DNA of 64,000 bases, from NCBI RefSeq assembly GCF_006715045.1, contig NZ_VFML01000001.1, positions 620,001 through 684,000 on the forward strand, given 5' to 3'. This document shows positions 1 to 64,000 of this stretch, piece by piece. Numbering within the stretch: the stretch's first letter is position 1; each line of letters begins with the position of its first letter. The notes below the pieces were generated by a model. That model was not told the origin of the DNA. It made no database searches and saw only the letters and a program-made list of their open reading frames with translations. This stretch comes from Amycolatopsis cihanbeyliensis. Its GTDB lineage: Bacteria > Actinomycetota > Actinomycetes > Mycobacteriales > Pseudonocardiaceae. The position numbers and the translations under genes are program-made.

Positions 1-32
1 AACTGAATCACCGCATCGCGCGGAATGCCGGG

Positions 33-1631
33 CTACTCCGGCTGGAGGCCGAGGTCGGTGCCGTGGGTGACCAGCGCGCCGTCCTCGGCGCTCACGGTGG
101 CGACCACCTCGATCGCCCCGATCTCCTCCGGTGGCACCCGGTGCGGGTCGTCCCCGAGCACGACCAGGTCGGCCAGCTTGCCCGGCTCGATCGTGCCGAG
201 CTCGCGCTCCCAGTGGCAGGCGTGCGCCGCGCTCGCGGTGTAGGCACGGAGGGCGTCGGACACACCGACGGCCTCGCCGGCGCCGACCGGCAGGCCGGCT
301 CCGGTGGTGCGCTGCACGAGGAACTGGATCGCGCGCAGCGGTGCTCCCCCGGTCACCGGCCGGTCGGAGCTGCCGACAAGGGGCACGCCGTGCTCGAGGA
401 AGCCGCGGCCCCGGTACAGCCAGTCCGCCCGCTCCGGCCCCATGATCGCCGCGTAGTCGTCCCCGAGGTAAGTCAGGAAGTTCGGCTGCACCACGGCGCT
501 CGCCCCGACCCGGGCGAACCGCGGGAGCTGGTCCGGACGTACCAGCCCGGCGTGCTCGACGCGGTGCCGGGCGTGCGGCCGCGGGCGCTCCCGGTGCGCG
601 CGCTCCAGCGCCTCCAGCGCCAGGTCGACCGCCCGGTCACCGATGGCGTGCACGGCCAACTGCCAGCCGGCCCGATGTCCCCGCACGATGGTGTCGGTGA
701 GATCCCCGGGGTCGGCGAACAGCTGGCCGGAGTGCCCCAGCCCGACGTACGGCTCGGTGAGCGCGGCGGTGCGCGGCATCATGCCGCCGTCGGTGAACAC
801 CTTGAGCGCGCCGACGGACAGCCGGTCACCGCCGAAGCCGGTGCGCATCCCCACCCCGACGGCGCGGGCGATGTCGTCCTCCGGGTGCGCGCCCGCGGGT
901 CCCAGCACGTCGGCGGCGATCATCGCCTGCACCCGCAACGGCAGCCTGCCCGTGTCCAGTGCGTCCTGGTAAGCGGCCAGCTCGACCGGGCTGTGCCCGA
1001 TCAGCCCACCACCGATGCCCGCCTCGGCCACCGCCGTGATGCCCTCGGCGCGACAGGCTCGTCCCGCGTGCTCGATGGCGTCCACCAGCTCCGCGGTCGA
1101 ATAGGGTTGCCGCAGTGCGCGCACGGCGGCCATCCCGGCCTCGGCGAACACCCCGTCCTCGTGCGGCAGGTCCGCGGGCAGCAGGTCGAGCACCGCGCCG
1201 TTCACCACGCAGGCGTGGCCGGAGTCGTGCACCATCAGGATCCTGCGGCCCGCGGCCACCGTGTCCAGCTCCGCGGCGGTGACATGCCTGCCGAGCGGCC
1301 GCTGGTCGTAGCCGCCGATGTCCACCCACTCCCCCGGTTGCGTACGCAGGGCGGCCGCGCGGATCACCTCGAGCATCCGCGGCACCCCCTCCCGCGGGTT
1401 CACCACGGTGCGGCGCGCGGCGAGCCCGGTCCAGGCCAGGTGCACATGCGCGTCGAGGAAACCGGGCAGCACCGTGGCCCCGCCCAGATCCACCTCGTGC
1501 CGGGCGGGCAACCCGGACACCGCGCCGTCCAGCCCGACGATCCGGCCTCGCCACACGCCGATCTCGTGGGCCACCCTCAGGTCGTCGTCCATGGTGTGCA
1601 CGGTGGCGTTCACCAGCCGTACGTCGAGCAT
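33..1631 (-). CDS. Amidohydrolase family protein (YtcJ-like, amidohydrolase 3)
   Basis: This 532-residue protein looks like a cytosolic metal-dependent hydrolase of the amidohydrolase superfamily, YtcJ-like branch; the substrate cannot be read from sequence. The N-terminal beta-sandwich leads to the metal motif HVH (LDAHVHLAW, about residue 62). Further signatures are a lysine in GALKVFTDGGM (about 275), AVHAIGDRAVD (about 325), RVEHAG (about 355) and the catalytic SSDRPV (about 420). The C-terminal GTIEPGKLADLVVLGDDP is typical of the family. There is no signal peptide. The ATG at 1631 follows GGGAGGACGC, a good ribosome binding site. The gene diverges from the ABC exporter across an intergenic region holding an iron box, so co-regulation is possible but unproven. 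The family call is firm and the function open. Confidence 0.85.
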   Translation of the reverse strand: MLDVRLVNATVHTMDDDLRVAHEIGVWRGRIVGLDGAVSGLPARHEVDLGGATVLPGFLDAHVHLAWTGLAARRTVVNPREGVPRMLEVIRAAALRTQPGEWVDIGGYDQRPLGRHVTAAELDTVAAGRRILMVHDSGHACVVNGAVLDLLPADLPHEDGVFAEAGMAAVRALRQPYSTAELVDAIEHAGRACRAEGITAVAEAGIGGGLIGHSPVELAAYQDALDTGRLPLRVQAMIAADVLGPAGAHPEDDIARAVGVGMRTGFGGDRLSVGALKVFTDGGMMPRTAALTEPYVGLGHSGQLFADPGDLTDTIVRGHRAGWQLAVHAIGDRAVDLALEALERAHRERPRPHARHRVEHAGLVRPDQLPRFARVGASAVVQPNFLTYLGDDYAAIMGPERADWLYRGRGFLEHGVPLVGSSDRPVTGGAPLRAIQFLVQRTTGAGLPVGAGEAVGVSDALRAYTASAAHACHWERELGTIEPGKLADLVVLGDDPHRVPPEEIGAIEVVATVSAEDGALVTHGTDLGLQPE

Positions 1632-1670
1632 GCGTCCTCCCGCCGTGGGTCGGGTTCCCGAGCCGCCGAC

Positions 1671-1689
1671 TTAGAGTAGCCTTACCTAC
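1671..1689. promoter_or_regulatory. Probable IdeR/DmdR iron box
   Basis: The 19-bp sequence TTAGAGTAGCCTTACCTAC matches 14 of 19 positions of the actinobacterial iron-box consensus TTAGGTTAGGCTAACCTAA. It lies between the divergent amidohydrolase and the exporter, about 30 bases before the exporter start. By analogy with DtxR-family regulation, iron-loaded IdeR/DmdR would repress the exporter here. The match is seen directly; the regulation is inferred. Confidence 0.7.
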
Positions 1690-1720
1690 CAATCGGCAGA
1701 ACTGGGTGGAGGTAGGCAGG

Positions 1721-3418
1721 GTGCGCTCGCAACCCCCGGAACCGACCGGCCGCGGGGTGCTCCGCGGCGCCGTCGCGGGTCAGCGCGGCCGGATCGCGCT
1801 TGCCAGCGTGCTCGCCGCGGGGCACCAGGGCGGCGAGGCGCTGGTGCCGGTGGTGATCGGCCTGATGATCGACCAGGCCGTGGCCACCGGGGCCACCGGC
1901 GCGTTGCTGTGGTGGCTGGCCGCACTGGCCGCGCTGTTCGCCGCGCTGTCCTACTGCTACCGGTTCGGCGCGCGGGCCGCGGAGCGAGCGGCCGAGCAGG
2001 CCGCACACGGGTTGCGCATCCAGGTGAGCAGGCGGGTGCTCGACCCGCACGGCGGCGTCGAGGCCGGCAGGCTGCCGGGCGCGCTGGTGAACATCGCCAC
2101 CGGGGACGCCAAGCGGGTGGGCGCGGTGTGCGGGGCGCTCCCGTTCGGGATCGCGGGACTGGCCGGGTTGCTGGTCAGCGCGATCGCGTTGCTGCGAATC
2201 TCGGTGCCGCTCGGGTTGCTGGTGCTGCTCGGCACTCCCCCGCTGCTGGCGCTGGCACACCTGGTCGGTCGGCCGCTGGAGCGGCGCAGCGGGGTGGAGC
2301 AGGAGCGCGCGGCGCACGCCTCCGGGGTGGCCGCCGACCTGGTGCGCGGGCTGCGGGTGCTCAAGGGCATCGGCGCCGAAGCGGCCGCGGTCGCCCGGTA
2401 CCGGCGCACCAGCCGCACCTCGCTCGCGGCCACCCTGCGCGCGGCTCGGGCCCAGGCCTGGCACGATGGCGCGCTGCTGGCGTTGACCGGGGTGTTCATC
2501 GCGCTGGTCGCGCTGGTCGGCGGGCAGCTGGCGATGCAGGGCGCGATCAGCGTCGGCGGACTGGTCGCCGCGGTCGGGCTGGCGCAGTTCCTGCTCACCC
2601 CGTTCCAGATCTTCTCCGTCGTCAACGCCGAGCTGGCGCAGGGCCGGGCCTCCGCGGAACGGGTGGCCTCGGTACTGGCCGCACCGCCCGCCGTCTCCCC
2701 CGGCCGGGCCGGGCTGCCCGACCCACTCGCCGGCACCGTGCGGCTGCGCGGGGTCCGGCACGGTGCGTTGCGCGGCCTGGACCTCGAACTCGCGGCCGGC
2801 GAGCTGACCGGGGTGGTCACGACCGATCCCGCCGGTGCCACCGACCTGCTGGCCTGCCTCGGGCGGGAGGTCGACCCCGAGCGGGGCTCCGTCGAGCTGG
2901 ACGGGGTGCCGCTGGCCGAACTGTCCCCGGAGGAGCTGCGGGGTGCGGTGTTGGTCGCCGCGCACGACGCGGACCTGTTCGAGGGCAGCCTGCTGGACAA
3001 CGTCCTCGCCGGGGCGGGTGCGGCCGGGGCGGAGCGCGCGCTGGTCGCCGCGGCCGCGGACGAGGTGGCCCAGAGCCTTCCGGACGGGAGGGCGACCCGG
3101 CTGACCGAGCGAGGCCAGTCGCTGTCCGGGGGCCAGCGGCAGCGGGTGGCACTGGCCCGCGCGCTGGCGGCCGAGGCACCGGTGCTGGCGCTGCACGAGC
3201 CGACCACCGCGGTGGACGCGGTGACCGAGGCCAGGATCGCCGCCGCGCTCGCCGAGGTGCGGGCGGGGCGCACCACGCTCCTGGTCACCACCAGCCCGGC
3301 CTTGCTCGCCGCGGCGGACCGGGTGGTGCTGCTGGCCGAGGGTGTGGTGACCGCCGAGGGTACGCACGCCGACCTGGTGCGCGAGCTCGCCGACTACCGG
3401 GCGGCGGTGCTGGCATGA
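1721..3418 (+). CDS. ABC exporter half-transporter A (degenerate NBD), siderophore export candidate
   Basis: A membrane domain of about six helices (residues 20-310) is fused to a nucleotide-binding domain, the type IV (B-family) exporter layout. The NBD is heavily degenerate. The Walker A region reads TTDPAGATDLL with no GKT/S lysine, the Walker B aspartate is replaced (LALHEP), and the H-loop histidine is lost (TTSPA). The ABC signature LSGGQRQR is intact. This half therefore probably lends its signature motif to the active site of its partner, which overlaps it by ATGA. The GTG at 1721 is chosen because GGAGGT lies about 7 bases upstream; an in-frame GTG at 1706 lacks such a site. The iron box just upstream and the nearby NRPS point to siderophore export, which is inferred. 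Confidence 0.85.
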   Translation: MRSQPPEPTGRGVLRGAVAGQRGRIALASVLAAGHQGGEALVPVVIGLMIDQAVATGATGALLWWLAALAALFAALSYCYRFGARAAERAAEQAAHGLRIQVSRRVLDPHGGVEAGRLPGALVNIATGDAKRVGAVCGALPFGIAGLAGLLVSAIALLRISVPLGLLVLLGTPPLLALAHLVGRPLERRSGVEQERAAHASGVAADLVRGLRVLKGIGAEAAAVARYRRTSRTSLAATLRAARAQAWHDGALLALTGVFIALVALVGGQLAMQGAISVGGLVAAVGLAQFLLTPFQIFSVVNAELAQGRASAERVASVLAAPPAVSPGRAGLPDPLAGTVRLRGVRHGALRGLDLELAAGELTGVVTTDPAGATDLLACLGREVDPERGSVELDGVPLAELSPEELRGAVLVAAHDADLFEGSLLDNVLAGAGAAGAERALVAAAADEVAQSLPDGRATRLTERGQSLSGGQRQRVALARALAAEAPVLALHEPTTAVDAVTEARIAAALAEVRAGRTTLLVTTSPALLAAADRVVLLAEGVVTAEGTHADLVRELADYRAAVLA

Positions 3419-5172
3419 CCGGGCAGCGGGAGCTACTGCCCACCGCGAGCTGGGCACGTACCAGGGCCGTGCTCGGCGAGCTGCTGCGCCCCCGGCGGGG
3501 CCTCGCCACGGGGGCTTTCCTGGTGCTGCTGGTCGCTACCGGGGTCGGCCTGCTGACCGCCCCCCTGCTGGGCCACATCGTGGACCTGGTGGTCGGGCAG
3601 CGCGGGCCGGACGCGCTCACCTTGCCGGTGGTGCTGCTGGCGCTGGTGGCCCTGACCCGCGGGGTGACCACGGCGCTCGGGCTGGGCCTGGTGGCCCGGC
3701 TCGGTGAGGGGATGCTGGCCACGTTGCGCGAACGCTTCGTGCAGCGGGCCCTGTCCCTGCCGCTGGAACAGGTGGAGCGGGCCGGGTCGGGCGACCTCAC
3801 CGCCCGGGTCACCAACGACGTCACGGTGATCGCCAAGTCGGTCCGGGACGCGCTGCCGGAACTGGGGCGCTCGGCGCTGACCATCGGGCTGACCCTGGTC
3901 GGGCTGACCGTACTGGACTGGCGCTTCCTGCTCGCCGCGTTGCTGGCCGCGCCGATCCAGTGGCATACGGTGCGCTGGTACGTGCGCAGGGCGGTGCCGT
4001 TGTACGCCGCCCAGCGGGTGGCCGTGGGCGCGCAGCAACAGCAACTGCTGGACACCGTCGGCGGGGCTCGGACGGTGCGCGCCTTCCGGCTGGCCGATGC
4101 CCAGGTGGCGCGGGTGACCGAGCGCTCGTGGGGTGCGGTGGACCTGGCCCTGCGCGGGATTCGCCTGGTGACCAGGTTCTTCGCCCGGCTGAACCTGGCC
4201 GAGTTCGTCGGGCTGGCCGCGGTGCTGGCCGCCGGTTTCCTGCTGGTGGACGCGGGCGCGGTGAGCGTCGGCACCGCGACCGCGGCCGCACTGTACTTCC
4301 ACAGCCTGTTCAACCCGATCAACGCGGCACTCGCGCTGGTGGACGACGCACAGGCCGCCGGGGCCAGCCTGGCCCGGCTCGTCGGGGTGTCCGACCTGCC
4401 GGCCGAGCAGGAGCCACCGCGGGTGGCGAGCCCCGTGGACGCCTCGGTGAAGGCGGCCGCGGTGCGCCACGAGTACCTGCCAGGGCACGAGGTGCTGCGG
4501 CAGGTCGACCTGGACGTGGGCACGGCGGAACGGGTCGCGCTGGTCGGCGCCAGCGGTGCGGGCAAGACCACGCTGGCCAAGCTGATCGCCGGCATCCACG
4601 TCCCTACTGGTGGCTCGGTCCGGCTCGGTGGAGTCGGGCTGGCCGAGCTGGGCCCCGCGGGCGTGCGCCGGACCGTGGCGCTGATCAGCCAGGAGGTGCA
4701 CGTGTTCGCCGGCCCGCTGGCCGAGGATCTGCGGCTCGCCGCGCCGGAGGCGGATGAGCGGCGGCTACGCTCGGCGCTGGAGCGCACCGGCGCGCTCGGC
4801 TGGGTGGATTCCCTGCCGGAGGGGCTGGCCACCGTGGTCGGTGACGGCGGGCACCGGCTCACCGTCACCCAGGCCCAGCAGCTCGCGCTGGCCAGGCTGG
4901 TGCTGGCCGACCCGCCGATCGCGATCCTGGACGAGGCGACCGCGGAGGCGGGCAGCGCGGGCGCGCGGGCGCTGGAACGCGCCGCCGACCAGGCCCTCGC
5001 CGGTCGCACGGGCCTGGTGGTCGCCCACCGCCTCACCCAGGCCGCCGCGGCGGACCGGATCGTGGTGCTGGACGCAGGCCGCGTGGTGGAAACCGGCACC
5101 CACGAGCAACTCCTGGCCGCGGGTGGCCGTTACGCCACCCTCTGGCGGGCCTGGTCCGACACCCGCACCTGA
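3415..5172 (+). CDS. ABC exporter half-transporter B (catalytic NBD), siderophore export candidate
   Basis: This 585-residue half-transporter has a six-helix membrane domain (residues 30-320) followed by an NBD. Walker A (GASGAGKTT), Walker B (AILDEAT) and the switch histidine (VVAHRLT) are intact, but the signature is degenerate (LTVTQAQQLALAR instead of LSGGQ). With the upstream half it should form one consensus ATP site, from its own Walker motifs and the partner's LSGGQ, and one degenerate site, as in asymmetric heterodimers such as TM287/288 or TAP. The start ATG overlaps the previous stop (ATGA), so the two are translationally coupled. The likely job is moving the hydroxamate siderophore out of the cell; only context supports the substrate. 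Confidence 0.87.
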   Translation: MTGQRELLPTASWARTRAVLGELLRPRRGLATGAFLVLLVATGVGLLTAPLLGHIVDLVVGQRGPDALTLPVVLLALVALTRGVTTALGLGLVARLGEGMLATLRERFVQRALSLPLEQVERAGSGDLTARVTNDVTVIAKSVRDALPELGRSALTIGLTLVGLTVLDWRFLLAALLAAPIQWHTVRWYVRRAVPLYAAQRVAVGAQQQQLLDTVGGARTVRAFRLADAQVARVTERSWGAVDLALRGIRLVTRFFARLNLAEFVGLAAVLAAGFLLVDAGAVSVGTATAAALYFHSLFNPINAALALVDDAQAAGASLARLVGVSDLPAEQEPPRVASPVDASVKAAAVRHEYLPGHEVLRQVDLDVGTAERVALVGASGAGKTTLAKLIAGIHVPTGGSVRLGGVGLAELGPAGVRRTVALISQEVHVFAGPLAEDLRLAAPEADERRLRSALERTGALGWVDSLPEGLATVVGDGGHRLTVTQAQQLALARLVLADPPIAILDEATAEAGSAGARALERAADQALAGRTGLVVAHRLTQAAAADRIVVLDAGRVVETGTHEQLLAAGGRYATLWRAWSDTRT

Positions 5173-5185
5173 CCCGCCCCATCGT

Positions 5186-5260
5186 GTTGGCCGCCCACGC
5201 ACGCGAGTTGGCCGCCCACGCACGCGAGTTGGCCGCCCACGCACGCGAGTTGGCCGCCCA
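5186..5260. repeat. Tandem 21-bp intergenic repeat, cluster A
   Basis: Three perfect head-to-tail copies of a 21-bp unit (5186-5206, 5207-5227, 5228-5248) begin GTTGGCCGCCCACGC and end ACGCGA. A 12-base partial copy follows (5249-5260). The array fills the gap between the convergent exporter and DinB genes. The same unit, reverse-complemented and slightly diverged, recurs at 7561-7623, and degenerate copies of both orientations lie at 44230-44400. Confidence 0.9.
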
Positions 5261-5322
5261 GAGCGGCCCGCGGTGTCGGGATCCCATCCTGAGCAACCCG
5301 ATCCCGACGATGTTCTGACCCG

Positions 5323-5865
5323 CTACGCGCCGGTCGCGCCGTCGATCCGCTCACGCAGCAGGTCGGCGTGACCGTTGTGCCGGGCGTACTCGGTGGTCAG
5401 GTGCACCAGCAGCCAGCGAAGGGAGAACGGCTCCCCGGCCCGCCGGCCGACGCCGGTCTGATCCAGGGAGGCGCCGGCCACGATCCCCCTGGCGTGGGCG
5501 CACTCCGCCCGCCAGACCGCGAAGGCCGCGTCGGCGTCCCCGTCGAGCAGGTTGAACTCGTGATCGGGATCGTCGTCGGAGTAGTACAGCAGCGGCACGT
5601 CCTCCCCGGCGAACTGGATCCGGAACCACCATCGCTCCACCCCCGCGAGGTGCCGCACCAGCCCGTGCAGGCTCAGCCCGGACGGCGGGATGCCTTTCTC
5701 CGCGAGGCGTTCCGGTGCGGTGTCCGCACACTTGAGGGCGAAGGTCTCCCGGTGCCAGTCCAGGAAGCCGACCAGGATCTCGCGTTCGTCCCCGGTGCGC
5801 GGTACGCCGACCCGACCACCGGTGGACCACTGCCGCGAGTAGTGCTGCGGGGAGATCTCGTTCAT
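5323..5865 (-). CDS. DinB-like / DUF664 family protein
   Basis: This 180-residue soluble protein has the four-helix DinB/DUF664 fold signature, including SLHGLVRHLAGVERWWF (about residues 65-80) and LLVHLTTEYARHNGHADLLRE near the C-terminus. The spaced histidines of these helices bind metal in the family. Members are often thiol-dependent (mycothiol or bacillithiol) S-transferases or stress proteins. The ATG at 5865 is chosen because the upstream extension has low-complexity, shadow-like composition; no strong ribosome binding site was seen. The gene is convergent with the exporter across a tandem repeat. No link to siderophore synthesis is apparent. Confidence 0.8.
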   Translation of the reverse strand: MNEISPQHYSRQWSTGGRVGVPRTGDEREILVGFLDWHRETFALKCADTAPERLAEKGIPPSGLSLHGLVRHLAGVERWWFRIQFAGEDVPLLYYSDDDPDHEFNLLDGDADAAFAVWRAECAHARGIVAGASLDQTGVGRRAGEPFSLRWLLVHLTTEYARHNGHADLLRERIDGATGA

Positions 5866-6244
5866 GGTCGGAGACTGCCGGCCACCACCGACAAACCCGG
5901 TCCGGGCCCGCGTGCCGCCGTGGCACGGTGACCGAAGCACCGGAGCCCGTGACCGACTCGTCGGCATGCACCCGTGCCTGAATGACCCTCACCGAGAGCA
6001 ACAAATTCAACGACTGTTCCCGGCAAAGAGAGCGCAAGGGTCGAAACATTAAATCCCGCTTCAGGATCCTCCGGATAACTGGGTCAAGACGAGTAGGAAG
6101 TTTGCGCCGTTCGGCACGTATCTCGCGACATCACCGGCGTGCTAGCGTGTTGAGCATCATCGGCGATTCCGGGACGTCCACCTTGACGAATTCGCCATCG
6201 CGACTTTCGTGACCCGTCGAGCAAACAACGAGTAATGAGGGCCG
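5866..6244. other. Divergent intergenic region, 379 bp, no gene
   Basis: This gap separates the DinB-like gene (minus) from the SGNH hydrolase (plus). Its middle (about 5985-6110) is less GC-rich than the flanks, as expected of a promoter region. Short frames here lack coding character and ribosome binding sites. No iron box or clear palindrome was found. Confidence 0.5.
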
Positions 6245-7537
6245 ATGAGGCATGGGAAGCGTTTTCTCGCTCTACTGCTCGGCATTTTCACGGCCGCCGG
6301 CCTGCTGGCCGGGCCCGGTACCGCGGGCGCTCGGCCGGAATCCACGAGCGCACCCGACTGGTCGGGCACCTGGTCGGCCTCGGTGATGCGGGCCGGTGGC
6401 GGCCTCGTTCCGAACTGGTCGCTGGAGGGGTTCGAAAACCAGACCGTGCGCCAGGTCGTCCGGGTTTCCCACGGCGGAGCCGCGGTCCGGATCCGGTTGA
6501 GCAACGTCTACGGACACGCGCCGCTGACGGTGACCGGAGCAACCATCGCACGGTCCGCGGGTGGCGCGGCCGTGCGGCCGGACTCCTTGCGACACGTGAC
6601 CTTCGGGCGATCGCCTTCGGTCGTCATCCCGGCCGGGGCCGAGGTGGCCAGCGACCTGGCACCGTTGCGCGTCGAGCAACTGGGGTCGGTGACGGTCACC
6701 GTGTACTTCGCCGAGCCGACCGGACCGGCGACCTTCCACGCGGATGCCCGCGCCACCAGTTATCGTGCCGCCGGCGACCATCGCGCCGACCACGACGGGA
6801 ACGCGTTCAGCGACACCACCCGTTCCTGGTACTACCTTTCCGGCGTGGAGGTCGCCGGCGTCCCTGCCCCGCGAGATGCGGTGGTGGCCTTCGGCAACTC
6901 CATCACCGGCGGCACGGCGTCCACACCGGACGCGAACAACCGGTATCCGGACGAGCTGGCCGAGCGCCTCGCGGCTGGCGGAAGGCCACGTCCGGTCCTC
7001 AACGCGGGCATCAGCGGAAACCGGGTGATCACGGACTGCGTCGGCGAGAAGGCGCTGACCCGGTTCGCGCGCGACGCGCTGGACCAGCCGCGAGTGGGAA
7101 CCGTGATCGTGCTCCAGGGCATCAACGACATCGGGTTCAGCGAGATCGAGGACTTTCCCTGCTCGCCGAACCCGGAGGTGACCTCGGCTGAACTGATCGC
7201 GGGACACCGCGAGCTGATCCACCGGGCGCGGGCCCGCGGCATCGAGGTGATCGGCGCGACTCTGTTGCCGTACAAAGGCGCGTTCTACTACAGCGAGCGC
7301 GGCGAGCGGGTACGTGACGAGCTGAACCGCTGGATCCGCACCTCGGGTGAGTACGACGCGGTGGTCGACCTGGACCGGCACCTGGCCGCTCCGGCGGACC
7401 AGGACCGGCTCGACCCCGCCTACGACAGCGGTGACCACCTGCATCCCAGCGACGCCGGCTACCACGCCATGGCCGAGGCGGTCGCGCCGCTCGTAGCGTG
7501 CCCACGCCCGCTGGACGCGGCGGCGCTCACCCGGTGA
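6245..7537 (+). CDS. Secreted SGNH/GDSL hydrolase
   Basis: A 430-residue secreted esterase or lipase-like enzyme. A signal peptide (MRHGKRF then a hydrophobic stretch ending AGPGTAGA, about residues 1-28) precedes a beta-rich N-terminal domain. The SGNH core starts at about residue 215. Block I is VVAFGNSITGG, with the nucleophile Ser and Asn in place of the usual Asp of GDS. Block II is ISGNRV, block III is LQGINDIG (GxND), and block V is DHLHPSDAGY with the catalytic Asp/His. Family members hydrolyse acyl esters on lipids or polysaccharides. ATGAGGG lies just upstream of the ATG, at short spacing. It sits within the siderophore locus but no iron box was found and its role there is unknown. 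Confidence 0.85.
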   Translation: MRHGKRFLALLLGIFTAAGLLAGPGTAGARPESTSAPDWSGTWSASVMRAGGGLVPNWSLEGFENQTVRQVVRVSHGGAAVRIRLSNVYGHAPLTVTGATIARSAGGAAVRPDSLRHVTFGRSPSVVIPAGAEVASDLAPLRVEQLGSVTVTVYFAEPTGPATFHADARATSYRAAGDHRADHDGNAFSDTTRSWYYLSGVEVAGVPAPRDAVVAFGNSITGGTASTPDANNRYPDELAERLAAGGRPRPVLNAGISGNRVITDCVGEKALTRFARDALDQPRVGTVIVLQGINDIGFSEIEDFPCSPNPEVTSAELIAGHRELIHRARARGIEVIGATLLPYKGAFYYSERGERVRDELNRWIRTSGEYDAVVDLDRHLAAPADQDRLDPAYDSGDHLHPSDAGYHAMAEAVAPLVACPRPLDAAALTR

Positions 7538-7556
7538 CCGGCTCCGGTACGGGAAC

Positions 7557-7631
7557 GGCAAACTCGCGCGCGTGGACAGCCAACTCGCGCGCGTGGACAG
7601 CCAACTCGCGCGCGTGGGCGGCAAACACGCC
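7557..7631. repeat. Tandem 21-bp intergenic repeat, cluster B
   Basis: Three head-to-tail 21-bp units (7561-7581, 7582-7602, 7603-7623) start AACTCGCGCGCGTGG and are followed by a partial AACACGCC. Read on the other strand this is the cluster A unit with about 3 of 21 positions changed. It lies between the convergent SGNH hydrolase and NRPS genes. Confidence 0.88.
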
Positions 7632-7644
7632 GGCTGACCTGCGG

Positions 7645-22854
<15,210 letters not shown>

Positions 22855-22887
22855 GATCGGATACCTTTCTGCGCCGCCCACCGGCCG

Positions 22888-23913
22888 CTACGTCACGGCC
22901 TCGAGCATCGGTACCACCTTGTCGACGGCGTACGGGATGCTGAGCACGGTGTTGAAGGACAGCGCGGAGCCGATGTCCGGGTCCTGGTACGGCAGGAACA
23001 GGTCCCGGTTCTCCCGGGACACCGCCAGCTTCTGGTACAGCGGGTCGGTCGTGAGCTGCTGCTCGACCTCGGGGGTGCCGACCAGCCACACTAGCCGGTC
23101 CACATCGACCAGATCGAAGCGCTCGAAGCTGAAGTCCGCCACGTTCTGCGTGCCGACGGCCTTCTCGTACTCCGCCGAGACGGTGAAACCCATCTCCTTG
23201 AAGAAGACCATCTTCGGGTCGTTGGGCGAGAACGCGGAGAACTTGCCGGGTTCGTAGGGCTCGCCGACGGCGACCGTCCTACCCTCCCACTCAGGATGCG
23301 CCTCGCGCACCCGCGCGAACCGCTGGTCGATCTCGGTGATCAGCTGCTCGGCCTCGTCCACCTTGCCCAGTGCCTTCCCGATGGCGCGGGTCATCTCCTG
23401 CCACGGAGCCTGGTAGCTGTCGTGACCCTTGGGCTGGGCGACCACCGGCCAGCGCTGGGACAGGGTGTCGTACTGCTCCTGCCGCATCCCGGAGTACTGG
23501 GCGATGATCAGATCCGGATTCAGCTTCGCGATCTTCTCCATGTCGTACTCGTCCCGCTCACCCACGATCTCCGGCGGCGTGGCACCCCAGCGGTCCTCGA
23601 TCCACGCCCATTGGCCGTAGGGACGTTCCCCGAACCAGTCGATCGCGCCGACCGGCTTCACCCCCAGTGCCAGCACGGCGTCCTGATCGGACAGACCGAG
23701 CGTGACAACCCGCTGCGGCGCCGACGGAATCTCCGTCGCGCCGTACTTGTGCTCGACGGTCACCGGAAACGCGCCCTGCGCATCGGCCGGGCTGTCGCCG
23801 GAGGAGGGGTCCTCGGCGGCGCCGCAGCCGGCGAGCGCGGCGGCCAGCAGGAAACCCGGCAGCGCGGCGAACAACCGCCTTCGCGCCGGGCGGATGGGGG
23901 TATCGGTGAACAT
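22888..23913 (-). CDS. Ferric-siderophore-binding lipoprotein of an ABC importer
   Basis: A 341-residue substrate-binding protein of the TroA/FepB (periplasmic-binding-protein 2) type. The N-terminus is a lipoprotein signal (MFTDTPIRPARRRLF, hydrophobic stretch, lipobox LAGC at about residue 30), so it is anchored outside the membrane. The two lobes show SAPQRVVTLG (about 70) and KLNPDLIIAQYSG (about 145). It should capture the ferric siderophore made by the neighbouring NRPS and pass it to a permease not encoded in this window. It sits 47 bases after the monooxygenase gene and 33 before the NRPS, in one operon. The ATG at 23913 is chosen because it begins the lipoprotein signal; an upstream extension in this frame overlaps the monooxygenase and is not coding. 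Confidence 0.9.
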   Translation of the reverse strand: MFTDTPIRPARRRLFAALPGFLLAAALAGCGAAEDPSSGDSPADAQGAFPVTVEHKYGATEIPSAPQRVVTLGLSDQDAVLALGVKPVGAIDWFGERPYGQWAWIEDRWGATPPEIVGERDEYDMEKIAKLNPDLIIAQYSGMRQEQYDTLSQRWPVVAQPKGHDSYQAPWQEMTRAIGKALGKVDEAEQLITEIDQRFARVREAHPEWEGRTVAVGEPYEPGKFSAFSPNDPKMVFFKEMGFTVSAEYEKAVGTQNVADFSFERFDLVDVDRLVWLVGTPEVEQQLTTDPLYQKLAVSRENRDLFLPYQDPDIGSALSFNTVLSIPYAVDKVVPMLEAVT

Positions 23914-23960
23914 GACGACGTACCTTTCCGTGTTACTCGGATGTTCCTTCGTGCCAGGGT

Positions 23961-25355
23961 TCAGCCGGAGACGGTGCCGCTCACCGCGTACCGGGGACGA
24001 ACCCGGGTGACCCCCTTGGCGCGCGGCGAGACCCGATCGGTGATCGACCGCAGGATCTCGCCGGCACGCACGGCGTTGTTGGACAGCAACGAGGACGTGA
24101 TGCCGTGGCTGTGCTCGGTGCCACCGCCTTGCAGGTAGACACCGGCACGTACCTCGGGTGCGGTCCGCACCCGGTAGTCGCGGTCCACCTGTGCCCTGCC
24201 CTGCTCGTCCCGCAGGCAGTACGGCCCGAGTTCGCCCAGCTCGGCCAGCGGGTCGCCGGACAGGTACCCGGTCGCGTACACGACCACGCCCGCCTCCAGC
24301 ACGGTGCGCTCCCCCGTGGCCAGCGACTCGACGGTGGCGCGCACGCCCGTCGCGGTCTGCACGACCTCCACCGGCCGGCAGACGTTGAACAGCCGCAGCC
24401 GCTCGGTGCCGAGCACCTTCTCCCGGTACATCCGCCGGTAGAGATCGTCGATCAGCTCGAGGTCGACCACGGAGTAGTTGGTGTTGCCGTGGTATCCCAG
24501 CAGCCGCTGCTTGACCTCCTCGGGCGCGAGGTAGAACGCGTCCACCGCGTCCGGGTCGAAGATCCGGTTGGCGAACGGGCTGTCGTCGGAGGGGCTGTAG
24601 CCGTAGCGGGTGAAGACCGAGCACACCTCGGCCTCGGCGAAGCGGTCGTGCAGGAAGGCGGTGACCTCCGCGGCGCTCTGGCCGGCGCCGACCACGACGA
24701 ACCGGGACGGCGTGTCCTGCTCGAGGTGGGCGACCCGGTGCAGCAGCTCGCTGTTGTGCCACACCCGTTCACCTCGGGTGACACCCTCGGGCAGGTTCGG
24801 CCGCAGGCCGGTCGCGACCACCAGGTTGCGCGCCCGCCAGGACACCGTCTCGCGCATGCCGACGCCGGTGCGGGACTCCACCTCGAAGTAGGCCACCACC
24901 TCGTCCCCGGTGTCCCCGGTGTCCCGTGCGTACACCGGCCGAACCGCCACCACCTCGTGCCCGTAGGTCACCTGGTCGTCCACCCGCGCGGCGGCCCACT
25001 CGAAGTAGTCGTGGAACTCCGCCCGCAACGGGAACAGGGTCTTGTGGTTCACGAAGTCGACCAGCCTGCCCTTGCTCTGCAGGTAGCACAGGAAGCTGAA
25101 CTCGCTGGCCGGGTTGCGCAGGGTCACCAGATCCTTGAGGAAGGACACCTGCATGGTGGCGTCGTCGATCAGCATGCCGCGGTGCCAGCCGAACTCCGGC
25201 TGGCGCTCGAGAAAGTGCGCGGTGAGGGCGTCGCCATCGGCGGCCTGAGCGTTGTACTCGGTCACCGCGATCGCCAGCGCGAGGTTCGACGGCCCGAATC
25301 CCACCCCGACGAGGTCGTATACCGGTGTCTCGTCGCTCAGAAGTGCCTGTGACAT
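23961..25355 (-). CDS. L-ornithine (lysine) N5-monooxygenase, siderophore hydroxylase
   Basis: A 464-residue flavin- and NADPH-dependent N-hydroxylating monooxygenase of the SidA/PvdA/IucD family. It should convert L-ornithine to N5-hydroxyornithine, the hydroxamate precursor used by the NRPS. Visible motifs are the FAD-binding GVGFGPSNLAL (residues 17-27), LVTLRNPASEFSFLCYL (about 80), the NADPH-binding VVVGAGQSAAEV (about 215) and YATGYLSGD (about 365). Length is normal for the family. Ornithine rather than lysine is inferred from the hydroxyornithine code in NRPS module 3. It is the first gene of the minus-strand operon, downstream of the iron box at 25400-25418, so iron repression is likely. 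Confidence 0.93.
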   Translation of the reverse strand: MSQALLSDETPVYDLVGVGFGPSNLALAIAVTEYNAQAADGDALTAHFLERQPEFGWHRGMLIDDATMQVSFLKDLVTLRNPASEFSFLCYLQSKGRLVDFVNHKTLFPLRAEFHDYFEWAAARVDDQVTYGHEVVAVRPVYARDTGDTGDEVVAYFEVESRTGVGMRETVSWRARNLVVATGLRPNLPEGVTRGERVWHNSELLHRVAHLEQDTPSRFVVVGAGQSAAEVTAFLHDRFAEAEVCSVFTRYGYSPSDDSPFANRIFDPDAVDAFYLAPEEVKQRLLGYHGNTNYSVVDLELIDDLYRRMYREKVLGTERLRLFNVCRPVEVVQTATGVRATVESLATGERTVLEAGVVVYATGYLSGDPLAELGELGPYCLRDEQGRAQVDRDYRVRTAPEVRAGVYLQGGGTEHSHGITSSLLSNNAVRAGEILRSITDRVSPRAKGVTRVRPRYAVSGTVSG

Positions 25356-25399
25356 AGCCGTCCCATCACGCGCGTCCAGTGAACCGAGGAAACCCTAAC

Positions 25400-25418
25400 C
25401 TAAGTTAGCCCAGCCTCA
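25400..25418. promoter_or_regulatory. Probable iron box upstream of the monooxygenase operon
   Basis: CTAAGTTAGCCCAGCCTCA matches 13 of 19 iron-box consensus positions and lies 45 bases upstream of the monooxygenase ATG, a plausible promoter position. Control by IdeR/DmdR is inferred. Confidence 0.65.
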
Positions 25419-25466
25419 GTTACTACATTCGGGGTGATGTTCGTCCCCTTGGTCGACGTTGCGAAA

Positions 25467-25485
25467 TTAGGTCAGGCTTGCTTCA
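25467..25485. promoter_or_regulatory. Probable iron box upstream of the formyltransferase
   Basis: TTAGGTCAGGCTTGCTTCA matches 14 of 19 positions of the iron-box consensus, 37 bases before the GTG of the formyltransferase. With the site at 25400-25418 it gives the divergent region one box per direction. Confidence 0.7.
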
Positions 25486-25521
25486 CTAGCCCCGTTTGGC
25501 GCCGTTACGCGAGGAGGACCC

Positions 25522-26484
25522 GTGCGCATCGTTATGTTCGGCTACCAGACCTGGGGGTATCGAACCTTGCGGGCGCTGTTGGACTCCGAGCACGAGGTGA
25601 CGCTGGTGGTCACGCACCCCCAGTCGGACCACGCCTACGAACGGATCTGGTCCGACTCGGTCGCCGAGCTCGCCACCGAGCACGGCATCGAGGTGCTGCT
25701 GCGCAACCGGCCAGGGGACGAGGAGATGATGTCCCGGCTCAAGGAGGCCGATCCGGACCTCATCGTGGCGAACAACTGGCGCACCTGGATCCCGCCGGAG
25801 ATCTTCAACCTCCCGCGCCGGGGCACGTTGAACGTGCACGACTCGCTGCTACCCGCCTATGCCGGGTTCTCCCCGCTGATCTGGGCCCTGATCAACGGCG
25901 AGCAGGAGGTCGGCGTGACGGCCCACATGATGAACGAGGAGCTGGACGCGGGGGCGATCGTGCTGCAGCGCGCGGTGCCGGTCGGCCCGCGGGACACCAC
26001 CACCGACCTGTTCCACAAGACCGTCGACCTGATCGCGCCCCTGGTCGCCGAGTCGCTGGAGTCGATCTCCTCCGGCCGCACCGACTGGGTCCCGCAGGAC
26101 CGTTCCCGGGCCAGCTTCTTCCACAAGCGGGCGCCCGAGGACAGCCGGATCGACTGGACCTGGCCCGCCGCGGACATCGACCGGCTCGTCCGGGCGCAGT
26201 CCGACCCCTACCCCAACGCCTTCACCTACCACCGCGGTGAGCGGCTGCGGATCGTGCGCGCCTCGGTGTCCGAGGGCCGGTACGGCGGCACCCCCGGCCG
26301 CATCTTCATCCCGGAGGGTGACGGGGTGGTGATCGTGACCGGCGCGGACGCCAGGTTCGGCCGCAACCACGGACTGCTGGTCGAACGCGTGCGCACCGAG
26401 GACGGAACGGAGTACCGGGCAACCGAGTACTTCCGCACGATGGGTGGCTACCTGACCAACCAGCCCACACGACCGGCCTCTTGA
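25522..26484 (+). CDS. Hydroxyornithine N5-formyltransferase (methionyl-tRNA formyltransferase-like)
   Basis: A 320-residue formyl-tetrahydrofolate-dependent transferase. The N-terminal formyltransferase fold shows the catalytic triad region: Asn in VANNWRTW (about residue 95), His in LNVHDSLLPAYAG (about 110) and Asp in NEELDAGAIV (about 145). A C-terminal Fmt-like domain follows. A housekeeping Fmt is unlikely because def and rsm neighbours are missing and an iron box precedes it. It resembles CchA-type enzymes that formylate N5-hydroxyornithine to give the hydroxamate of coelichelin-class siderophores. The GTG at 25522 has GAGGAGG 5 bases upstream. It is divergent from the monooxygenase that makes its substrate. 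Confidence 0.9.
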   Translation: MRIVMFGYQTWGYRTLRALLDSEHEVTLVVTHPQSDHAYERIWSDSVAELATEHGIEVLLRNRPGDEEMMSRLKEADPDLIVANNWRTWIPPEIFNLPRRGTLNVHDSLLPAYAGFSPLIWALINGEQEVGVTAHMMNEELDAGAIVLQRAVPVGPRDTTTDLFHKTVDLIAPLVAESLESISSGRTDWVPQDRSRASFFHKRAPEDSRIDWTWPAADIDRLVRAQSDPYPNAFTYHRGERLRIVRASVSEGRYGGTPGRIFIPEGDGVVIVTGADARFGRNHGLLVERVRTEDGTEYRATEYFRTMGGYLTNQPTRPAS

Positions 26485-26577
26485 CAGCCGTGTCGCGCGT
26501 TGGGAAACGGGCACCGACAGACCCCCGCTAGATCCACAAAGGACTATACTTCGCCCGTGACCGGGTAATTTGACGGT

Positions 26578-27663
26578 ATGACGGGTGACGCACTGACTCT
26601 CGGAGTCGAGGAGGAGTTCCTGCTCGTGGACGCCGAGGGGCGGCTTTCCGAACTCGGACCGGACATCGTGGGCTCCGAGTCCTGGCCGGAAAGCGGGCTG
26701 CAGCGCGAGCTGGTCCGCTGCCAGGTGGAGACGGCGACCCCCGTCTGCGACGGTATCGAGGAACTGCTCGCACAGGTCCGCAAGCTGCGCAGGCAGTTGA
26801 CCGACCGGGCGGTGGCGCGGGAGTTGCGGCTGATGCCCAGCGGCACCCCGGTGCTACCCGAACCCGGTCCGCCGCCGATCACGCCGAACCCGCGCTACCA
26901 CCGGATCGCGCGGGAGTTCGGCGCGATCACCGACACCGCGGGCACCTGCAGCTGTCACGTGCATGTCGGCGTCCCGGACCGGGCGGCCGGGGTCGCGGTG
27001 AGCAACCGGCTGCGCGCCTGGCTGCCGGTGCTGCTGGCGCTCACGGCGAACTCGCCCTTCGACGGCGGCCACGACACCGGCTACTGCAGCTGGCGGCACG
27101 TGCGCTGGGCCCGCTGGCCCTCGTCGGGTCCTCCCCCGGTGTTCTCCTCCGTCGACCACTACGACACCGTGGTGCAGGCGCTGCTGCGCGCGGGCGCCGT
27201 GCTCGACCGCGGCATGGTGTACTGGGATATCCGGCTCTCCGAGAAGCAACCCACGCTGGAGGTCCGGGTCTGCGACGTCCCCGGAACGGCCGATGAGGCC
27301 GCGCTGCTGGCCGCGATCGTCCGCGGGCTGGTCGCTACCGCGCTGCAGGACACCGGCCGTGCGCCGAGGCCCACCCCCGATGTGCTGCGGGCCGCGCTCT
27401 GGCGAGCCGCGCGGGACGGCCTCGACGGCCACGGCTTCGATCCGCTCACCGCGACCCTGCGACCCATGCGCGAGCAACTGGCCCGGCTCACCGCGTACGT
27501 CCGCCCCGCGTTGCGGGACGCGGGCGATCTCGACTTCGTCACCGCACGGCTGGCCAGGCTGACCACCACCGGCGACGGCGCCAGCAGGCAACGCGCCGCC
27601 TACGCCGAGCGCAGGGCGCTGCGCGACGTCGTCGACATGCTCGCCCGCCAAACCAACTGCTGA
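26578..27663 (+). CDS. Carboxylate-amine ligase, YbdK family (glutamate-cysteine ligase 2-like)
   Basis: A 361-residue enzyme of the GCS2/YbdK family, which joins a carboxylate to an amine using ATP. Diagnostic segments are LTLGVEEEFLLVD (residues 6-18), VETATPVC (about 52), the GTCSCHVHVGVPD metal and ATP site (about 121) and LEVRVCDVPGT (about 225). YbdK has weak gamma-glutamylcysteine ligase activity in vitro; the natural substrate in actinomycetes is unclear. It starts 94 bases after the formyltransferase. A possible -10 hexamer TATACT at 26545-26550 suggests its own promoter, so membership of the siderophore unit is doubtful. The ATG lacks a strong ribosome binding site. Confidence 0.85.
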   Translation: MTGDALTLGVEEEFLLVDAEGRLSELGPDIVGSESWPESGLQRELVRCQVETATPVCDGIEELLAQVRKLRRQLTDRAVARELRLMPSGTPVLPEPGPPPITPNPRYHRIAREFGAITDTAGTCSCHVHVGVPDRAAGVAVSNRLRAWLPVLLALTANSPFDGGHDTGYCSWRHVRWARWPSSGPPPVFSSVDHYDTVVQALLRAGAVLDRGMVYWDIRLSEKQPTLEVRVCDVPGTADEAALLAAIVRGLVATALQDTGRAPRPTPDVLRAALWRAARDGLDGHGFDPLTATLRPMREQLARLTAYVRPALRDAGDLDFVTARLARLTTTGDGASRQRAAYAERRALRDVVDMLARQTNC

Positions 27664-27757
27664 AGTGCCCTGAACGTGGCTTTCCCGACGCCTGACGTCC
27701 CGATAGTGCCGTTCGCGACGTCTGACGTCCCGATAGTGCCGTTCAGGGCGCTTGGGG
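27664..27757. repeat. Intergenic 30-bp direct repeat inside an inverted-repeat stem
   Basis: Between convergent genes, two 29-base copies (27686-27714 and 27716-27744, one mismatch) share CTGACGTCCCGATAGTGCC. They are flanked by a 13-bp inverted pair, AAGTGCCCTGAAC near 27663 and GTTCAGGGCGCTT near 27741, with one mismatch. The layout could act as a two-way terminator, which is inferred. Confidence 0.8.
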
Positions 27758-28399
27758 TCAGCAGGTGTTGAGCATGGACTGGAGGGCGGACTTCTCGGCG
27801 GGCTGCAGGGTCAGCCCCCAGTGGTACTTCGAGCGGATCCACATCTTGCTGTACGTGCAGTGGTAGGAGGACACCGGCTTCCACCGCGTCGGGTCGTCAT
27901 CGCCCTTGCTGCGGTTGGAGCTCGCGCTCGACGCGCGCAGCTGCGGGTAGGACAGGTCGTTGGCGAAGTTCTCCCGCTTGCTCGCGCTCCAGTTCCGCGC
28001 CCCGGAACGCCACGCCTCGGCGAGCGGAACCACATGGTCGATGTCCATATCCGCGGCCGAGTACACGGTCACCCCGTCGTACGGGCTGTACCACCGGCCC
28101 GAGTCCGGGTAGCAGTCCGAACCGACCCGGACGTCGATACCGTCCCGCTTGAGCACCTCCTCGCGCACGTTGCAGTTGCCGGACACGGCGTTCCAGTGCG
28201 GGAACGCCTCCCGCGAGTAGCCGCTCATCGAACCCTCTCCCGCCACGGTGAGGGCGTTCAACTCGGCCTGGGCGGTGGACTTGTGCGGGATGTTCGGCGC
28301 GGTGGCCGAGGCGGGCGGCGCGAGCAGCACCCCGGCGGTCATCGCCGCCGCGGCGGTCGCGAGTGCGGTGAACCATCGGCGCCGGGCTGGGTGGGTCAT
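27758..28399 (-). CDS. Secreted HNH-type nuclease (DUF1524/GmrSD C-terminal-like)
   Basis: A 213-residue exported protein. A signal peptide (MTHPARRRWF, alanine-rich hydrophobic stretch, ASA cleavage, about residues 1-32) precedes a DUF1524 domain. The HNH core is MDIDHVVPLAEAW (about 118), with the supporting NWSASKRENFANDL and SSNRSKGDDDP, and a late YHCTYSKMWIRSKYHWGL segment. Such proteins are probable metal-dependent extracellular nucleases, perhaps for DNA scavenging or competition. The ATG at 28399 follows CAGGAGAACCCG; longer upstream readings in this frame run antisense to the acyl-CoA synthetase and are rejected. The next gene diverges across a 25-bp palindrome. Confidence 0.88.
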   Translation of the reverse strand: MTHPARRRWFTALATAAAAMTAGVLLAPPASATAPNIPHKSTAQAELNALTVAGEGSMSGYSREAFPHWNAVSGNCNVREEVLKRDGIDVRVGSDCYPDSGRWYSPYDGVTVYSAADMDIDHVVPLAEAWRSGARNWSASKRENFANDLSYPQLRASSASSNRSKGDDDPTRWKPVSSYHCTYSKMWIRSKYHWGLTLQPAEKSALQSMLNTC

Positions 28400-28522
28400 C
28401 GGGTTCTCCTGGGGATTCGGGAACGGACCGGACAACGCCGCGACCGTCCCCCATCCAGGTTTCCGGCCGGTACCCCCGGAAAGGCGATCGGCCGAACTCT
28501 GCGCCAGTTGCCGGTGCACCAT

Positions 28523-28547
28523 CCCTGTTGACATCTTGACAACAGGG
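28523..28547. promoter_or_regulatory. Operator-like palindrome between divergent genes
   Basis: Perfect 8-bp arms CCCTGTTG and CAACAGGG flank a 9-base centre, and TTGACA (a -35-like hexamer) lies at 28528-28533. It sits 57 bases before the acyl-CoA synthetase ATG and 124 before the nuclease start. A dimeric repressor such as a TetR or GntR protein may bind here; no regulator gene is adjacent. Confidence 0.5.
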
Positions 28548-28603
28548 TGTTCGGGCCGGACCCTTGGCCTGCACCACGCGACATCCGCGGCAAGGGAGCC
28601 CCG

Positions 28604-30382
28604 ATGACGAACCGCACCGCCCTTCCGGAGACCTTCTGCGCGGCCTTCCAGGAGACCGCGGCCCGGTGGCCGGAGGAAGTCGCACTGCGCACCCCCGACG
28701 GCGGCACCAGGGTCACCTGGCGGGACTACGCAGAGCGCGTGCACCGGCTCGCCGCCGGGCTGGCCGGCCTCGGCGTGCGGCACGGCGACACGGTCGCGCT
28801 GATGCTCACCAACCGGCCGGAGTTCCACCTCGCCGATGTCGGCGCACTGCACACCGGCGCGACCCCGTTCTCGCTCTACAACACACTGGCCGTGGAGCAG
28901 ATCACCTACGTGCTGCGCGACTCCGGGGCACGCGTGGCGATCTGCGAGGAACAGTTCGCGTCGAAGATGCTGGCGGCCGTACGGGACACCGCGGTGGAGC
29001 ACGTGCTGTGCGTGGACGGCACGCCGGACGGCACCCGGCCGCTGGCGGCGCTGGAGCCCGATCCGGACTTCGACGCCGCGGCCGCCCGGACCGCCGTGCG
29101 TCCGCAGGACACGCTCACCGTCATCTACACCTCGGGCACCACCGGCCCGCCCAAGGGGGTGGAGCTCACCCACGCGAACATGATGGCCGCGGTGGCCGCC
29201 ACCCTGGCGGTGCTGCCGGCGGGCCAGTCCGACCGGATCGTGTCGTACCTGCCGGACGCGCATGTGGCCAACCGCTGGGGCGCGCACTACACCAGCCTGT
29301 GCACCGGCATGCAGATCACCACGGTCGCCGATCCGAAGACGATGATCGCCGCGCTGCCGGACGTGCGGCCGACCTTCTTCGGCGCGGTACCGCAGGTGTG
29401 GTACCGGCTCAAGGCGGCGATCGAGGCCACCCTCGCGGCCGAGGACAACCCCACCAAGCGCCGGCTCGCGAACTGGGCCATCGGGGTGGGCGTCCGGCAC
29501 GCGCGGGCGAGCACCGGCCACGGCCGGATACCGGCCACGCTGCGCCTGCGGCACCGGGTCGCCGACGCACTGGTGCTGTCGAAGGTGCGGAGCACACTCG
29601 GCCTGGACCGCGTACGGATCGCCGCCTCGGGCGCCGCCCCGATCGCGCCCGAGGCGCTGGAGTTCGTCCTCGCGCTCGGCATCCCGGTCTGCGAGCTGTG
29701 GGGCATGTCGGAGACCTCCGGACCGGCCACGATGAACCGGCCGGAGGCGATCCGGATCGGCACCGTCGGCCAGGCCGTGGACGGCATGCAGGTCCGGCTC
29801 GCCGAGGACGGCGAACTGCTGGCGCGCGGACCGCTGGTGATGAAGGGCTACCGCAACGATCCGGAACGCACCGCCCGCACGATCGACGCCGAAGGCTGGC
29901 TGCACACCGGTGACATCGCCGAGATCGACGCCGAAGGCTACGTGCGCATCATCGACCGTAAGAAGGAACTGCTCATCAACGCGGCCGGCAAGAACATGTC
30001 CCCCGCGAACATCGAGAACGCCGTCAAGGTGGCCTGCCCGCTGGTCGGGGTCGCCGCCGCCATCGGGGACAACCGGCCGTACGTGATCGCGCTCATCGCC
30101 ATCGACCCGGAGGCCGGGGCGGCGTACGCGGCCGAGCACGGCCTGCCGGACGCCTCCCCTGCCACGCTGGCCGGGGATCCTGGCGTGCGCGCCACCGTCG
30201 AGGCCGGGGTCACCGCGGCCAACGAGAAGCTGGCCAGGGTCGAGCAGATCAAGAAGTTCGCCATCGTGCCCGCCCTGTGGGAGCCCGGAGGGGATGAGCT
30301 CACCCCGACGATGAAACTGAGGCGCAAGCCGATCTCCGAGAAATACGGCCGGCTGATCGAGGAGCTGTACACGAAACCGTGA
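28604..30382 (+). CDS. Long-chain fatty acyl-CoA synthetase (FadD-like, AMP-forming)
   Basis: A 592-residue adenylate-forming enzyme. It should activate a fatty acid with ATP and CoA in the cytoplasm. Motifs are the P-loop VIYTSGTTGPPKG (about residue 173), the A5-type ELWGMSETSG (about 367), the A7-type WLHTGDIAEIDAEGYVRIIDRKKELL (about 432) and TPTMKLRRKPI with the A10 lysine near the C-terminus. Layout and length fit the FadD11/FadD15 group. The ATG at 28604 has AAGGGAG upstream; the 19-codon upstream extension is not needed. A role in loading the NRPS starter C domain is possible, but there is no carrier protein or co-regulation evidence for it. Confidence 0.88.
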   Translation: MTNRTALPETFCAAFQETAARWPEEVALRTPDGGTRVTWRDYAERVHRLAAGLAGLGVRHGDTVALMLTNRPEFHLADVGALHTGATPFSLYNTLAVEQITYVLRDSGARVAICEEQFASKMLAAVRDTAVEHVLCVDGTPDGTRPLAALEPDPDFDAAAARTAVRPQDTLTVIYTSGTTGPPKGVELTHANMMAAVAATLAVLPAGQSDRIVSYLPDAHVANRWGAHYTSLCTGMQITTVADPKTMIAALPDVRPTFFGAVPQVWYRLKAAIEATLAAEDNPTKRRLANWAIGVGVRHARASTGHGRIPATLRLRHRVADALVLSKVRSTLGLDRVRIAASGAAPIAPEALEFVLALGIPVCELWGMSETSGPATMNRPEAIRIGTVGQAVDGMQVRLAEDGELLARGPLVMKGYRNDPERTARTIDAEGWLHTGDIAEIDAEGYVRIIDRKKELLINAAGKNMSPANIENAVKVACPLVGVAAAIGDNRPYVIALIAIDPEAGAAYAAEHGLPDASPATLAGDPGVRATVEAGVTAANEKLARVEQIKKFAIVPALWEPGGDELTPTMKLRRKPISEKYGRLIEELYTKP

Positions 30383-30547
30383 CTGTTTTATTCGGCGAAT
30401 CGCCATAATGTCTTGTTCGGCAAGAATAGCCGGTTAACAAAATCCGGATGGTACTGGCCGCGGGTGCCGGATATGGCTAGCCTCGCGGGGGAGTTCAAAC
30501 CCCGGGAGTGAGCGTGTCCGGGCGCACGACCTGCGAAGGTGACAATC

Positions 30548-31864
30548 GTGACGGAGTCCGAGCCCGGCCGAGTCGATCGTGCCGCGCGTGGGAAAAGCAG
30601 CACCGCGAGCCCTGCCGACACCGCGGTCCGTTCCCGGTGCCCGGCGAGTGAGCGCGCCACCGGATCGCCGTTCCGGCGATGGTGGCGACTCGCCCTGATG
30701 CTGGTGGTCGTGCCACTGGCGGTGGCGGCGAGCCTGGTCGCGCTCGGCGTGCTCGTGCCCGGGTTGCCGGTGGTCGGAGAGGTCGGCACCGGACTGGTCG
30801 GCACGTTCCCGCTCTACGCCGCGCTGATCTCCGTCCTGGTCGTCCTGCTCGGCGCCGTGCTCTGGTCGACGGGTGCGCGCTACGGCGGCGGAACGGGCAT
30901 GGCGCTGGGCGGGTTCGGCACCGCCTCCGCCCTGATCGTGCTGTTTGGCCAGCTCGGTTTCGCCGCGACCCAGGGGGTGTCGGTCTCCTGGTGGGAGTTG
31001 CTCACCGTGCCGCACCAACCCGCGGCACAGCCGGACCGGACCGTGCGCTACGCCACCGTCGGCGGGGTGGAGCTCGAGTTGAGTGTCTGGCTACCGGACC
31101 GGCCTGCCGCGCGGCCGCGGCCGGCCGCGGTGTGGGTGCACGGGGGCGGATTCGTCGCCGGGCATCGCGACGAGCTGCCCGGGGTGGACCGCTGGCTGGC
31201 CGACCGCGGCTACCCGGTCTTCGACATCGACTACCGGCTGGCACCGCCGCCGCGCTGGCGCGACGCGTCCCAGGACGTCGCCTGCGCCCTGGCCTGGGTG
31301 GCCGAGCACGCGGCCGAGTACCAGGTGGCACCCGACCGGATCGCACTGGTCGGCGGTTCCGCCGGCGGCAGCCTCTCGCTGAACGTCGCCTACGGGCTCG
31401 CGGGCGGCCGGATCAGCAGCAGCTGCGGCGGGACCCCGCCGACGCCCGCGGTGGCCGTCGGATTCTATCCGGCCGCCGACATCGCCGGGATCTACCACGA
31501 CGGCGGGCCGTTCGACTACCAGCACCGGGTGGGCAACGCCTATCTCGGCGGCTCACCGGAACAGTTTCCCGACCGGTACCGGGCCGCGTCGGCCACCAGC
31601 AGGATCCGGCCCGGGTTGATGCCGACACTGCTGGTCACCGGGGGCGGAGACCATCTGATCGAGCAGAGCAGGGTGACCGGGATCGCCGACCGGCTGGCGG
31701 CCGCCGACGTTCCACATCGGACTGTCGTCGTGCCCTACGGCGAGCACGCGTTCGACATATCCTACGGCGGGGTCGGCGGCCAGATCAGCAGGCAGGTCCT
31801 CGGCCAGTTCCTCGGCAGGCACCTGCCCACCGAGGAACCGGCGAACGCGTCTAGTTCCGGCTGA
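30548..31864 (+). CDS. Membrane-anchored alpha/beta hydrolase (esterase, HSL-like)
   Basis: A 438-residue protein with three N-terminal membrane helices (about residues 45-140) followed by an alpha/beta hydrolase domain on one membrane face. The oxyanion motif is VHGGGFVAGH (about 198), the nucleophile elbow GGSAGGSLS (about 272), the likely acid in TGGGDHL (about 372) and the catalytic His in YGEHAFD (about 400). This HGGG/GxSxG combination marks the hormone-sensitive-lipase or BD-FAE type esterases. GTG 30548 is preferred because AAGGTGA ends about 5 bases before it; GTG 30539 is the alternative. Its 3' end overlaps the convergent lipase gene by 14 bases. The substrate is unknown. Confidence 0.82.
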   Translation: MTESEPGRVDRAARGKSSTASPADTAVRSRCPASERATGSPFRRWWRLALMLVVVPLAVAASLVALGVLVPGLPVVGEVGTGLVGTFPLYAALISVLVVLLGAVLWSTGARYGGGTGMALGGFGTASALIVLFGQLGFAATQGVSVSWWELLTVPHQPAAQPDRTVRYATVGGVELELSVWLPDRPAARPRPAAVWVHGGGFVAGHRDELPGVDRWLADRGYPVFDIDYRLAPPPRWRDASQDVACALAWVAEHAAEYQVAPDRIALVGGSAGGSLSLNVAYGLAGGRISSSCGGTPPTPAVAVGFYPAADIAGIYHDGGPFDYQHRVGNAYLGGSPEQFPDRYRAASATSRIRPGLMPTLLVTGGGDHLIEQSRVTGIADRLAAADVPHRTVVVPYGEHAFDISYGGVGGQISRQVLGQFLGRHLPTEEPANASSSG

Positions 31865-32732
31865 GGGCCTTGTTGGTGATCGCGAACACCGTGGGCGAGA
31901 AGGCCATGGTGATATGCCCCGGGGTCGCCTTCGGATTCACGTCCTGCACGGAGATGTTGTCCACGTTCGGCCCGTCCAGGTAGCTGGTCTCGATCGGGGT
32001 GACCAGCACGTCGTACTTCGAGGTGAGCACCGTGTAGTGCACGTTCCCGACCGTCTCGGTCGGGCTGTTCAGCTCCTTGATGAACGGGGAGTCGGTGACG
32101 AGCTGGGTGCACACCTCACAGACCGTGGGCAGCAGCGCCTCGTCGAAACCCGGTATCTGCTTGGCCAGTTCGTACAATCCGGACAGTGAGGTTCCGTGGT
32201 TGGGCGGTGCCCAAGCCACGAAGTTGTCCACCTTGCTCGCGCCACCGAGGTTCTTCAGGTAGTAGCGGGGCATGATCCCGCCCTCGGAGTGCCCGACGAG
32301 GTCCACCGTGGACACACCAGTGGCCGCACGGACCTTGTCCACGAACATGGCGAGTTGCTCGGCCGAGTACTCGATGGGCTTGAAACCACCGAGGAGATCG
32401 ACGACGGGCAGCCGGATCGAACCGTAGGTGATACTGAAGACGCAGTACCCGTTCGCCTTCAGGTAGGGCGAGAACGCGCTCCAGTGTCCCGCGGACGGGG
32501 CGCTGAACCCGTGCAACAGGATCACCGGCCGCGGATGCTTCGCCGTGGGCTTGCAGGACCAGTCGTTCGCGCCGAGCGGAGCCGGGTTCTCCTGCGCGGG
32601 CGGAACCTCGGCCGCCGCCGGGGCGGCGGGGGCCGGGGCCACGCCCTGGGCCGTCGCGGCGGGGGCCGCCGCGACCGTGCCGGCGGCGACCAGGGCCACC
32701 AGCGGAGTCAGATACCGGAGACGAGTACGCAC
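31851..32732 (-). CDS. Secreted triacylglycerol lipase (lipase class 2-like)
   Basis: A 293-residue extracellular lipase. The signal peptide runs from MRTRLRYL through an alanine-rich stretch to TAQG (about residue 30), followed by a short Ala/Pro linker. The alpha/beta hydrolase core has HPRPVILLHGFSAP (oxyanion region, about 68), VDLVGHSEGGIMPRYY with the nucleophile Ser (about 145), an acid in the SKYDVLVTP region (about 240) and His in PGHITMA (about 277). Cysteines in SCKP, YCVF and CEVC could form disulfides. This matches LipC/EstA-type actinobacterial lipases. The GTG at 32732 follows AAGGAGAGACC. It diverges from a TetR regulator, which may control it. Confidence 0.87.
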   Translation of the reverse strand: MRTRLRYLTPLVALVAAGTVAAAPAATAQGVAPAPAAPAAAEVPPAQENPAPLGANDWSCKPTAKHPRPVILLHGFSAPSAGHWSAFSPYLKANGYCVFSITYGSIRLPVVDLLGGFKPIEYSAEQLAMFVDKVRAATGVSTVDLVGHSEGGIMPRYYLKNLGGASKVDNFVAWAPPNHGTSLSGLYELAKQIPGFDEALLPTVCEVCTQLVTDSPFIKELNSPTETVGNVHYTVLTSKYDVLVTPIETSYLDGPNVDNISVQDVNPKATPGHITMAFSPTVFAITNKALSRN

Positions 32733-32781
32733 GGTCTCTCCTTCGAACGGGCGGGCGGGCGGCCGCCCGCCACTACCAGGG

Positions 32782-32825
32782 GCACATTGAAGGCTACTCC
32801 CGAGTAAGAAACATTTTCAAGAAAC
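32782..32825. promoter_or_regulatory. Candidate TetR operator region between lipase and regulator
   Basis: The divergent gap holds TACTCCCGAGTA (32795-32806; inverted TACTC/GAGTA) and a direct repeat AAGAAAC at 32806-32812 and 32819-32825, exactly 13 bases apart. Autoregulation by the adjacent TetR protein is inferred. Confidence 0.4.
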
Positions 32826-32877
32826 TCTTCCAGGAACTTTGTGCAAGCAGCCCACGGGGATGGGTAGGCTGAGCGGT

Positions 32878-33474
32878 ATGCCGCAATCGTTGAGCCCTCG
32901 CACCCGTTCCCGGCCCCGGCGAGACGCGCTGCTGGATGCCGCGATCGAGGTGATCGGCGAGCACGGAGTGGCCGGCACCACCCACCGCGCGGTCACCGAA
33001 CGGGCGGGCGTACCCCTGGCCACCGCGAGCTACTACTTCTCCTCGATCGGCGAGCTGATCTCCGAGGCCCTGCGCAAGTTCGCCGCGGAACGGGCCGAGA
33101 CGCTGGCCCCACCCGAACGCGGCACGGGTACCGAGCCGTTCCGGCCCACCGAGGTGGCCGAGTGGGCGGCGGAGCGGTTCATCGAGGTATCGGAGTCCGC
33201 CCGGCTCGCGTTCTTCGAGATGGTGATCAGCTCGGCGCGCCACCAGGAGCTGGCCGAGCCCAAGCATGTCGCGTTGAGCAGTTACTACGAGGCGGCACAG
33301 GCCGGGCTGGCCGCGCTGGACTGCCCGCGGGACGCCGACCAGGCACGGGCGCTGGTCGCGCTCTGCCTCGGCTTCAGCCTGCTCCAGCTCGCCGATCCGC
33401 GGGCCGACGACCGTGCGCAGCTCGGCACGGCGTTGTACCAGTTGTTCAGCGGGCAGCGGTCAGCGCGGGACTGA
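32878..33474 (+). CDS. TetR-family transcriptional regulator
   Basis: A 198-residue repressor-like protein. The N-terminal helix-turn-helix spans about residues 12-58 (RRDALLDAAIEVIGEHGVAG, then THRAVTERAGVPLATASYYFSS, the typical TetR recognition helix). The C-terminal helical ligand-binding domain is unassigned. The ATG at 32878 gives the usual short pre-HTH arm; ATG 32860 is an in-frame alternative. It diverges from a secreted lipase and overlaps the convergent glycosyltransferase gene by 29 bases. Its ligand is unknown. Confidence 0.88.
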   Translation: MPQSLSPRTRSRPRRDALLDAAIEVIGEHGVAGTTHRAVTERAGVPLATASYYFSSIGELISEALRKFAAERAETLAPPERGTGTEPFRPTEVAEWAAERFIEVSESARLAFFEMVISSARHQELAEPKHVALSSYYEAAQAGLAALDCPRDADQARALVALCLGFSLLQLADPRADDRAQLGTALYQLFSGQRSARD

Positions 33475-34681
33475 CCGGCTGCCGCTCGAGGTGCGGCTCC
33501 CCGGGCGGGGTGTGCCCGCGTTTCCCGCGCACCAGCAGAAACAGCCCGAGCAGCACCGGGAACAGCACGTAGGTGTTGCTGAGCACGAAGGTCAGCGGGT
33601 TCAGCGCACTGACCGGCACGTGCATCGGCCGGAGCACGAACACCACCAGGGTCACCGGCAGCAGCCACCTCGCGGCCCGGTCGCCGCTCGCGGCCTCGAT
33701 CACCAGCAGGACCACCAGCGGCACGGCCCACACCCAGTGGTGCACCCAGGAGACCGGGCTGACCAGCAACGCGAGATACCCGGTCACCAGCAGCGCGTGC
33801 ACCGGCCTGCCCTGCCGGTGATAGCGGCGCACCAGCACCACCGCACCGACCGCGAGCACGGCGCCGATCCCGTATCCCGCGTACTGCGACCAGGACGCGT
33901 CCCCGGTGAGCCTGCGCACCACGGCACCGAGGGACTGGTTCCAGACCAGCGCCGTCGGCCCGATCCGGGAGGAGTCGAACACGGTGTGCGTCCAGAAGCG
34001 AACGGTGTCGTGCGGGATGAGCAGCAGCATCAGGCCCTGCGAAACCAGGAAGGTCGCGGCGGCGCGTGCGGCGTCGACCCGGCGGCCGATCAGCGCCAGG
34101 TGCACCACGAAGATCAGCGGAGTCAACTTGGTCGCCGCGGCCAGCCCGACCAGCACCCCGCCCGCGTGCCGCCCGCGCCCCGTGGCGCCACAGACCACGA
34201 GCAGGTCCAGCACGATGAGCGCCATCAGCACCGCATTGATCTGCCCGTAGCCGAGGGTGGTCCACACCGGCTGCAGCCCGAGCAGCGCCAGGCCGAGCAG
34301 CACCGCGCCCCATCCGGGCTGCAACCAGGACGGCCTGCGCGGCGACCTCCGCAACACGACGTAGGCGACGAGCACCACGGCCAGCACGGACCCCACGTTC
34401 AGCAACGCCCAGCCGAGCTGTTCCGGGATGGCCACGAGCGGCACGAACACGAGCGCGGCGAACGGCGAGTAGGTGAAGGGCAGCCGGGCGTATTCGGGGG
34501 TGAAGGGCAGAATGTCCGAGTCGTACAGCGACCGCCCGTGCAGCAGGGTCTCCGCCCCGGCGCGGTACACGGCGGTGTCCACGCCCCCGGGAATGTTCTC
34601 CAGGTAGCAGCTCAACCCGCTGATCACACAACCGACCGCGGCGATGGCCAGCAGCAGCCATCTCCCCCAGCGAAACCGCAC
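33446..34681 (-). CDS. Polytopic glycosyltransferase, GT87/DUF2029 family
   Basis: A 411-residue integral membrane protein with about ten helices, resembling polyprenyl-phosphate-mannose-dependent alpha-(1,2)-mannosyltransferases (PimE-like, GT87). The family's catalytic Asp is probably in NIPGGVDTAVYRAGAETLL (about residue 35), followed by LPFTYSPFAALVFVP (about 70) and LVSPVSWVHHWVW near the C-terminal third. Such enzymes add mannose to lipids or polysaccharides at the outer face of the membrane. GTG 34681 (preceded by GGGGGGAC) is preferred; TTG 34714 would add 11 residues. The 3' end overlaps the convergent TetR gene. Confidence 0.85.
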   Translation of the reverse strand: MRFRWGRWLLLAIAAVGCVISGLSCYLENIPGGVDTAVYRAGAETLLHGRSLYDSDILPFTPEYARLPFTYSPFAALVFVPLVAIPEQLGWALLNVGSVLAVVLVAYVVLRRSPRRPSWLQPGWGAVLLGLALLGLQPVWTTLGYGQINAVLMALIVLDLLVVCGATGRGRHAGGVLVGLAAATKLTPLIFVVHLALIGRRVDAARAAATFLVSQGLMLLLIPHDTVRFWTHTVFDSSRIGPTALVWNQSLGAVVRRLTGDASWSQYAGYGIGAVLAVGAVVLVRRYHRQGRPVHALLVTGYLALLVSPVSWVHHWVWAVPLVVLLVIEAASGDRAARWLLPVTLVVFVLRPMHVPVSALNPLTFVLSNTYVLFPVLLGLFLLVRGKRGHTPPGEPHLERQPVSPALTAAR

Positions 34682-34832
34682 GGCGTCCCCCCGGTCCTGA
34701 CCACCCGAACCCAACGGTCAGGAATTTACCAGGACGGTCATCGAGTGGTGATCGACCCCCGCCGTGCGATGCCTGCCCGGCCACCACGGCGAGTCCACCG
34801 TGGCCGCCCCTCACCGGGCAGGCACCCGCCGG

Positions 34833-35168
34833 TCACATCACGTCGACATGATAATTGGCGACCCGCGCCGAACTGAGCAGCCCGCCATGGCATTCCGCGA
34901 CGGAAGGACCGAAACCGGCCTCGGTCCAGTTGCCCCGCGCATACCACGAGGAAAGAATTGAAGAACAGTGCGCCACCACCCGGAACGAGTACGGCGGATG
35001 GGGCACGTGGTAACAGTTCACCGATATGCCCTGGCCGTAGGAGAAGTCATAGCGGAAAACATGACATCCCGGCGGAGGATGGTCCGATGCCGATGCCGAG
35101 GCCGGCGCCGATGCGAGACCGACCATCGCGACAACACCCGCGAGCATACCGACAATTTTGCGTACCAT
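34833..35168 (-). CDS. Small secreted cysteine-containing protein, unknown function
   Basis: A 111-residue precursor: a clear signal peptide (MVRKIVGMLAGVVAMVGLA, cleavage near ASASA, about residue 29) then about 80 residues. The mature part has four cysteines (PGCHVF, VNCYH, AHCSS, AECHGG), suggesting two disulfides, and many aromatic and His residues. ATG 35168 has GGGAG 5 bases upstream; an upstream in-frame start would ruin the signal peptide. I do not recognise a family. It lies upstream of the glycosyltransferase and downstream of ispG with its own AT-rich leader, so it is probably monocistronic. Confidence 0.7.
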   Translation of the reverse strand: MVRKIVGMLAGVVAMVGLASAPASASASDHPPPGCHVFRYDFSYGQGISVNCYHVPHPPYSFRVVAHCSSILSSWYARGNWTEAGFGPSVAECHGGLLSSARVANYHVDVM

Positions 35169-35387
35169 GATGACTCCCGCCCCGCGTACCGAGGAAACGA
35201 TTACTTGACAACTAGCAGAGTAGAAGGCCGGAGGAATTACCCGCAATCACCGGATAAGCGACAACTAATCGCTGGCGGTGACCGCGGCTGCTCCAACTGA
35301 GGGAGGCCACAACCGTCCGGAGTGGTCGGTCGAACCGGGAATTCTCCGATCGGTAGCGCTCGGTTTCCGCCGGTTCCGCGCGGTTGT

Positions 35388-36494
35388 TCAGCACCGTTGC
35401 GACCAGTCCCTGCTGAGCGCCTCCTCCAGCAGCGTTTCGACGATCTTGCTCTCCGGTACCGTACGCACCACCTCACCCCGGACGAAAATCTGGCCCTTGC
35501 CGTTGCCCGAGGAGACCCCGAGATCGGCCTCCCTCGCCTCGCCGGGACCGTTGACCACGCAACCCATCACGGCCACCCGCAGTGGAATGGGGAAGTCCTC
35601 GAACGCCGCGGCGACCTCCTCGGTGAGCCGGTAGACGTCCACCTGCGCACGGCCGCAGGAGGGGCAGGACACGATCTCCAGCCTGCGCGGCCGCAGGCCG
35701 AGCGACTCCAGGATCTGGCTGCCCACCTTGATCTCCTCGACCGGCGGCGCGGAGAGCGACACCCGAATCGTGTCGCCGATCCCCTCGCCGAGCAGCACAC
35801 CGAACGCCACGGCCGACTTCACGGTCCCCTGCGGAGGTGGTCCGGCCTCGGTGACGCCGAGATGCAGCGGGTAGTCGCAACGCTGCGCCAGCATGCGGTA
35901 CGCCTCGATCATCACCAGCGGGTCATGGTGCTTGACCGAGAGCTTCAGGTCGCCGAAGCCGTGCTCCTCGAACAGCGAGCACTCCCACAGTGCCGACTCC
36001 ACCATCGCCTCCGCGGTGGCCTTGCCGTACTTCGCCAGCAGCCGCCCGTCCAGCGAGCCCGCGTTCACCCCGATCCGGATCGGGGTGAACGCCGCCGAGG
36101 CCGCCCGCGCGATCTCGGCGACCTTGTCGTCGAACTTCTTGATGTTGCCGGGATTCACCCGTACCGCCGCGCATCCCGCGTCGATCGCGGCGAACACGTA
36201 CTTCGGCTGGAAGTGGATGTCCGCCACCACCGGGATCTGCGACTTGGCCGCGATGGCGGGCAAGGCGTCCGCGTCGTCCTGCGAGGGCACCGCAACCCGC
36301 ACGATCTGGCAGCCCGCGGCGGTGAGCTCGGCGATCTGTTGCAAGGTCGCGTCGACATCGGCGGTCACCGTGGTGGTCATGGACTGCACTGACACCGGCG
36401 CGCCGTCGCCGACCGGCACATCGCCGACCAGGACACGGCGGGACGGCCGGCGGGCCAGCACCGGTCCCGGCATGCCCAGTTCAACGAGACTCAT
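35388..36494 (-). CDS. ispG: IspG, 4-hydroxy-3-methylbut-2-enyl diphosphate synthase
   Basis: A 368-residue MEP-pathway enzyme that reduces methylerythritol cyclodiphosphate to HMBPP using a [4Fe-4S] cluster. The TIM-barrel half includes VSVQSMTTT (about residue 30), [14 protein letters not shown] (about 85) and [13 protein letters not shown] (about 110). The cluster ligands are in SCPSCGR (about 270) and [11 protein letters not shown] (about 305). The length is normal. ATG 36494 follows GGAGGT. It is the last gene of the encapsulin operon, 44 bases after ispH. The association with shell genes suggests a copy dedicated to a special isoprenoid; whether another ispG exists cannot be seen. Confidence 0.95.
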
Positions 36495-36538
36495 CGAGCA
36501 ACCTCCGGAAAGCGTCGGGAAATCGGGCGGGAGCACCC

Positions 36539-37504
36539 TCACCGCACCGCCGACGGCAGGGTGAAGTGGATGGTTTCGCGGGTGGTCTCGTGCGCGTGCA
36601 CGGTGACCGGACCGAGCTCGCCCAGTGCGGCGATCACGTCGTCGACAAGGCTCTCCGGGGCCGAGGCGCCCGCGGTCAGCCCCACGGTGCCCACCCCGGC
36701 CAACCACTCCGGCCGGATATCGCCCGCGTCGTCGATGAGCCGGGCCGGGGTGCCCTGGCGCTGGGCCAGCTCGACCAACCGGACCGAGTTGGACGAGTTG
36801 GCCGAGCCGACCACGAGTACCAGGTCGGACTCCTCGGCCACCCCGCGCAGCGCGTCCTGGCGGTTGGTGGTGGCGTAACAGATGTCATCCGAGGCGGGGC
36901 CACGCAGCTCGGGAAACCGCTCCCGGAGCGCCGTGATCACCTCCTCGGTCTCGTCCACCGACAACGTGGTCTGGGTCAGGTAGGACACCCGAGTCGGGTC
37001 GGGCACGCGCAGGTGCTCCACCTCGGCCACGTTCTGCACCAGCACGGTGTCCTCCGGCGCCTCACCCAGGGTGCCCTCGACCTCCTCGTGCCCCGCATGC
37101 CCGATCAGCAGTACGGTGTCGCCCCGGCCGGCGAACCGGCGCGCCTCGGCGTGCACCTTGGTCACCAGCGGGCAGGTCGCGTCGATCACGTGCAGGTCGC
37201 GCCGGCCGGCCTCCTCGCGCACCGCGGGCGAGACGCCGTGCGCGGAGAACACCAGGGTGGCCCCGTCCGGGACACCGTCCAGCTCATCCACGAACACCGC
37301 GCCCCTGGCCTCGAGATCGGCGACCACGTGGGTGTTGTGCACGATCTGCTTGCGCACGTAGATCGGTCCGCCCCAGCGTCGCAGGGCTTGTTCCACCACG
37401 TCGATGGCCCGCTCCACGCCCGCGCAGAAGGAGCGGGGTGAGGCCAGCAGCACCGTGCGCGGCCCGGCGACCGGACGCCAGGCAGGATCATCCGCATTGA
37501 TCAT
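36539..37504 (-). CDS. ispH: IspH, 4-hydroxy-3-methylbut-2-enyl diphosphate reductase
   Basis: A 321-residue [4Fe-4S] reductase turning HMBPP into IPP and DMAPP. The three cluster cysteines are in [13 protein letters not shown] (about residue 24), [11 protein letters not shown] (about 107) and [11 protein letters not shown] (about 205). Substrate-binding histidines appear in IVHNTHVV and [10 protein letters not shown], and SANSSNS (about 235) matches the conserved SxN phosphate loop. ATG 37504 has GGAG upstream. It lies 28 bases after the polyprenyl synthase gene and feeds that enzyme with its substrates, completing with ispG the last two MEP steps inside this operon. Confidence 0.95.
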
Positions 37505-37532
37505 GTCGTTCACTCCGATGATTCGGGAAAGG

Positions 37533-38573
37533 TCAGCGATCGCGACGGGTGACGAGCCGGGCCAGCGCCGCCAACTCGGCGCCCGCACGCGGCCGCGGGC
37601 CGGCCGCGGCGAGGTCACGCAGTGCCCTCGCCAGCAGCTCGTCGGCCTGCTCCTGGCTCCAGTCACGCGCCCCTGTCGCGTCGATCAGCTCCGCGGCGCG
37701 GACCAGCTCCGTGCCGGACAGCGGCTGCTCGCGGTAGTACAAGGTGGCCAGTTCCCTGCCCTGCGGGGTGTCCGAGGTGAGCGCGGCGACCACCGGCATG
37801 GATTTCTTCCGGTTCTGCAGGTCCGAGTAGACCGGTTTCCCGGTGACCGCGGGCTCGCCCCAGATCCCGAGCAGGTCGTCGACGAACTGGAAAGCCAGCC
37901 CCAGCTGTGCCCCGAACCGGCGCAGCCGGTCCACCTGCTCGGGACCGCCGCCGGCGAAGGCCCCGCCGAGCGCCGTCGTGCAGCCCAGCAACGCCCCGGT
38001 CTTACCCTCCGCCATCCGCAGGCACTCCGCCAGCCCCACATCGGAGCGCGTCTCGAAGACCAGGTCGGCGCTCTGTCCACCGACCAGTTCCTGCACCGCG
38101 GCGGCCAGGGTCCGGATCCCCTGCTGCGCAGCCGGATGACCGCTGCGGGCGAGCACGTCCAGCGCGAGAGTGAGCAAGGAGTCCCCGGCCAGGATCGCCG
38201 CCCCGACACCGAACACACTCCACGCCGTGGGCCGGTGGCGACGGGTGACGTCGCCGTCCATCACGTCGTCGTGCAGCAACGAGAAGTTGTGCACCAGCTC
38301 CACCGCCACGGCGGCCGGAACCGCGTCCGCCGGCCTGCCGCCCGCCGCCTCGGCGGCCAGCAGCACCATGGCGGGCCGGATGGCCTTGCCGCCGGCCTCC
38401 CGTAACGAGCGCCCGTTCTCGTCCCACCAGCCGAGGTGATAGCCGGTGACGTGCCGCATCTCCGACGGCAGCGTGTCGACCGCCGTGCGCAACGCGGGAT
38501 CGACGAGGCCGCGGCCTGCGGACAGCACCTCCGGCACCGGCCTGCCCTCGGTCATCACATCCGAGATGGCCAT
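37533..38573 (-). CDS. Polyprenyl diphosphate synthase, likely encapsulin cargo
   Basis: A 346-residue trans-prenyltransferase (FPP/GGPP synthase fold) that condenses IPP units onto an allylic diphosphate. The first aspartate-rich motif is [18 protein letters not shown] (DDxxD, about residue 95) and the second is [12 protein letters not shown] (about 235). [13 protein letters not shown] (about 60) is the IPP-binding segment. The second motif is DDLLG rather than DDxxD, a variation found in some actinobacterial enzymes. The chain length cannot be read safely. ATG 38573 lies only 7 bases after the shell gene stop, strongly coupling the two. Polyprenyl synthases are a recognised cargo class for family 2B encapsulins. 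The first 30 or so residues could hold a loading segment, but no long disordered tail is seen. Confidence 0.9.
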
Positions 38574-38580
38574 GCGCGGC

Positions 38581-39999
38581 TCAACCTTCCCTGCCGATCT
38601 CGACATGCTCGAGTACGCCGAGCGCATCCGGAACGAGCACGGCCGCCGAGTAGTACGCGCTGACCAGATAGGACAGGATGGCCTTGGCGTCCACACCACG
38701 GAACCGGACGGACAGCCCGGGCTCGTACTCGTCCGGCAGACCGGTCTCGTGCAGCCCGATGACCCCCTCGTGCTCCTCACCGGTGCGCATGACCATGATC
38801 GAGCTGGTCCCGGTGTCGGAGATCGGGATCTTGTCGCAGGGCAACAGCGGCACCCCGCGCCAGGACATCGCCGTACGGTCGCCGACGTCGAGTGCCTCCG
38901 GGTAGACGCCCCGGCGCGTGCACTCCCTGCCGAAGGCGGCGATGGCGCGCGGGTGCGCGAAGAAGAACTCCGACCTGCGCCGCCTGCTGAGCAGCTCGTC
39001 CAGGTCGTCCGGGGTGGGCGGCCCGGTGCGGGTCTGGACGCGCTGCCTGAGGTCGGCGTTGTGCAGCAACCCGAACTCCCGGTTGTTGACCAACTCGTGC
39101 TCCTGCCGCTCACGCAGGGCCTGGATGGTCAGCCGTAGCTGCTGCTCGGTCTGGTCCATCGGGTTGTTGTACAGATCGGCGACGCGAGTATGGATCCGCA
39201 GCACGGTCTGCGCCAGGCTCAGCTCGTACTCGCGGGGCGCCGCCTCGTAGTCCACAAAGGTCGCCGGCAGGCTGGGCTCCCCCGCATGCCCCGAAGCCAG
39301 CTCGATATCGGCCTCGCCGAGCTTGTTCCGCGGCTCGGGCCGATGCGCGCGGACCCGATCCAGATGCGCACGCAGCCGGTCGGACCGGCCGAGCAGGTCC
39401 TCGAACCGCTGCCGGGGCAGCGCGAGCACGGTGCACGGGGTCACCGCCTGCACCGTGAAGTCCCACAGGTTGCCGGATTCGAGCAGCATTGTGGAGCCGA
39501 AGTGCTCGCCATCGGCCATGGTGCCGAGCACCGTGCGGTCGCCGTACTCGCCCGCGCCCAGCCGGTTCGCCTTGCCGTGCGCGATCAGGTACACCCGGTC
39601 CGCGCGGTGCCCGAACTCGGCGATCACCTCGCCCGGCTGGAACTGCTCCTGCTCGAACCGGTCGGCCAGCGCGTCCAGTACGTCCTCGTCGTCGAACCCG
39701 CGCAGCGGCGCGAGTTCCCGCAACTCCTGCGGGATCACCCGCACCGCGGAGCCGGTGTTCACGAAGGTGACCCTGCCGTCGCCGAGGGTGTAGGTGAGCC
39801 TGCGGTTCACCCGGTACGTACCACCCTTCGTCTCCACCCAGGGCAGCTTCCGCAGCAGCCACCGCGGCGAGATGCCCTGCATCTGCGGCACCGACTTGGT
39901 CGTCGTGGCCAGTTGCCGCGCGGCCGCCGTGCCGAGGCTGTGCGGCGGCCTGCCCTCCGCACCCGCGTCCGGCTCGGCCGTTTCCGTTGTCGCAGTCAC
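38581..39999 (-). CDS. Family 2B encapsulin shell protein (EshA-like), copy 1
   Basis: A 472-residue cyclic-nucleotide-binding-domain protein of the EshA type, now understood as an HK97-fold encapsulin with a CNB-like domain inserted in the shell subunit. The N-terminal arm includes [20 protein letters not shown] (about residues 20-40). The CNB-like fold spans about 95-205 ([32 protein letters not shown]). The HK97 part follows, with [32 protein letters not shown] and a C-terminal [17 protein letters not shown]. In the phosphate cassette the usual Arg is missing (LWDFTVQA), so nucleotide binding may be altered or lost. The GTG at 39999 is chosen for the upstream GGTGGG; TTG 40014 and GTG 40011 are alternatives. 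The shell probably encloses the prenyl synthase encoded next. Confidence 0.88.
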
Positions 40000-40091
40000 G
40001 ATGAAGCCCACCAATCTGTACGGTCGCCTGTGGAAAGCGCCAAGCGCGCCGGCTCGTGCCGGCTACGCCTGACGCCGTAGGTGGATATCGC

Positions 40092-41504
40092 TCAGTCCGC
40101 GCGCCCGATCTCGACGCGCTCGAGAATGCCGAGTGCGTCCGGGACCAGCACGGCCGCCGAGTAGTACGCGCTGACCAGGTAGGAGATGATCGCCTTCTCG
40201 TCGATACCCATGAACCGGACGGACAGGCCCGGCTGGTACTCGTCCGGCAGCCCGGTCTGGTGCAGCCCGACGACACCCTGCTGCTCCTCACCGGCGCGCA
40301 TCAGCAGGATCGAGCTGGTGCGAGTCTCGGTGACCGGGATCTTGTTGCACGGGAACATCGGCACCCCGCGCCACGCCGGCACCATGTGCCCACCGATGTC
40401 CACACTCTGCGGGTAGAGCCCGTTGCGGTTGCACTCCCGGCCGAAGGCCGCGATGGCACGCGGGTGGGCGAGGAAGAAGCTCGGCTCCTTCCACACCGTC
40501 GCCAGCAGTTCATCCAGATCGTCCGGGGTGGGCGGACCGGACCGCGTGTGGATACGCTGCTTGAGGTCGGCGTTGTGCAGCAGCCCGAACTCCCGGCTGT
40601 TGATCATCTCGTGCTCCTGCCGCTCGCGGAGCGCCTCGATGGTCAACCGCAACTGCTGCTCGGTCTGGTTCATCGGCTGGTTGTAGAGGTCGGCGATCCG
40701 GCTGTGCACCCGCAACACCGTCTGCGCGACGCTGAGCTCGTACTCCCGCGGCGCCGACTCGTAGTCCACGAAGGTGCCGGGAAGGTCCGGCTCCCCGGTG
40801 TGGCCGGACGCCACCTCGACCGCGGCCTCGCCGTAGTCGTTGCGCGCCGAGACGAGGCTCGCCCGGTACCGCTCCACATGGTCGCGAAGTTGGTCGGACT
40901 GGTCGAGCAGGTCGTCGAAGGCCCGCTGCGGCAGCACCAGCACGGTGCACGCGGTGGTCGCCTTGACCGTGAAGTCCCAGATGCTCTGCGGGTCGAGCAG
41001 CGTCTCGTCGCCGAAGTGGTCGCCGTCGGCCAGCACATCCAGCGCGGTCTCGTCGCCGTACTCGCCGGGGCCGAACCTGCTCAGCTTCCCGTGCGCGATG
41101 AGGAGGGCCTGATCGGAAAGGTGCCCGAACTCCACCAGCACGTCGCCCGGTTCGTACTCGCGCTGCTCGAACCGGTCGGCCAGCGCGCTCAGCACCTCCT
41201 CGTCGTCGAACCCGCGCAGCAACGGCAGCTCGCGCAGTTCCTGGGGGATCACCCGCACCGCGGAGCCCGTGGCGGAGAACGTCACGCGCCCGTCGCCAAC
41301 GGTGTAGGTGAGCCTGCGGTTCACCCGGTACGTGCCACCCTTCGTCTCGACCCAGGGCAACATCCGCAGCAGCCACCGCGAGGAGATGCCCTGCATCTGC
41401 GGCACCGACTTGGTCGTCGTCGCCAGCTTGCGCGCGGCCGCCGTGCCGAGGCTCTGTGGCCGCTCGTCCCCAACGCTGGACTCCACCGGCTCAGTGACGG
41501 TCAC
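40092..41504 (-). CDS. Family 2B encapsulin shell protein (EshA-like), copy 2
   Basis: A 470-residue paralogue of the following gene. The N-terminal arm and core are nearly identical ([40 protein letters not shown]), while the CNB-like insert and loops differ more ([23 protein letters not shown]). Again the phosphate-cassette Arg is absent. The HK97 part includes [20 protein letters not shown] and [28 protein letters not shown]. Two shell genes in tandem suggest a mixed, two-component compartment. The GTG at 41504 mirrors the start chosen for copy 1; TTG 41519 would add five residues. It is the first gene of the five-gene operon, with a 92-base gap before copy 1. Confidence 0.88.
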
Positions 41505-42231
41505 TACGTACACCACCAATCCTAGTAATGCGAGCGGAGAAGAAGATCAGTTTTTCTGATTGATCAAGAACGACAATACATTCGGATCGTCGGCCCAATT
41601 TTCCCCCGAGGGTTCAGGTGGGACCGCTAACTCAACATAGCAAGCGGGAATCGACGCACAAACACACGATCGGGTAGCGGCGACTTCTCACCCGAATGCC
41701 GGGACATGCGGGTAAAACTGCCGGACCGTCGCGCGCGTCCTCCTGGCATCGCCTGCCGTATCGGCGGCGGTCCGACCGGGCCGCGGTCACCGGGCACCCG
41801 ACCGCTTGCACCGGCAGTCGCAGCGTGGACACGAGGGAGTGAAGATCACCGAACACCCTCTGATACCAGCACTTCCGCACCGGACGTATCGGGCATTGTC
41901 GGCACAGTACCTCCGGAAGGGACGGTGCGTACACCCGGTCACGAGCCGGCCGCCACGGTTGGCCCAACGGCCCGGCAACCGCGTGAAAGGCGCGCCGGAG
42001 GACTCGTCGTCCGGCGCTGCGTTCGCCATTTTCACTGCTCCTTTCGGCGAGGTTCTCCTCGCCGTATTCATCTGTCGGATGAATTATTCTCGGCGGACTT
42101 GCCCATGGCGCCGAGCCGTCACTAACTTCGTCACCACATCGAGTGGCGAGCGGTGGTGCGGAATCGGCTACGCCACGCTCTGGGGTTTCTCGGGGTTCTT
42201 CTCCCTCCCCGGGGGCACGGGAAGGAACGGG
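41505..42231. other. Long divergent intergenic region (727 bp)
   Basis: This separates the encapsulin operon (minus) from the DUF4239 gene (plus). The first 120 bases are relatively AT-rich and hold the inverted repeat ATCAG-N5-CTGAT (41546-41560) in the presumed leader or promoter of the shell operon. The rest is GC-rich and contains one possible small minus-strand gene (41787-42029). The plus-strand frame running into the DUF4239 gene shows no coding character before 42232. Confidence 0.5.
41787..42029 (-). CDS. Possible small cysteine-rich protein
   Basis: An 80-codon frame starting at ATG 42029, preceded by the strong ribosome binding site AAAGGAG eight bases upstream. The product begins MANAAPDDESSGAPFT. 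Its C-terminal half is Arg/Cys-rich, with eight cysteines clustered toward the end (SCPRCDCRCK). I recognise no family. About a quarter of codons end in A or T, more than in neighbouring genes, which weakens the case, but the ribosome binding site and the lack of any other gene in this 727-bp gap support it. It could be a zinc-binding or secreted-peptide-like protein, or simply noncoding DNA. Confidence 0.33.
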   Translation of the reverse strand: MANAAPDDESSGAPFTRLPGRWANRGGRLVTGCTHRPFRRYCADNARYVRCGSAGIRGCSVIFTPSCPRCDCRCKRSGAR

Positions 42232-43008
42232 ATGAATATCTACCTCAGCGGACTGTTGTGGATGCTGGGTGCCGCGGTGGTCGGCGGCGGGACCGCGTAC
42301 CTGGTGCGCAGGTTCGGCCACGACGAGGGCAGGCTGGACAACAACGACGCCGCGGGGCAGGTGTTCACCATCATCAGCGGTCTGCACGCGGTGCTGGTCG
42401 CCTTCGTACTGATCTCCCTTTTCGACGCGGTACACGCCGCGCGGGACGGGCTGCGGCACGAGGCGGACAGCGTGATCGCGGCGGTATGGGCCGCCGACTC
42501 GCTGCCCTCCTCGGCGAGCGAACAGGTCCGGGCGATCAGCGCGTCCTACCTGGAAACGGTGATCCAGCGGGAATGGCCGCAGATACGGGCAGGGGACGAG
42601 GTCACCGGCCCGGGATGGACCCAGCTGCAACAGCTGCACCGGACGATCAACAAGGCTCCGATCCAGACCGACGACGAGTACTACGCCACCCAGAAGACCG
42701 AGGCGGTGCGCCAGGTCCTCGCCACGTACCAGGCACGGGAGGAACGGATCACCAGGCTGGTACACGGTGATGTCGGCACGGTGGTGTGGTTCGCGCTGGT
42801 ACTCGGCGGGGTGATCGCCACCCTGCTGCCCAACCTGTTCGGCGGTACCAAGATGATGACCCACGTGGTGATCGTGTCCACACTCGCGGGAACGATCGCG
42901 CTGCTGCTGTTCGCCATCCACCAGTTGCAGAACCCGTTCGGCGGAGCGGCCAGGGTGGAGCCCGAGGCCTTCGAGTCCGCCCTCGAACGGTTGCGCCAGG
43001 CGCCATGA
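42232..43008 (+). CDS. DUF4239 (bestrophin-like) membrane protein
   Basis: A 258-residue protein with two N-terminal helices (about residues 5-22 and 45-65), a long soluble middle part, and two C-terminal helices (about 185-205 and 215-235). The segment DEGRLDNNDAAGQVFTIISGLHAVLVAFVLISLFDAV and the late VVWFALVLGGVIATLLPNLFG are typical of DUF4239. The function is not established. ATG 42232 follows GGAAGGAACGGG; the frame is open far upstream but that part is not coding-like. It overlaps the next gene by ATGA, so the two are translated together. Confidence 0.85.
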   Translation: MNIYLSGLLWMLGAAVVGGGTAYLVRRFGHDEGRLDNNDAAGQVFTIISGLHAVLVAFVLISLFDAVHAARDGLRHEADSVIAAVWAADSLPSSASEQVRAISASYLETVIQREWPQIRAGDEVTGPGWTQLQQLHRTINKAPIQTDDEYYATQKTEAVRQVLATYQAREERITRLVHGDVGTVVWFALVLGGVIATLLPNLFGGTKMMTHVVIVSTLAGTIALLLFAIHQLQNPFGGAARVEPEAFESALERLRQAP

Positions 43009-44219
43009 CGTCTGCCCGGCTCCGCGATCCGCACCGCGGTCCGGCGCTGCTGGCCAGCGTCATGCTGGTGCTGTTGCTCGGGCCACCGGGGATTCCGGCC
43101 CGCGCCGCTCCCGGCTGCTCGATCCTGCGAGTGCATGCCGATGCGGTGCGCGGTCCGTCCACGTTGAGCCGGGTGGAGCTGCCCGCGGGCACCGCGACCC
43201 GGATCCGGCGGCTCGGGTACGAGGTGAACGCCGTCGGATACTCGCACGCGCAGGACCGTGGTTACGGGATCGCGACGGGTGAGCATCGCGGGTCCCGGCC
43301 CGGCTCGTGGCACGGGTACGGGCGGGTGCTGAGCTTCGACACGGCGGGCACGGTGCGGGATCACGGACCACTGCGGCATTCCGGGCGCAGGCCGCCGTGG
43401 GTCTCGATCCGGCAGGCTACCGCCGGCGCGATCTCCGGCACCCGCTGGTTCGTCAAGTGGGGCAGCAGCCTGAGGGTGGTGGACATCGACCCGAGCAGCC
43501 CGACGTTCCTGCACGTCCTGCGCGGCACGGAGCTGCGCCCGGACTCGGTCGCCGCCGCCGTGCACGACTTCGACATGGACCCGGCCGACGGTGCCCTGTA
43601 CGGGGTGTCGACCCGGCCGAAGGGCCGGGCTGCCGTGGCGCGCATCGACCCGCGCAGCGGCGCGGTCCGGCGGCTGCCCGGTCCGTCCCTGCCACGGGCG
43701 AGCGCCTACGGGGCGGCCACCCTGGGGCCGGACGGCGCGCTGTACGTCACCGCCGACACGGCCGGGCACCGCAGCAGGCTGTACCGGGTGCCGCGGGACG
43801 GTTCGGCGGCGACCGAACTGGCCTCCGGGCCGCCGGTGGTCAGCTCCGACGCCACCGGCTGCCTGGCCGCGCCGCCGCCCCCGCCACCGACGCCACCGCC
43901 GACCTCTTCCCCACCGCCGGCGCCACCGGTGCCCGCGCCACCCACACCCGTGCCACCCACACCGAGCACCACGACCCCGGTCGTTCCGCAACCGGTGGTC
44001 CCACCCCCGACCACCCCGCCGCCGGTACGCCGGGCCGCCCCGCAACCACCGGTGCGCACCCCCGCGAGCGAGCCCACGCCCGACCGGCTACCGCCGCGCG
44101 CGCAGCAGGCGGCCGAGCAGCGCACCGACGCCACGGAGCGCAAGCGCCGCTGGAGCCTCGCCGTGCTGGTCGTGATCATCGCCGGCGGCGCAGCCGCGAG
44201 GCACGTCGGCCGCCGCTGA
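43005..44219 (+). CDS. Secreted, membrane-anchored protein with beta-propeller-like domain and Pro-rich stalk
   Basis: A 404-residue extracytoplasmic protein. A signal peptide ends near ARA-A (about residue 35). The 240-residue ectodomain contains propeller-like repeats (RVLSFDTAGTVRDHG, LRVVDIDPSSPTFL, AVARIDPRSGAVRRLPG, AATLGPDGALYVTADT), reminiscent of DUF6923-type proteins. A Pro/Thr-rich stalk (about 285-370) is followed by a single C-terminal helix and a basic tail (HVGRR), so it is probably anchored in the membrane facing outward. It is coupled by ATGA to the DUF4239 gene, hinting at a joint envelope function. Function unknown. Confidence 0.75.
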   Translation: MTSARLRDPHRGPALLASVMLVLLLGPPGIPARAAPGCSILRVHADAVRGPSTLSRVELPAGTATRIRRLGYEVNAVGYSHAQDRGYGIATGEHRGSRPGSWHGYGRVLSFDTAGTVRDHGPLRHSGRRPPWVSIRQATAGAISGTRWFVKWGSSLRVVDIDPSSPTFLHVLRGTELRPDSVAAAVHDFDMDPADGALYGVSTRPKGRAAVARIDPRSGAVRRLPGPSLPRASAYGAATLGPDGALYVTADTAGHRSRLYRVPRDGSAATELASGPPVVSSDATGCLAAPPPPPPTPPPTSSPPPAPPVPAPPTPVPPTPSTTTPVVPQPVVPPPTTPPPVRRAAPQPPVRTPASEPTPDRLPPRAQQAAEQRTDATERKRRWSLAVLVVIIAGGAAARHVGRR

Positions 44220-44229
44220 CCCGCGCCCG

Positions 44230-44400
44230 CGCGGGAACGGCCAACGCGTGCGCGTAGCGGGCAAACACGGTTACGTGGGCGGCCAACACGCCGGACCGAT
44301 CGTGTTTGCCGCCCACGTCCGCGTGTTGGCCATCCATGCACGCGAGTTGGCCGTTCCGGTAATCGAGTTTGCTGTTCCCGTAGGCGAGTTTGCCGCGCAC
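44230..44400. repeat. Degenerate copies of the intergenic repeat, both orientations, forming a hairpin (cluster C)
   Basis: Units related to clusters A and B (GGCCAACACG, GAGTTGGCCG, GAGTTTGC) occur first in one orientation (44238-44292) and then in the other (44301-44400). At the switch, 44273-44290 and 44301-44318 pair over 18 bp with one mismatch across a 10-base loop. It lies between convergent genes, beside a terminator hairpin. Confidence 0.8.
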
Positions 44401-44403
44401 GAA

Positions 44404-44439
44404 GGCGGGGGACCCCGGATCGCTCCAGGGTCCCCCGCC
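44404..44439. terminator. Bidirectional hairpin terminator
   Basis: A perfect 12-bp stem, GGCGGGGGACCC at 44404-44415 and its complement at 44428-44439, with a 12-base loop. There is no T-tract on either side. It lies between the convergent anchored protein and DUF397 genes. Confidence 0.75.
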
Positions 44440-44459
44440 TCGATCGGTGCGCCGGGAGC

Positions 44460-44651
44460 TCAGCCCGCCGTCCCGCCGTCCTTCACCGCGGTGAGGAAGG
44501 CCCGGTAGGTGCGGGCGGTCAGGGTCAACGTCCCGCCGTCCCGGTTCTTGGTGTCGCGGATCCTGGTCCGCGTGGCGCCGACCGCCAGCTCGACGCAGGC
44601 GTTCGCGTTGCCACTGCGGCTACTCGTGCGCCACCTCTCGTGCGTGTCCAT
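44460..44651 (-). CDS. DUF397 protein
   Basis: A 63-residue protein with the DUF397 signature: RWRTSSRSGNANACVELA at the start, TRIRDTKNRDGGTLTLTARTYRAFL toward the end. DUF397 proteins are small actinobacterial partners of DUF5753/XRE regulators (BldB/AbaA-like and WhiJ-like systems). Its start overlaps the upstream regulator gene by 32 bases, so the pair is co-translated. In this family the small protein is thought to modulate the regulator, with effects on development or antibiotic production. Confidence 0.92.
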   Translation of the reverse strand: MDTHERWRTSSRSGNANACVELAVGATRTRIRDTKNRDGGTLTLTARTYRAFLTAVKDGGTAG

Positions 44652-45522
44652 CGTCCCTCGTCAGCTCGTCCAGTGCGGCCTGTATCCGGGCCGCGGACTC
44701 CGCGGCCGGTAACGCCACCGCCACCGTGTCCTCGAACGCGCCGAGGAAGGCGGCGACATCCTGGTCATTGTCCACCAAGTCGCCACCGGCGGCGGATTCG
44801 AGGTAGACCGAGTACGGGTCCTCGGGGTCGTCGAACTCGAGCACGATGGCCGGGCCGGACATGGTGCCGACCGCCCCGGCCGTGAACGGGACGATCTGGA
44901 TGGTGATGTTGTCCCGCTCGCCCATCTCCAGCAGGTGCCGTAGTTGCTCGGCCATCACCGCCGGGCCGCCCACCACGGTGCCGATCACGCCCTCGCCCAG
45001 CAGGACATGCAGGCGCAGCGGGCTGGGGCCTTCCAGCAGCCGCTGCCGGTCCAGTCGCTCGGCGGTGGCGCGCTCCTCCCAGTCCGGGCCGCGTCGCACG
45101 TTGAACCGGTGCGCGGCCGCCGCGATGGCCGCGGCATAGGCGGTGGTCTGCAACTGGCCGGGCACGGTGCTCAGCTCGAGGTCGTACTCCGCCACCGCGT
45201 CCCGCTCGTCGCGGCGGAACGCGACGTACTTGGCATGCAGGTCGGCCTGGTACTCCACCACCGTGGTGTCCTGCCGCGCGGCCCGCCACAGGCTGACCGC
45301 CTCCGCTCGCTCCTCCTCCGTGGCGCCGTACAGCCCGAGCAGGGCATGCAGCAGGTGCAGGTTGACCCGCTGGTTCCCGCTCTCCAACCTGCTGACCGTC
45401 GTTCGCGAGGTCTCCAGCAGCTCCGCGACGCGTTCGGGGATCAGGCGCGGTTCGACCCGCTCCCGTAGCGCTTCCATGTACCGACCCAGCTTGGCCTTGC
45501 GGCGAGTGCGCTCCGATGGCAT
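44620..45522 (-). CDS. XRE-family regulator with DUF5753 domain
   Basis: A 300-residue protein with an N-terminal helix-turn-helix (about residues 5-65: RYMEALRERVEPRLIPERVAELLETSRTTVSRLESG) and a C-terminal DUF5753 domain (about 105-290: TVPGQLQTTAYA, VLLGEGVIGTVVGGPAVMAEQL, PFTAGAVGTMSGPAIVLEF). Together with the overlapping DUF397 gene it forms a WhiJ-type regulatory pair. ATG 45522 gives the normal N-terminus; ATG 45558 would add 12 residues, and neither has a strong ribosome binding site. The short AT-containing region 45540-45600 is the likely promoter. Confidence 0.9.
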   Translation of the reverse strand: MPSERTRRKAKLGRYMEALRERVEPRLIPERVAELLETSRTTVSRLESGNQRVNLHLLHALLGLYGATEEERAEAVSLWRAARQDTTVVEYQADLHAKYVAFRRDERDAVAEYDLELSTVPGQLQTTAYAAAIAAAAHRFNVRRGPDWEERATAERLDRQRLLEGPSPLRLHVLLGEGVIGTVVGGPAVMAEQLRHLLEMGERDNITIQIVPFTAGAVGTMSGPAIVLEFDDPEDPYSVYLESAAGGDLVDNDQDVAAFLGAFEDTVAVALPAAESAARIQAALDELTRDDGHAREVAHE

Positions 45523-45671
45523 GCGAACACCGTAGCGCTCGTGCGCCGCACACATAACTACACGATCCGGTAATCGCGCCGCGCACTGTGCGCCAGTAAC
45601 GTGCGCTGTGATCGACACGTGCGGGACGAGAAAGCGCCGCACGGCAAACGCCCGGGGAGAGGTGGAGACGG

Positions 45672-45869
45672 ATGTCCAGCATCGGGATGGTCGTCGGGTT
45701 GTGCCTGATCGTGATCGCGACCTGCGGCGCGCTGCACCTGGTGTGGCCGCAGCGCCCGGCGGCGCGTAGACACCCCCGCTGGACCGTGGCCGCCATCCAG
45801 CGACGCGTCGAAGCCGAACGCACCGGCCGGGTGGTGACCGACCGTGGAATGGTTCGACGCCACCGCTGA
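45672..45869 (+). CDS. Small single-helix membrane protein, unknown
   Basis: A 65-residue product with one N-terminal helix (MSSIGMVVGLCLIVIATCGALHLVW) and a basic Arg-rich tail. The ATG at 45672 is preceded by GGTGGAGACGG. It overlaps the next gene by 26 bases. It diverges from the DUF5753 regulator. Small proteins of this kind often accompany DUF397/XRE pairs in actinomycetes, but no function is known. Confidence 0.6.
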   Translation: MSSIGMVVGLCLIVIATCGALHLVWPQRPAARRHPRWTVAAIQRRVEAERTGRVVTDRGMVRRHR

Positions 45870-46287
45870 CCCCGCCCACGCGCTGAGCGGTGACCAGCGG
45901 CGCCTTGCCGCCATCAGCATGGACGCCCTGCTGGACGAGCTCGCGCACCGCCGCTGGGAGAAATGGGCCTTCGGCGACGCGGCCGACCCGCTGGGCATCG
46001 CCTTCGTCCTATGGTGGCCCGCCCACGCCGATGTGGTCGTCCTGCACGGCCCCGACCGCGCCGTCACCTACCGCGCCCACCGCGACCCCCGATGGCATCC
46101 GTTCACCCCTGAAGCGGTGGCCTGGGTCTACGCCGGACCACCCACCCACGCCATCCGCACCCTGCTCCTGCTACCCCCACCGGACGCACTGAACGCCCCT
46201 GCCGACGTCCTCCGCCTCGGCGACAACGTCCGCGTCCCACCCACCTGGCTCGCCCGCCGACCCCAACTCATCCGCCCGAGCCAGTAA
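45844..46287 (+). CDS. Hypothetical actinobacterial protein
   Basis: A 147-residue soluble protein of unknown function with good high-GC codon use. It is rich in Trp, His and Pro (EKWAFGDAADPLGIAFVLWWP; HRDPRWHPFTPEAVAWVYAG). The GTG at 45844 lies within the 3' end of the preceding small membrane protein gene, suggesting coupling. It ends 11 bases from the convergent PH-like membrane protein gene. No family recognised. Confidence 0.65.
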   Translation: MEWFDATADPAHALSGDQRRLAAISMDALLDELAHRRWEKWAFGDAADPLGIAFVLWWPAHADVVVLHGPDRAVTYRAHRDPRWHPFTPEAVAWVYAGPPTHAIRTLLLLPPPDALNAPADVLRLGDNVRVPPTWLARRPQLIRPSQ

Positions 46288-46298
46288 CGGCCGTCCAC

Positions 46299-46856
46299 TC
46301 AGAACAGGTGCCCGAAGGCCAGCGCGACGCCGAAGAACAGCCCGGCCCAGCCGAGAAACCGCACGACCCCGAGGCGCCGGGCATGGGCAACCCCCGCCGA
46401 GGAGTCCGGCGGCGCCACGGTCCGCACCTGTTCGATCCGTTCCCGCAGGCCGCGCTGGTACCGGTTTCCCCAGAGCGCGTTCCACAGTGAGCTGCCGCCC
46501 ACCCCCACACCGATCTCGGAACCGTCTCGCAGCACCAGCGCCACCGCGGGATCGACCTCGACGGCCGTCACCTCGGGCCACGGTATCCAGTACCGGTTGA
46601 ACCAGTTCTGGACCAGCAGGCCGCGTTCGAACAGCACCGTCTTCGAGGTCAGGACGGCGCCGATGAACCACAGCCCGGCCGAGCCGATCAGCAGCACCGC
46701 GAGGTACTCGCCGAACGGAAGCTTGGCGTGCGGGCCGTTGATCGCCCCGCCGAAAACCAGGACGCCGATCAAGATCGTGCAGACGAGCGCGAAGCCGAAC
46801 TCGAACCAGCGACGAACCGTCGCCTTCCTGGTTCCCCACGATGCGGTGCTCAGCAA
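46299..46856 (-). CDS. PH-like membrane protein, candidate immunity protein
   Basis: A 185-residue membrane protein. Two N-terminal helices (about residues 17-38 and 50-72) are followed by a bacterial PH-like segment (KTVLFERGLLVQNWF through WPEVTAVEVD and VLRDGSEIGVGVGG) and a C-terminal helix (VRFLGWAGLFFGVALAFG). The best start is TTG 46856, preceded by AAAGGA and overlapping the end of the RHS gene by 7 bases; no other start codon exists before the first helix. Position directly after a giant RHS protein is that of an immunity gene in polymorphic toxin systems. That role is inferred from context only. Confidence 0.7.
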   Translation of the reverse strand: MLSTASWGTRKATVRRWFEFGFALVCTILIGVLVFGGAINGPHAKLPFGEYLAVLLIGSAGLWFIGAVLTSKTVLFERGLLVQNWFNRYWIPWPEVTAVEVDPAVALVLRDGSEIGVGVGGSSLWNALWGNRYQRGLRERIEQVRTVAPPDSSAGVAHARRLGVVRFLGWAGLFFGVALAFGHLF

Positions 46857-49800
46857 TACCTCGATCCTTTGAACGCACAGGTGAACGCGTAGCCGACCCA
46901 GCCGAACAGGCCGGAGAGAAACTGGTTGACCAGCAGGTTCACCCTGGTGGCCACCCAGTTTATTCGAGTCGACTGCACCTTCGTGTATCTCGTGGTATGC
47001 GTCTTACGGACGAACGGTGACTTGCGGTTGCGCAGGCTCAACGCACCCTTGCCCCCGACATACCGGGCGGCCGCGGCACCCCCGCCGATCGAAGCCAGGT
47101 TCGCCGCCGCCTTTCCCCAGTCGATATTGTGCCTGGTCGATATCCCTTCCGCGACGACGGTCGTCACCGCTACCGCCGCACCCGCCACGGCGCAGACTCC
47201 GGCGGAGACCACAATGCACCCGACGGCCAGCCCGGCGGTGATGTAGTCGCCGTACTCGTTGGCCTTGTCGGCCACCCAGCCCGCAGCCTCGTCGACGGCG
47301 TTACCGATGCCCTCGGCGATATCGCACACCAACCAGCACTTGCCGCTCAGGTCCGTGGTGTTGACCGGATTCGCCCCGGCGTACTCGTAGGCGTTGGCCG
47401 AGCCCTCCGGCTGGGGGTCCACGGAAAGGAACCTGCCGAGCAGCGGACTGTACGGCCGCGCGCCCATCTGCACCAGGGAGAGCGATCCCGCGTGCTCGTA
47501 GGGACGCTGGTGCTCGCCGAGCCAGCCGTAGTCCATCTCGCCCGGCTGGTTGTCCGGCACCGCGTCCGGATCCACCGCGCCGTCGGCACCGATCGGCTGG
47601 CCGTAGGGACCGTAGTGCCGCAACGGCCCATCCTGGACGCCCTCACCGTCGCTGGTCAGCACCAGGTCACCACGAACGCTGGGATGATCCCAGGTGGTCG
47701 TGGTCTCCCCGGCCTCGGTCCGCAGGGTGTACAGCACGCCGCCCGGCAAGGACACCGTCCTGCTCAGCAGGCGCTTGTCGGCGGTCAGCGTCACGGCCGC
47801 GTTGTCGTTGTCGCCGAGGTAGCACTGCAGCACCATGGCGGTGCTGTCGCCCTCGCTCACCCCGCGGGACGTGATCCGGTCGATCGCGTCCCGCTGGTAG
47901 CTCACCGAGGCGGCCTCCGGCCCGGTGGTGCGGGCGGTCAGGTTCCGGCCCGCGGTGTCCCAGCCGAGGTACGTGCTGTGCCCGCCCTCCGTGATCTCCA
48001 CGGTGTTGCCTGCCGCGTGGTAACCGAACTCGGCCGCCAGCGCGCCATGCGTGGCCAGCAACCGGTCCGCCGCGTCGTAGCAGTAGCCGGTCTCGGCCGT
48101 ACCGGACGCCGTGGTGTCCACCAGTTTGACCCGGTTGGTGTTGCGGCCCGCGTTCGCCCTGGTGCCCTCCGGGCAGCTCGCGGCCGCGTCCGAGGTGAAG
48201 TCGTAGCGATAGTGGTGCCCGCTGACGTACGCCTCGGTCATCCGACCGACGCTGTCGTAGGCATAGTTCGGCCCTTCCGGGCGGGCATCCACCCCGGCCA
48301 GGCTCTCGTCCACGACGGTCCCCGCGCGGGTACGGGACACCTCCGAGGTGACCTCGGTCCCGTCGGCGAGGCGCCAGGTCCGGCTGGTCTCGCGACCCGC
48401 GACATCCCTTCCGACCGCGGACAGCGCGGAGCCGTTGGCGTAGGCGACCGAGGCCAGCTCGCCGGCCTGGTCGTAACTCGCCGTGGCCAGGGTGGTGTCG
48501 TTCAGGGTGGTGGACAGCAGCCTGCCCGCGTCGTCGTAGGCGAACGTGCTGACCTGCTGCGCGTCGGCGGCGTCCGGCAGCACGACCGTCTCGGTGGCCA
48601 CCCGCCCCATCGGGTCGTACTCCTTCTCCGTCCGTACCCCGTGCACGTCGGTGTAGCTGACGGTCTGGCCGAGCAGGTTGGTCCTCGTGGTGACGGTGCC
48701 GTGGTGATCGGAGACCGAGGTGGTCAGCGGGTCACCGTCCACCGCGTAGTCGTAGCGCACCACCCGCTCACCATCGGCCGAGTTCGCCGGGTAGGTCGTG
48801 GTGGCGATCCTGCCGCGCGCGTCGTAGGTGGTGCACGCCCAGCCCGCGCCGGCCAGGTGATCGGCGACCGCCCTGCCGAGCAGGTCGTACACCTGCTCCT
48901 CCACCCGGTTGGTGCCATCGGCCGCGCTCGGCGCGGTGGACTTCTTCACCAGGCCGGACTGGAGGACGGGATCGGACTCCGCGGTGCACGGATCGTCCCT
49001 GGTTTCGGTGTCGCCGTAGTACACATAGCTGGTCTGCGCCCCGCTGGGCATGGTGCGCGTGGTGCGGCGCAGGAAGCCATCGCCGGGCGCCTCGTACGTG
49101 GCGGTGCCGGACATCGCCAGCCCGTCCGGGTTCACCGTCGCCCGCTCGGCGATACCGAAGGCCGGGTCCAGGTTCTCCCCGTAGGTGGTCACCATCCGCT
49201 TGTCGGGTACGCCTTCGGACTCCCGTTCGGTGGTCGAGGTGACCAGGCCGTAGTCCGGGGTGAGCTTGTCCCGCGGCACGACCGTCCAGTCGAACCCGCC
49301 GAGCTGCTTCCAGGTGAAGTTCAGGTTGTCGCTGGCCCGAGCCTGGTCACCGGTCAGCGGGTAACGCTGGTACTCCACCCTCAGCCGGTGCTTGCCCGCC
49401 GAGAGCTGGATCGGCTTCCGCCCGTCGTTCACGGTGCCCGCACCCGCCACGTGCCCGGCGATCTCCTTCTCCGGCAGCTTCCGGTCGTAGAGCGCGACCT
49501 CGTCCAGCTCCGCCTGTGCCGTACCGCCCTCCGGGCGACGGCCGATCGCCAGCGGCGAACTGTTGGCCGCACCGGGTTCGGCGAAGGTACCGTCGCCGAC
49601 CTTCTCCCCGTTGAGGTAGAAGGTCACGTGGTTGTCGGCGTCCCTGGTGACCGCGACGTGGCTCCATTCGTCGGCGACCACCGACTTGTCGGATTCGAGC
49701 GTCTGCCAGCCCGACGAGCCGCTGACCTGCCGGAGCTCCATGTTCAGGTCCGGGGTCAGGGACAGCTCGAACGGCATCGCCGCGCTGTTCGACCCGCCGT

Positions 49801-52800
49801 ACTTCGAGATCAGGTCGTGCCAGCCGTTACCGTCGAGGTTGTGCCGGGGTTTGACCCAGAGCTCGATCGTCAGCGGACCGGTCAGGTCCAGCGCGTCGGA
49901 GTCCGGGATCTCAGCCTTGCCGCCGGTGAAGTCCACCGCCCGGTTGTTGTCGTCCGGCATGGCACCGCCGCGCTCCTGGGTGTACGCCCCGGAGTAGGCA
50001 CCGTTCCGCCCGTTGCCGGAGTGGTCCCGCAGGGTGCCGTCGGTGTCCGCGAGCCGCCAGTGGGCCAGCGGGTCCGAATCGGCCACGCTCGGCGCGTAGG
50101 TCCGGTTGGCGATCAGGTTGTCGTCCACGTAGACCCGCATGCCGTCGGTGACGTCGTCCTCGGCGGTGCCGAAGACGTACTCACCTTCCTCGTCCACCTG
50201 CAGCAGACCGGTCATCCGGCCGGAGAACTCGCCCGGGTCGATGCCCGGAGCCGGTGGCGTGCTTCCCCAGTCGGTGTTCGGCGCCGAGGTGGAGTAGGTC
50301 TCGGCCGCCCCGGACATATGCGAGTTCGTCCACCAGGTGCCAGACAGTCCGGTGTAGCCCTCGTCGTACCGGGTGGTCTTGTACGGGACGTCCGCGCAGC
50401 CCTCGGGCGCGGGGTCCAGCGGGATCCGGTTCTCCCCGAAGCAGTGTTCGGGCGCGGGACCGGACTCGTGCATCGGGTTGCCCTGTGCGTCGTGCACGAT
50501 ATGCGTCACCCGGTCGGCCGGGTCCTTCTTGATGACCATCTGGTCGTCGTGCCACCAGGTGTAGTGCGTTGTCGCTCCGGTGGCGTCGGTGTCGGTCAGC
50601 ATCCGGCCGGAGAGGTCCTTGGTGATCCGGCGGACGAATCCGGTATCCGGATCCATCCCGGCGACATCGACCTCCGTCCAATCCGGACCGTAGGTGTAGT
50701 CCTTGCGCTGCCGCTGCGAAGGTGTCTGGGCGAACCCGCTCGGTTCGGGTGTTTTCGCCCAGATCGCCCGCCGGTTGCCGTCGTAGCCGAACTGGTGGTT
50801 GGGCGCGGTGCTGTTGCGGTTGGCCGAGTCGGCCATGATCCAGTCCATCGACAGCGAGGTGCGCATCTGGTCCAGCAGGTGCGCACCGCTGAAGCCGTAC
50901 TGGGTCCACTCGTCACCCGGGTTGCGGAACGCGCCGAGCCTGCCGTTCAGGTAGTACAGCGAGGAGGTGGCACCGTCCGGCAGCCGCACGGCACAGAGGT
51001 ACCCGGCGGGCGCGGGCCAGTCGTACGCGCTCCACGGGTCTCGCTCGCAAGCCGGGTCCAGCGTGTCCAGGTCACCCGACGAGTAGTGCAGGGTGATCGC
51101 CCTGCCGGACGCCGGGTCGATCACCCTGGTCAGGCGCGGAACCACCGCTGAGGTGTCCAGAGTGGACCATTCCATTCGCGCGGCCGCCGGCTTGCGGGCG
51201 TCGGACGGCGCCGTGATCGACTCGAGTCCTCCGGAGGAGTTGAACACGAAGGTGGTGCCGTCCGAGTCGATGAGCGTCAGCCTGCCGTCCTCGTCCCGGG
51301 ACAGGGTACCGTACTCCCCCGGCGGCGGCTCGTACCCGCCGTCGGAACGCTTCGTGTAGGAATGCGCGGCGCCGGAGGCATCGGTGAGCACCACGGAGTT
51401 CTCGGTGAACGTCGCCTTGGTGTAGCTGGCGCCCGCCGCGTCGGAGCCCACCGACATGGACCAGCCCGGCGGCAGCGAGGGCGCGTTCGGCGAGAGCCAG
51501 GAGGCGGGCACCGGAACCGGGGCGGCGCCGTCCTTCTCCGCCCAGAGCTTCATGTGCGCGAAGACGGCACCCTCGCGGTACTCGATCCGGATCGGGTACG
51601 AGCGGTTCGCCTCCAGATCCTTGGCGGTGGCGCCGTCGAACTTCGGCGGATCGTCCAGCGGGACCCAGGTGTTCCACTGGTCGTAGGCGCTCTCGTCCCC
51701 GATCCAGATGCGCAACCCGTCGTCGTGCACCCCACCGAACCGGTAGCTGCCGGACTCCGGCACCCGCAGGTAGCCCTGCCAACGCACCCGGAAGCCGTCC
51801 TTGGCGATCACCGGGTCGTAGGGCGAGGTCCGCTGCCAGTCGAAGGACACCTGGGAGTCGGTGCGCACCAGCACCGGCTCCTCGTCGTCCTCGATGCCCT
51901 CGGTCGAGTCCCCGGTAAAGTACTCCCCGACCAGCCCGGTCTCGTCAACGGCCTGCGAATTGTAGGTCAGGTCCACCGAGACGTCACCGCCGACGGTGTG
52001 CATCGGCGGCGTACCGTTCGTGGTGATCAGGTTACCGGTGGAAAGGTTGACGTTCACCGGACCGGTCTCGTCCCCCGGCACCGCGTCCTGCAGGCCGAGC
52101 CGCAGGTCCACCTTCAGCTTGCGTGCCGGGGCATACAGGCTCCGGGTGTCCGGGCCCTTGTCCCTGGACCGCACGGTCCAGGTGTAGTTCACCCCGTCCT
52201 CCAGCACGCCCGCCGGTACCTGCCAGGAGGGCGCGTCCAGCCAGCCGGACTGGGCGACGAGACCGGAGCGGCCGTCGGCGCCGGTACCGATGGAGAACTC
52301 GTACTGCACCGTGTCGTTCTCGGCGTCATCCACCGTCCCGGCGCTCAACGTCGGGCGCTTGCCCGCCACCACCGCCCGGTCCTGGGGTGCCTGCAGTGCG
52401 GGTACCCCAGGCGTCTCGTTGTAGCTCGCGAAGTTGTAGACCGGTGAGTAGCTCCACTTGTTGTCCGGCATGTACGGGTCCCGGACTCTCGCCTGCCAGT
52501 AATATCGCTTGTTCCACCGCAGGGTCGGGGTATGCCAGTCGGCGACCGTGCCGCCCTCCGCGACCTCGGACTGGTGCGAGGCGAAATGCCGGTTCATCAC
52601 GTCCGGGTCCTCGGACAGGAAGAACTGCACCGTCATCCGGTCCGAGTTCGGGTCGGTGACGTCGACACCGAGGTGGAAGTCCCTCGTGTGCCACCGGCAG
52701 TCCTCGCCCGAGCAGCCCCGGTTGGCCGGCTGGCTCGGCCAGTCGTTGAAGTCGACGGTGACCACCGAGGCGCCGCCGTCCGGACCGGCCTCGGCCGCCG

Positions 52801-54256
52801 CCATCTTTTTCCACGAACCCTGCCCGTCCCCGGCGGTGTCGATCATCAGCCCGTGATAGGCCCATGCGCCGGAGGAGAAGTTGCGCACCCAGTCGGTGAT
52901 GTCCACATGCGACCATTTCTCCCGCACCCCGGTGCTGTCCCGCCAGGCGCCACCGACGCAGGGCCGGTTGTTCCAGGTGATGGTCGACTTGTTCCAGGCG
53001 CAGGGCACGTCGTGTAGCCGGAACCGGGTGGGCGTGGTGAGGTTGGAGTGCACCCAGAACCCGTGCCATTCGGCGTTGATGATCTGCTTGTTGCGCACGT
53101 GCGAGAGGTCGTAGTACGCGAAGGTCTGGTTCCGGCCCGCACCCGGCCAGTAACCGATCTTGTTCAGGTAGCCGCGACCGTCCTCCCAGTACACGTCGTA
53201 GTTCGTGGTGGGGAACGCGCTGGAGACGAAGGCGTCGTAGGCGGCGTACAGGGTATGCGTGTGCAGGCCGGGGTCCACCTTGACCGGGAACTGGCGCTCC
53301 GGCGCGTTGACCCAGTCCTGGTCGGCGGACAGCACCACCCGCCACCCGCGCTCGTCGGACTCCAGTCGCTGGGACACCGGCCCGTTGCGCCACTCACCGG
53401 ACCGGTCGTCCTGCGCCGAGTCCCACATGACCGGGGCGGGCACGGTGAACTCCACCCGCCCCTCGTCGCCGTACACCAGGATCCGGCCGTCTTCCTGCTG
53501 TTCGGGCCGCATCCCCTGGTCCAGATGCAGCCGGAAGGTCCACTCCGGAGCGTCGATCGCCCGGTGCAGCACGAAGGTGTGCTTCACACCGGTGGCCGAG
53601 GTGCGCAGTTCCAGGTCCACCCCTGGCTGGACATCCGGATACAGCGCGACCTCGCCGTTCAGCTTCGGGGCCCGGTCGGCGAGCCCCTCGAACTCGAGCC
53701 GGGCCGAGCCGGAACCGTCGCCGGACCGCACCTGGATCTCCGGGCTGCGCGCGGTTCGGGCGGGCAGCTCCATCGGTACCGCGGCGGCCTTCGGCCTGAT
53801 CCCGCCGTGCTCCCGCTCCAGCGAGGCGTCCGCGGGCACCATGGACCGGCCGTCCTCGCCGGGTACGTTCACGACCTCCTGGTAGAGCTTGGCGGTTTTC
53901 GTCCCGTCCGGGTTGGCGAAGATGGTCGCGCTGGGATGCCGTTCCATCACGCGGGACTCCCCCTCGACGAAGCCCGTGCCGCGCTCCTGCCGGCGGGCCG
54001 TCGCGTCCGGGTCGGCAATCTTCTCCGGTTCCGCGGACGGTTGCTCCCGCGCGTGGTCGCCCGCCGGCATCTCCGGCCGCACCGAGGATCCCGGTTCGCT
54101 CGGCAGCGGCTCCACCCGGCCACCACCGGGCTCGGCCCGCGCGCCCTCCGGCGCGGCGACCCCCACCACCAGCGAGAGACCCAGTGCGAACACGACTACC
54201 GCGATGACCGCCTGGAAGAACGCCGAGCAGGCGTGACGAGACCCTCTCATGTGCAC
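46850..54256 (-). CDS. Giant secreted RHS-repeat protein with PA14 and LamG domains and a variable C-terminus
   Basis: A 2468-residue exported protein. An N-terminal signal or anchor (about residues 9-35) is followed by a beta-rich region, a segment similar to RHS-associated DNRLRE-type domains (YDAFVSSAFPTTNYDVYWEDG, about 345), an Fn3-like part (about 625) and a PA14 domain (about 790-930). RHS/YD repeats follow, with a second PA14 domain (about 1310-1670) split by a LamG-type domain (about 1395-1600). The RHS core ends with GRFLSVDPQPEG and NAYEYAGANPVNTTDLSG (about 2275-2310). The last 155 residues are unrelated to the core, with hydrophobic stretches (YITAGLAVGCIVVSAGVCAVAGAA; FLSGLFGWVGYAF). 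Such tails are usually toxins. GTG 54256 has GGAGG 7 bases upstream; ATG 54250 is an alternative. Confidence 0.92.
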   Translation of the reverse strand: MHMRGSRHACSAFFQAVIAVVVFALGLSLVVGVAAPEGARAEPGGGRVEPLPSEPGSSVRPEMPAGDHAREQPSAEPEKIADPDATARRQERGTGFVEGESRVMERHPSATIFANPDGTKTAKLYQEVVNVPGEDGRSMVPADASLEREHGGIRPKAAAVPMELPARTARSPEIQVRSGDGSGSARLEFEGLADRAPKLNGEVALYPDVQPGVDLELRTSATGVKHTFVLHRAIDAPEWTFRLHLDQGMRPEQQEDGRILVYGDEGRVEFTVPAPVMWDSAQDDRSGEWRNGPVSQRLESDERGWRVVLSADQDWVNAPERQFPVKVDPGLHTHTLYAAYDAFVSSAFPTTNYDVYWEDGRGYLNKIGYWPGAGRNQTFAYYDLSHVRNKQIINAEWHGFWVHSNLTTPTRFRLHDVPCAWNKSTITWNNRPCVGGAWRDSTGVREKWSHVDITDWVRNFSSGAWAYHGLMIDTAGDGQGSWKKMAAAEAGPDGGASVVTVDFNDWPSQPANRGCSGEDCRWHTRDFHLGVDVTDPNSDRMTVQFFLSEDPDVMNRHFASHQSEVAEGGTVADWHTPTLRWNKRYYWQARVRDPYMPDNKWSYSPVYNFASYNETPGVPALQAPQDRAVVAGKRPTLSAGTVDDAENDTVQYEFSIGTGADGRSGLVAQSGWLDAPSWQVPAGVLEDGVNYTWTVRSRDKGPDTRSLYAPARKLKVDLRLGLQDAVPGDETGPVNVNLSTGNLITTNGTPPMHTVGGDVSVDLTYNSQAVDETGLVGEYFTGDSTEGIEDDEEPVLVRTDSQVSFDWQRTSPYDPVIAKDGFRVRWQGYLRVPESGSYRFGGVHDDGLRIWIGDESAYDQWNTWVPLDDPPKFDGATAKDLEANRSYPIRIEYREGAVFAHMKLWAEKDGAAPVPVPASWLSPNAPSLPPGWSMSVGSDAAGASYTKATFTENSVVLTDASGAAHSYTKRSDGGYEPPPGEYGTLSRDEDGRLTLIDSDGTTFVFNSSGGLESITAPSDARKPAAARMEWSTLDTSAVVPRLTRVIDPASGRAITLHYSSGDLDTLDPACERDPWSAYDWPAPAGYLCAVRLPDGATSSLYYLNGRLGAFRNPGDEWTQYGFSGAHLLDQMRTSLSMDWIMADSANRNSTAPNHQFGYDGNRRAIWAKTPEPSGFAQTPSQRQRKDYTYGPDWTEVDVAGMDPDTGFVRRITKDLSGRMLTDTDATGATTHYTWWHDDQMVIKKDPADRVTHIVHDAQGNPMHESGPAPEHCFGENRIPLDPAPEGCADVPYKTTRYDEGYTGLSGTWWTNSHMSGAAETYSTSAPNTDWGSTPPAPGIDPGEFSGRMTGLLQVDEEGEYVFGTAEDDVTDGMRVYVDDNLIANRTYAPSVADSDPLAHWRLADTDGTLRDHSGNGRNGAYSGAYTQERGGAMPDDNNRAVDFTGGKAEIPDSDALDLTGPLTIELWVKPRHNLDGNGWHDLISKYGGSNSAAMPFELSLTPDLNMELRQVSGSSGWQTLESDKSVVADEWSHVAVTRDADNHVTFYLNGEKVGDGTFAEPGAANSSPLAIGRRPEGGTAQAELDEVALYDRKLPEKEIAGHVAGAGTVNDGRKPIQLSAGKHRLRVEYQRYPLTGDQARASDNLNFTWKQLGGFDWTVVPRDKLTPDYGLVTSTTERESEGVPDKRMVTTYGENLDPAFGIAERATVNPDGLAMSGTATYEAPGDGFLRRTTRTMPSGAQTSYVYYGDTETRDDPCTAESDPVLQSGLVKKSTAPSAADGTNRVEEQVYDLLGRAVADHLAGAGWACTTYDARGRIATTTYPANSADGERVVRYDYAVDGDPLTTSVSDHHGTVTTRTNLLGQTVSYTDVHGVRTEKEYDPMGRVATETVVLPDAADAQQVSTFAYDDAGRLLSTTLNDTTLATASYDQAGELASVAYANGSALSAVGRDVAGRETSRTWRLADGTEVTSEVSRTRAGTVVDESLAGVDARPEGPNYAYDSVGRMTEAYVSGHHYRYDFTSDAAASCPEGTRANAGRNTNRVKLVDTTASGTAETGYCYDAADRLLATHGALAAEFGYHAAGNTVEITEGGHSTYLGWDTAGRNLTARTTGPEAASVSYQRDAIDRITSRGVSEGDSTAMVLQCYLGDNDNAAVTLTADKRLLSRTVSLPGGVLYTLRTEAGETTTTWDHPSVRGDLVLTSDGEGVQDGPLRHYGPYGQPIGADGAVDPDAVPDNQPGEMDYGWLGEHQRPYEHAGSLSLVQMGARPYSPLLGRFLSVDPQPEGSANAYEYAGANPVNTTDLSGKCWLVCDIAEGIGNAVDEAAGWVADKANEYGDYITAGLAVGCIVVSAGVCAVAGAAVAVTTVVAEGISTRHNIDWGKAAANLASIGGGAAAARYVGGKGALSLRNRKSPFVRKTHTTRYTKVQSTRINWVATRVNLLVNQFLSGLFGWVGYAFTCAFKGSRYC

Positions 54257-54581
54257 ACGACCCCCTCCGTGGCCGAACCGGAATCAGCAAGCCGGCTACC
54301 ACTCCGAAAAGCAAAACACCGGAAACCTAAATGGACACCACAGAGGGCAGACACCGCCGAACGGAGCAGTCGCCGACTGTCACCGGCCGGCCTGAATCCC
54401 GGGCTTAGCACACCACATTCGGAGGATCAAGCAAGGAATCACTACGGCCGGGAAACGAGACTTTGCCACTGTGCCAAAGGTCACGTAACGCCGACCGAAA
54501 CCCGGTCCCGCACGATGAAACAAATCGCGTGCCGATAACCTGCCGATCCCCCACCGGTATCCGAGTCCACGAGGTTCCCCG
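54257..54581. other. Divergent intergenic region, 325 bp, no gene
   Basis: The gap between the RHS gene (minus) and the polytopic membrane protein (plus) is less GC-rich than the genes, particularly 54285-54360 and 54400-54470. It presumably holds both promoters. No clear operator, hairpin or small gene was seen. Confidence 0.45.
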
Positions 54582-56258
54582 ATGACCTTTACCGACATCC
54601 CTGCCGAGCCCGCATGGCCGAGGGCCAGCCCGGGCGCCGGGACCGGACGTCGACCGGCGGCGATCGCCCTGGGCCTGCTCACGCTGGTCCCGCTGCTCCT
54701 CGCTGTGGTGCAGGCGGCCCGTGCCCCGCGTATGCACCTGCTGCTCGACTACTGGCACGTACTGGCCAAGATCACCGGCGACGACGGCTCCCTCGTCGCC
54801 GGAAAGATCGCCAGCTACCACCTCGACCAGCCATTCGTGCTGCCATCGTTACTTTTCTGGCTCGATGCCGCGATCCTCGGCGGAGACAATCGTGTGTTCA
54901 GCGTGCTCACGGTGGCGTTCGCGGTTGCGATTGTCCTGCTGCTGGGGACGATGCTGCCCAGCACGCTCGATTCCGGTAAGAAATGGGCGCTGACATCCGG
55001 ATTCGCGTTCCTCGTGCTGTCCTCGCATGCGGCCGAACTGTGGGTTCAAGCCACCAACGGGATCAGCTGGGTACCGGCCGTGCTGTGTTCGGTGCTGGCG
55101 CTGCGGCAGGCGCATCGCGGACGGTCGTGCGCGGCGTACGCCTCCGCCGCGGTGGGCTGCCTGTGTTTCGGCGCGGCCTTCCCGGTGTGGTTCGCGCTCG
55201 CACTCACCGGCTGGCTCGCGCGCCGGGGCCGGGCCGCGGTGCTGGTTCCCGCCGCCGCCGGGATCGGCGTGCTGGCGTTCTGGTTCGCCACCAAACCTTC
55301 CGGGCCACAGTCGCTGGCCACCTCCGCGCTCGACCCGAGCGGCAGGTTGTCCGTGCTGGGCGCGGCCCTGGGCTGCCTCTGGTCGGCCGAACTCGCGGTC
55401 GTCGCGGTGCTCGCCGGCGGGGCGACCGCGGCGGTGCTGCTGCTGACCGGGTGGTCCGCGGTACGTGCCCGGCTGTCCGACCCCGCGGGACCGGCCGGCG
55501 CGGCCTGGGTCGGGCTCGGCGCCTACGCCCTGATGCTGGCCGGGATGCTGGCGCTCGGCCGCACCACCGACGCGCCCGTTCCCGGCGGGAACGTCGGGCT
55601 GATCAGCCGGTACGTGCTGGTGTCCGCGCTGGCCACCTGCGCGGCCCTCACACTACTCGTGCTGCACCGTCCCCGGCTGCCCCGGCGCCGGGTCATCGCG
55701 CTGGTGCTGACGATCTCCTTCGTCACCTACGCCATCGGGGGCACCAAGGCGTCCGGGGTCGACAGCGGCTACGCACCACTCGGAGTGACCGCGGTGGCCC
55801 TGCGCGTGGGTGCCGAGGACGCGCTGCGCGAGTTGCGGATCGAGCCCGGGGTCCGGCCCGCGGCCCAGGCCCTGGGCGCGTACCCGTTCACAGGGGACTT
55901 CTCGCTTGGGTGCGGCGGCCATGAACTGGACGACCGGCTCGACCTGCCAGCAGCCGTACCGCTGCCAGGGCCCGAGTCACCCTCCCCGAGCCGGGGCGTG
56001 GTCGACACCGCCCCGGCCGCCGGGGGCGTACTGCTATCCGGCTGGGTCACGCTGGACGGGCGGCAACCGGACTGCGTGCTGGTGGCGGACGGCATCGGCA
56101 CCGTGGTCGGTGGCGGCGTCACCGGGCTACCGCGGCCGGACGTGCCAGGGCCCGCCTCCGGCTGGCGCGCGGCCGCCGCCCCGGGTACCACCCGCCCCAC
56201 CGTGGTCATCCTCGCCGGCCGCACCCTCCACCGCCTCACCTCCACTGGAGTGCCCTGA
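54582..56258 (+). CDS. Polytopic membrane protein, unknown (glycosyltransferase-like topology)
   Basis: A 558-residue protein with about ten membrane helices between residues 25 and 395 and a soluble C-terminal domain of about 160 residues. The first extracytoplasmic loop contains LLDYWHVLAKITGDDGSL, which loosely resembles the acidic loop of GT-C glycosyltransferases, but no family motif is clear. The C-terminal domain has LSGWVTLDGRQPDCVLVADG and is rich in Gly/Pro/Ala. The ATG at 54582 follows GAGGTTCCCCG. It is monocistronic, between the RHS gene and the chitinase cluster. A cell-envelope sugar-transfer role is possible but unproven. Confidence 0.65.
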   Translation: MTFTDIPAEPAWPRASPGAGTGRRPAAIALGLLTLVPLLLAVVQAARAPRMHLLLDYWHVLAKITGDDGSLVAGKIASYHLDQPFVLPSLLFWLDAAILGGDNRVFSVLTVAFAVAIVLLLGTMLPSTLDSGKKWALTSGFAFLVLSSHAAELWVQATNGISWVPAVLCSVLALRQAHRGRSCAAYASAAVGCLCFGAAFPVWFALALTGWLARRGRAAVLVPAAAGIGVLAFWFATKPSGPQSLATSALDPSGRLSVLGAALGCLWSAELAVVAVLAGGATAAVLLLTGWSAVRARLSDPAGPAGAAWVGLGAYALMLAGMLALGRTTDAPVPGGNVGLISRYVLVSALATCAALTLLVLHRPRLPRRRVIALVLTISFVTYAIGGTKASGVDSGYAPLGVTAVALRVGAEDALRELRIEPGVRPAAQALGAYPFTGDFSLGCGGHELDDRLDLPAAVPLPGPESPSPSRGVVDTAPAAGGVLLSGWVTLDGRQPDCVLVADGIGTVVGGGVTGLPRPDVPGPASGWRAAAAPGTTRPTVVILAGRTLHRLTSTGVP

Positions 56259-56394
56259 ACACCAGAACTGTCCACTACGGACTTCCAGCGGGCACGGCCG
56301 AGCGGCACCTCGGCGCACGCCGGGGTATAACCAGGTTCTCTCACATTTTGGCATAGGAATGCGACCGTCGCAGGGTACATCGTTGACGGTACCG

Positions 56395-56410
56395 CATGGT
56401 TCAGACCACT
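56395..56410. promoter_or_regulatory. DasR-like (dre) site upstream of chitinase 1
   Basis: CATGGTTCAGACCACT matches 12 of 16 positions of the dre consensus AGTGGTCTAGACCACT. It is 54 bases before the chitinase ATG. GlcNAc-responsive control by DasR is inferred from similar sites before all three chitin genes here. Confidence 0.6.
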
Positions 56411-56464
56411 GCGGATGCCGAAAACACCCCTGCCCGTCCGCCGCCCCTGACCAAGGAGAACCGC

Positions 56465-57901
56465 ATGAGGTTCGCACTCCGCCGCCGGAAGCCGGGTGCA
56501 CCCACCCGCCTCCGTCTCGCGATCGTCACGGTGGCGTCCGGTATCGCCATCGCCGGCCTCGCCGCGCCTGCCCCGCAGGCCGCTACGGCGAGCCTCGGGA
56601 CGCACGAGAGGGCCCAGGCAAGCGACCTGACGGTCAACTACTATCCACAGTGGGCGGTCTACGGTCGAAACACTTACATCGGCGACATCGAGCGCAACGG
56701 CTCAGCCGACGGCTTGGACGTGCTCAACTACGCCTTCGCCAATATCCACGCCACCGAACACACCTGTTTCATGGACACCCAGTCGGTCGGCAACCCCGGT
56801 GACCCCGACTACCCAAGGGACAACGCCGGCGACGCGCATGCCGACTACCAGCGGGTGATCACCGCCGGGCAGTCGGTCGATGGGGTGGCCGATGATCCGG
56901 CCGCCAAGCTGCGCGGCAACTTCAACCAGCTCAAAAAGCTGAAGGCCAGGCACCCCGACCTGAAGGTGCTGATCTCCCTCGGCGGCTGGTCCTACTCGAA
57001 GTACTTCGCCGACGCGGCAAGGACCGAAGCATCCAGGGAGAAGTTCGTCTCGTCCTGCATCGACATGTTCATCAAGGGCAACCTCCCGGAACGGGACGAC
57101 TGGGGCACCGGTAAACCGGCGGGCGGCCCGGGAGTCGCGGCAGGCATCTTCGACGGGTTCGACCTGGACTGGGAGTACCCCGGTGGCGGCGGGCTCGAGG
57201 GCAACCACGTGTACCCGGAGGACAAGCAGAACTTCACGCTGCTGCTGCGGGAGTTCCGCGAGCAGTTGGACGCCGTGCGGTCCGGGCTACTGCTGACCGC
57301 GTTCACCGCGGCCGACCCTGTCAAGATTGAAAATGGCCTCGAGCTGGACAAGATCTTCAACTACCTGGACTTCGCGAACGTGCAGGGTTACGACTTCCAC
57401 GGCTCGTCCTGGGAGCCGGAACGGACCGGCCACCAGGCCAACATCCATGACGACCCCGCCGACCCGAACCCCCCGGAGAGCCGGTTCAGCGTGCAGCAGG
57501 CGATCCAGATCTACACCGATGCCGGGGTCGACCCCAGCCAGCTGCTGGTCGGCATCCCGTTCTACGGCCGCGGCTGGACCGGCGTCCAGGACGGTGGAGC
57601 GCACGGGGTCTACCAGCAGGCGAGCGGGCCTGCCGAGGGCGACTTCCCTGAGGAACCCGGCGTTCGCGGCTACCGCAACCTGAAGGACCAGTTCACCGCA
57701 GACCAGATCTTCCGGGATGAGGAGGCCCTGGCCAGCTGGGCCTATGACGGCAACGAGTTCTGGTCCTTCGACGACCCTGCGATGGTGCGGGCCAAGACCG
57801 GATACATCACGGCCGAAGGACTCGGCGGCGCGTTCGCGTGGAACCTCGCCGAGGACGACGGCACCCTGTCCGCCGCGATGAGGGACGGCCTCGGCAGCTA
57901 G
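56465..57901 (+). CDS. Secreted GH18 chitinase 1
   Basis: A 478-residue exported glycoside hydrolase family 18 enzyme that should cleave beta-1,4 bonds in chitin. A signal peptide (basic start MRFALRRRK, hydrophobic stretch, AQAA-type cleavage at about residue 40) is followed directly by the TIM barrel. Motifs are VLISLGGWSYSKYF (SxGG, about 165), FDGFDLDWEYPGGGG (catalytic DxxDxDxE, about 225-235), the insertion-domain region LVGIPFYGRGW (about 360) and FWSFDDPAMV near the end. There is no carbohydrate-binding module. The ATG at 56465 has AAGGAG 6 bases upstream. A dre-like site precedes it and a strong hairpin follows it. Confidence 0.94.
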   Translation: MRFALRRRKPGAPTRLRLAIVTVASGIAIAGLAAPAPQAATASLGTHERAQASDLTVNYYPQWAVYGRNTYIGDIERNGSADGLDVLNYAFANIHATEHTCFMDTQSVGNPGDPDYPRDNAGDAHADYQRVITAGQSVDGVADDPAAKLRGNFNQLKKLKARHPDLKVLISLGGWSYSKYFADAARTEASREKFVSSCIDMFIKGNLPERDDWGTGKPAGGPGVAAGIFDGFDLDWEYPGGGGLEGNHVYPEDKQNFTLLLREFREQLDAVRSGLLLTAFTAADPVKIENGLELDKIFNYLDFANVQGYDFHGSSWEPERTGHQANIHDDPADPNPPESRFSVQQAIQIYTDAGVDPSQLLVGIPFYGRGWTGVQDGGAHGVYQQASGPAEGDFPEEPGVRGYRNLKDQFTADQIFRDEEALASWAYDGNEFWSFDDPAMVRAKTGYITAEGLGGAFAWNLAEDDGTLSAAMRDGLGS

Positions 57902-57924
57902 CTGAGCGCTGCCACCGTCCCTGA

Positions 57925-57967
57925 TGCGGGCGGTGCCGGCACGTGTGGGGTGCCGGCACCGCCCGCA
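57925..57967 (+). terminator. Hairpin terminator after chitinase 1
   Basis: A perfect 18-bp stem (57925-57942 with 57950-57967; GCGGGCGGTGCCGGCAC in the left arm) and a 7-base loop, 24 bases after the chitinase stop. There is no T-tract, as is common in actinomycetes. Confidence 0.8.
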
Positions 57968-58060
57968 CTGTCGTACCCGAGAGCCGTTATCACATAAGGA
58001 ACCGCTATGACTGTTTGCTATGGGAAGACGGCCGGGCGACGCGCCATGGTGTAGGAGACA

Positions 58061-58076
58061 TGTGGTCCAGACCATT
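58061..58076. promoter_or_regulatory. DasR-like (dre) site upstream of chitinase 2
   Basis: TGTGGTCCAGACCATT matches 13 of 16 positions of the dre consensus, with the core TGGTCCAGACCA almost palindromic. It is 60 bases before the chitinase 2 ATG. This is the best of the three sites here. Confidence 0.68.
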
Positions 58077-58136
58077 TAGCAACATTCTGGAGCGCAGAGT
58101 CCACGCAAATTGACGGTCGCACATCAGGAGTCATAC

Positions 58137-60521
58137 ATGATGCACCAGATCGACCGCCGAAGAGGCCTGCTGACGCACCGGTCGGCCGGGCTCACCGCGG
58201 CGGTGCTGGCCGTGGTCACCGTCGTGGTGGCTGCCCTGCTCACCCTGGCGGGCAGCCCGCCCCGATCGCACGCCGCGGAGCACGAGGAATGCCGGCCGGA
58301 CGGCCTGTACTCCGGGTCCGGAGTGGACGTTCCGTACTGCGACGTCTACGACACCGACGGCAGGGAGAAGCTCGGTTCCGCGCACTCGCGGCGGGTGATC
58401 GGGTACTTCACCAGCTGGCGGACCGGCGCGAACGGCGCACCCACCTACCTGGCCAGCGACATTCCCTGGAACAAGGTCACCCACATCAACTACGCGTTCG
58501 GGCACATCGACGAGCAGAACCGGCTCTCCGCCGGTGAGGATCACCCCGGCAATCCTGCCACCGACATGGAATGGCCGGATGTGCCCGGCGCCGAGATGGA
58601 CCCCTCCCTACCGTACAAAGGGCACTTTAACCTGCTGAACAAGTACAAGAAGCAGAACCCGGACGTCAAGACCCTGATCGCGGTCGGCGGCTGGGCCGAG
58701 ACCGGCGGAATCCTGGAGCCGGACGGCACGCGGAACCCGACCGGCGGGTTCTACAAACTGACCGAGAGCCAGGCTTCGATCGACACCTTCGCCGACTCGG
58801 CGGTGGACTTCATCCGCGAGTACGGCTTCGACGGCGTGGACATCGACTACGAGTACGCCACCTCCGCCCAGTTCGCCGGGCATCCCGAGGACTACTGGAT
58901 CTCCAACGAGCGCAGGGGCGAGCTGATGGAGGGCTACGTCGCGCTGATGCGGACGCTCCGGGAGAAGCTGGACGCGGCCAGCGCCGAGGACGGCACGTAC
59001 TACGAGCTGACCGCCGCGGTCTCGGCCTCGGGCTGGATCCTGCGTGGCGCGGAGACCTACCAGGTCACCCAGTACCTGGACTTCGCCAACATGATGACCT
59101 ACGACCTGCACGGCTCGTGGAACCAGTTCGTCGGCCCGAACGCCGCGCTCTACGACGCAGGCAACGACAACGAGCTGGAGTACTGGGACGTCTACGACAC
59201 CCCGGTGTACGACGGCATCGGCCATCTCAACGGAGACTGGGCTTACCACTACTTCCGCGGCGCCATGCAGGCCGGCCGGATCAACCTCGGCCTGCCGTTC
59301 TACACCCGCGGCTGGCAGGACGTCTCCGGTGGCACCAACGGTTTGTGGGGTGAGGCCCCGTTGCCGGACCAGGACCAGTGCCCGCCGGGTACCGGGGGCA
59401 ACGTCGGCTCCGAGGTGCCGTGCGGGAACGGTGCGATCGGCATCGACAACCTGTGGCACGACGAGACGGCCGCGGGCGATGAGGTTCCCTCCGGGGTGAA
59501 CCCGATGTGGCACGCCAAGAACCTGGAGGAGGGCATCACGCCGGACTACCTCGAGGACTACGGGCTCGACCCCAACGAGGAGAAGAACCAGATCACCGGC
59601 GATTACGCCCGGCACTACGACAGCACCCTGGTCGCGCCCTGGCTGTGGAACGAGCAGAAGAGCGTGTTCCTGTCCACCGAGGACGAGGAGTCGCTGGCGA
59701 CCAAGGCGCGGTACGTGGCGGACGAGGGCCTCGGTGGCGTGATGATCTGGGAGCTGGCCGGTGACTACGCCTTCGATCAGGACGCCAATGGCGGCGAGGG
59801 CCAGTACTTCATGGGCACCACGCTGCTGGACACGATCAACGCCGAGCTGAGCGGGGCCGCGCCCTACGGCAACACCAAGGCCAACGGGACGATGCCGAGC
59901 GAGGTGCTCGACGTTGACGTGGAGTTCACCGATTTCGCCCTCGGTGACAACAACTATCCGATCAACCCGACCATGACGATCACGAACAACTCCGACCAGA
60001 CCATCCCAGGTGGTGCCACGATCGAGTTCGACTACGGCACCAGCGCTCCCGGCAGTATGATCGATCAGTCCGGAATGGGACTCTCGGTCACCGAGCGAGG
60101 TCATTCCGGCCCGAACGTCGGCGGGCTGGACGGCGACTTCCAGCACGTCTCGCTGACGGTGCCGAGCTGGCAGTCGGTCCCGGCAGGCGGCACGCTATCC
60201 CTGCAGGTCCGCTACTATCTGCCGATCGCGACGCCGAGCAACTTCACCGTCACCTTCGGCGGGCAGTCCTACGCGATCACCGCGGACTACCCGCGGGGAT
60301 CCGGTGGCGACACGCCACCGACCAGCACATCGAGTACCCCGACCTCGACGACCCAGCCGCCGGCCTGCACGGAACCGGCGTGGTCGGAGACCACGGTCTA
60401 CAACGGCGGCGAGACCGTGTCGCACGACGGCCACCGCTGGCGGGCGAAGTGGTGGACCCAGGGTGAGGAACCGGGCACCACCGGCCAGTGGGGCGTTTGG
60501 ACCGACCTCGGCCCCTGCTGA
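58137..60521 (+). CDS. Secreted GH18 chitinase 2 with C-terminal chitin-binding module
   Basis: A 794-residue multidomain chitinase. A long basic signal peptide ends near SHA-AE (about residue 45). The GH18 barrel spans about 80-590: TLIAVGGWAET (about 180), YGFDGVDIDYEYA (catalytic Asp/Glu, about 235), MMTYDLHGSW (about 322), LGLPFYTRGW (about 383) and GVMIWELAGDY (about 540). An Ig-like or CBM-like domain follows (about 600-720, VEFTDFALGDNNYPINP to FTVTFGGQSY). A Ser/Thr/Pro linker leads to a CBM5/12 chitin-binding module (CTEPAWSETTVYNGGETVSHDG, AKWWTQGEEP). AGGAG lies 6 bases before ATG 58137; a second ATG follows immediately. It is monocistronic with a dre site upstream and a 23-bp hairpin downstream. 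Confidence 0.95.
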   Translation: MMHQIDRRRGLLTHRSAGLTAAVLAVVTVVVAALLTLAGSPPRSHAAEHEECRPDGLYSGSGVDVPYCDVYDTDGREKLGSAHSRRVIGYFTSWRTGANGAPTYLASDIPWNKVTHINYAFGHIDEQNRLSAGEDHPGNPATDMEWPDVPGAEMDPSLPYKGHFNLLNKYKKQNPDVKTLIAVGGWAETGGILEPDGTRNPTGGFYKLTESQASIDTFADSAVDFIREYGFDGVDIDYEYATSAQFAGHPEDYWISNERRGELMEGYVALMRTLREKLDAASAEDGTYYELTAAVSASGWILRGAETYQVTQYLDFANMMTYDLHGSWNQFVGPNAALYDAGNDNELEYWDVYDTPVYDGIGHLNGDWAYHYFRGAMQAGRINLGLPFYTRGWQDVSGGTNGLWGEAPLPDQDQCPPGTGGNVGSEVPCGNGAIGIDNLWHDETAAGDEVPSGVNPMWHAKNLEEGITPDYLEDYGLDPNEEKNQITGDYARHYDSTLVAPWLWNEQKSVFLSTEDEESLATKARYVADEGLGGVMIWELAGDYAFDQDANGGEGQYFMGTTLLDTINAELSGAAPYGNTKANGTMPSEVLDVDVEFTDFALGDNNYPINPTMTITNNSDQTIPGGATIEFDYGTSAPGSMIDQSGMGLSVTERGHSGPNVGGLDGDFQHVSLTVPSWQSVPAGGTLSLQVRYYLPIATPSNFTVTFGGQSYAITADYPRGSGGDTPPTSTSSTPTSTTQPPACTEPAWSETTVYNGGETVSHDGHRWRAKWWTQGEEPGTTGQWGVWTDLGPC

Positions 60522-60526
60522 CAACT

Positions 60527-60579
60527 GCTGCGAGTGGCCCGTTCCCTGCAGAGTTCGCAGGGAACGGGCCACTCGCAGC
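60527..60579 (+). terminator. Very stable hairpin terminator after chitinase 2
   Basis: Perfect 23-bp arms at 60527-60549 and 60557-60579 with a 7-base loop AGAGTTC, starting 5 bases after the stop codon. There is no T-tract. This is among the strongest hairpins in the window. Confidence 0.85.
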
Positions 60580-60653
60580 CGTCAGCCGGCCGGTATCAGG
60601 TGGGTTGATGGGGGCGGTTTATGCCACTGACTGGCGGTGCCGCTTGCTCCGGA

Positions 60654-60669
60654 ATTGGTCTATACCTTG
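60654..60669. promoter_or_regulatory. Weak DasR-like site upstream of the protease
   Basis: ATTGGTCTATACCTTG matches 11 of 16 positions of the dre consensus and keeps the TTGGTCTATACC core. It is 40 bases before the ATG. It is the weakest of the three sites and credible mainly by position. Confidence 0.45.
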
Positions 60670-60709
60670 TCGCGCCGGTGTTCCCTGCACACTTGGAGAG
60701 AGATCACTG

Positions 60710-62065
60710 ATGCACCGAAGAATGATCGATCGCGTGACCGGAGCGTGCTTCGCGGCAGCGCTCGTGGTCACCACCATGTCGATGACACAGGCGGCGGCCG
60801 AACCGGCCGCACCCGCCGGGACCGAGGCCGACGCGGTCACCGCCGCGCCGGAGATGCTCGCCGCGATGCAACGCGACCTCGGTCTCACCGCTGAACAGGC
60901 ACGCACCCGGATCGTCAAGGAGAACCGGGCCAACGCGCTGGAGCCGGTGCTCGAGCAGCGGCTCGGCGCCAGCTACGCCGGGGCCTGGCTCAGCGAGAAC
61001 GCCGACCACCTCGTGGTCGCCACCACCGACCCCGCCGAGGTCGACCGGGTGCGGTCCGCGGGCGCCGAGGCCCGCGTGGTGGCCCGTACCGAAGGCCAGC
61101 TGGACGCGGTCAAGGCCGAGCTGGACCGGACCGCACCGCCGAGCTCGGTGCCGGGCTGGTACGTGGACCCGAAGGGCAACGAGCTCGTCGTGCTGTTCCA
61201 CCCGTCCACGGCGGACGCGGCGCACTCGTTCGTCGAGACGGCCGGGGTGGACCCGAGCTGGGTCCGGCTGGTCGAGTCGCCCGAGGCTCCTCGCCCGCTG
61301 TACGACGTGCGCGGGGGCGACGCCTACTACATGGGCAGCGGCGGCCGGTGCTCGGTCGGGTTCTCGGTGGAAGGCGGCTTCGTCACCGCGGGCCACTGCG
61401 GGAGCGTCGGCACCAGCACCAGCGGGCACAACCAGGCCGCGCAGGGCACCTTCCGCGGCTCGCTGTTCCCCGGCAGCGGTGACTACGCCTGGGTCGAGAC
61501 GAACTCGAACTGGACCCCGACCAACGTGGTGAACGGCTACTCGAACGGCAACGTCACGGTCGCGGGCTCCCAGGAGTCCTCGGTCGGCTCGTCGATCTGC
61601 CGGTCCGGGTCCACCACCGGCTGGCACTGCGGCACGGTGCAGGCCAAGAACCAGAGCGTCAGCTACCCGCAGGGCACGGTCACCGGCATGACCCGGACCA
61701 CCGTGTGCGCGGAGCCCGGCGACTCCGGCGGCGCGTACCTCACCGGCCAGCAGGCGCAGGGCGTCACCTCCGGCGGCAGCGGCAACTGCAGCTCCGGCGG
61801 GACGACCTTCTTCCAGCCGGTCAACGAGATCCTGAGCGCCTACGGGCTGACCCTGGTGACCGACGGTGGCGGTGGCGACCCGCCGCCTCCGCCGCCACCC
61901 GGTGACTGCGGCGACCTCTCGGCGTGGAACGCCGGCACCGGCTACGTGCCCGGCGACATGGTGTCGCACAACGGGCGTCAGTGGGAGTCCACCTGGTACT
62001 CCACCGGCGCCGAGCCGGGCGCCGCGGGGTCCTGGGCGGTCTGGCGAGACGCCGGAGCCTGCTGA
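60710..62065 (+). CDS. Streptogrisin C-like S1 protease with pro-domain and chitin-binding module
   Basis: A 451-residue secreted serine protease. A signal peptide (to about residue 27, AAAEPA) is followed by an alpha-lytic-type pro-region (about 40-195, AAPEMLAAMQRDLGLT ... DPKGNELVVLFHP). The chymotrypsin-fold domain starts near DVRGGDAYYMG (about 200). The triad is His in FVTAGHCG (about 228), Asp in GSGDYAWVE (about 260) and Ser in EPGDSGGAYL (about 345); cysteines pair as in streptogrisins. A Gly/Pro linker and a CBM5/12 module (LSAWNAGTGYVPGDMVSHNG) end the protein. This matches streptogrisin C, which may act on chitin-associated protein. The ATG at 60710 follows GGAGAG. Location and dre-like site tie it to the chitinases. 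Confidence 0.94.
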   Translation: MHRRMIDRVTGACFAAALVVTTMSMTQAAAEPAAPAGTEADAVTAAPEMLAAMQRDLGLTAEQARTRIVKENRANALEPVLEQRLGASYAGAWLSENADHLVVATTDPAEVDRVRSAGAEARVVARTEGQLDAVKAELDRTAPPSSVPGWYVDPKGNELVVLFHPSTADAAHSFVETAGVDPSWVRLVESPEAPRPLYDVRGGDAYYMGSGGRCSVGFSVEGGFVTAGHCGSVGTSTSGHNQAAQGTFRGSLFPGSGDYAWVETNSNWTPTNVVNGYSNGNVTVAGSQESSVGSSICRSGSTTGWHCGTVQAKNQSVSYPQGTVTGMTRTTVCAEPGDSGGAYLTGQQAQGVTSGGSGNCSSGGTTFFQPVNEILSAYGLTLVTDGGGGDPPPPPPPGDCGDLSAWNAGTGYVPGDMVSHNGRQWESTWYSTGAEPGAAGSWAVWRDAGAC

Positions 62066-62360
62066 TAAGCCGATTTGCGCAAATTCCCCGTGGGGGCCAC
62101 CGAGTATGGTGGCCCCCACTTTTCTGTCCGGAGACAGGACGGTGAGCTGCCAGGGTAAAGCATTACCGCCTGCCCACCCTCCGCCCACATCCCGCCCCGG
62201 AATAGTGGGCAAAATTACGCCGGAACCCCCCGTGGATGCGCGTCGATCTTCCGCGCATAAGATTCCTCGTTGGCTACCGACCGATTCGGCGTTATCGGAT
62301 CGGACAAGAACGAGACATCCGGAGGACGCACTCTTCCGGCAGTTCAGGAGAAGGTGAACC
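62066..62360. other. Intergenic region before the ProU operon
   Basis: It holds the terminator at 62090-62123 and then about 235 bases with moderate AT content that presumably carry the ProU promoter. No clear operator was identified. Confidence 0.5.
62090..62123 (+). terminator. Intrinsic terminator after the protease
   Basis: A perfect 12-bp stem (GTGGGGGCCACC at 62090-62101 with its complement at 62108-62119), a 6-base loop GAGTAT and a TTTT tail. It is the only hairpin in this cluster with a T-tract. Confidence 0.88.
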
Positions 62361-63437
62361 TTGGCCGCCCCCGTCCAGCAACCCAGCACCGGCGACGACC
62401 ACGCAGGCGCACCCGTCATCTCGGTACGCGGCCTGTGGAAGGTGTTCGGCCCCAGAGCAGCCGAGGTGCCCCGTTCCACCGAGCTACGGGCGCTGAGCAG
62501 GTCCGAACTGATGGAGCAGACCGGCTGCACCGCGGCCGTGCGCGAGGTCGACTTCGACGTCTCGCCGGGCGAGGTGTTCGTCGTGATGGGACTGTCCGGT
62601 TCGGGCAAATCGACCCTCGTTCGCTGCCTCACCAGGCTGATCGAGCCCACCGCGGGCGAGCTCTCCTTCGAGCGCGAGGATCTGCTGGCCGCGGACGCCA
62701 AGCAGCTGCGTACCTTGCGGCGCAACAAGTTCTCCATGGTGTTCCAGCACTTCGGACTGTTGCCGCATCGCAGCGTCGTCGACAATGTCGGTTTTGGACT
62801 GGAGGTACGCGGCGTCGGCAAGGCGGAGCGGCTGCGGCGCGCGAACGAGGTCATCGAGCTGGTCGGCCTGGACAGCTACCGCAACTCCTACCCCGACCAG
62901 CTCTCCGGCGGTATGCAGCAGCGCGTCGGACTGGCCAGGGCGCTGGCCGGTGAGCCGGACGTGCTGTTCTTCGACGAGCCGTTCTCCGCGCTGGACCCGC
63001 TGATCCGGCGTGAGATGCAGAACGAGGTCATCCACCTGCACCGCACGGTCGGCAAGACCATGGTGTTCATCACCCATGACCTTTCCGAGGCGCTCAAGCT
63101 CGGCGACCGGATCCTGATCATGCGGGACGGTCAGATGGTCCAGCTCGGCACCGGCGACGAGCTGGTCGGCGCACCCGCGGACGACTATGTCCGTGACTTC
63201 GTCCGGGACGTGCCGCGCGCCGACGTGCTCACCCTGAAATGGATCATGCGCGCCCCGCGTCCGGGGGACGAGCTGGACGGCCCCGAGCTCGGGCCGGACA
63301 CCCTCGCCAGGGAGGCGACCCGCAGCGTGCTCGCCGCCGGCAAGCCGGTGAAAGTGGTGCGGGACGGCGAGCTGCTCGGGATCGTCAGCGACGAGGAGAT
63401 CCTGACCCTGGTCGTCGGCCGGGGGGACGAGGAGTGA
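62361..63437 (+). CDS. proV: Glycine betaine/proline ABC transporter ATP-binding protein (ProV/OpuAA)
   Basis: A 358-residue ATPase powering uptake of compatible solutes. Walker A is [10 protein letters not shown] (about residue 78), the Q-loop [12 protein letters not shown] (about 131), the signature [14 protein letters not shown] (about 184), Walker [15 protein letters not shown] (about 205) and the switch ITHDLSEAL (about 240). The early segment with [15 protein letters not shown] and the C-terminal CBS-like part ([18 protein letters not shown]) are ProV features. The TTG at 62361 is chosen because AGGAGAAGGTGA precedes it directly and the protein then begins as in ProV homologues. TGATG overlap couples it to the permease. 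Osmotic induction is typical for the family; no sequence evidence here. Confidence 0.94.
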
Positions 63438-64000
63438 TGGCGGTACTGGACGCCGCGAGGAGCACCGTCGGCGCCGCCGCGAGGCACCCGCGCCGCGGGC
63501 TGATCGTGCTGGGGATCCTGGCGTGCTGGCTGGTGCTGTGGCTGTTCTCGCGCGGCATGCACACGCTGGCGCTCGGACCGGCCCAGCTCACCGGGCTGCA
63601 CGAGTGGCTGAACGAGGTACGCGACTCGATCGGCGCCAACCGCAACAGCAACCCGCTGTTCCTCTACTTCTTCAACGAGATCCGGCTGGTCATCGACGAG
63701 TTCGTCACCTTCGTCCAGTCGCTGTTCGCCCGGCCCGCCTACGGCTCGCCGATCCCGGTGCTCGGCTGGCTCGGCGTGGTCGCCGTGGCGGGCTACGTCT
63801 CCTATGCGGTGGCCAACCTGCGGATCGCCCTGCTGGCCGTGGGTGGTCTCGCCTTTCTCGGCCTGCAGGGGTTGTGGCAGGAGAGCATGGACACGCTCGC
63901 GCTGACCACGGCCGCCGTGCTGATCGCCCTGCTGTTCGCGATCCCGATCGGCATCGCGGCCGGGCTCTCCGACAGGTTCCACCGGCTCATCACGCCGGTG
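63437..64000 (+). CDS. proW: Glycine betaine/proline ABC transporter permease (ProW/OpuAB), 3' end cut by window
   Basis: The first 188 residues of a permease; the gene runs off the window edge. The ATG overlaps the proV stop as TGATG. Hydrophobic helices are visible at about 18-37 (LIVLGILACWLVLWLFS), 98-118 (PIPVLGWLGVVAVAGYVSY), 122-140 and 148-168 (LTTAAVLIALLFAIPIGIAAG). The last stretch opens the binding-protein-dependent transport domain found in ProW. A substrate-binding protein (ProX) is expected just beyond the edge. Confidence 0.88.
   Translation, partial: MAVLDAARSTVGAAARHPRRGLIVLGILACWLVLWLFSRGMHTLALGPAQLTGLHEWLNEVRDSIGANRNSNPLFLYFFNEIRLVIDEFVTFVQSLFARPAYGSPIPVLGWLGVVAVAGYVSYAVANLRIALLAVGGLAFLGLQGLWQESMDTLALTTAAVLIALLFAIPIGIAAGLSDRFHRLITPV

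Follow-up and report, generated by a model that had tools for sequence, protein, structure and literature searches.

A Family 2B encapsulin operon with isoprenoid-supply genes in Amycolatopsis cihanbeyliensis and a candidate cyclase cargo encoded elsewhere in the genome

Five consecutive minus-strand genes in the window—the whole stretch of 64,000 nucleotides of the Amycolatopsis cihanbeyliensis genome that we analyzed—encode two Family 2B encapsulin shell proteins (Enc1 and Enc2), a polyprenyl diphosphate synthase (PT), IspH, and IspG; and our interpretation, held with moderate confidence, is that of a two-component nanocompartment with a dedicated isoprenoid supply, whose shell would take up a cyclase encoded elsewhere in the genome and which IspH and IspG would feed from outside. 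According to this proposal, IspG and IspH would raise IPP and DMAPP in the cytosol; the PT would make a short prenyl diphosphate at or in the shell, farnesyl diphosphate being a guess; and the distant cyclase, loaded into the shell via its motif, would there make a geosmin-type sesquiterpenoid. Should this be true, many PT-type encapsulin operons that lack a cyclase would be explained, their cargo being elsewhere and recognizable by its tag, so that operon neighbors alone can mislead about cargo; among precursor enzymes, IspH would have the closest tie to these shells; a dedicated MEP branch feeding a bacterial nanocompartment could be tested directly; and a bestrophin-like membrane protein would join the parts list of these shells.

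Within the operon (35388–41504, in a genome of 7.4 Mb) the genes for Enc1, Enc2, PT, IspH, and IspG follow one another in that order at gaps of 92, 7, 28, and 44 bases, with the start codons that we chose (alternative starts lie at 41513–41519 for Enc1 and at 40014 for Enc2). The earlier note had named these five genes, and its identifications are borne out by family matches that exceed the curated cut-offs. The order Enc-Enc-PT-IspH was found again in several families in the locus comparison, which recurrence argues that the five-gene run is no chance neighborhood; a confinement of that order to close relatives, which the earlier note had given as grounds for abandoning its idea, is thus not what the genome survey found. 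Among the loci examined, the exact five-gene order also occurs in one genome of the same genus (L184), and a Kribbella locus (L067) has that order plus a cyclase inserted between Enc1 and Enc2; in related loci a cyclase lies between Enc1 and Enc2 and Dxs lies 3' of IspH. A promoter/terminator scan found no sigma-70-like promoter, and its terminator-like sites (3 against 2.3 expected) were left unused.

Both Enc1 (40092–41504, minus strand) and Enc2 (38581–39999, minus strand) are Family 2B shell proteins by the combination of an SrpI-like HK97-type domain (PF19307; 469 bits in Enc1 and 457 bits in Enc2) with a cNMP-binding domain (PF00027; 55 and 62 bits), which latter domain is inserted, in the E-loop according to the portions of published descriptions consulted. 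With the encap_f2b model (NF041163; cut-off 400) they score 798.8 and 785.5 bits, respectively. Enc2 is 71% identical to Enc1, and the two differ at diagnostic motif 1, where Enc1 has the Enc1-diagnostic TVWK and Enc2 has SRRRR; adjacent genes with a TVWK-like motif in the upstream and an RRRK-like motif in the downstream protein identify a two-component Family 2B system. In a phylum-wide search 17 of 396 genomes exceeded the encap_f2b cut-off, and the weak matches listed spanned little beyond the cNMP domain, for which reason the survey was narrowed to the level of the family.

IspH (36539–37504, minus strand; 321 aa; PF02401) is identified by 319.8 bits with TIGR00216 (cut-off 187.85) together with three Cys, and IspG (35388–36494, minus strand; 368 aa; PF04551), the final gene of the run, by 515.7 bits with NF001540 (cut-off 345), CPSC plus a third Cys, and NGPGE. 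Both, like the PT, appear to be complete enzymes. The genome has three genes each for IspH and IspG, those of the operon being the third copies. The operon IspH is 57–59% identical to the two other copies of its own genome versus 72–77% to four operon copies elsewhere; and in the IspH tree the 37 rows linked to Enc or PT, from six named families, form one group (88/81), separate from 13 unlinked rows (100/99) and, with modest support, from the IspH of hopanoid loci. We counted the loci with Enc and PT in two sets, 55 named loci found via PT and 33 family loci, the latter being those with PT among 40 found via Enc. IspH is present in 27/55 and 8/33 of these (missing from 28/55 and 25/33), lying immediately 3' of PT in all 27 of the named loci that carry it, and IspG in 3/55 and 4/33 (missing from 52/55 and 29/33); neither IspG nor Dxs occurs without IspH in either set. 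On these counts IspH is the main precursor partner of Enc-PT operons, IspG and Dxs being minority add-ons; the set with both terminal iron-sulfur MEP enzymes is real in this operon, IspH being the commoner partner across loci.

The earlier remark that no terpene cyclase is present is right for the locus but not for the genome, in which a search with PF19086 alone (other cyclase families lie outside it) found a single cyclase, 725 kb from the shell genes. Its translation carries GGPTGLGTSASR and PTGLGTSAAR, which lie between the two domains and at the C-terminus and match the published cargo motif of encapsulin-associated cyclases (PMC8346489, as far as its text was available). With NF041168, "family 2 encapsulin cargo terpene cyclase", it scores 1209 bits against a cut-off of 1200, and by that 9-bit margin together with its GPTGLGTSAAR-like motifs it just passes as a putative encapsulin-cargo cyclase; NCBIfam names it only as such, and it appears geosmin-synthase-like from its two-domain build and its motifs. 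Full-length relatives occur in 77/80 Enc-positive versus 3/80 Enc-negative genomes of the family, a contrast inflated by the relatedness of the genomes surveyed. In the window's genus all three sampled Enc-negative genomes retain the cyclase with a tag-like sequence, so that the association of shell with cyclase is not a strict one. The cyclase has no listed Enc within 20 kb in 49 of 61 genomes, distances having been taken to listed Enc only, and in 6 of those 49 a second cyclase match, shorter or weaker, adjoins Enc. With a loose regular expression the tag was found between the domains in 25/33 loci and at the C-terminus in 25/33, one of them a misread. An encapsulin with a 2-MIB synthase is reportedly the subject of one paper. 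Given this tagged cyclase elsewhere in the genome, a free prenyl diphosphate, which the earlier note had entertained, would not be the most probable end product.

The PT (37533–38573, minus strand; 346 aa; PF00348), a short-chain polyprenyl diphosphate synthase with the aspartate-rich motifs DDVMD and DDLLG, is encapsulin-associated by sequence and position: it scores 495.6 bits (cut-off 450) with NF041169, "family 2 encapsulin cargo polyprenyl transferase", and directly follows Enc2. It keeps the F and S that precede DDxxD in 10/10 synthases of hopanoid loci, which enzymes should supply FPP to squalene; the chain length read from those residues is only suggestive. The runner-up NCBIfam model is the GGPP synthase IdsB (348.6 of 475); for a sesquiterpene cyclase GGPP would be no substrate. 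That second-best match, the lack of a disordered N-terminus in the PT, and the loci without IspH are points against the interpretation that we favor.

A reading that we consider unlikely, yet deserving of some weight, makes the PT the main cargo, releasing a free C15 or C20 prenyl diphosphate for quinones, carotenoids, or lipids, with the MEP genes boosting flux and the distant cyclase unrelated. The name of NF041169 is in its favor, as is the presence of PT in 33 of the 40 family loci found via Enc (the 55 named loci, found via PT, are not countable here) and the report that 2b shells most often neighbor a polyprenyl diphosphate synthase gene (eLife 2021, PMC8049743, in its accessible part). 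The PT cargo, however, is described with a disordered N-terminal domain of 50–100 residues (PMC8346489, likewise), which the window PT lacks: in its AlphaFold2 model (mean pLDDT 90.5; first helix at 13–32) residues 1–8 are the only stretch below pLDDT 50. Three of the 20 rows of one alignment (P0063, P0069, and P0100 in A1) begin well upstream of the window PT start, and the residues before DDxxD number a median of 98 in 88 Enc-linked versus 92.5 in 26 other PTs. The cyclase tag, searched as LGT[AS][AGS][AS]R, is in 0/114 PTs, and tagged cyclases co-occur with Enc. We also considered RSAxEVL(xWSR) as a loading tag of the PT and rejected it, in that its strict regular expression matches 29/55 and 21/33 Enc-linked PTs, is equally common in Enc-free loci (11/15), and matches 0/10 hopanoid-locus PTs; the segment, with which the first modeled helix of the window PT begins, is a mark of PT type and not of loading.

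Divergent from the operon lies a bestrophin-like gene (42232–43008, plus strand, the start being that of the gene caller; PF14023, 132 bits on a longer ORF), the only PF14023 match in the genome, followed by a gene that matches DUF6923 (cluster c19; 43174–44219, plus strand; 39 bits on a longer ORF). The former recurs beside encapsulin/PT operons, with a listed Enc no more than 8 kb away in 18/39 genomes; the latter, in 5/55 named and 6/33 family loci, recurrently adjoins it in Pseudonocardiaceae. A search for solved relatives of the bestrophin-like profile gave none that convinced (best E 0.15). The cargo PTGLGTSAAR resembles SLGTAAAR of the shell N-terminal arm, and as a distinctly speculative extension the Family 2B shells of these actinomycetes might be docking hubs for a pathway of scattered genes, in which the tag mimics and replaces the N-arm, the encapsulin-linked IspH, supplemented by Dxs and IspG, works at the outer face, and the bestrophin-like protein anchors to the membrane either the shell or what it produces.

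We think it improbable that the run is an ordinary terpenoid cluster, with surplus MEP genes collecting around prenyl synthases, as happens in hopanoid loci, and with the encapsulin as a bystander that has an EshA-like regulatory role. PT and IspH do occur together in hopanoid loci, this genome groups IspH, a prenyl synthase, and IspG at 6.24 Mb, and three Amycolatopsis loci (L055, L066, and L083) keep PT and the bestrophin-like gene with no Enc in the stretch examined; but the linked IspH stands apart from that of hopanoid loci, the shell types, gene order, and motifs are conserved, and shell and tagged cyclase co-occur across the family. IspG and IspH are commonly described as dependent on ferredoxin or flavodoxin. 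By analogy with the homogeneous Enc2 shell, whose 14 × 60 Å slits are partly covered (PMC12407261, accessible part), such proteins would probably be kept out. The earlier proposal that IspH, IspG, and PT share one compartment, from IspG substrate to prenyl diphosphate, therefore seems to us very unlikely, despite the tight same-strand clustering, the constant place of IspH after PT, and the tree group of its own, since that need for a protein electron donor is joined by three further points: inspection by eye showed no tag-like extension on IspH or IspG, the cyclase tag is in 0/43 IspH and 0/7 IspG of the called loci, and IspG itself is missing from most Enc-PT loci. Measured terminus lengths of IspH, in which different gene calls are combined, were left out of the counts.

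Hopanoid clusters (PT, squalene-hopene cyclase, IspH, and HpnH) share with the operon a prenyl synthase near IspH and the residues before DDxxD, but have no shell and an IspH of another group; the single hopanoid-locus PT tested, from a shortened gene call, fell below the NF041169 cut-off (404 of 450). With the Streptomyces lydicus mixed shell the likeness is in motif 1 and in the nearest solved chains, 9bje for Enc1 and 9bix for Enc2, which we assigned to that shell by their motifs; by analogy with it (PMC12407261) Enc1 and Enc2 may co-assemble into one mixed shell, although the S. lydicus operon, in the part of that source consulted, is a putative xylulose-kinase system. In our search of the open-access subset, supplements lying outside it, we found in print neither IspH or IspG in encapsulin operons, nor a distant cyclase cargo, nor a bestrophin link. 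Published PT-type Family 2B systems, as far as their description was available, share two cNMP-domain shells with the diagnostic motifs, a PT 3' of Enc2, and precursor genes, which are reported for them (PMC8346489); that portion names neither IspH, IspG, and Dxs with their nested order, nor a cargo cyclase encoded elsewhere, nor a bestrophin-like neighbor, and their PT, unlike that of the window, has a disordered N-terminus. Encapsulin-cargo cyclases (NF041167 and NF041168), 2-MIB- and geosmin-synthase-like in the accessible text of PMC8346489, share with the candidate the two domains and the GPTGLGTSAAR-like tags between them and at the C-terminus, the difference being that here the cyclase is encoded at such a distance from the shell genes.

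The minus-strand operon at 35388–41504 contains the five genes that the earlier note had assigned to it, as judged from gene positions and family-model matches: the two Family 2B encapsulin shells Enc1 and Enc2 (798.8 and 785.5 bits against the Family 2B encapsulin model, cut-off 400), a polyprenyl synthase, PT (495.6 bits against the NCBIfam model "family 2 encapsulin cargo polyprenyl transferase," cut-off 450), IspH, and IspG. The two shells are 71% identical, constitute the only PF19307 matches in the genome, and differ at the diagnostic motif 1 that, in the relevant section of a 2025 paper (PMC12407261), separates Enc1 from Enc2: at the position there specified, Enc1 has TVWK and Enc2 SRRRR. 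The nearest solved chains are 9bje for Enc1 and 9bix for Enc2, which, from motifs within them, we take to be S. lydicus Enc1 and Enc2. The next relative of the PT, at 93% identity, is an entry beginning "Amycolatopsis aidinge."

Conservation of the gene order beyond close relatives was evident in a named set of 80 loci around the best PT relatives, where genes were called by a simple coding-composition caller and labeled by cluster, with Pfam applied to cluster representatives only. Among these loci plus the window, 55 had an Enc by that caller (the Enc of L036, found by tblastn, was overlooked by it and lies outside the 55); two Enc were present in 37 of them, IspH in 27, Dxs in nine, IspG in three, a terpene cyclase in 19, and a bestrophin-like gene in 15. 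IspH lay immediately 3' of PT on the same strand in 27/27 of the loci bearing it, and Dxs followed IspH in eight and preceded Enc1 in L077. A family set of 40 loci around Enc matches was hand-picked for spread over genera of the Pseudonocardiaceae; 33 had Enc plus PT, among which were IspH in eight, IspG in four, Dxs in three, a cyclase in 16, and the bestrophin-like gene in 16. In both sets (55 named, 33 family), which are biased through selection and include loci cut off by contig ends, IspG and Dxs were always accompanied by IspH. The order Enc-Enc-PT-IspH-Dxs-IspG occurred in three loci (L152, L163, L177), the window's own order in one same-genus locus (L184), and Enc-cyclase-Enc-PT-IspH-Dxs-IspG in Nocardiopsis halophila (L061).

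In a midpoint-rooted IspH tree of 62 rows, 35 operon-linked rows formed one group with two PT-linked rows, from L036, which carries Enc, and from L068, whose contig begins just before PT; this group covers Pseudonocardiaceae, Nocardiopsidaceae, Streptosporangiaceae, Micromonosporaceae, Glycomycetaceae, and Kribbellaceae, with a modest support of 88/81 (97/88 without Glycomyces). Separate groups were formed by 13 unlinked rows (100/99) and by six hopanoid-locus plus two unlinked rows (87/79). The window's IspH is 57–59% identical to the genome's two other copies versus 72–77% to four operon copies elsewhere. IspG appears to follow the same trend, with weak support: in a tree of 21 rows, 6/7 operon rows grouped together (94/90), and the window's IspG is 79–82% identical to the genome's other copies versus 83–88% to four operon copies. 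Each enzyme is encoded three times in the 7.4-Mb, two-contig genome: one IspH and one IspG at 2.64 and 2.26 Mb, the operon pair, and an IspH and an IspG close to a prenyl synthase at 6.24 Mb (contig 1, 6241851–6246856, outside the window), which group is probably another terpenoid cluster.

A long N-terminus is absent from the window's PT, which has 101 residues before DDxxD, the medians being 98 in 88 Enc-linked PTs versus 92.5 in 26 others. In its AlphaFold2 model (mean pLDDT 90.5), the single stretch below 50 is residues 1–8, and the first helix spans 13–32. The PT cargo elsewhere has 50–100 disordered residues and no motif, according to a passage of PMC8346489. An F fifth and an S fourth before DDxxD were found in 81/88 Enc-linked PTs (one row misparsed) and in 10/10 PTs from hopanoid loci, recognized in L090 by HpnE, squalene-hopene cyclase, and HpnH and in the remainder by clusters in common; the exact NFSLLH occurred in 70/88 and 4/10, respectively. 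FPP is required for squalene, and because the F and S residues are common to the hopanoid-locus PTs, FPP would be our guess for the PT product; the match to IdsB, at 348.6 (cut-off 475), argues against it.

A PF19086 search of the genome gave a single gene, encoding a two-domain cyclase, at 1.385 Mb; the operon lies 725 kb away. In the translated cyclase, GGPTGLGTSASR stands between the two domains and the C-terminus bears PTGLGTSAAR; the protein scores 1209 against the NCBIfam encapsulin-cargo cyclase model (cut-off 1200). The same motif is known from geosmin-synthase-like encapsulin cyclases, as a section of PMC8346489 describes. Of 297 genomes in the family sample, 198 were Enc-positive (Enc match at E ≤ 1e-100), and we searched 80 of these and 80 of the 99 Enc-negative genomes with the distant cyclase as query. 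It was full-length in 77 Enc-positive genomes, half-length or split in two (G402, G414), and absent from one (G451); among the Enc-negative genomes it was full-length in three, in three pieces in one (G541), weak or partial in five, and absent from 71. Fisher's test for 77 versus 3 gave 1e-37, a value that is only a yardstick because the genomes are not independent. In genera holding both kinds of genome, counted by eye, the cyclase was present in every Enc-positive genome and full-length in no Enc-negative one of g239 (2/2, 0/1), g260 (1/1, 0/9), g261 (4/4, 0/1), g262 (2/2, 0/3), and g267 (2/2, 0/2); the pattern breaks in the window's own genus (23/23, 3/3), and g254 (0/1, 0/1) is uninformative. 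In the 61 genomes with both coordinates listed, the relatives of the distant cyclase lay ≤20 kb from Enc among the matches listed in 12, at least 49 kb from it on the same contig in 24, and on a different contig in 25, although an Enc beyond those listed might be closer; six of these 49 distant cases had another, shorter or weaker cyclase match beside Enc (G401, G411, G450, G481, G496, G503). Since any cyclase match was near Enc among the matches listed in only 18/61, the co-occurrence is only partly due to neighborhood.

The motif LGT[AS][AGS][AS]R was present in 38/168 called Enc, some of which calls start past the N-terminal arm, and in 15/53 cyclases; in the called loci it was found in 0/114 PT, 0/43 IspH, 0/7 IspG, and 0/1483 other proteins, which last zero tells little because about 0.2 matches would be expected by a rough estimate. 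With a looser expression applied to the cyclases of 33 loci, an interdomain tag was seen in 25 loci and a C-terminal one likewise in 25 (L231 being read in a wrong frame). A short motif is common to the shell arm (SLGTAAAR in Enc1, 40092–41504) and the cyclase tag (GLGTSAAR in L149:1231–3552); the point of weight is how alike these conserved segments of shell arm and cargo (GLGTSAAR) are, a resemblance that may be a coincidence.

With the parts, their conservation, the copy number, and the cyclase with its motif observed here, we propose that IspG and IspH would act in the cytosol, that PT would supply FPP, and that the distant cyclase would be loaded into the shell and there form the product. 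The electron donors of IspG and IspH are proteins. Because of these donors, the absence of a visible tag, and the two-fold slits of a homogeneous Enc2 shell (14 x 60 Å and partly covered, in the portion of PMC12407261 describing them), the earlier suggestion that IspG and IspH, along with PT, are perhaps organized in one shell compartment is unlikely for these two enzymes.

Divergent from the operon is a plus-strand bestrophin-like PF14023 gene (42232–43008), for whose product no convincing relative was found among solved structures. Such a gene was above cut-off in 34/39 Enc-positive family genomes, mostly in single copy, and lay ≤8 kb from Enc among the matches listed in 18/39; it stands beside encapsulin/PT operons in the window, L041, L048, L050, L056, L067, L086, L104, L152, L184, and others. 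Because three Amycolatopsis loci (L055, L066, L083) keep it with PT and without Enc in the stretch examined, the gene may belong to PT rather than to the shell. A DUF6923 gene (43174–44219, plus strand) repeatedly adjoins it in Pseudonocardiaceae loci, and farther along is encoded a very large protein of 2468 aa (46850–54256, minus strand) with PA14, laminin-G, CBM96, and RHS-repeat matches.

In myxobacteria, encapsulins occur within geosmin clusters, as part of PMC12224551 relates; our searches of main texts in a subset of the open-access literature found no published report of a distantly encoded cargo candidate. We regard the present system as one of an established type, in which the precursor branch is now better defined and the candidate cargo is encoded at another place in the genome.
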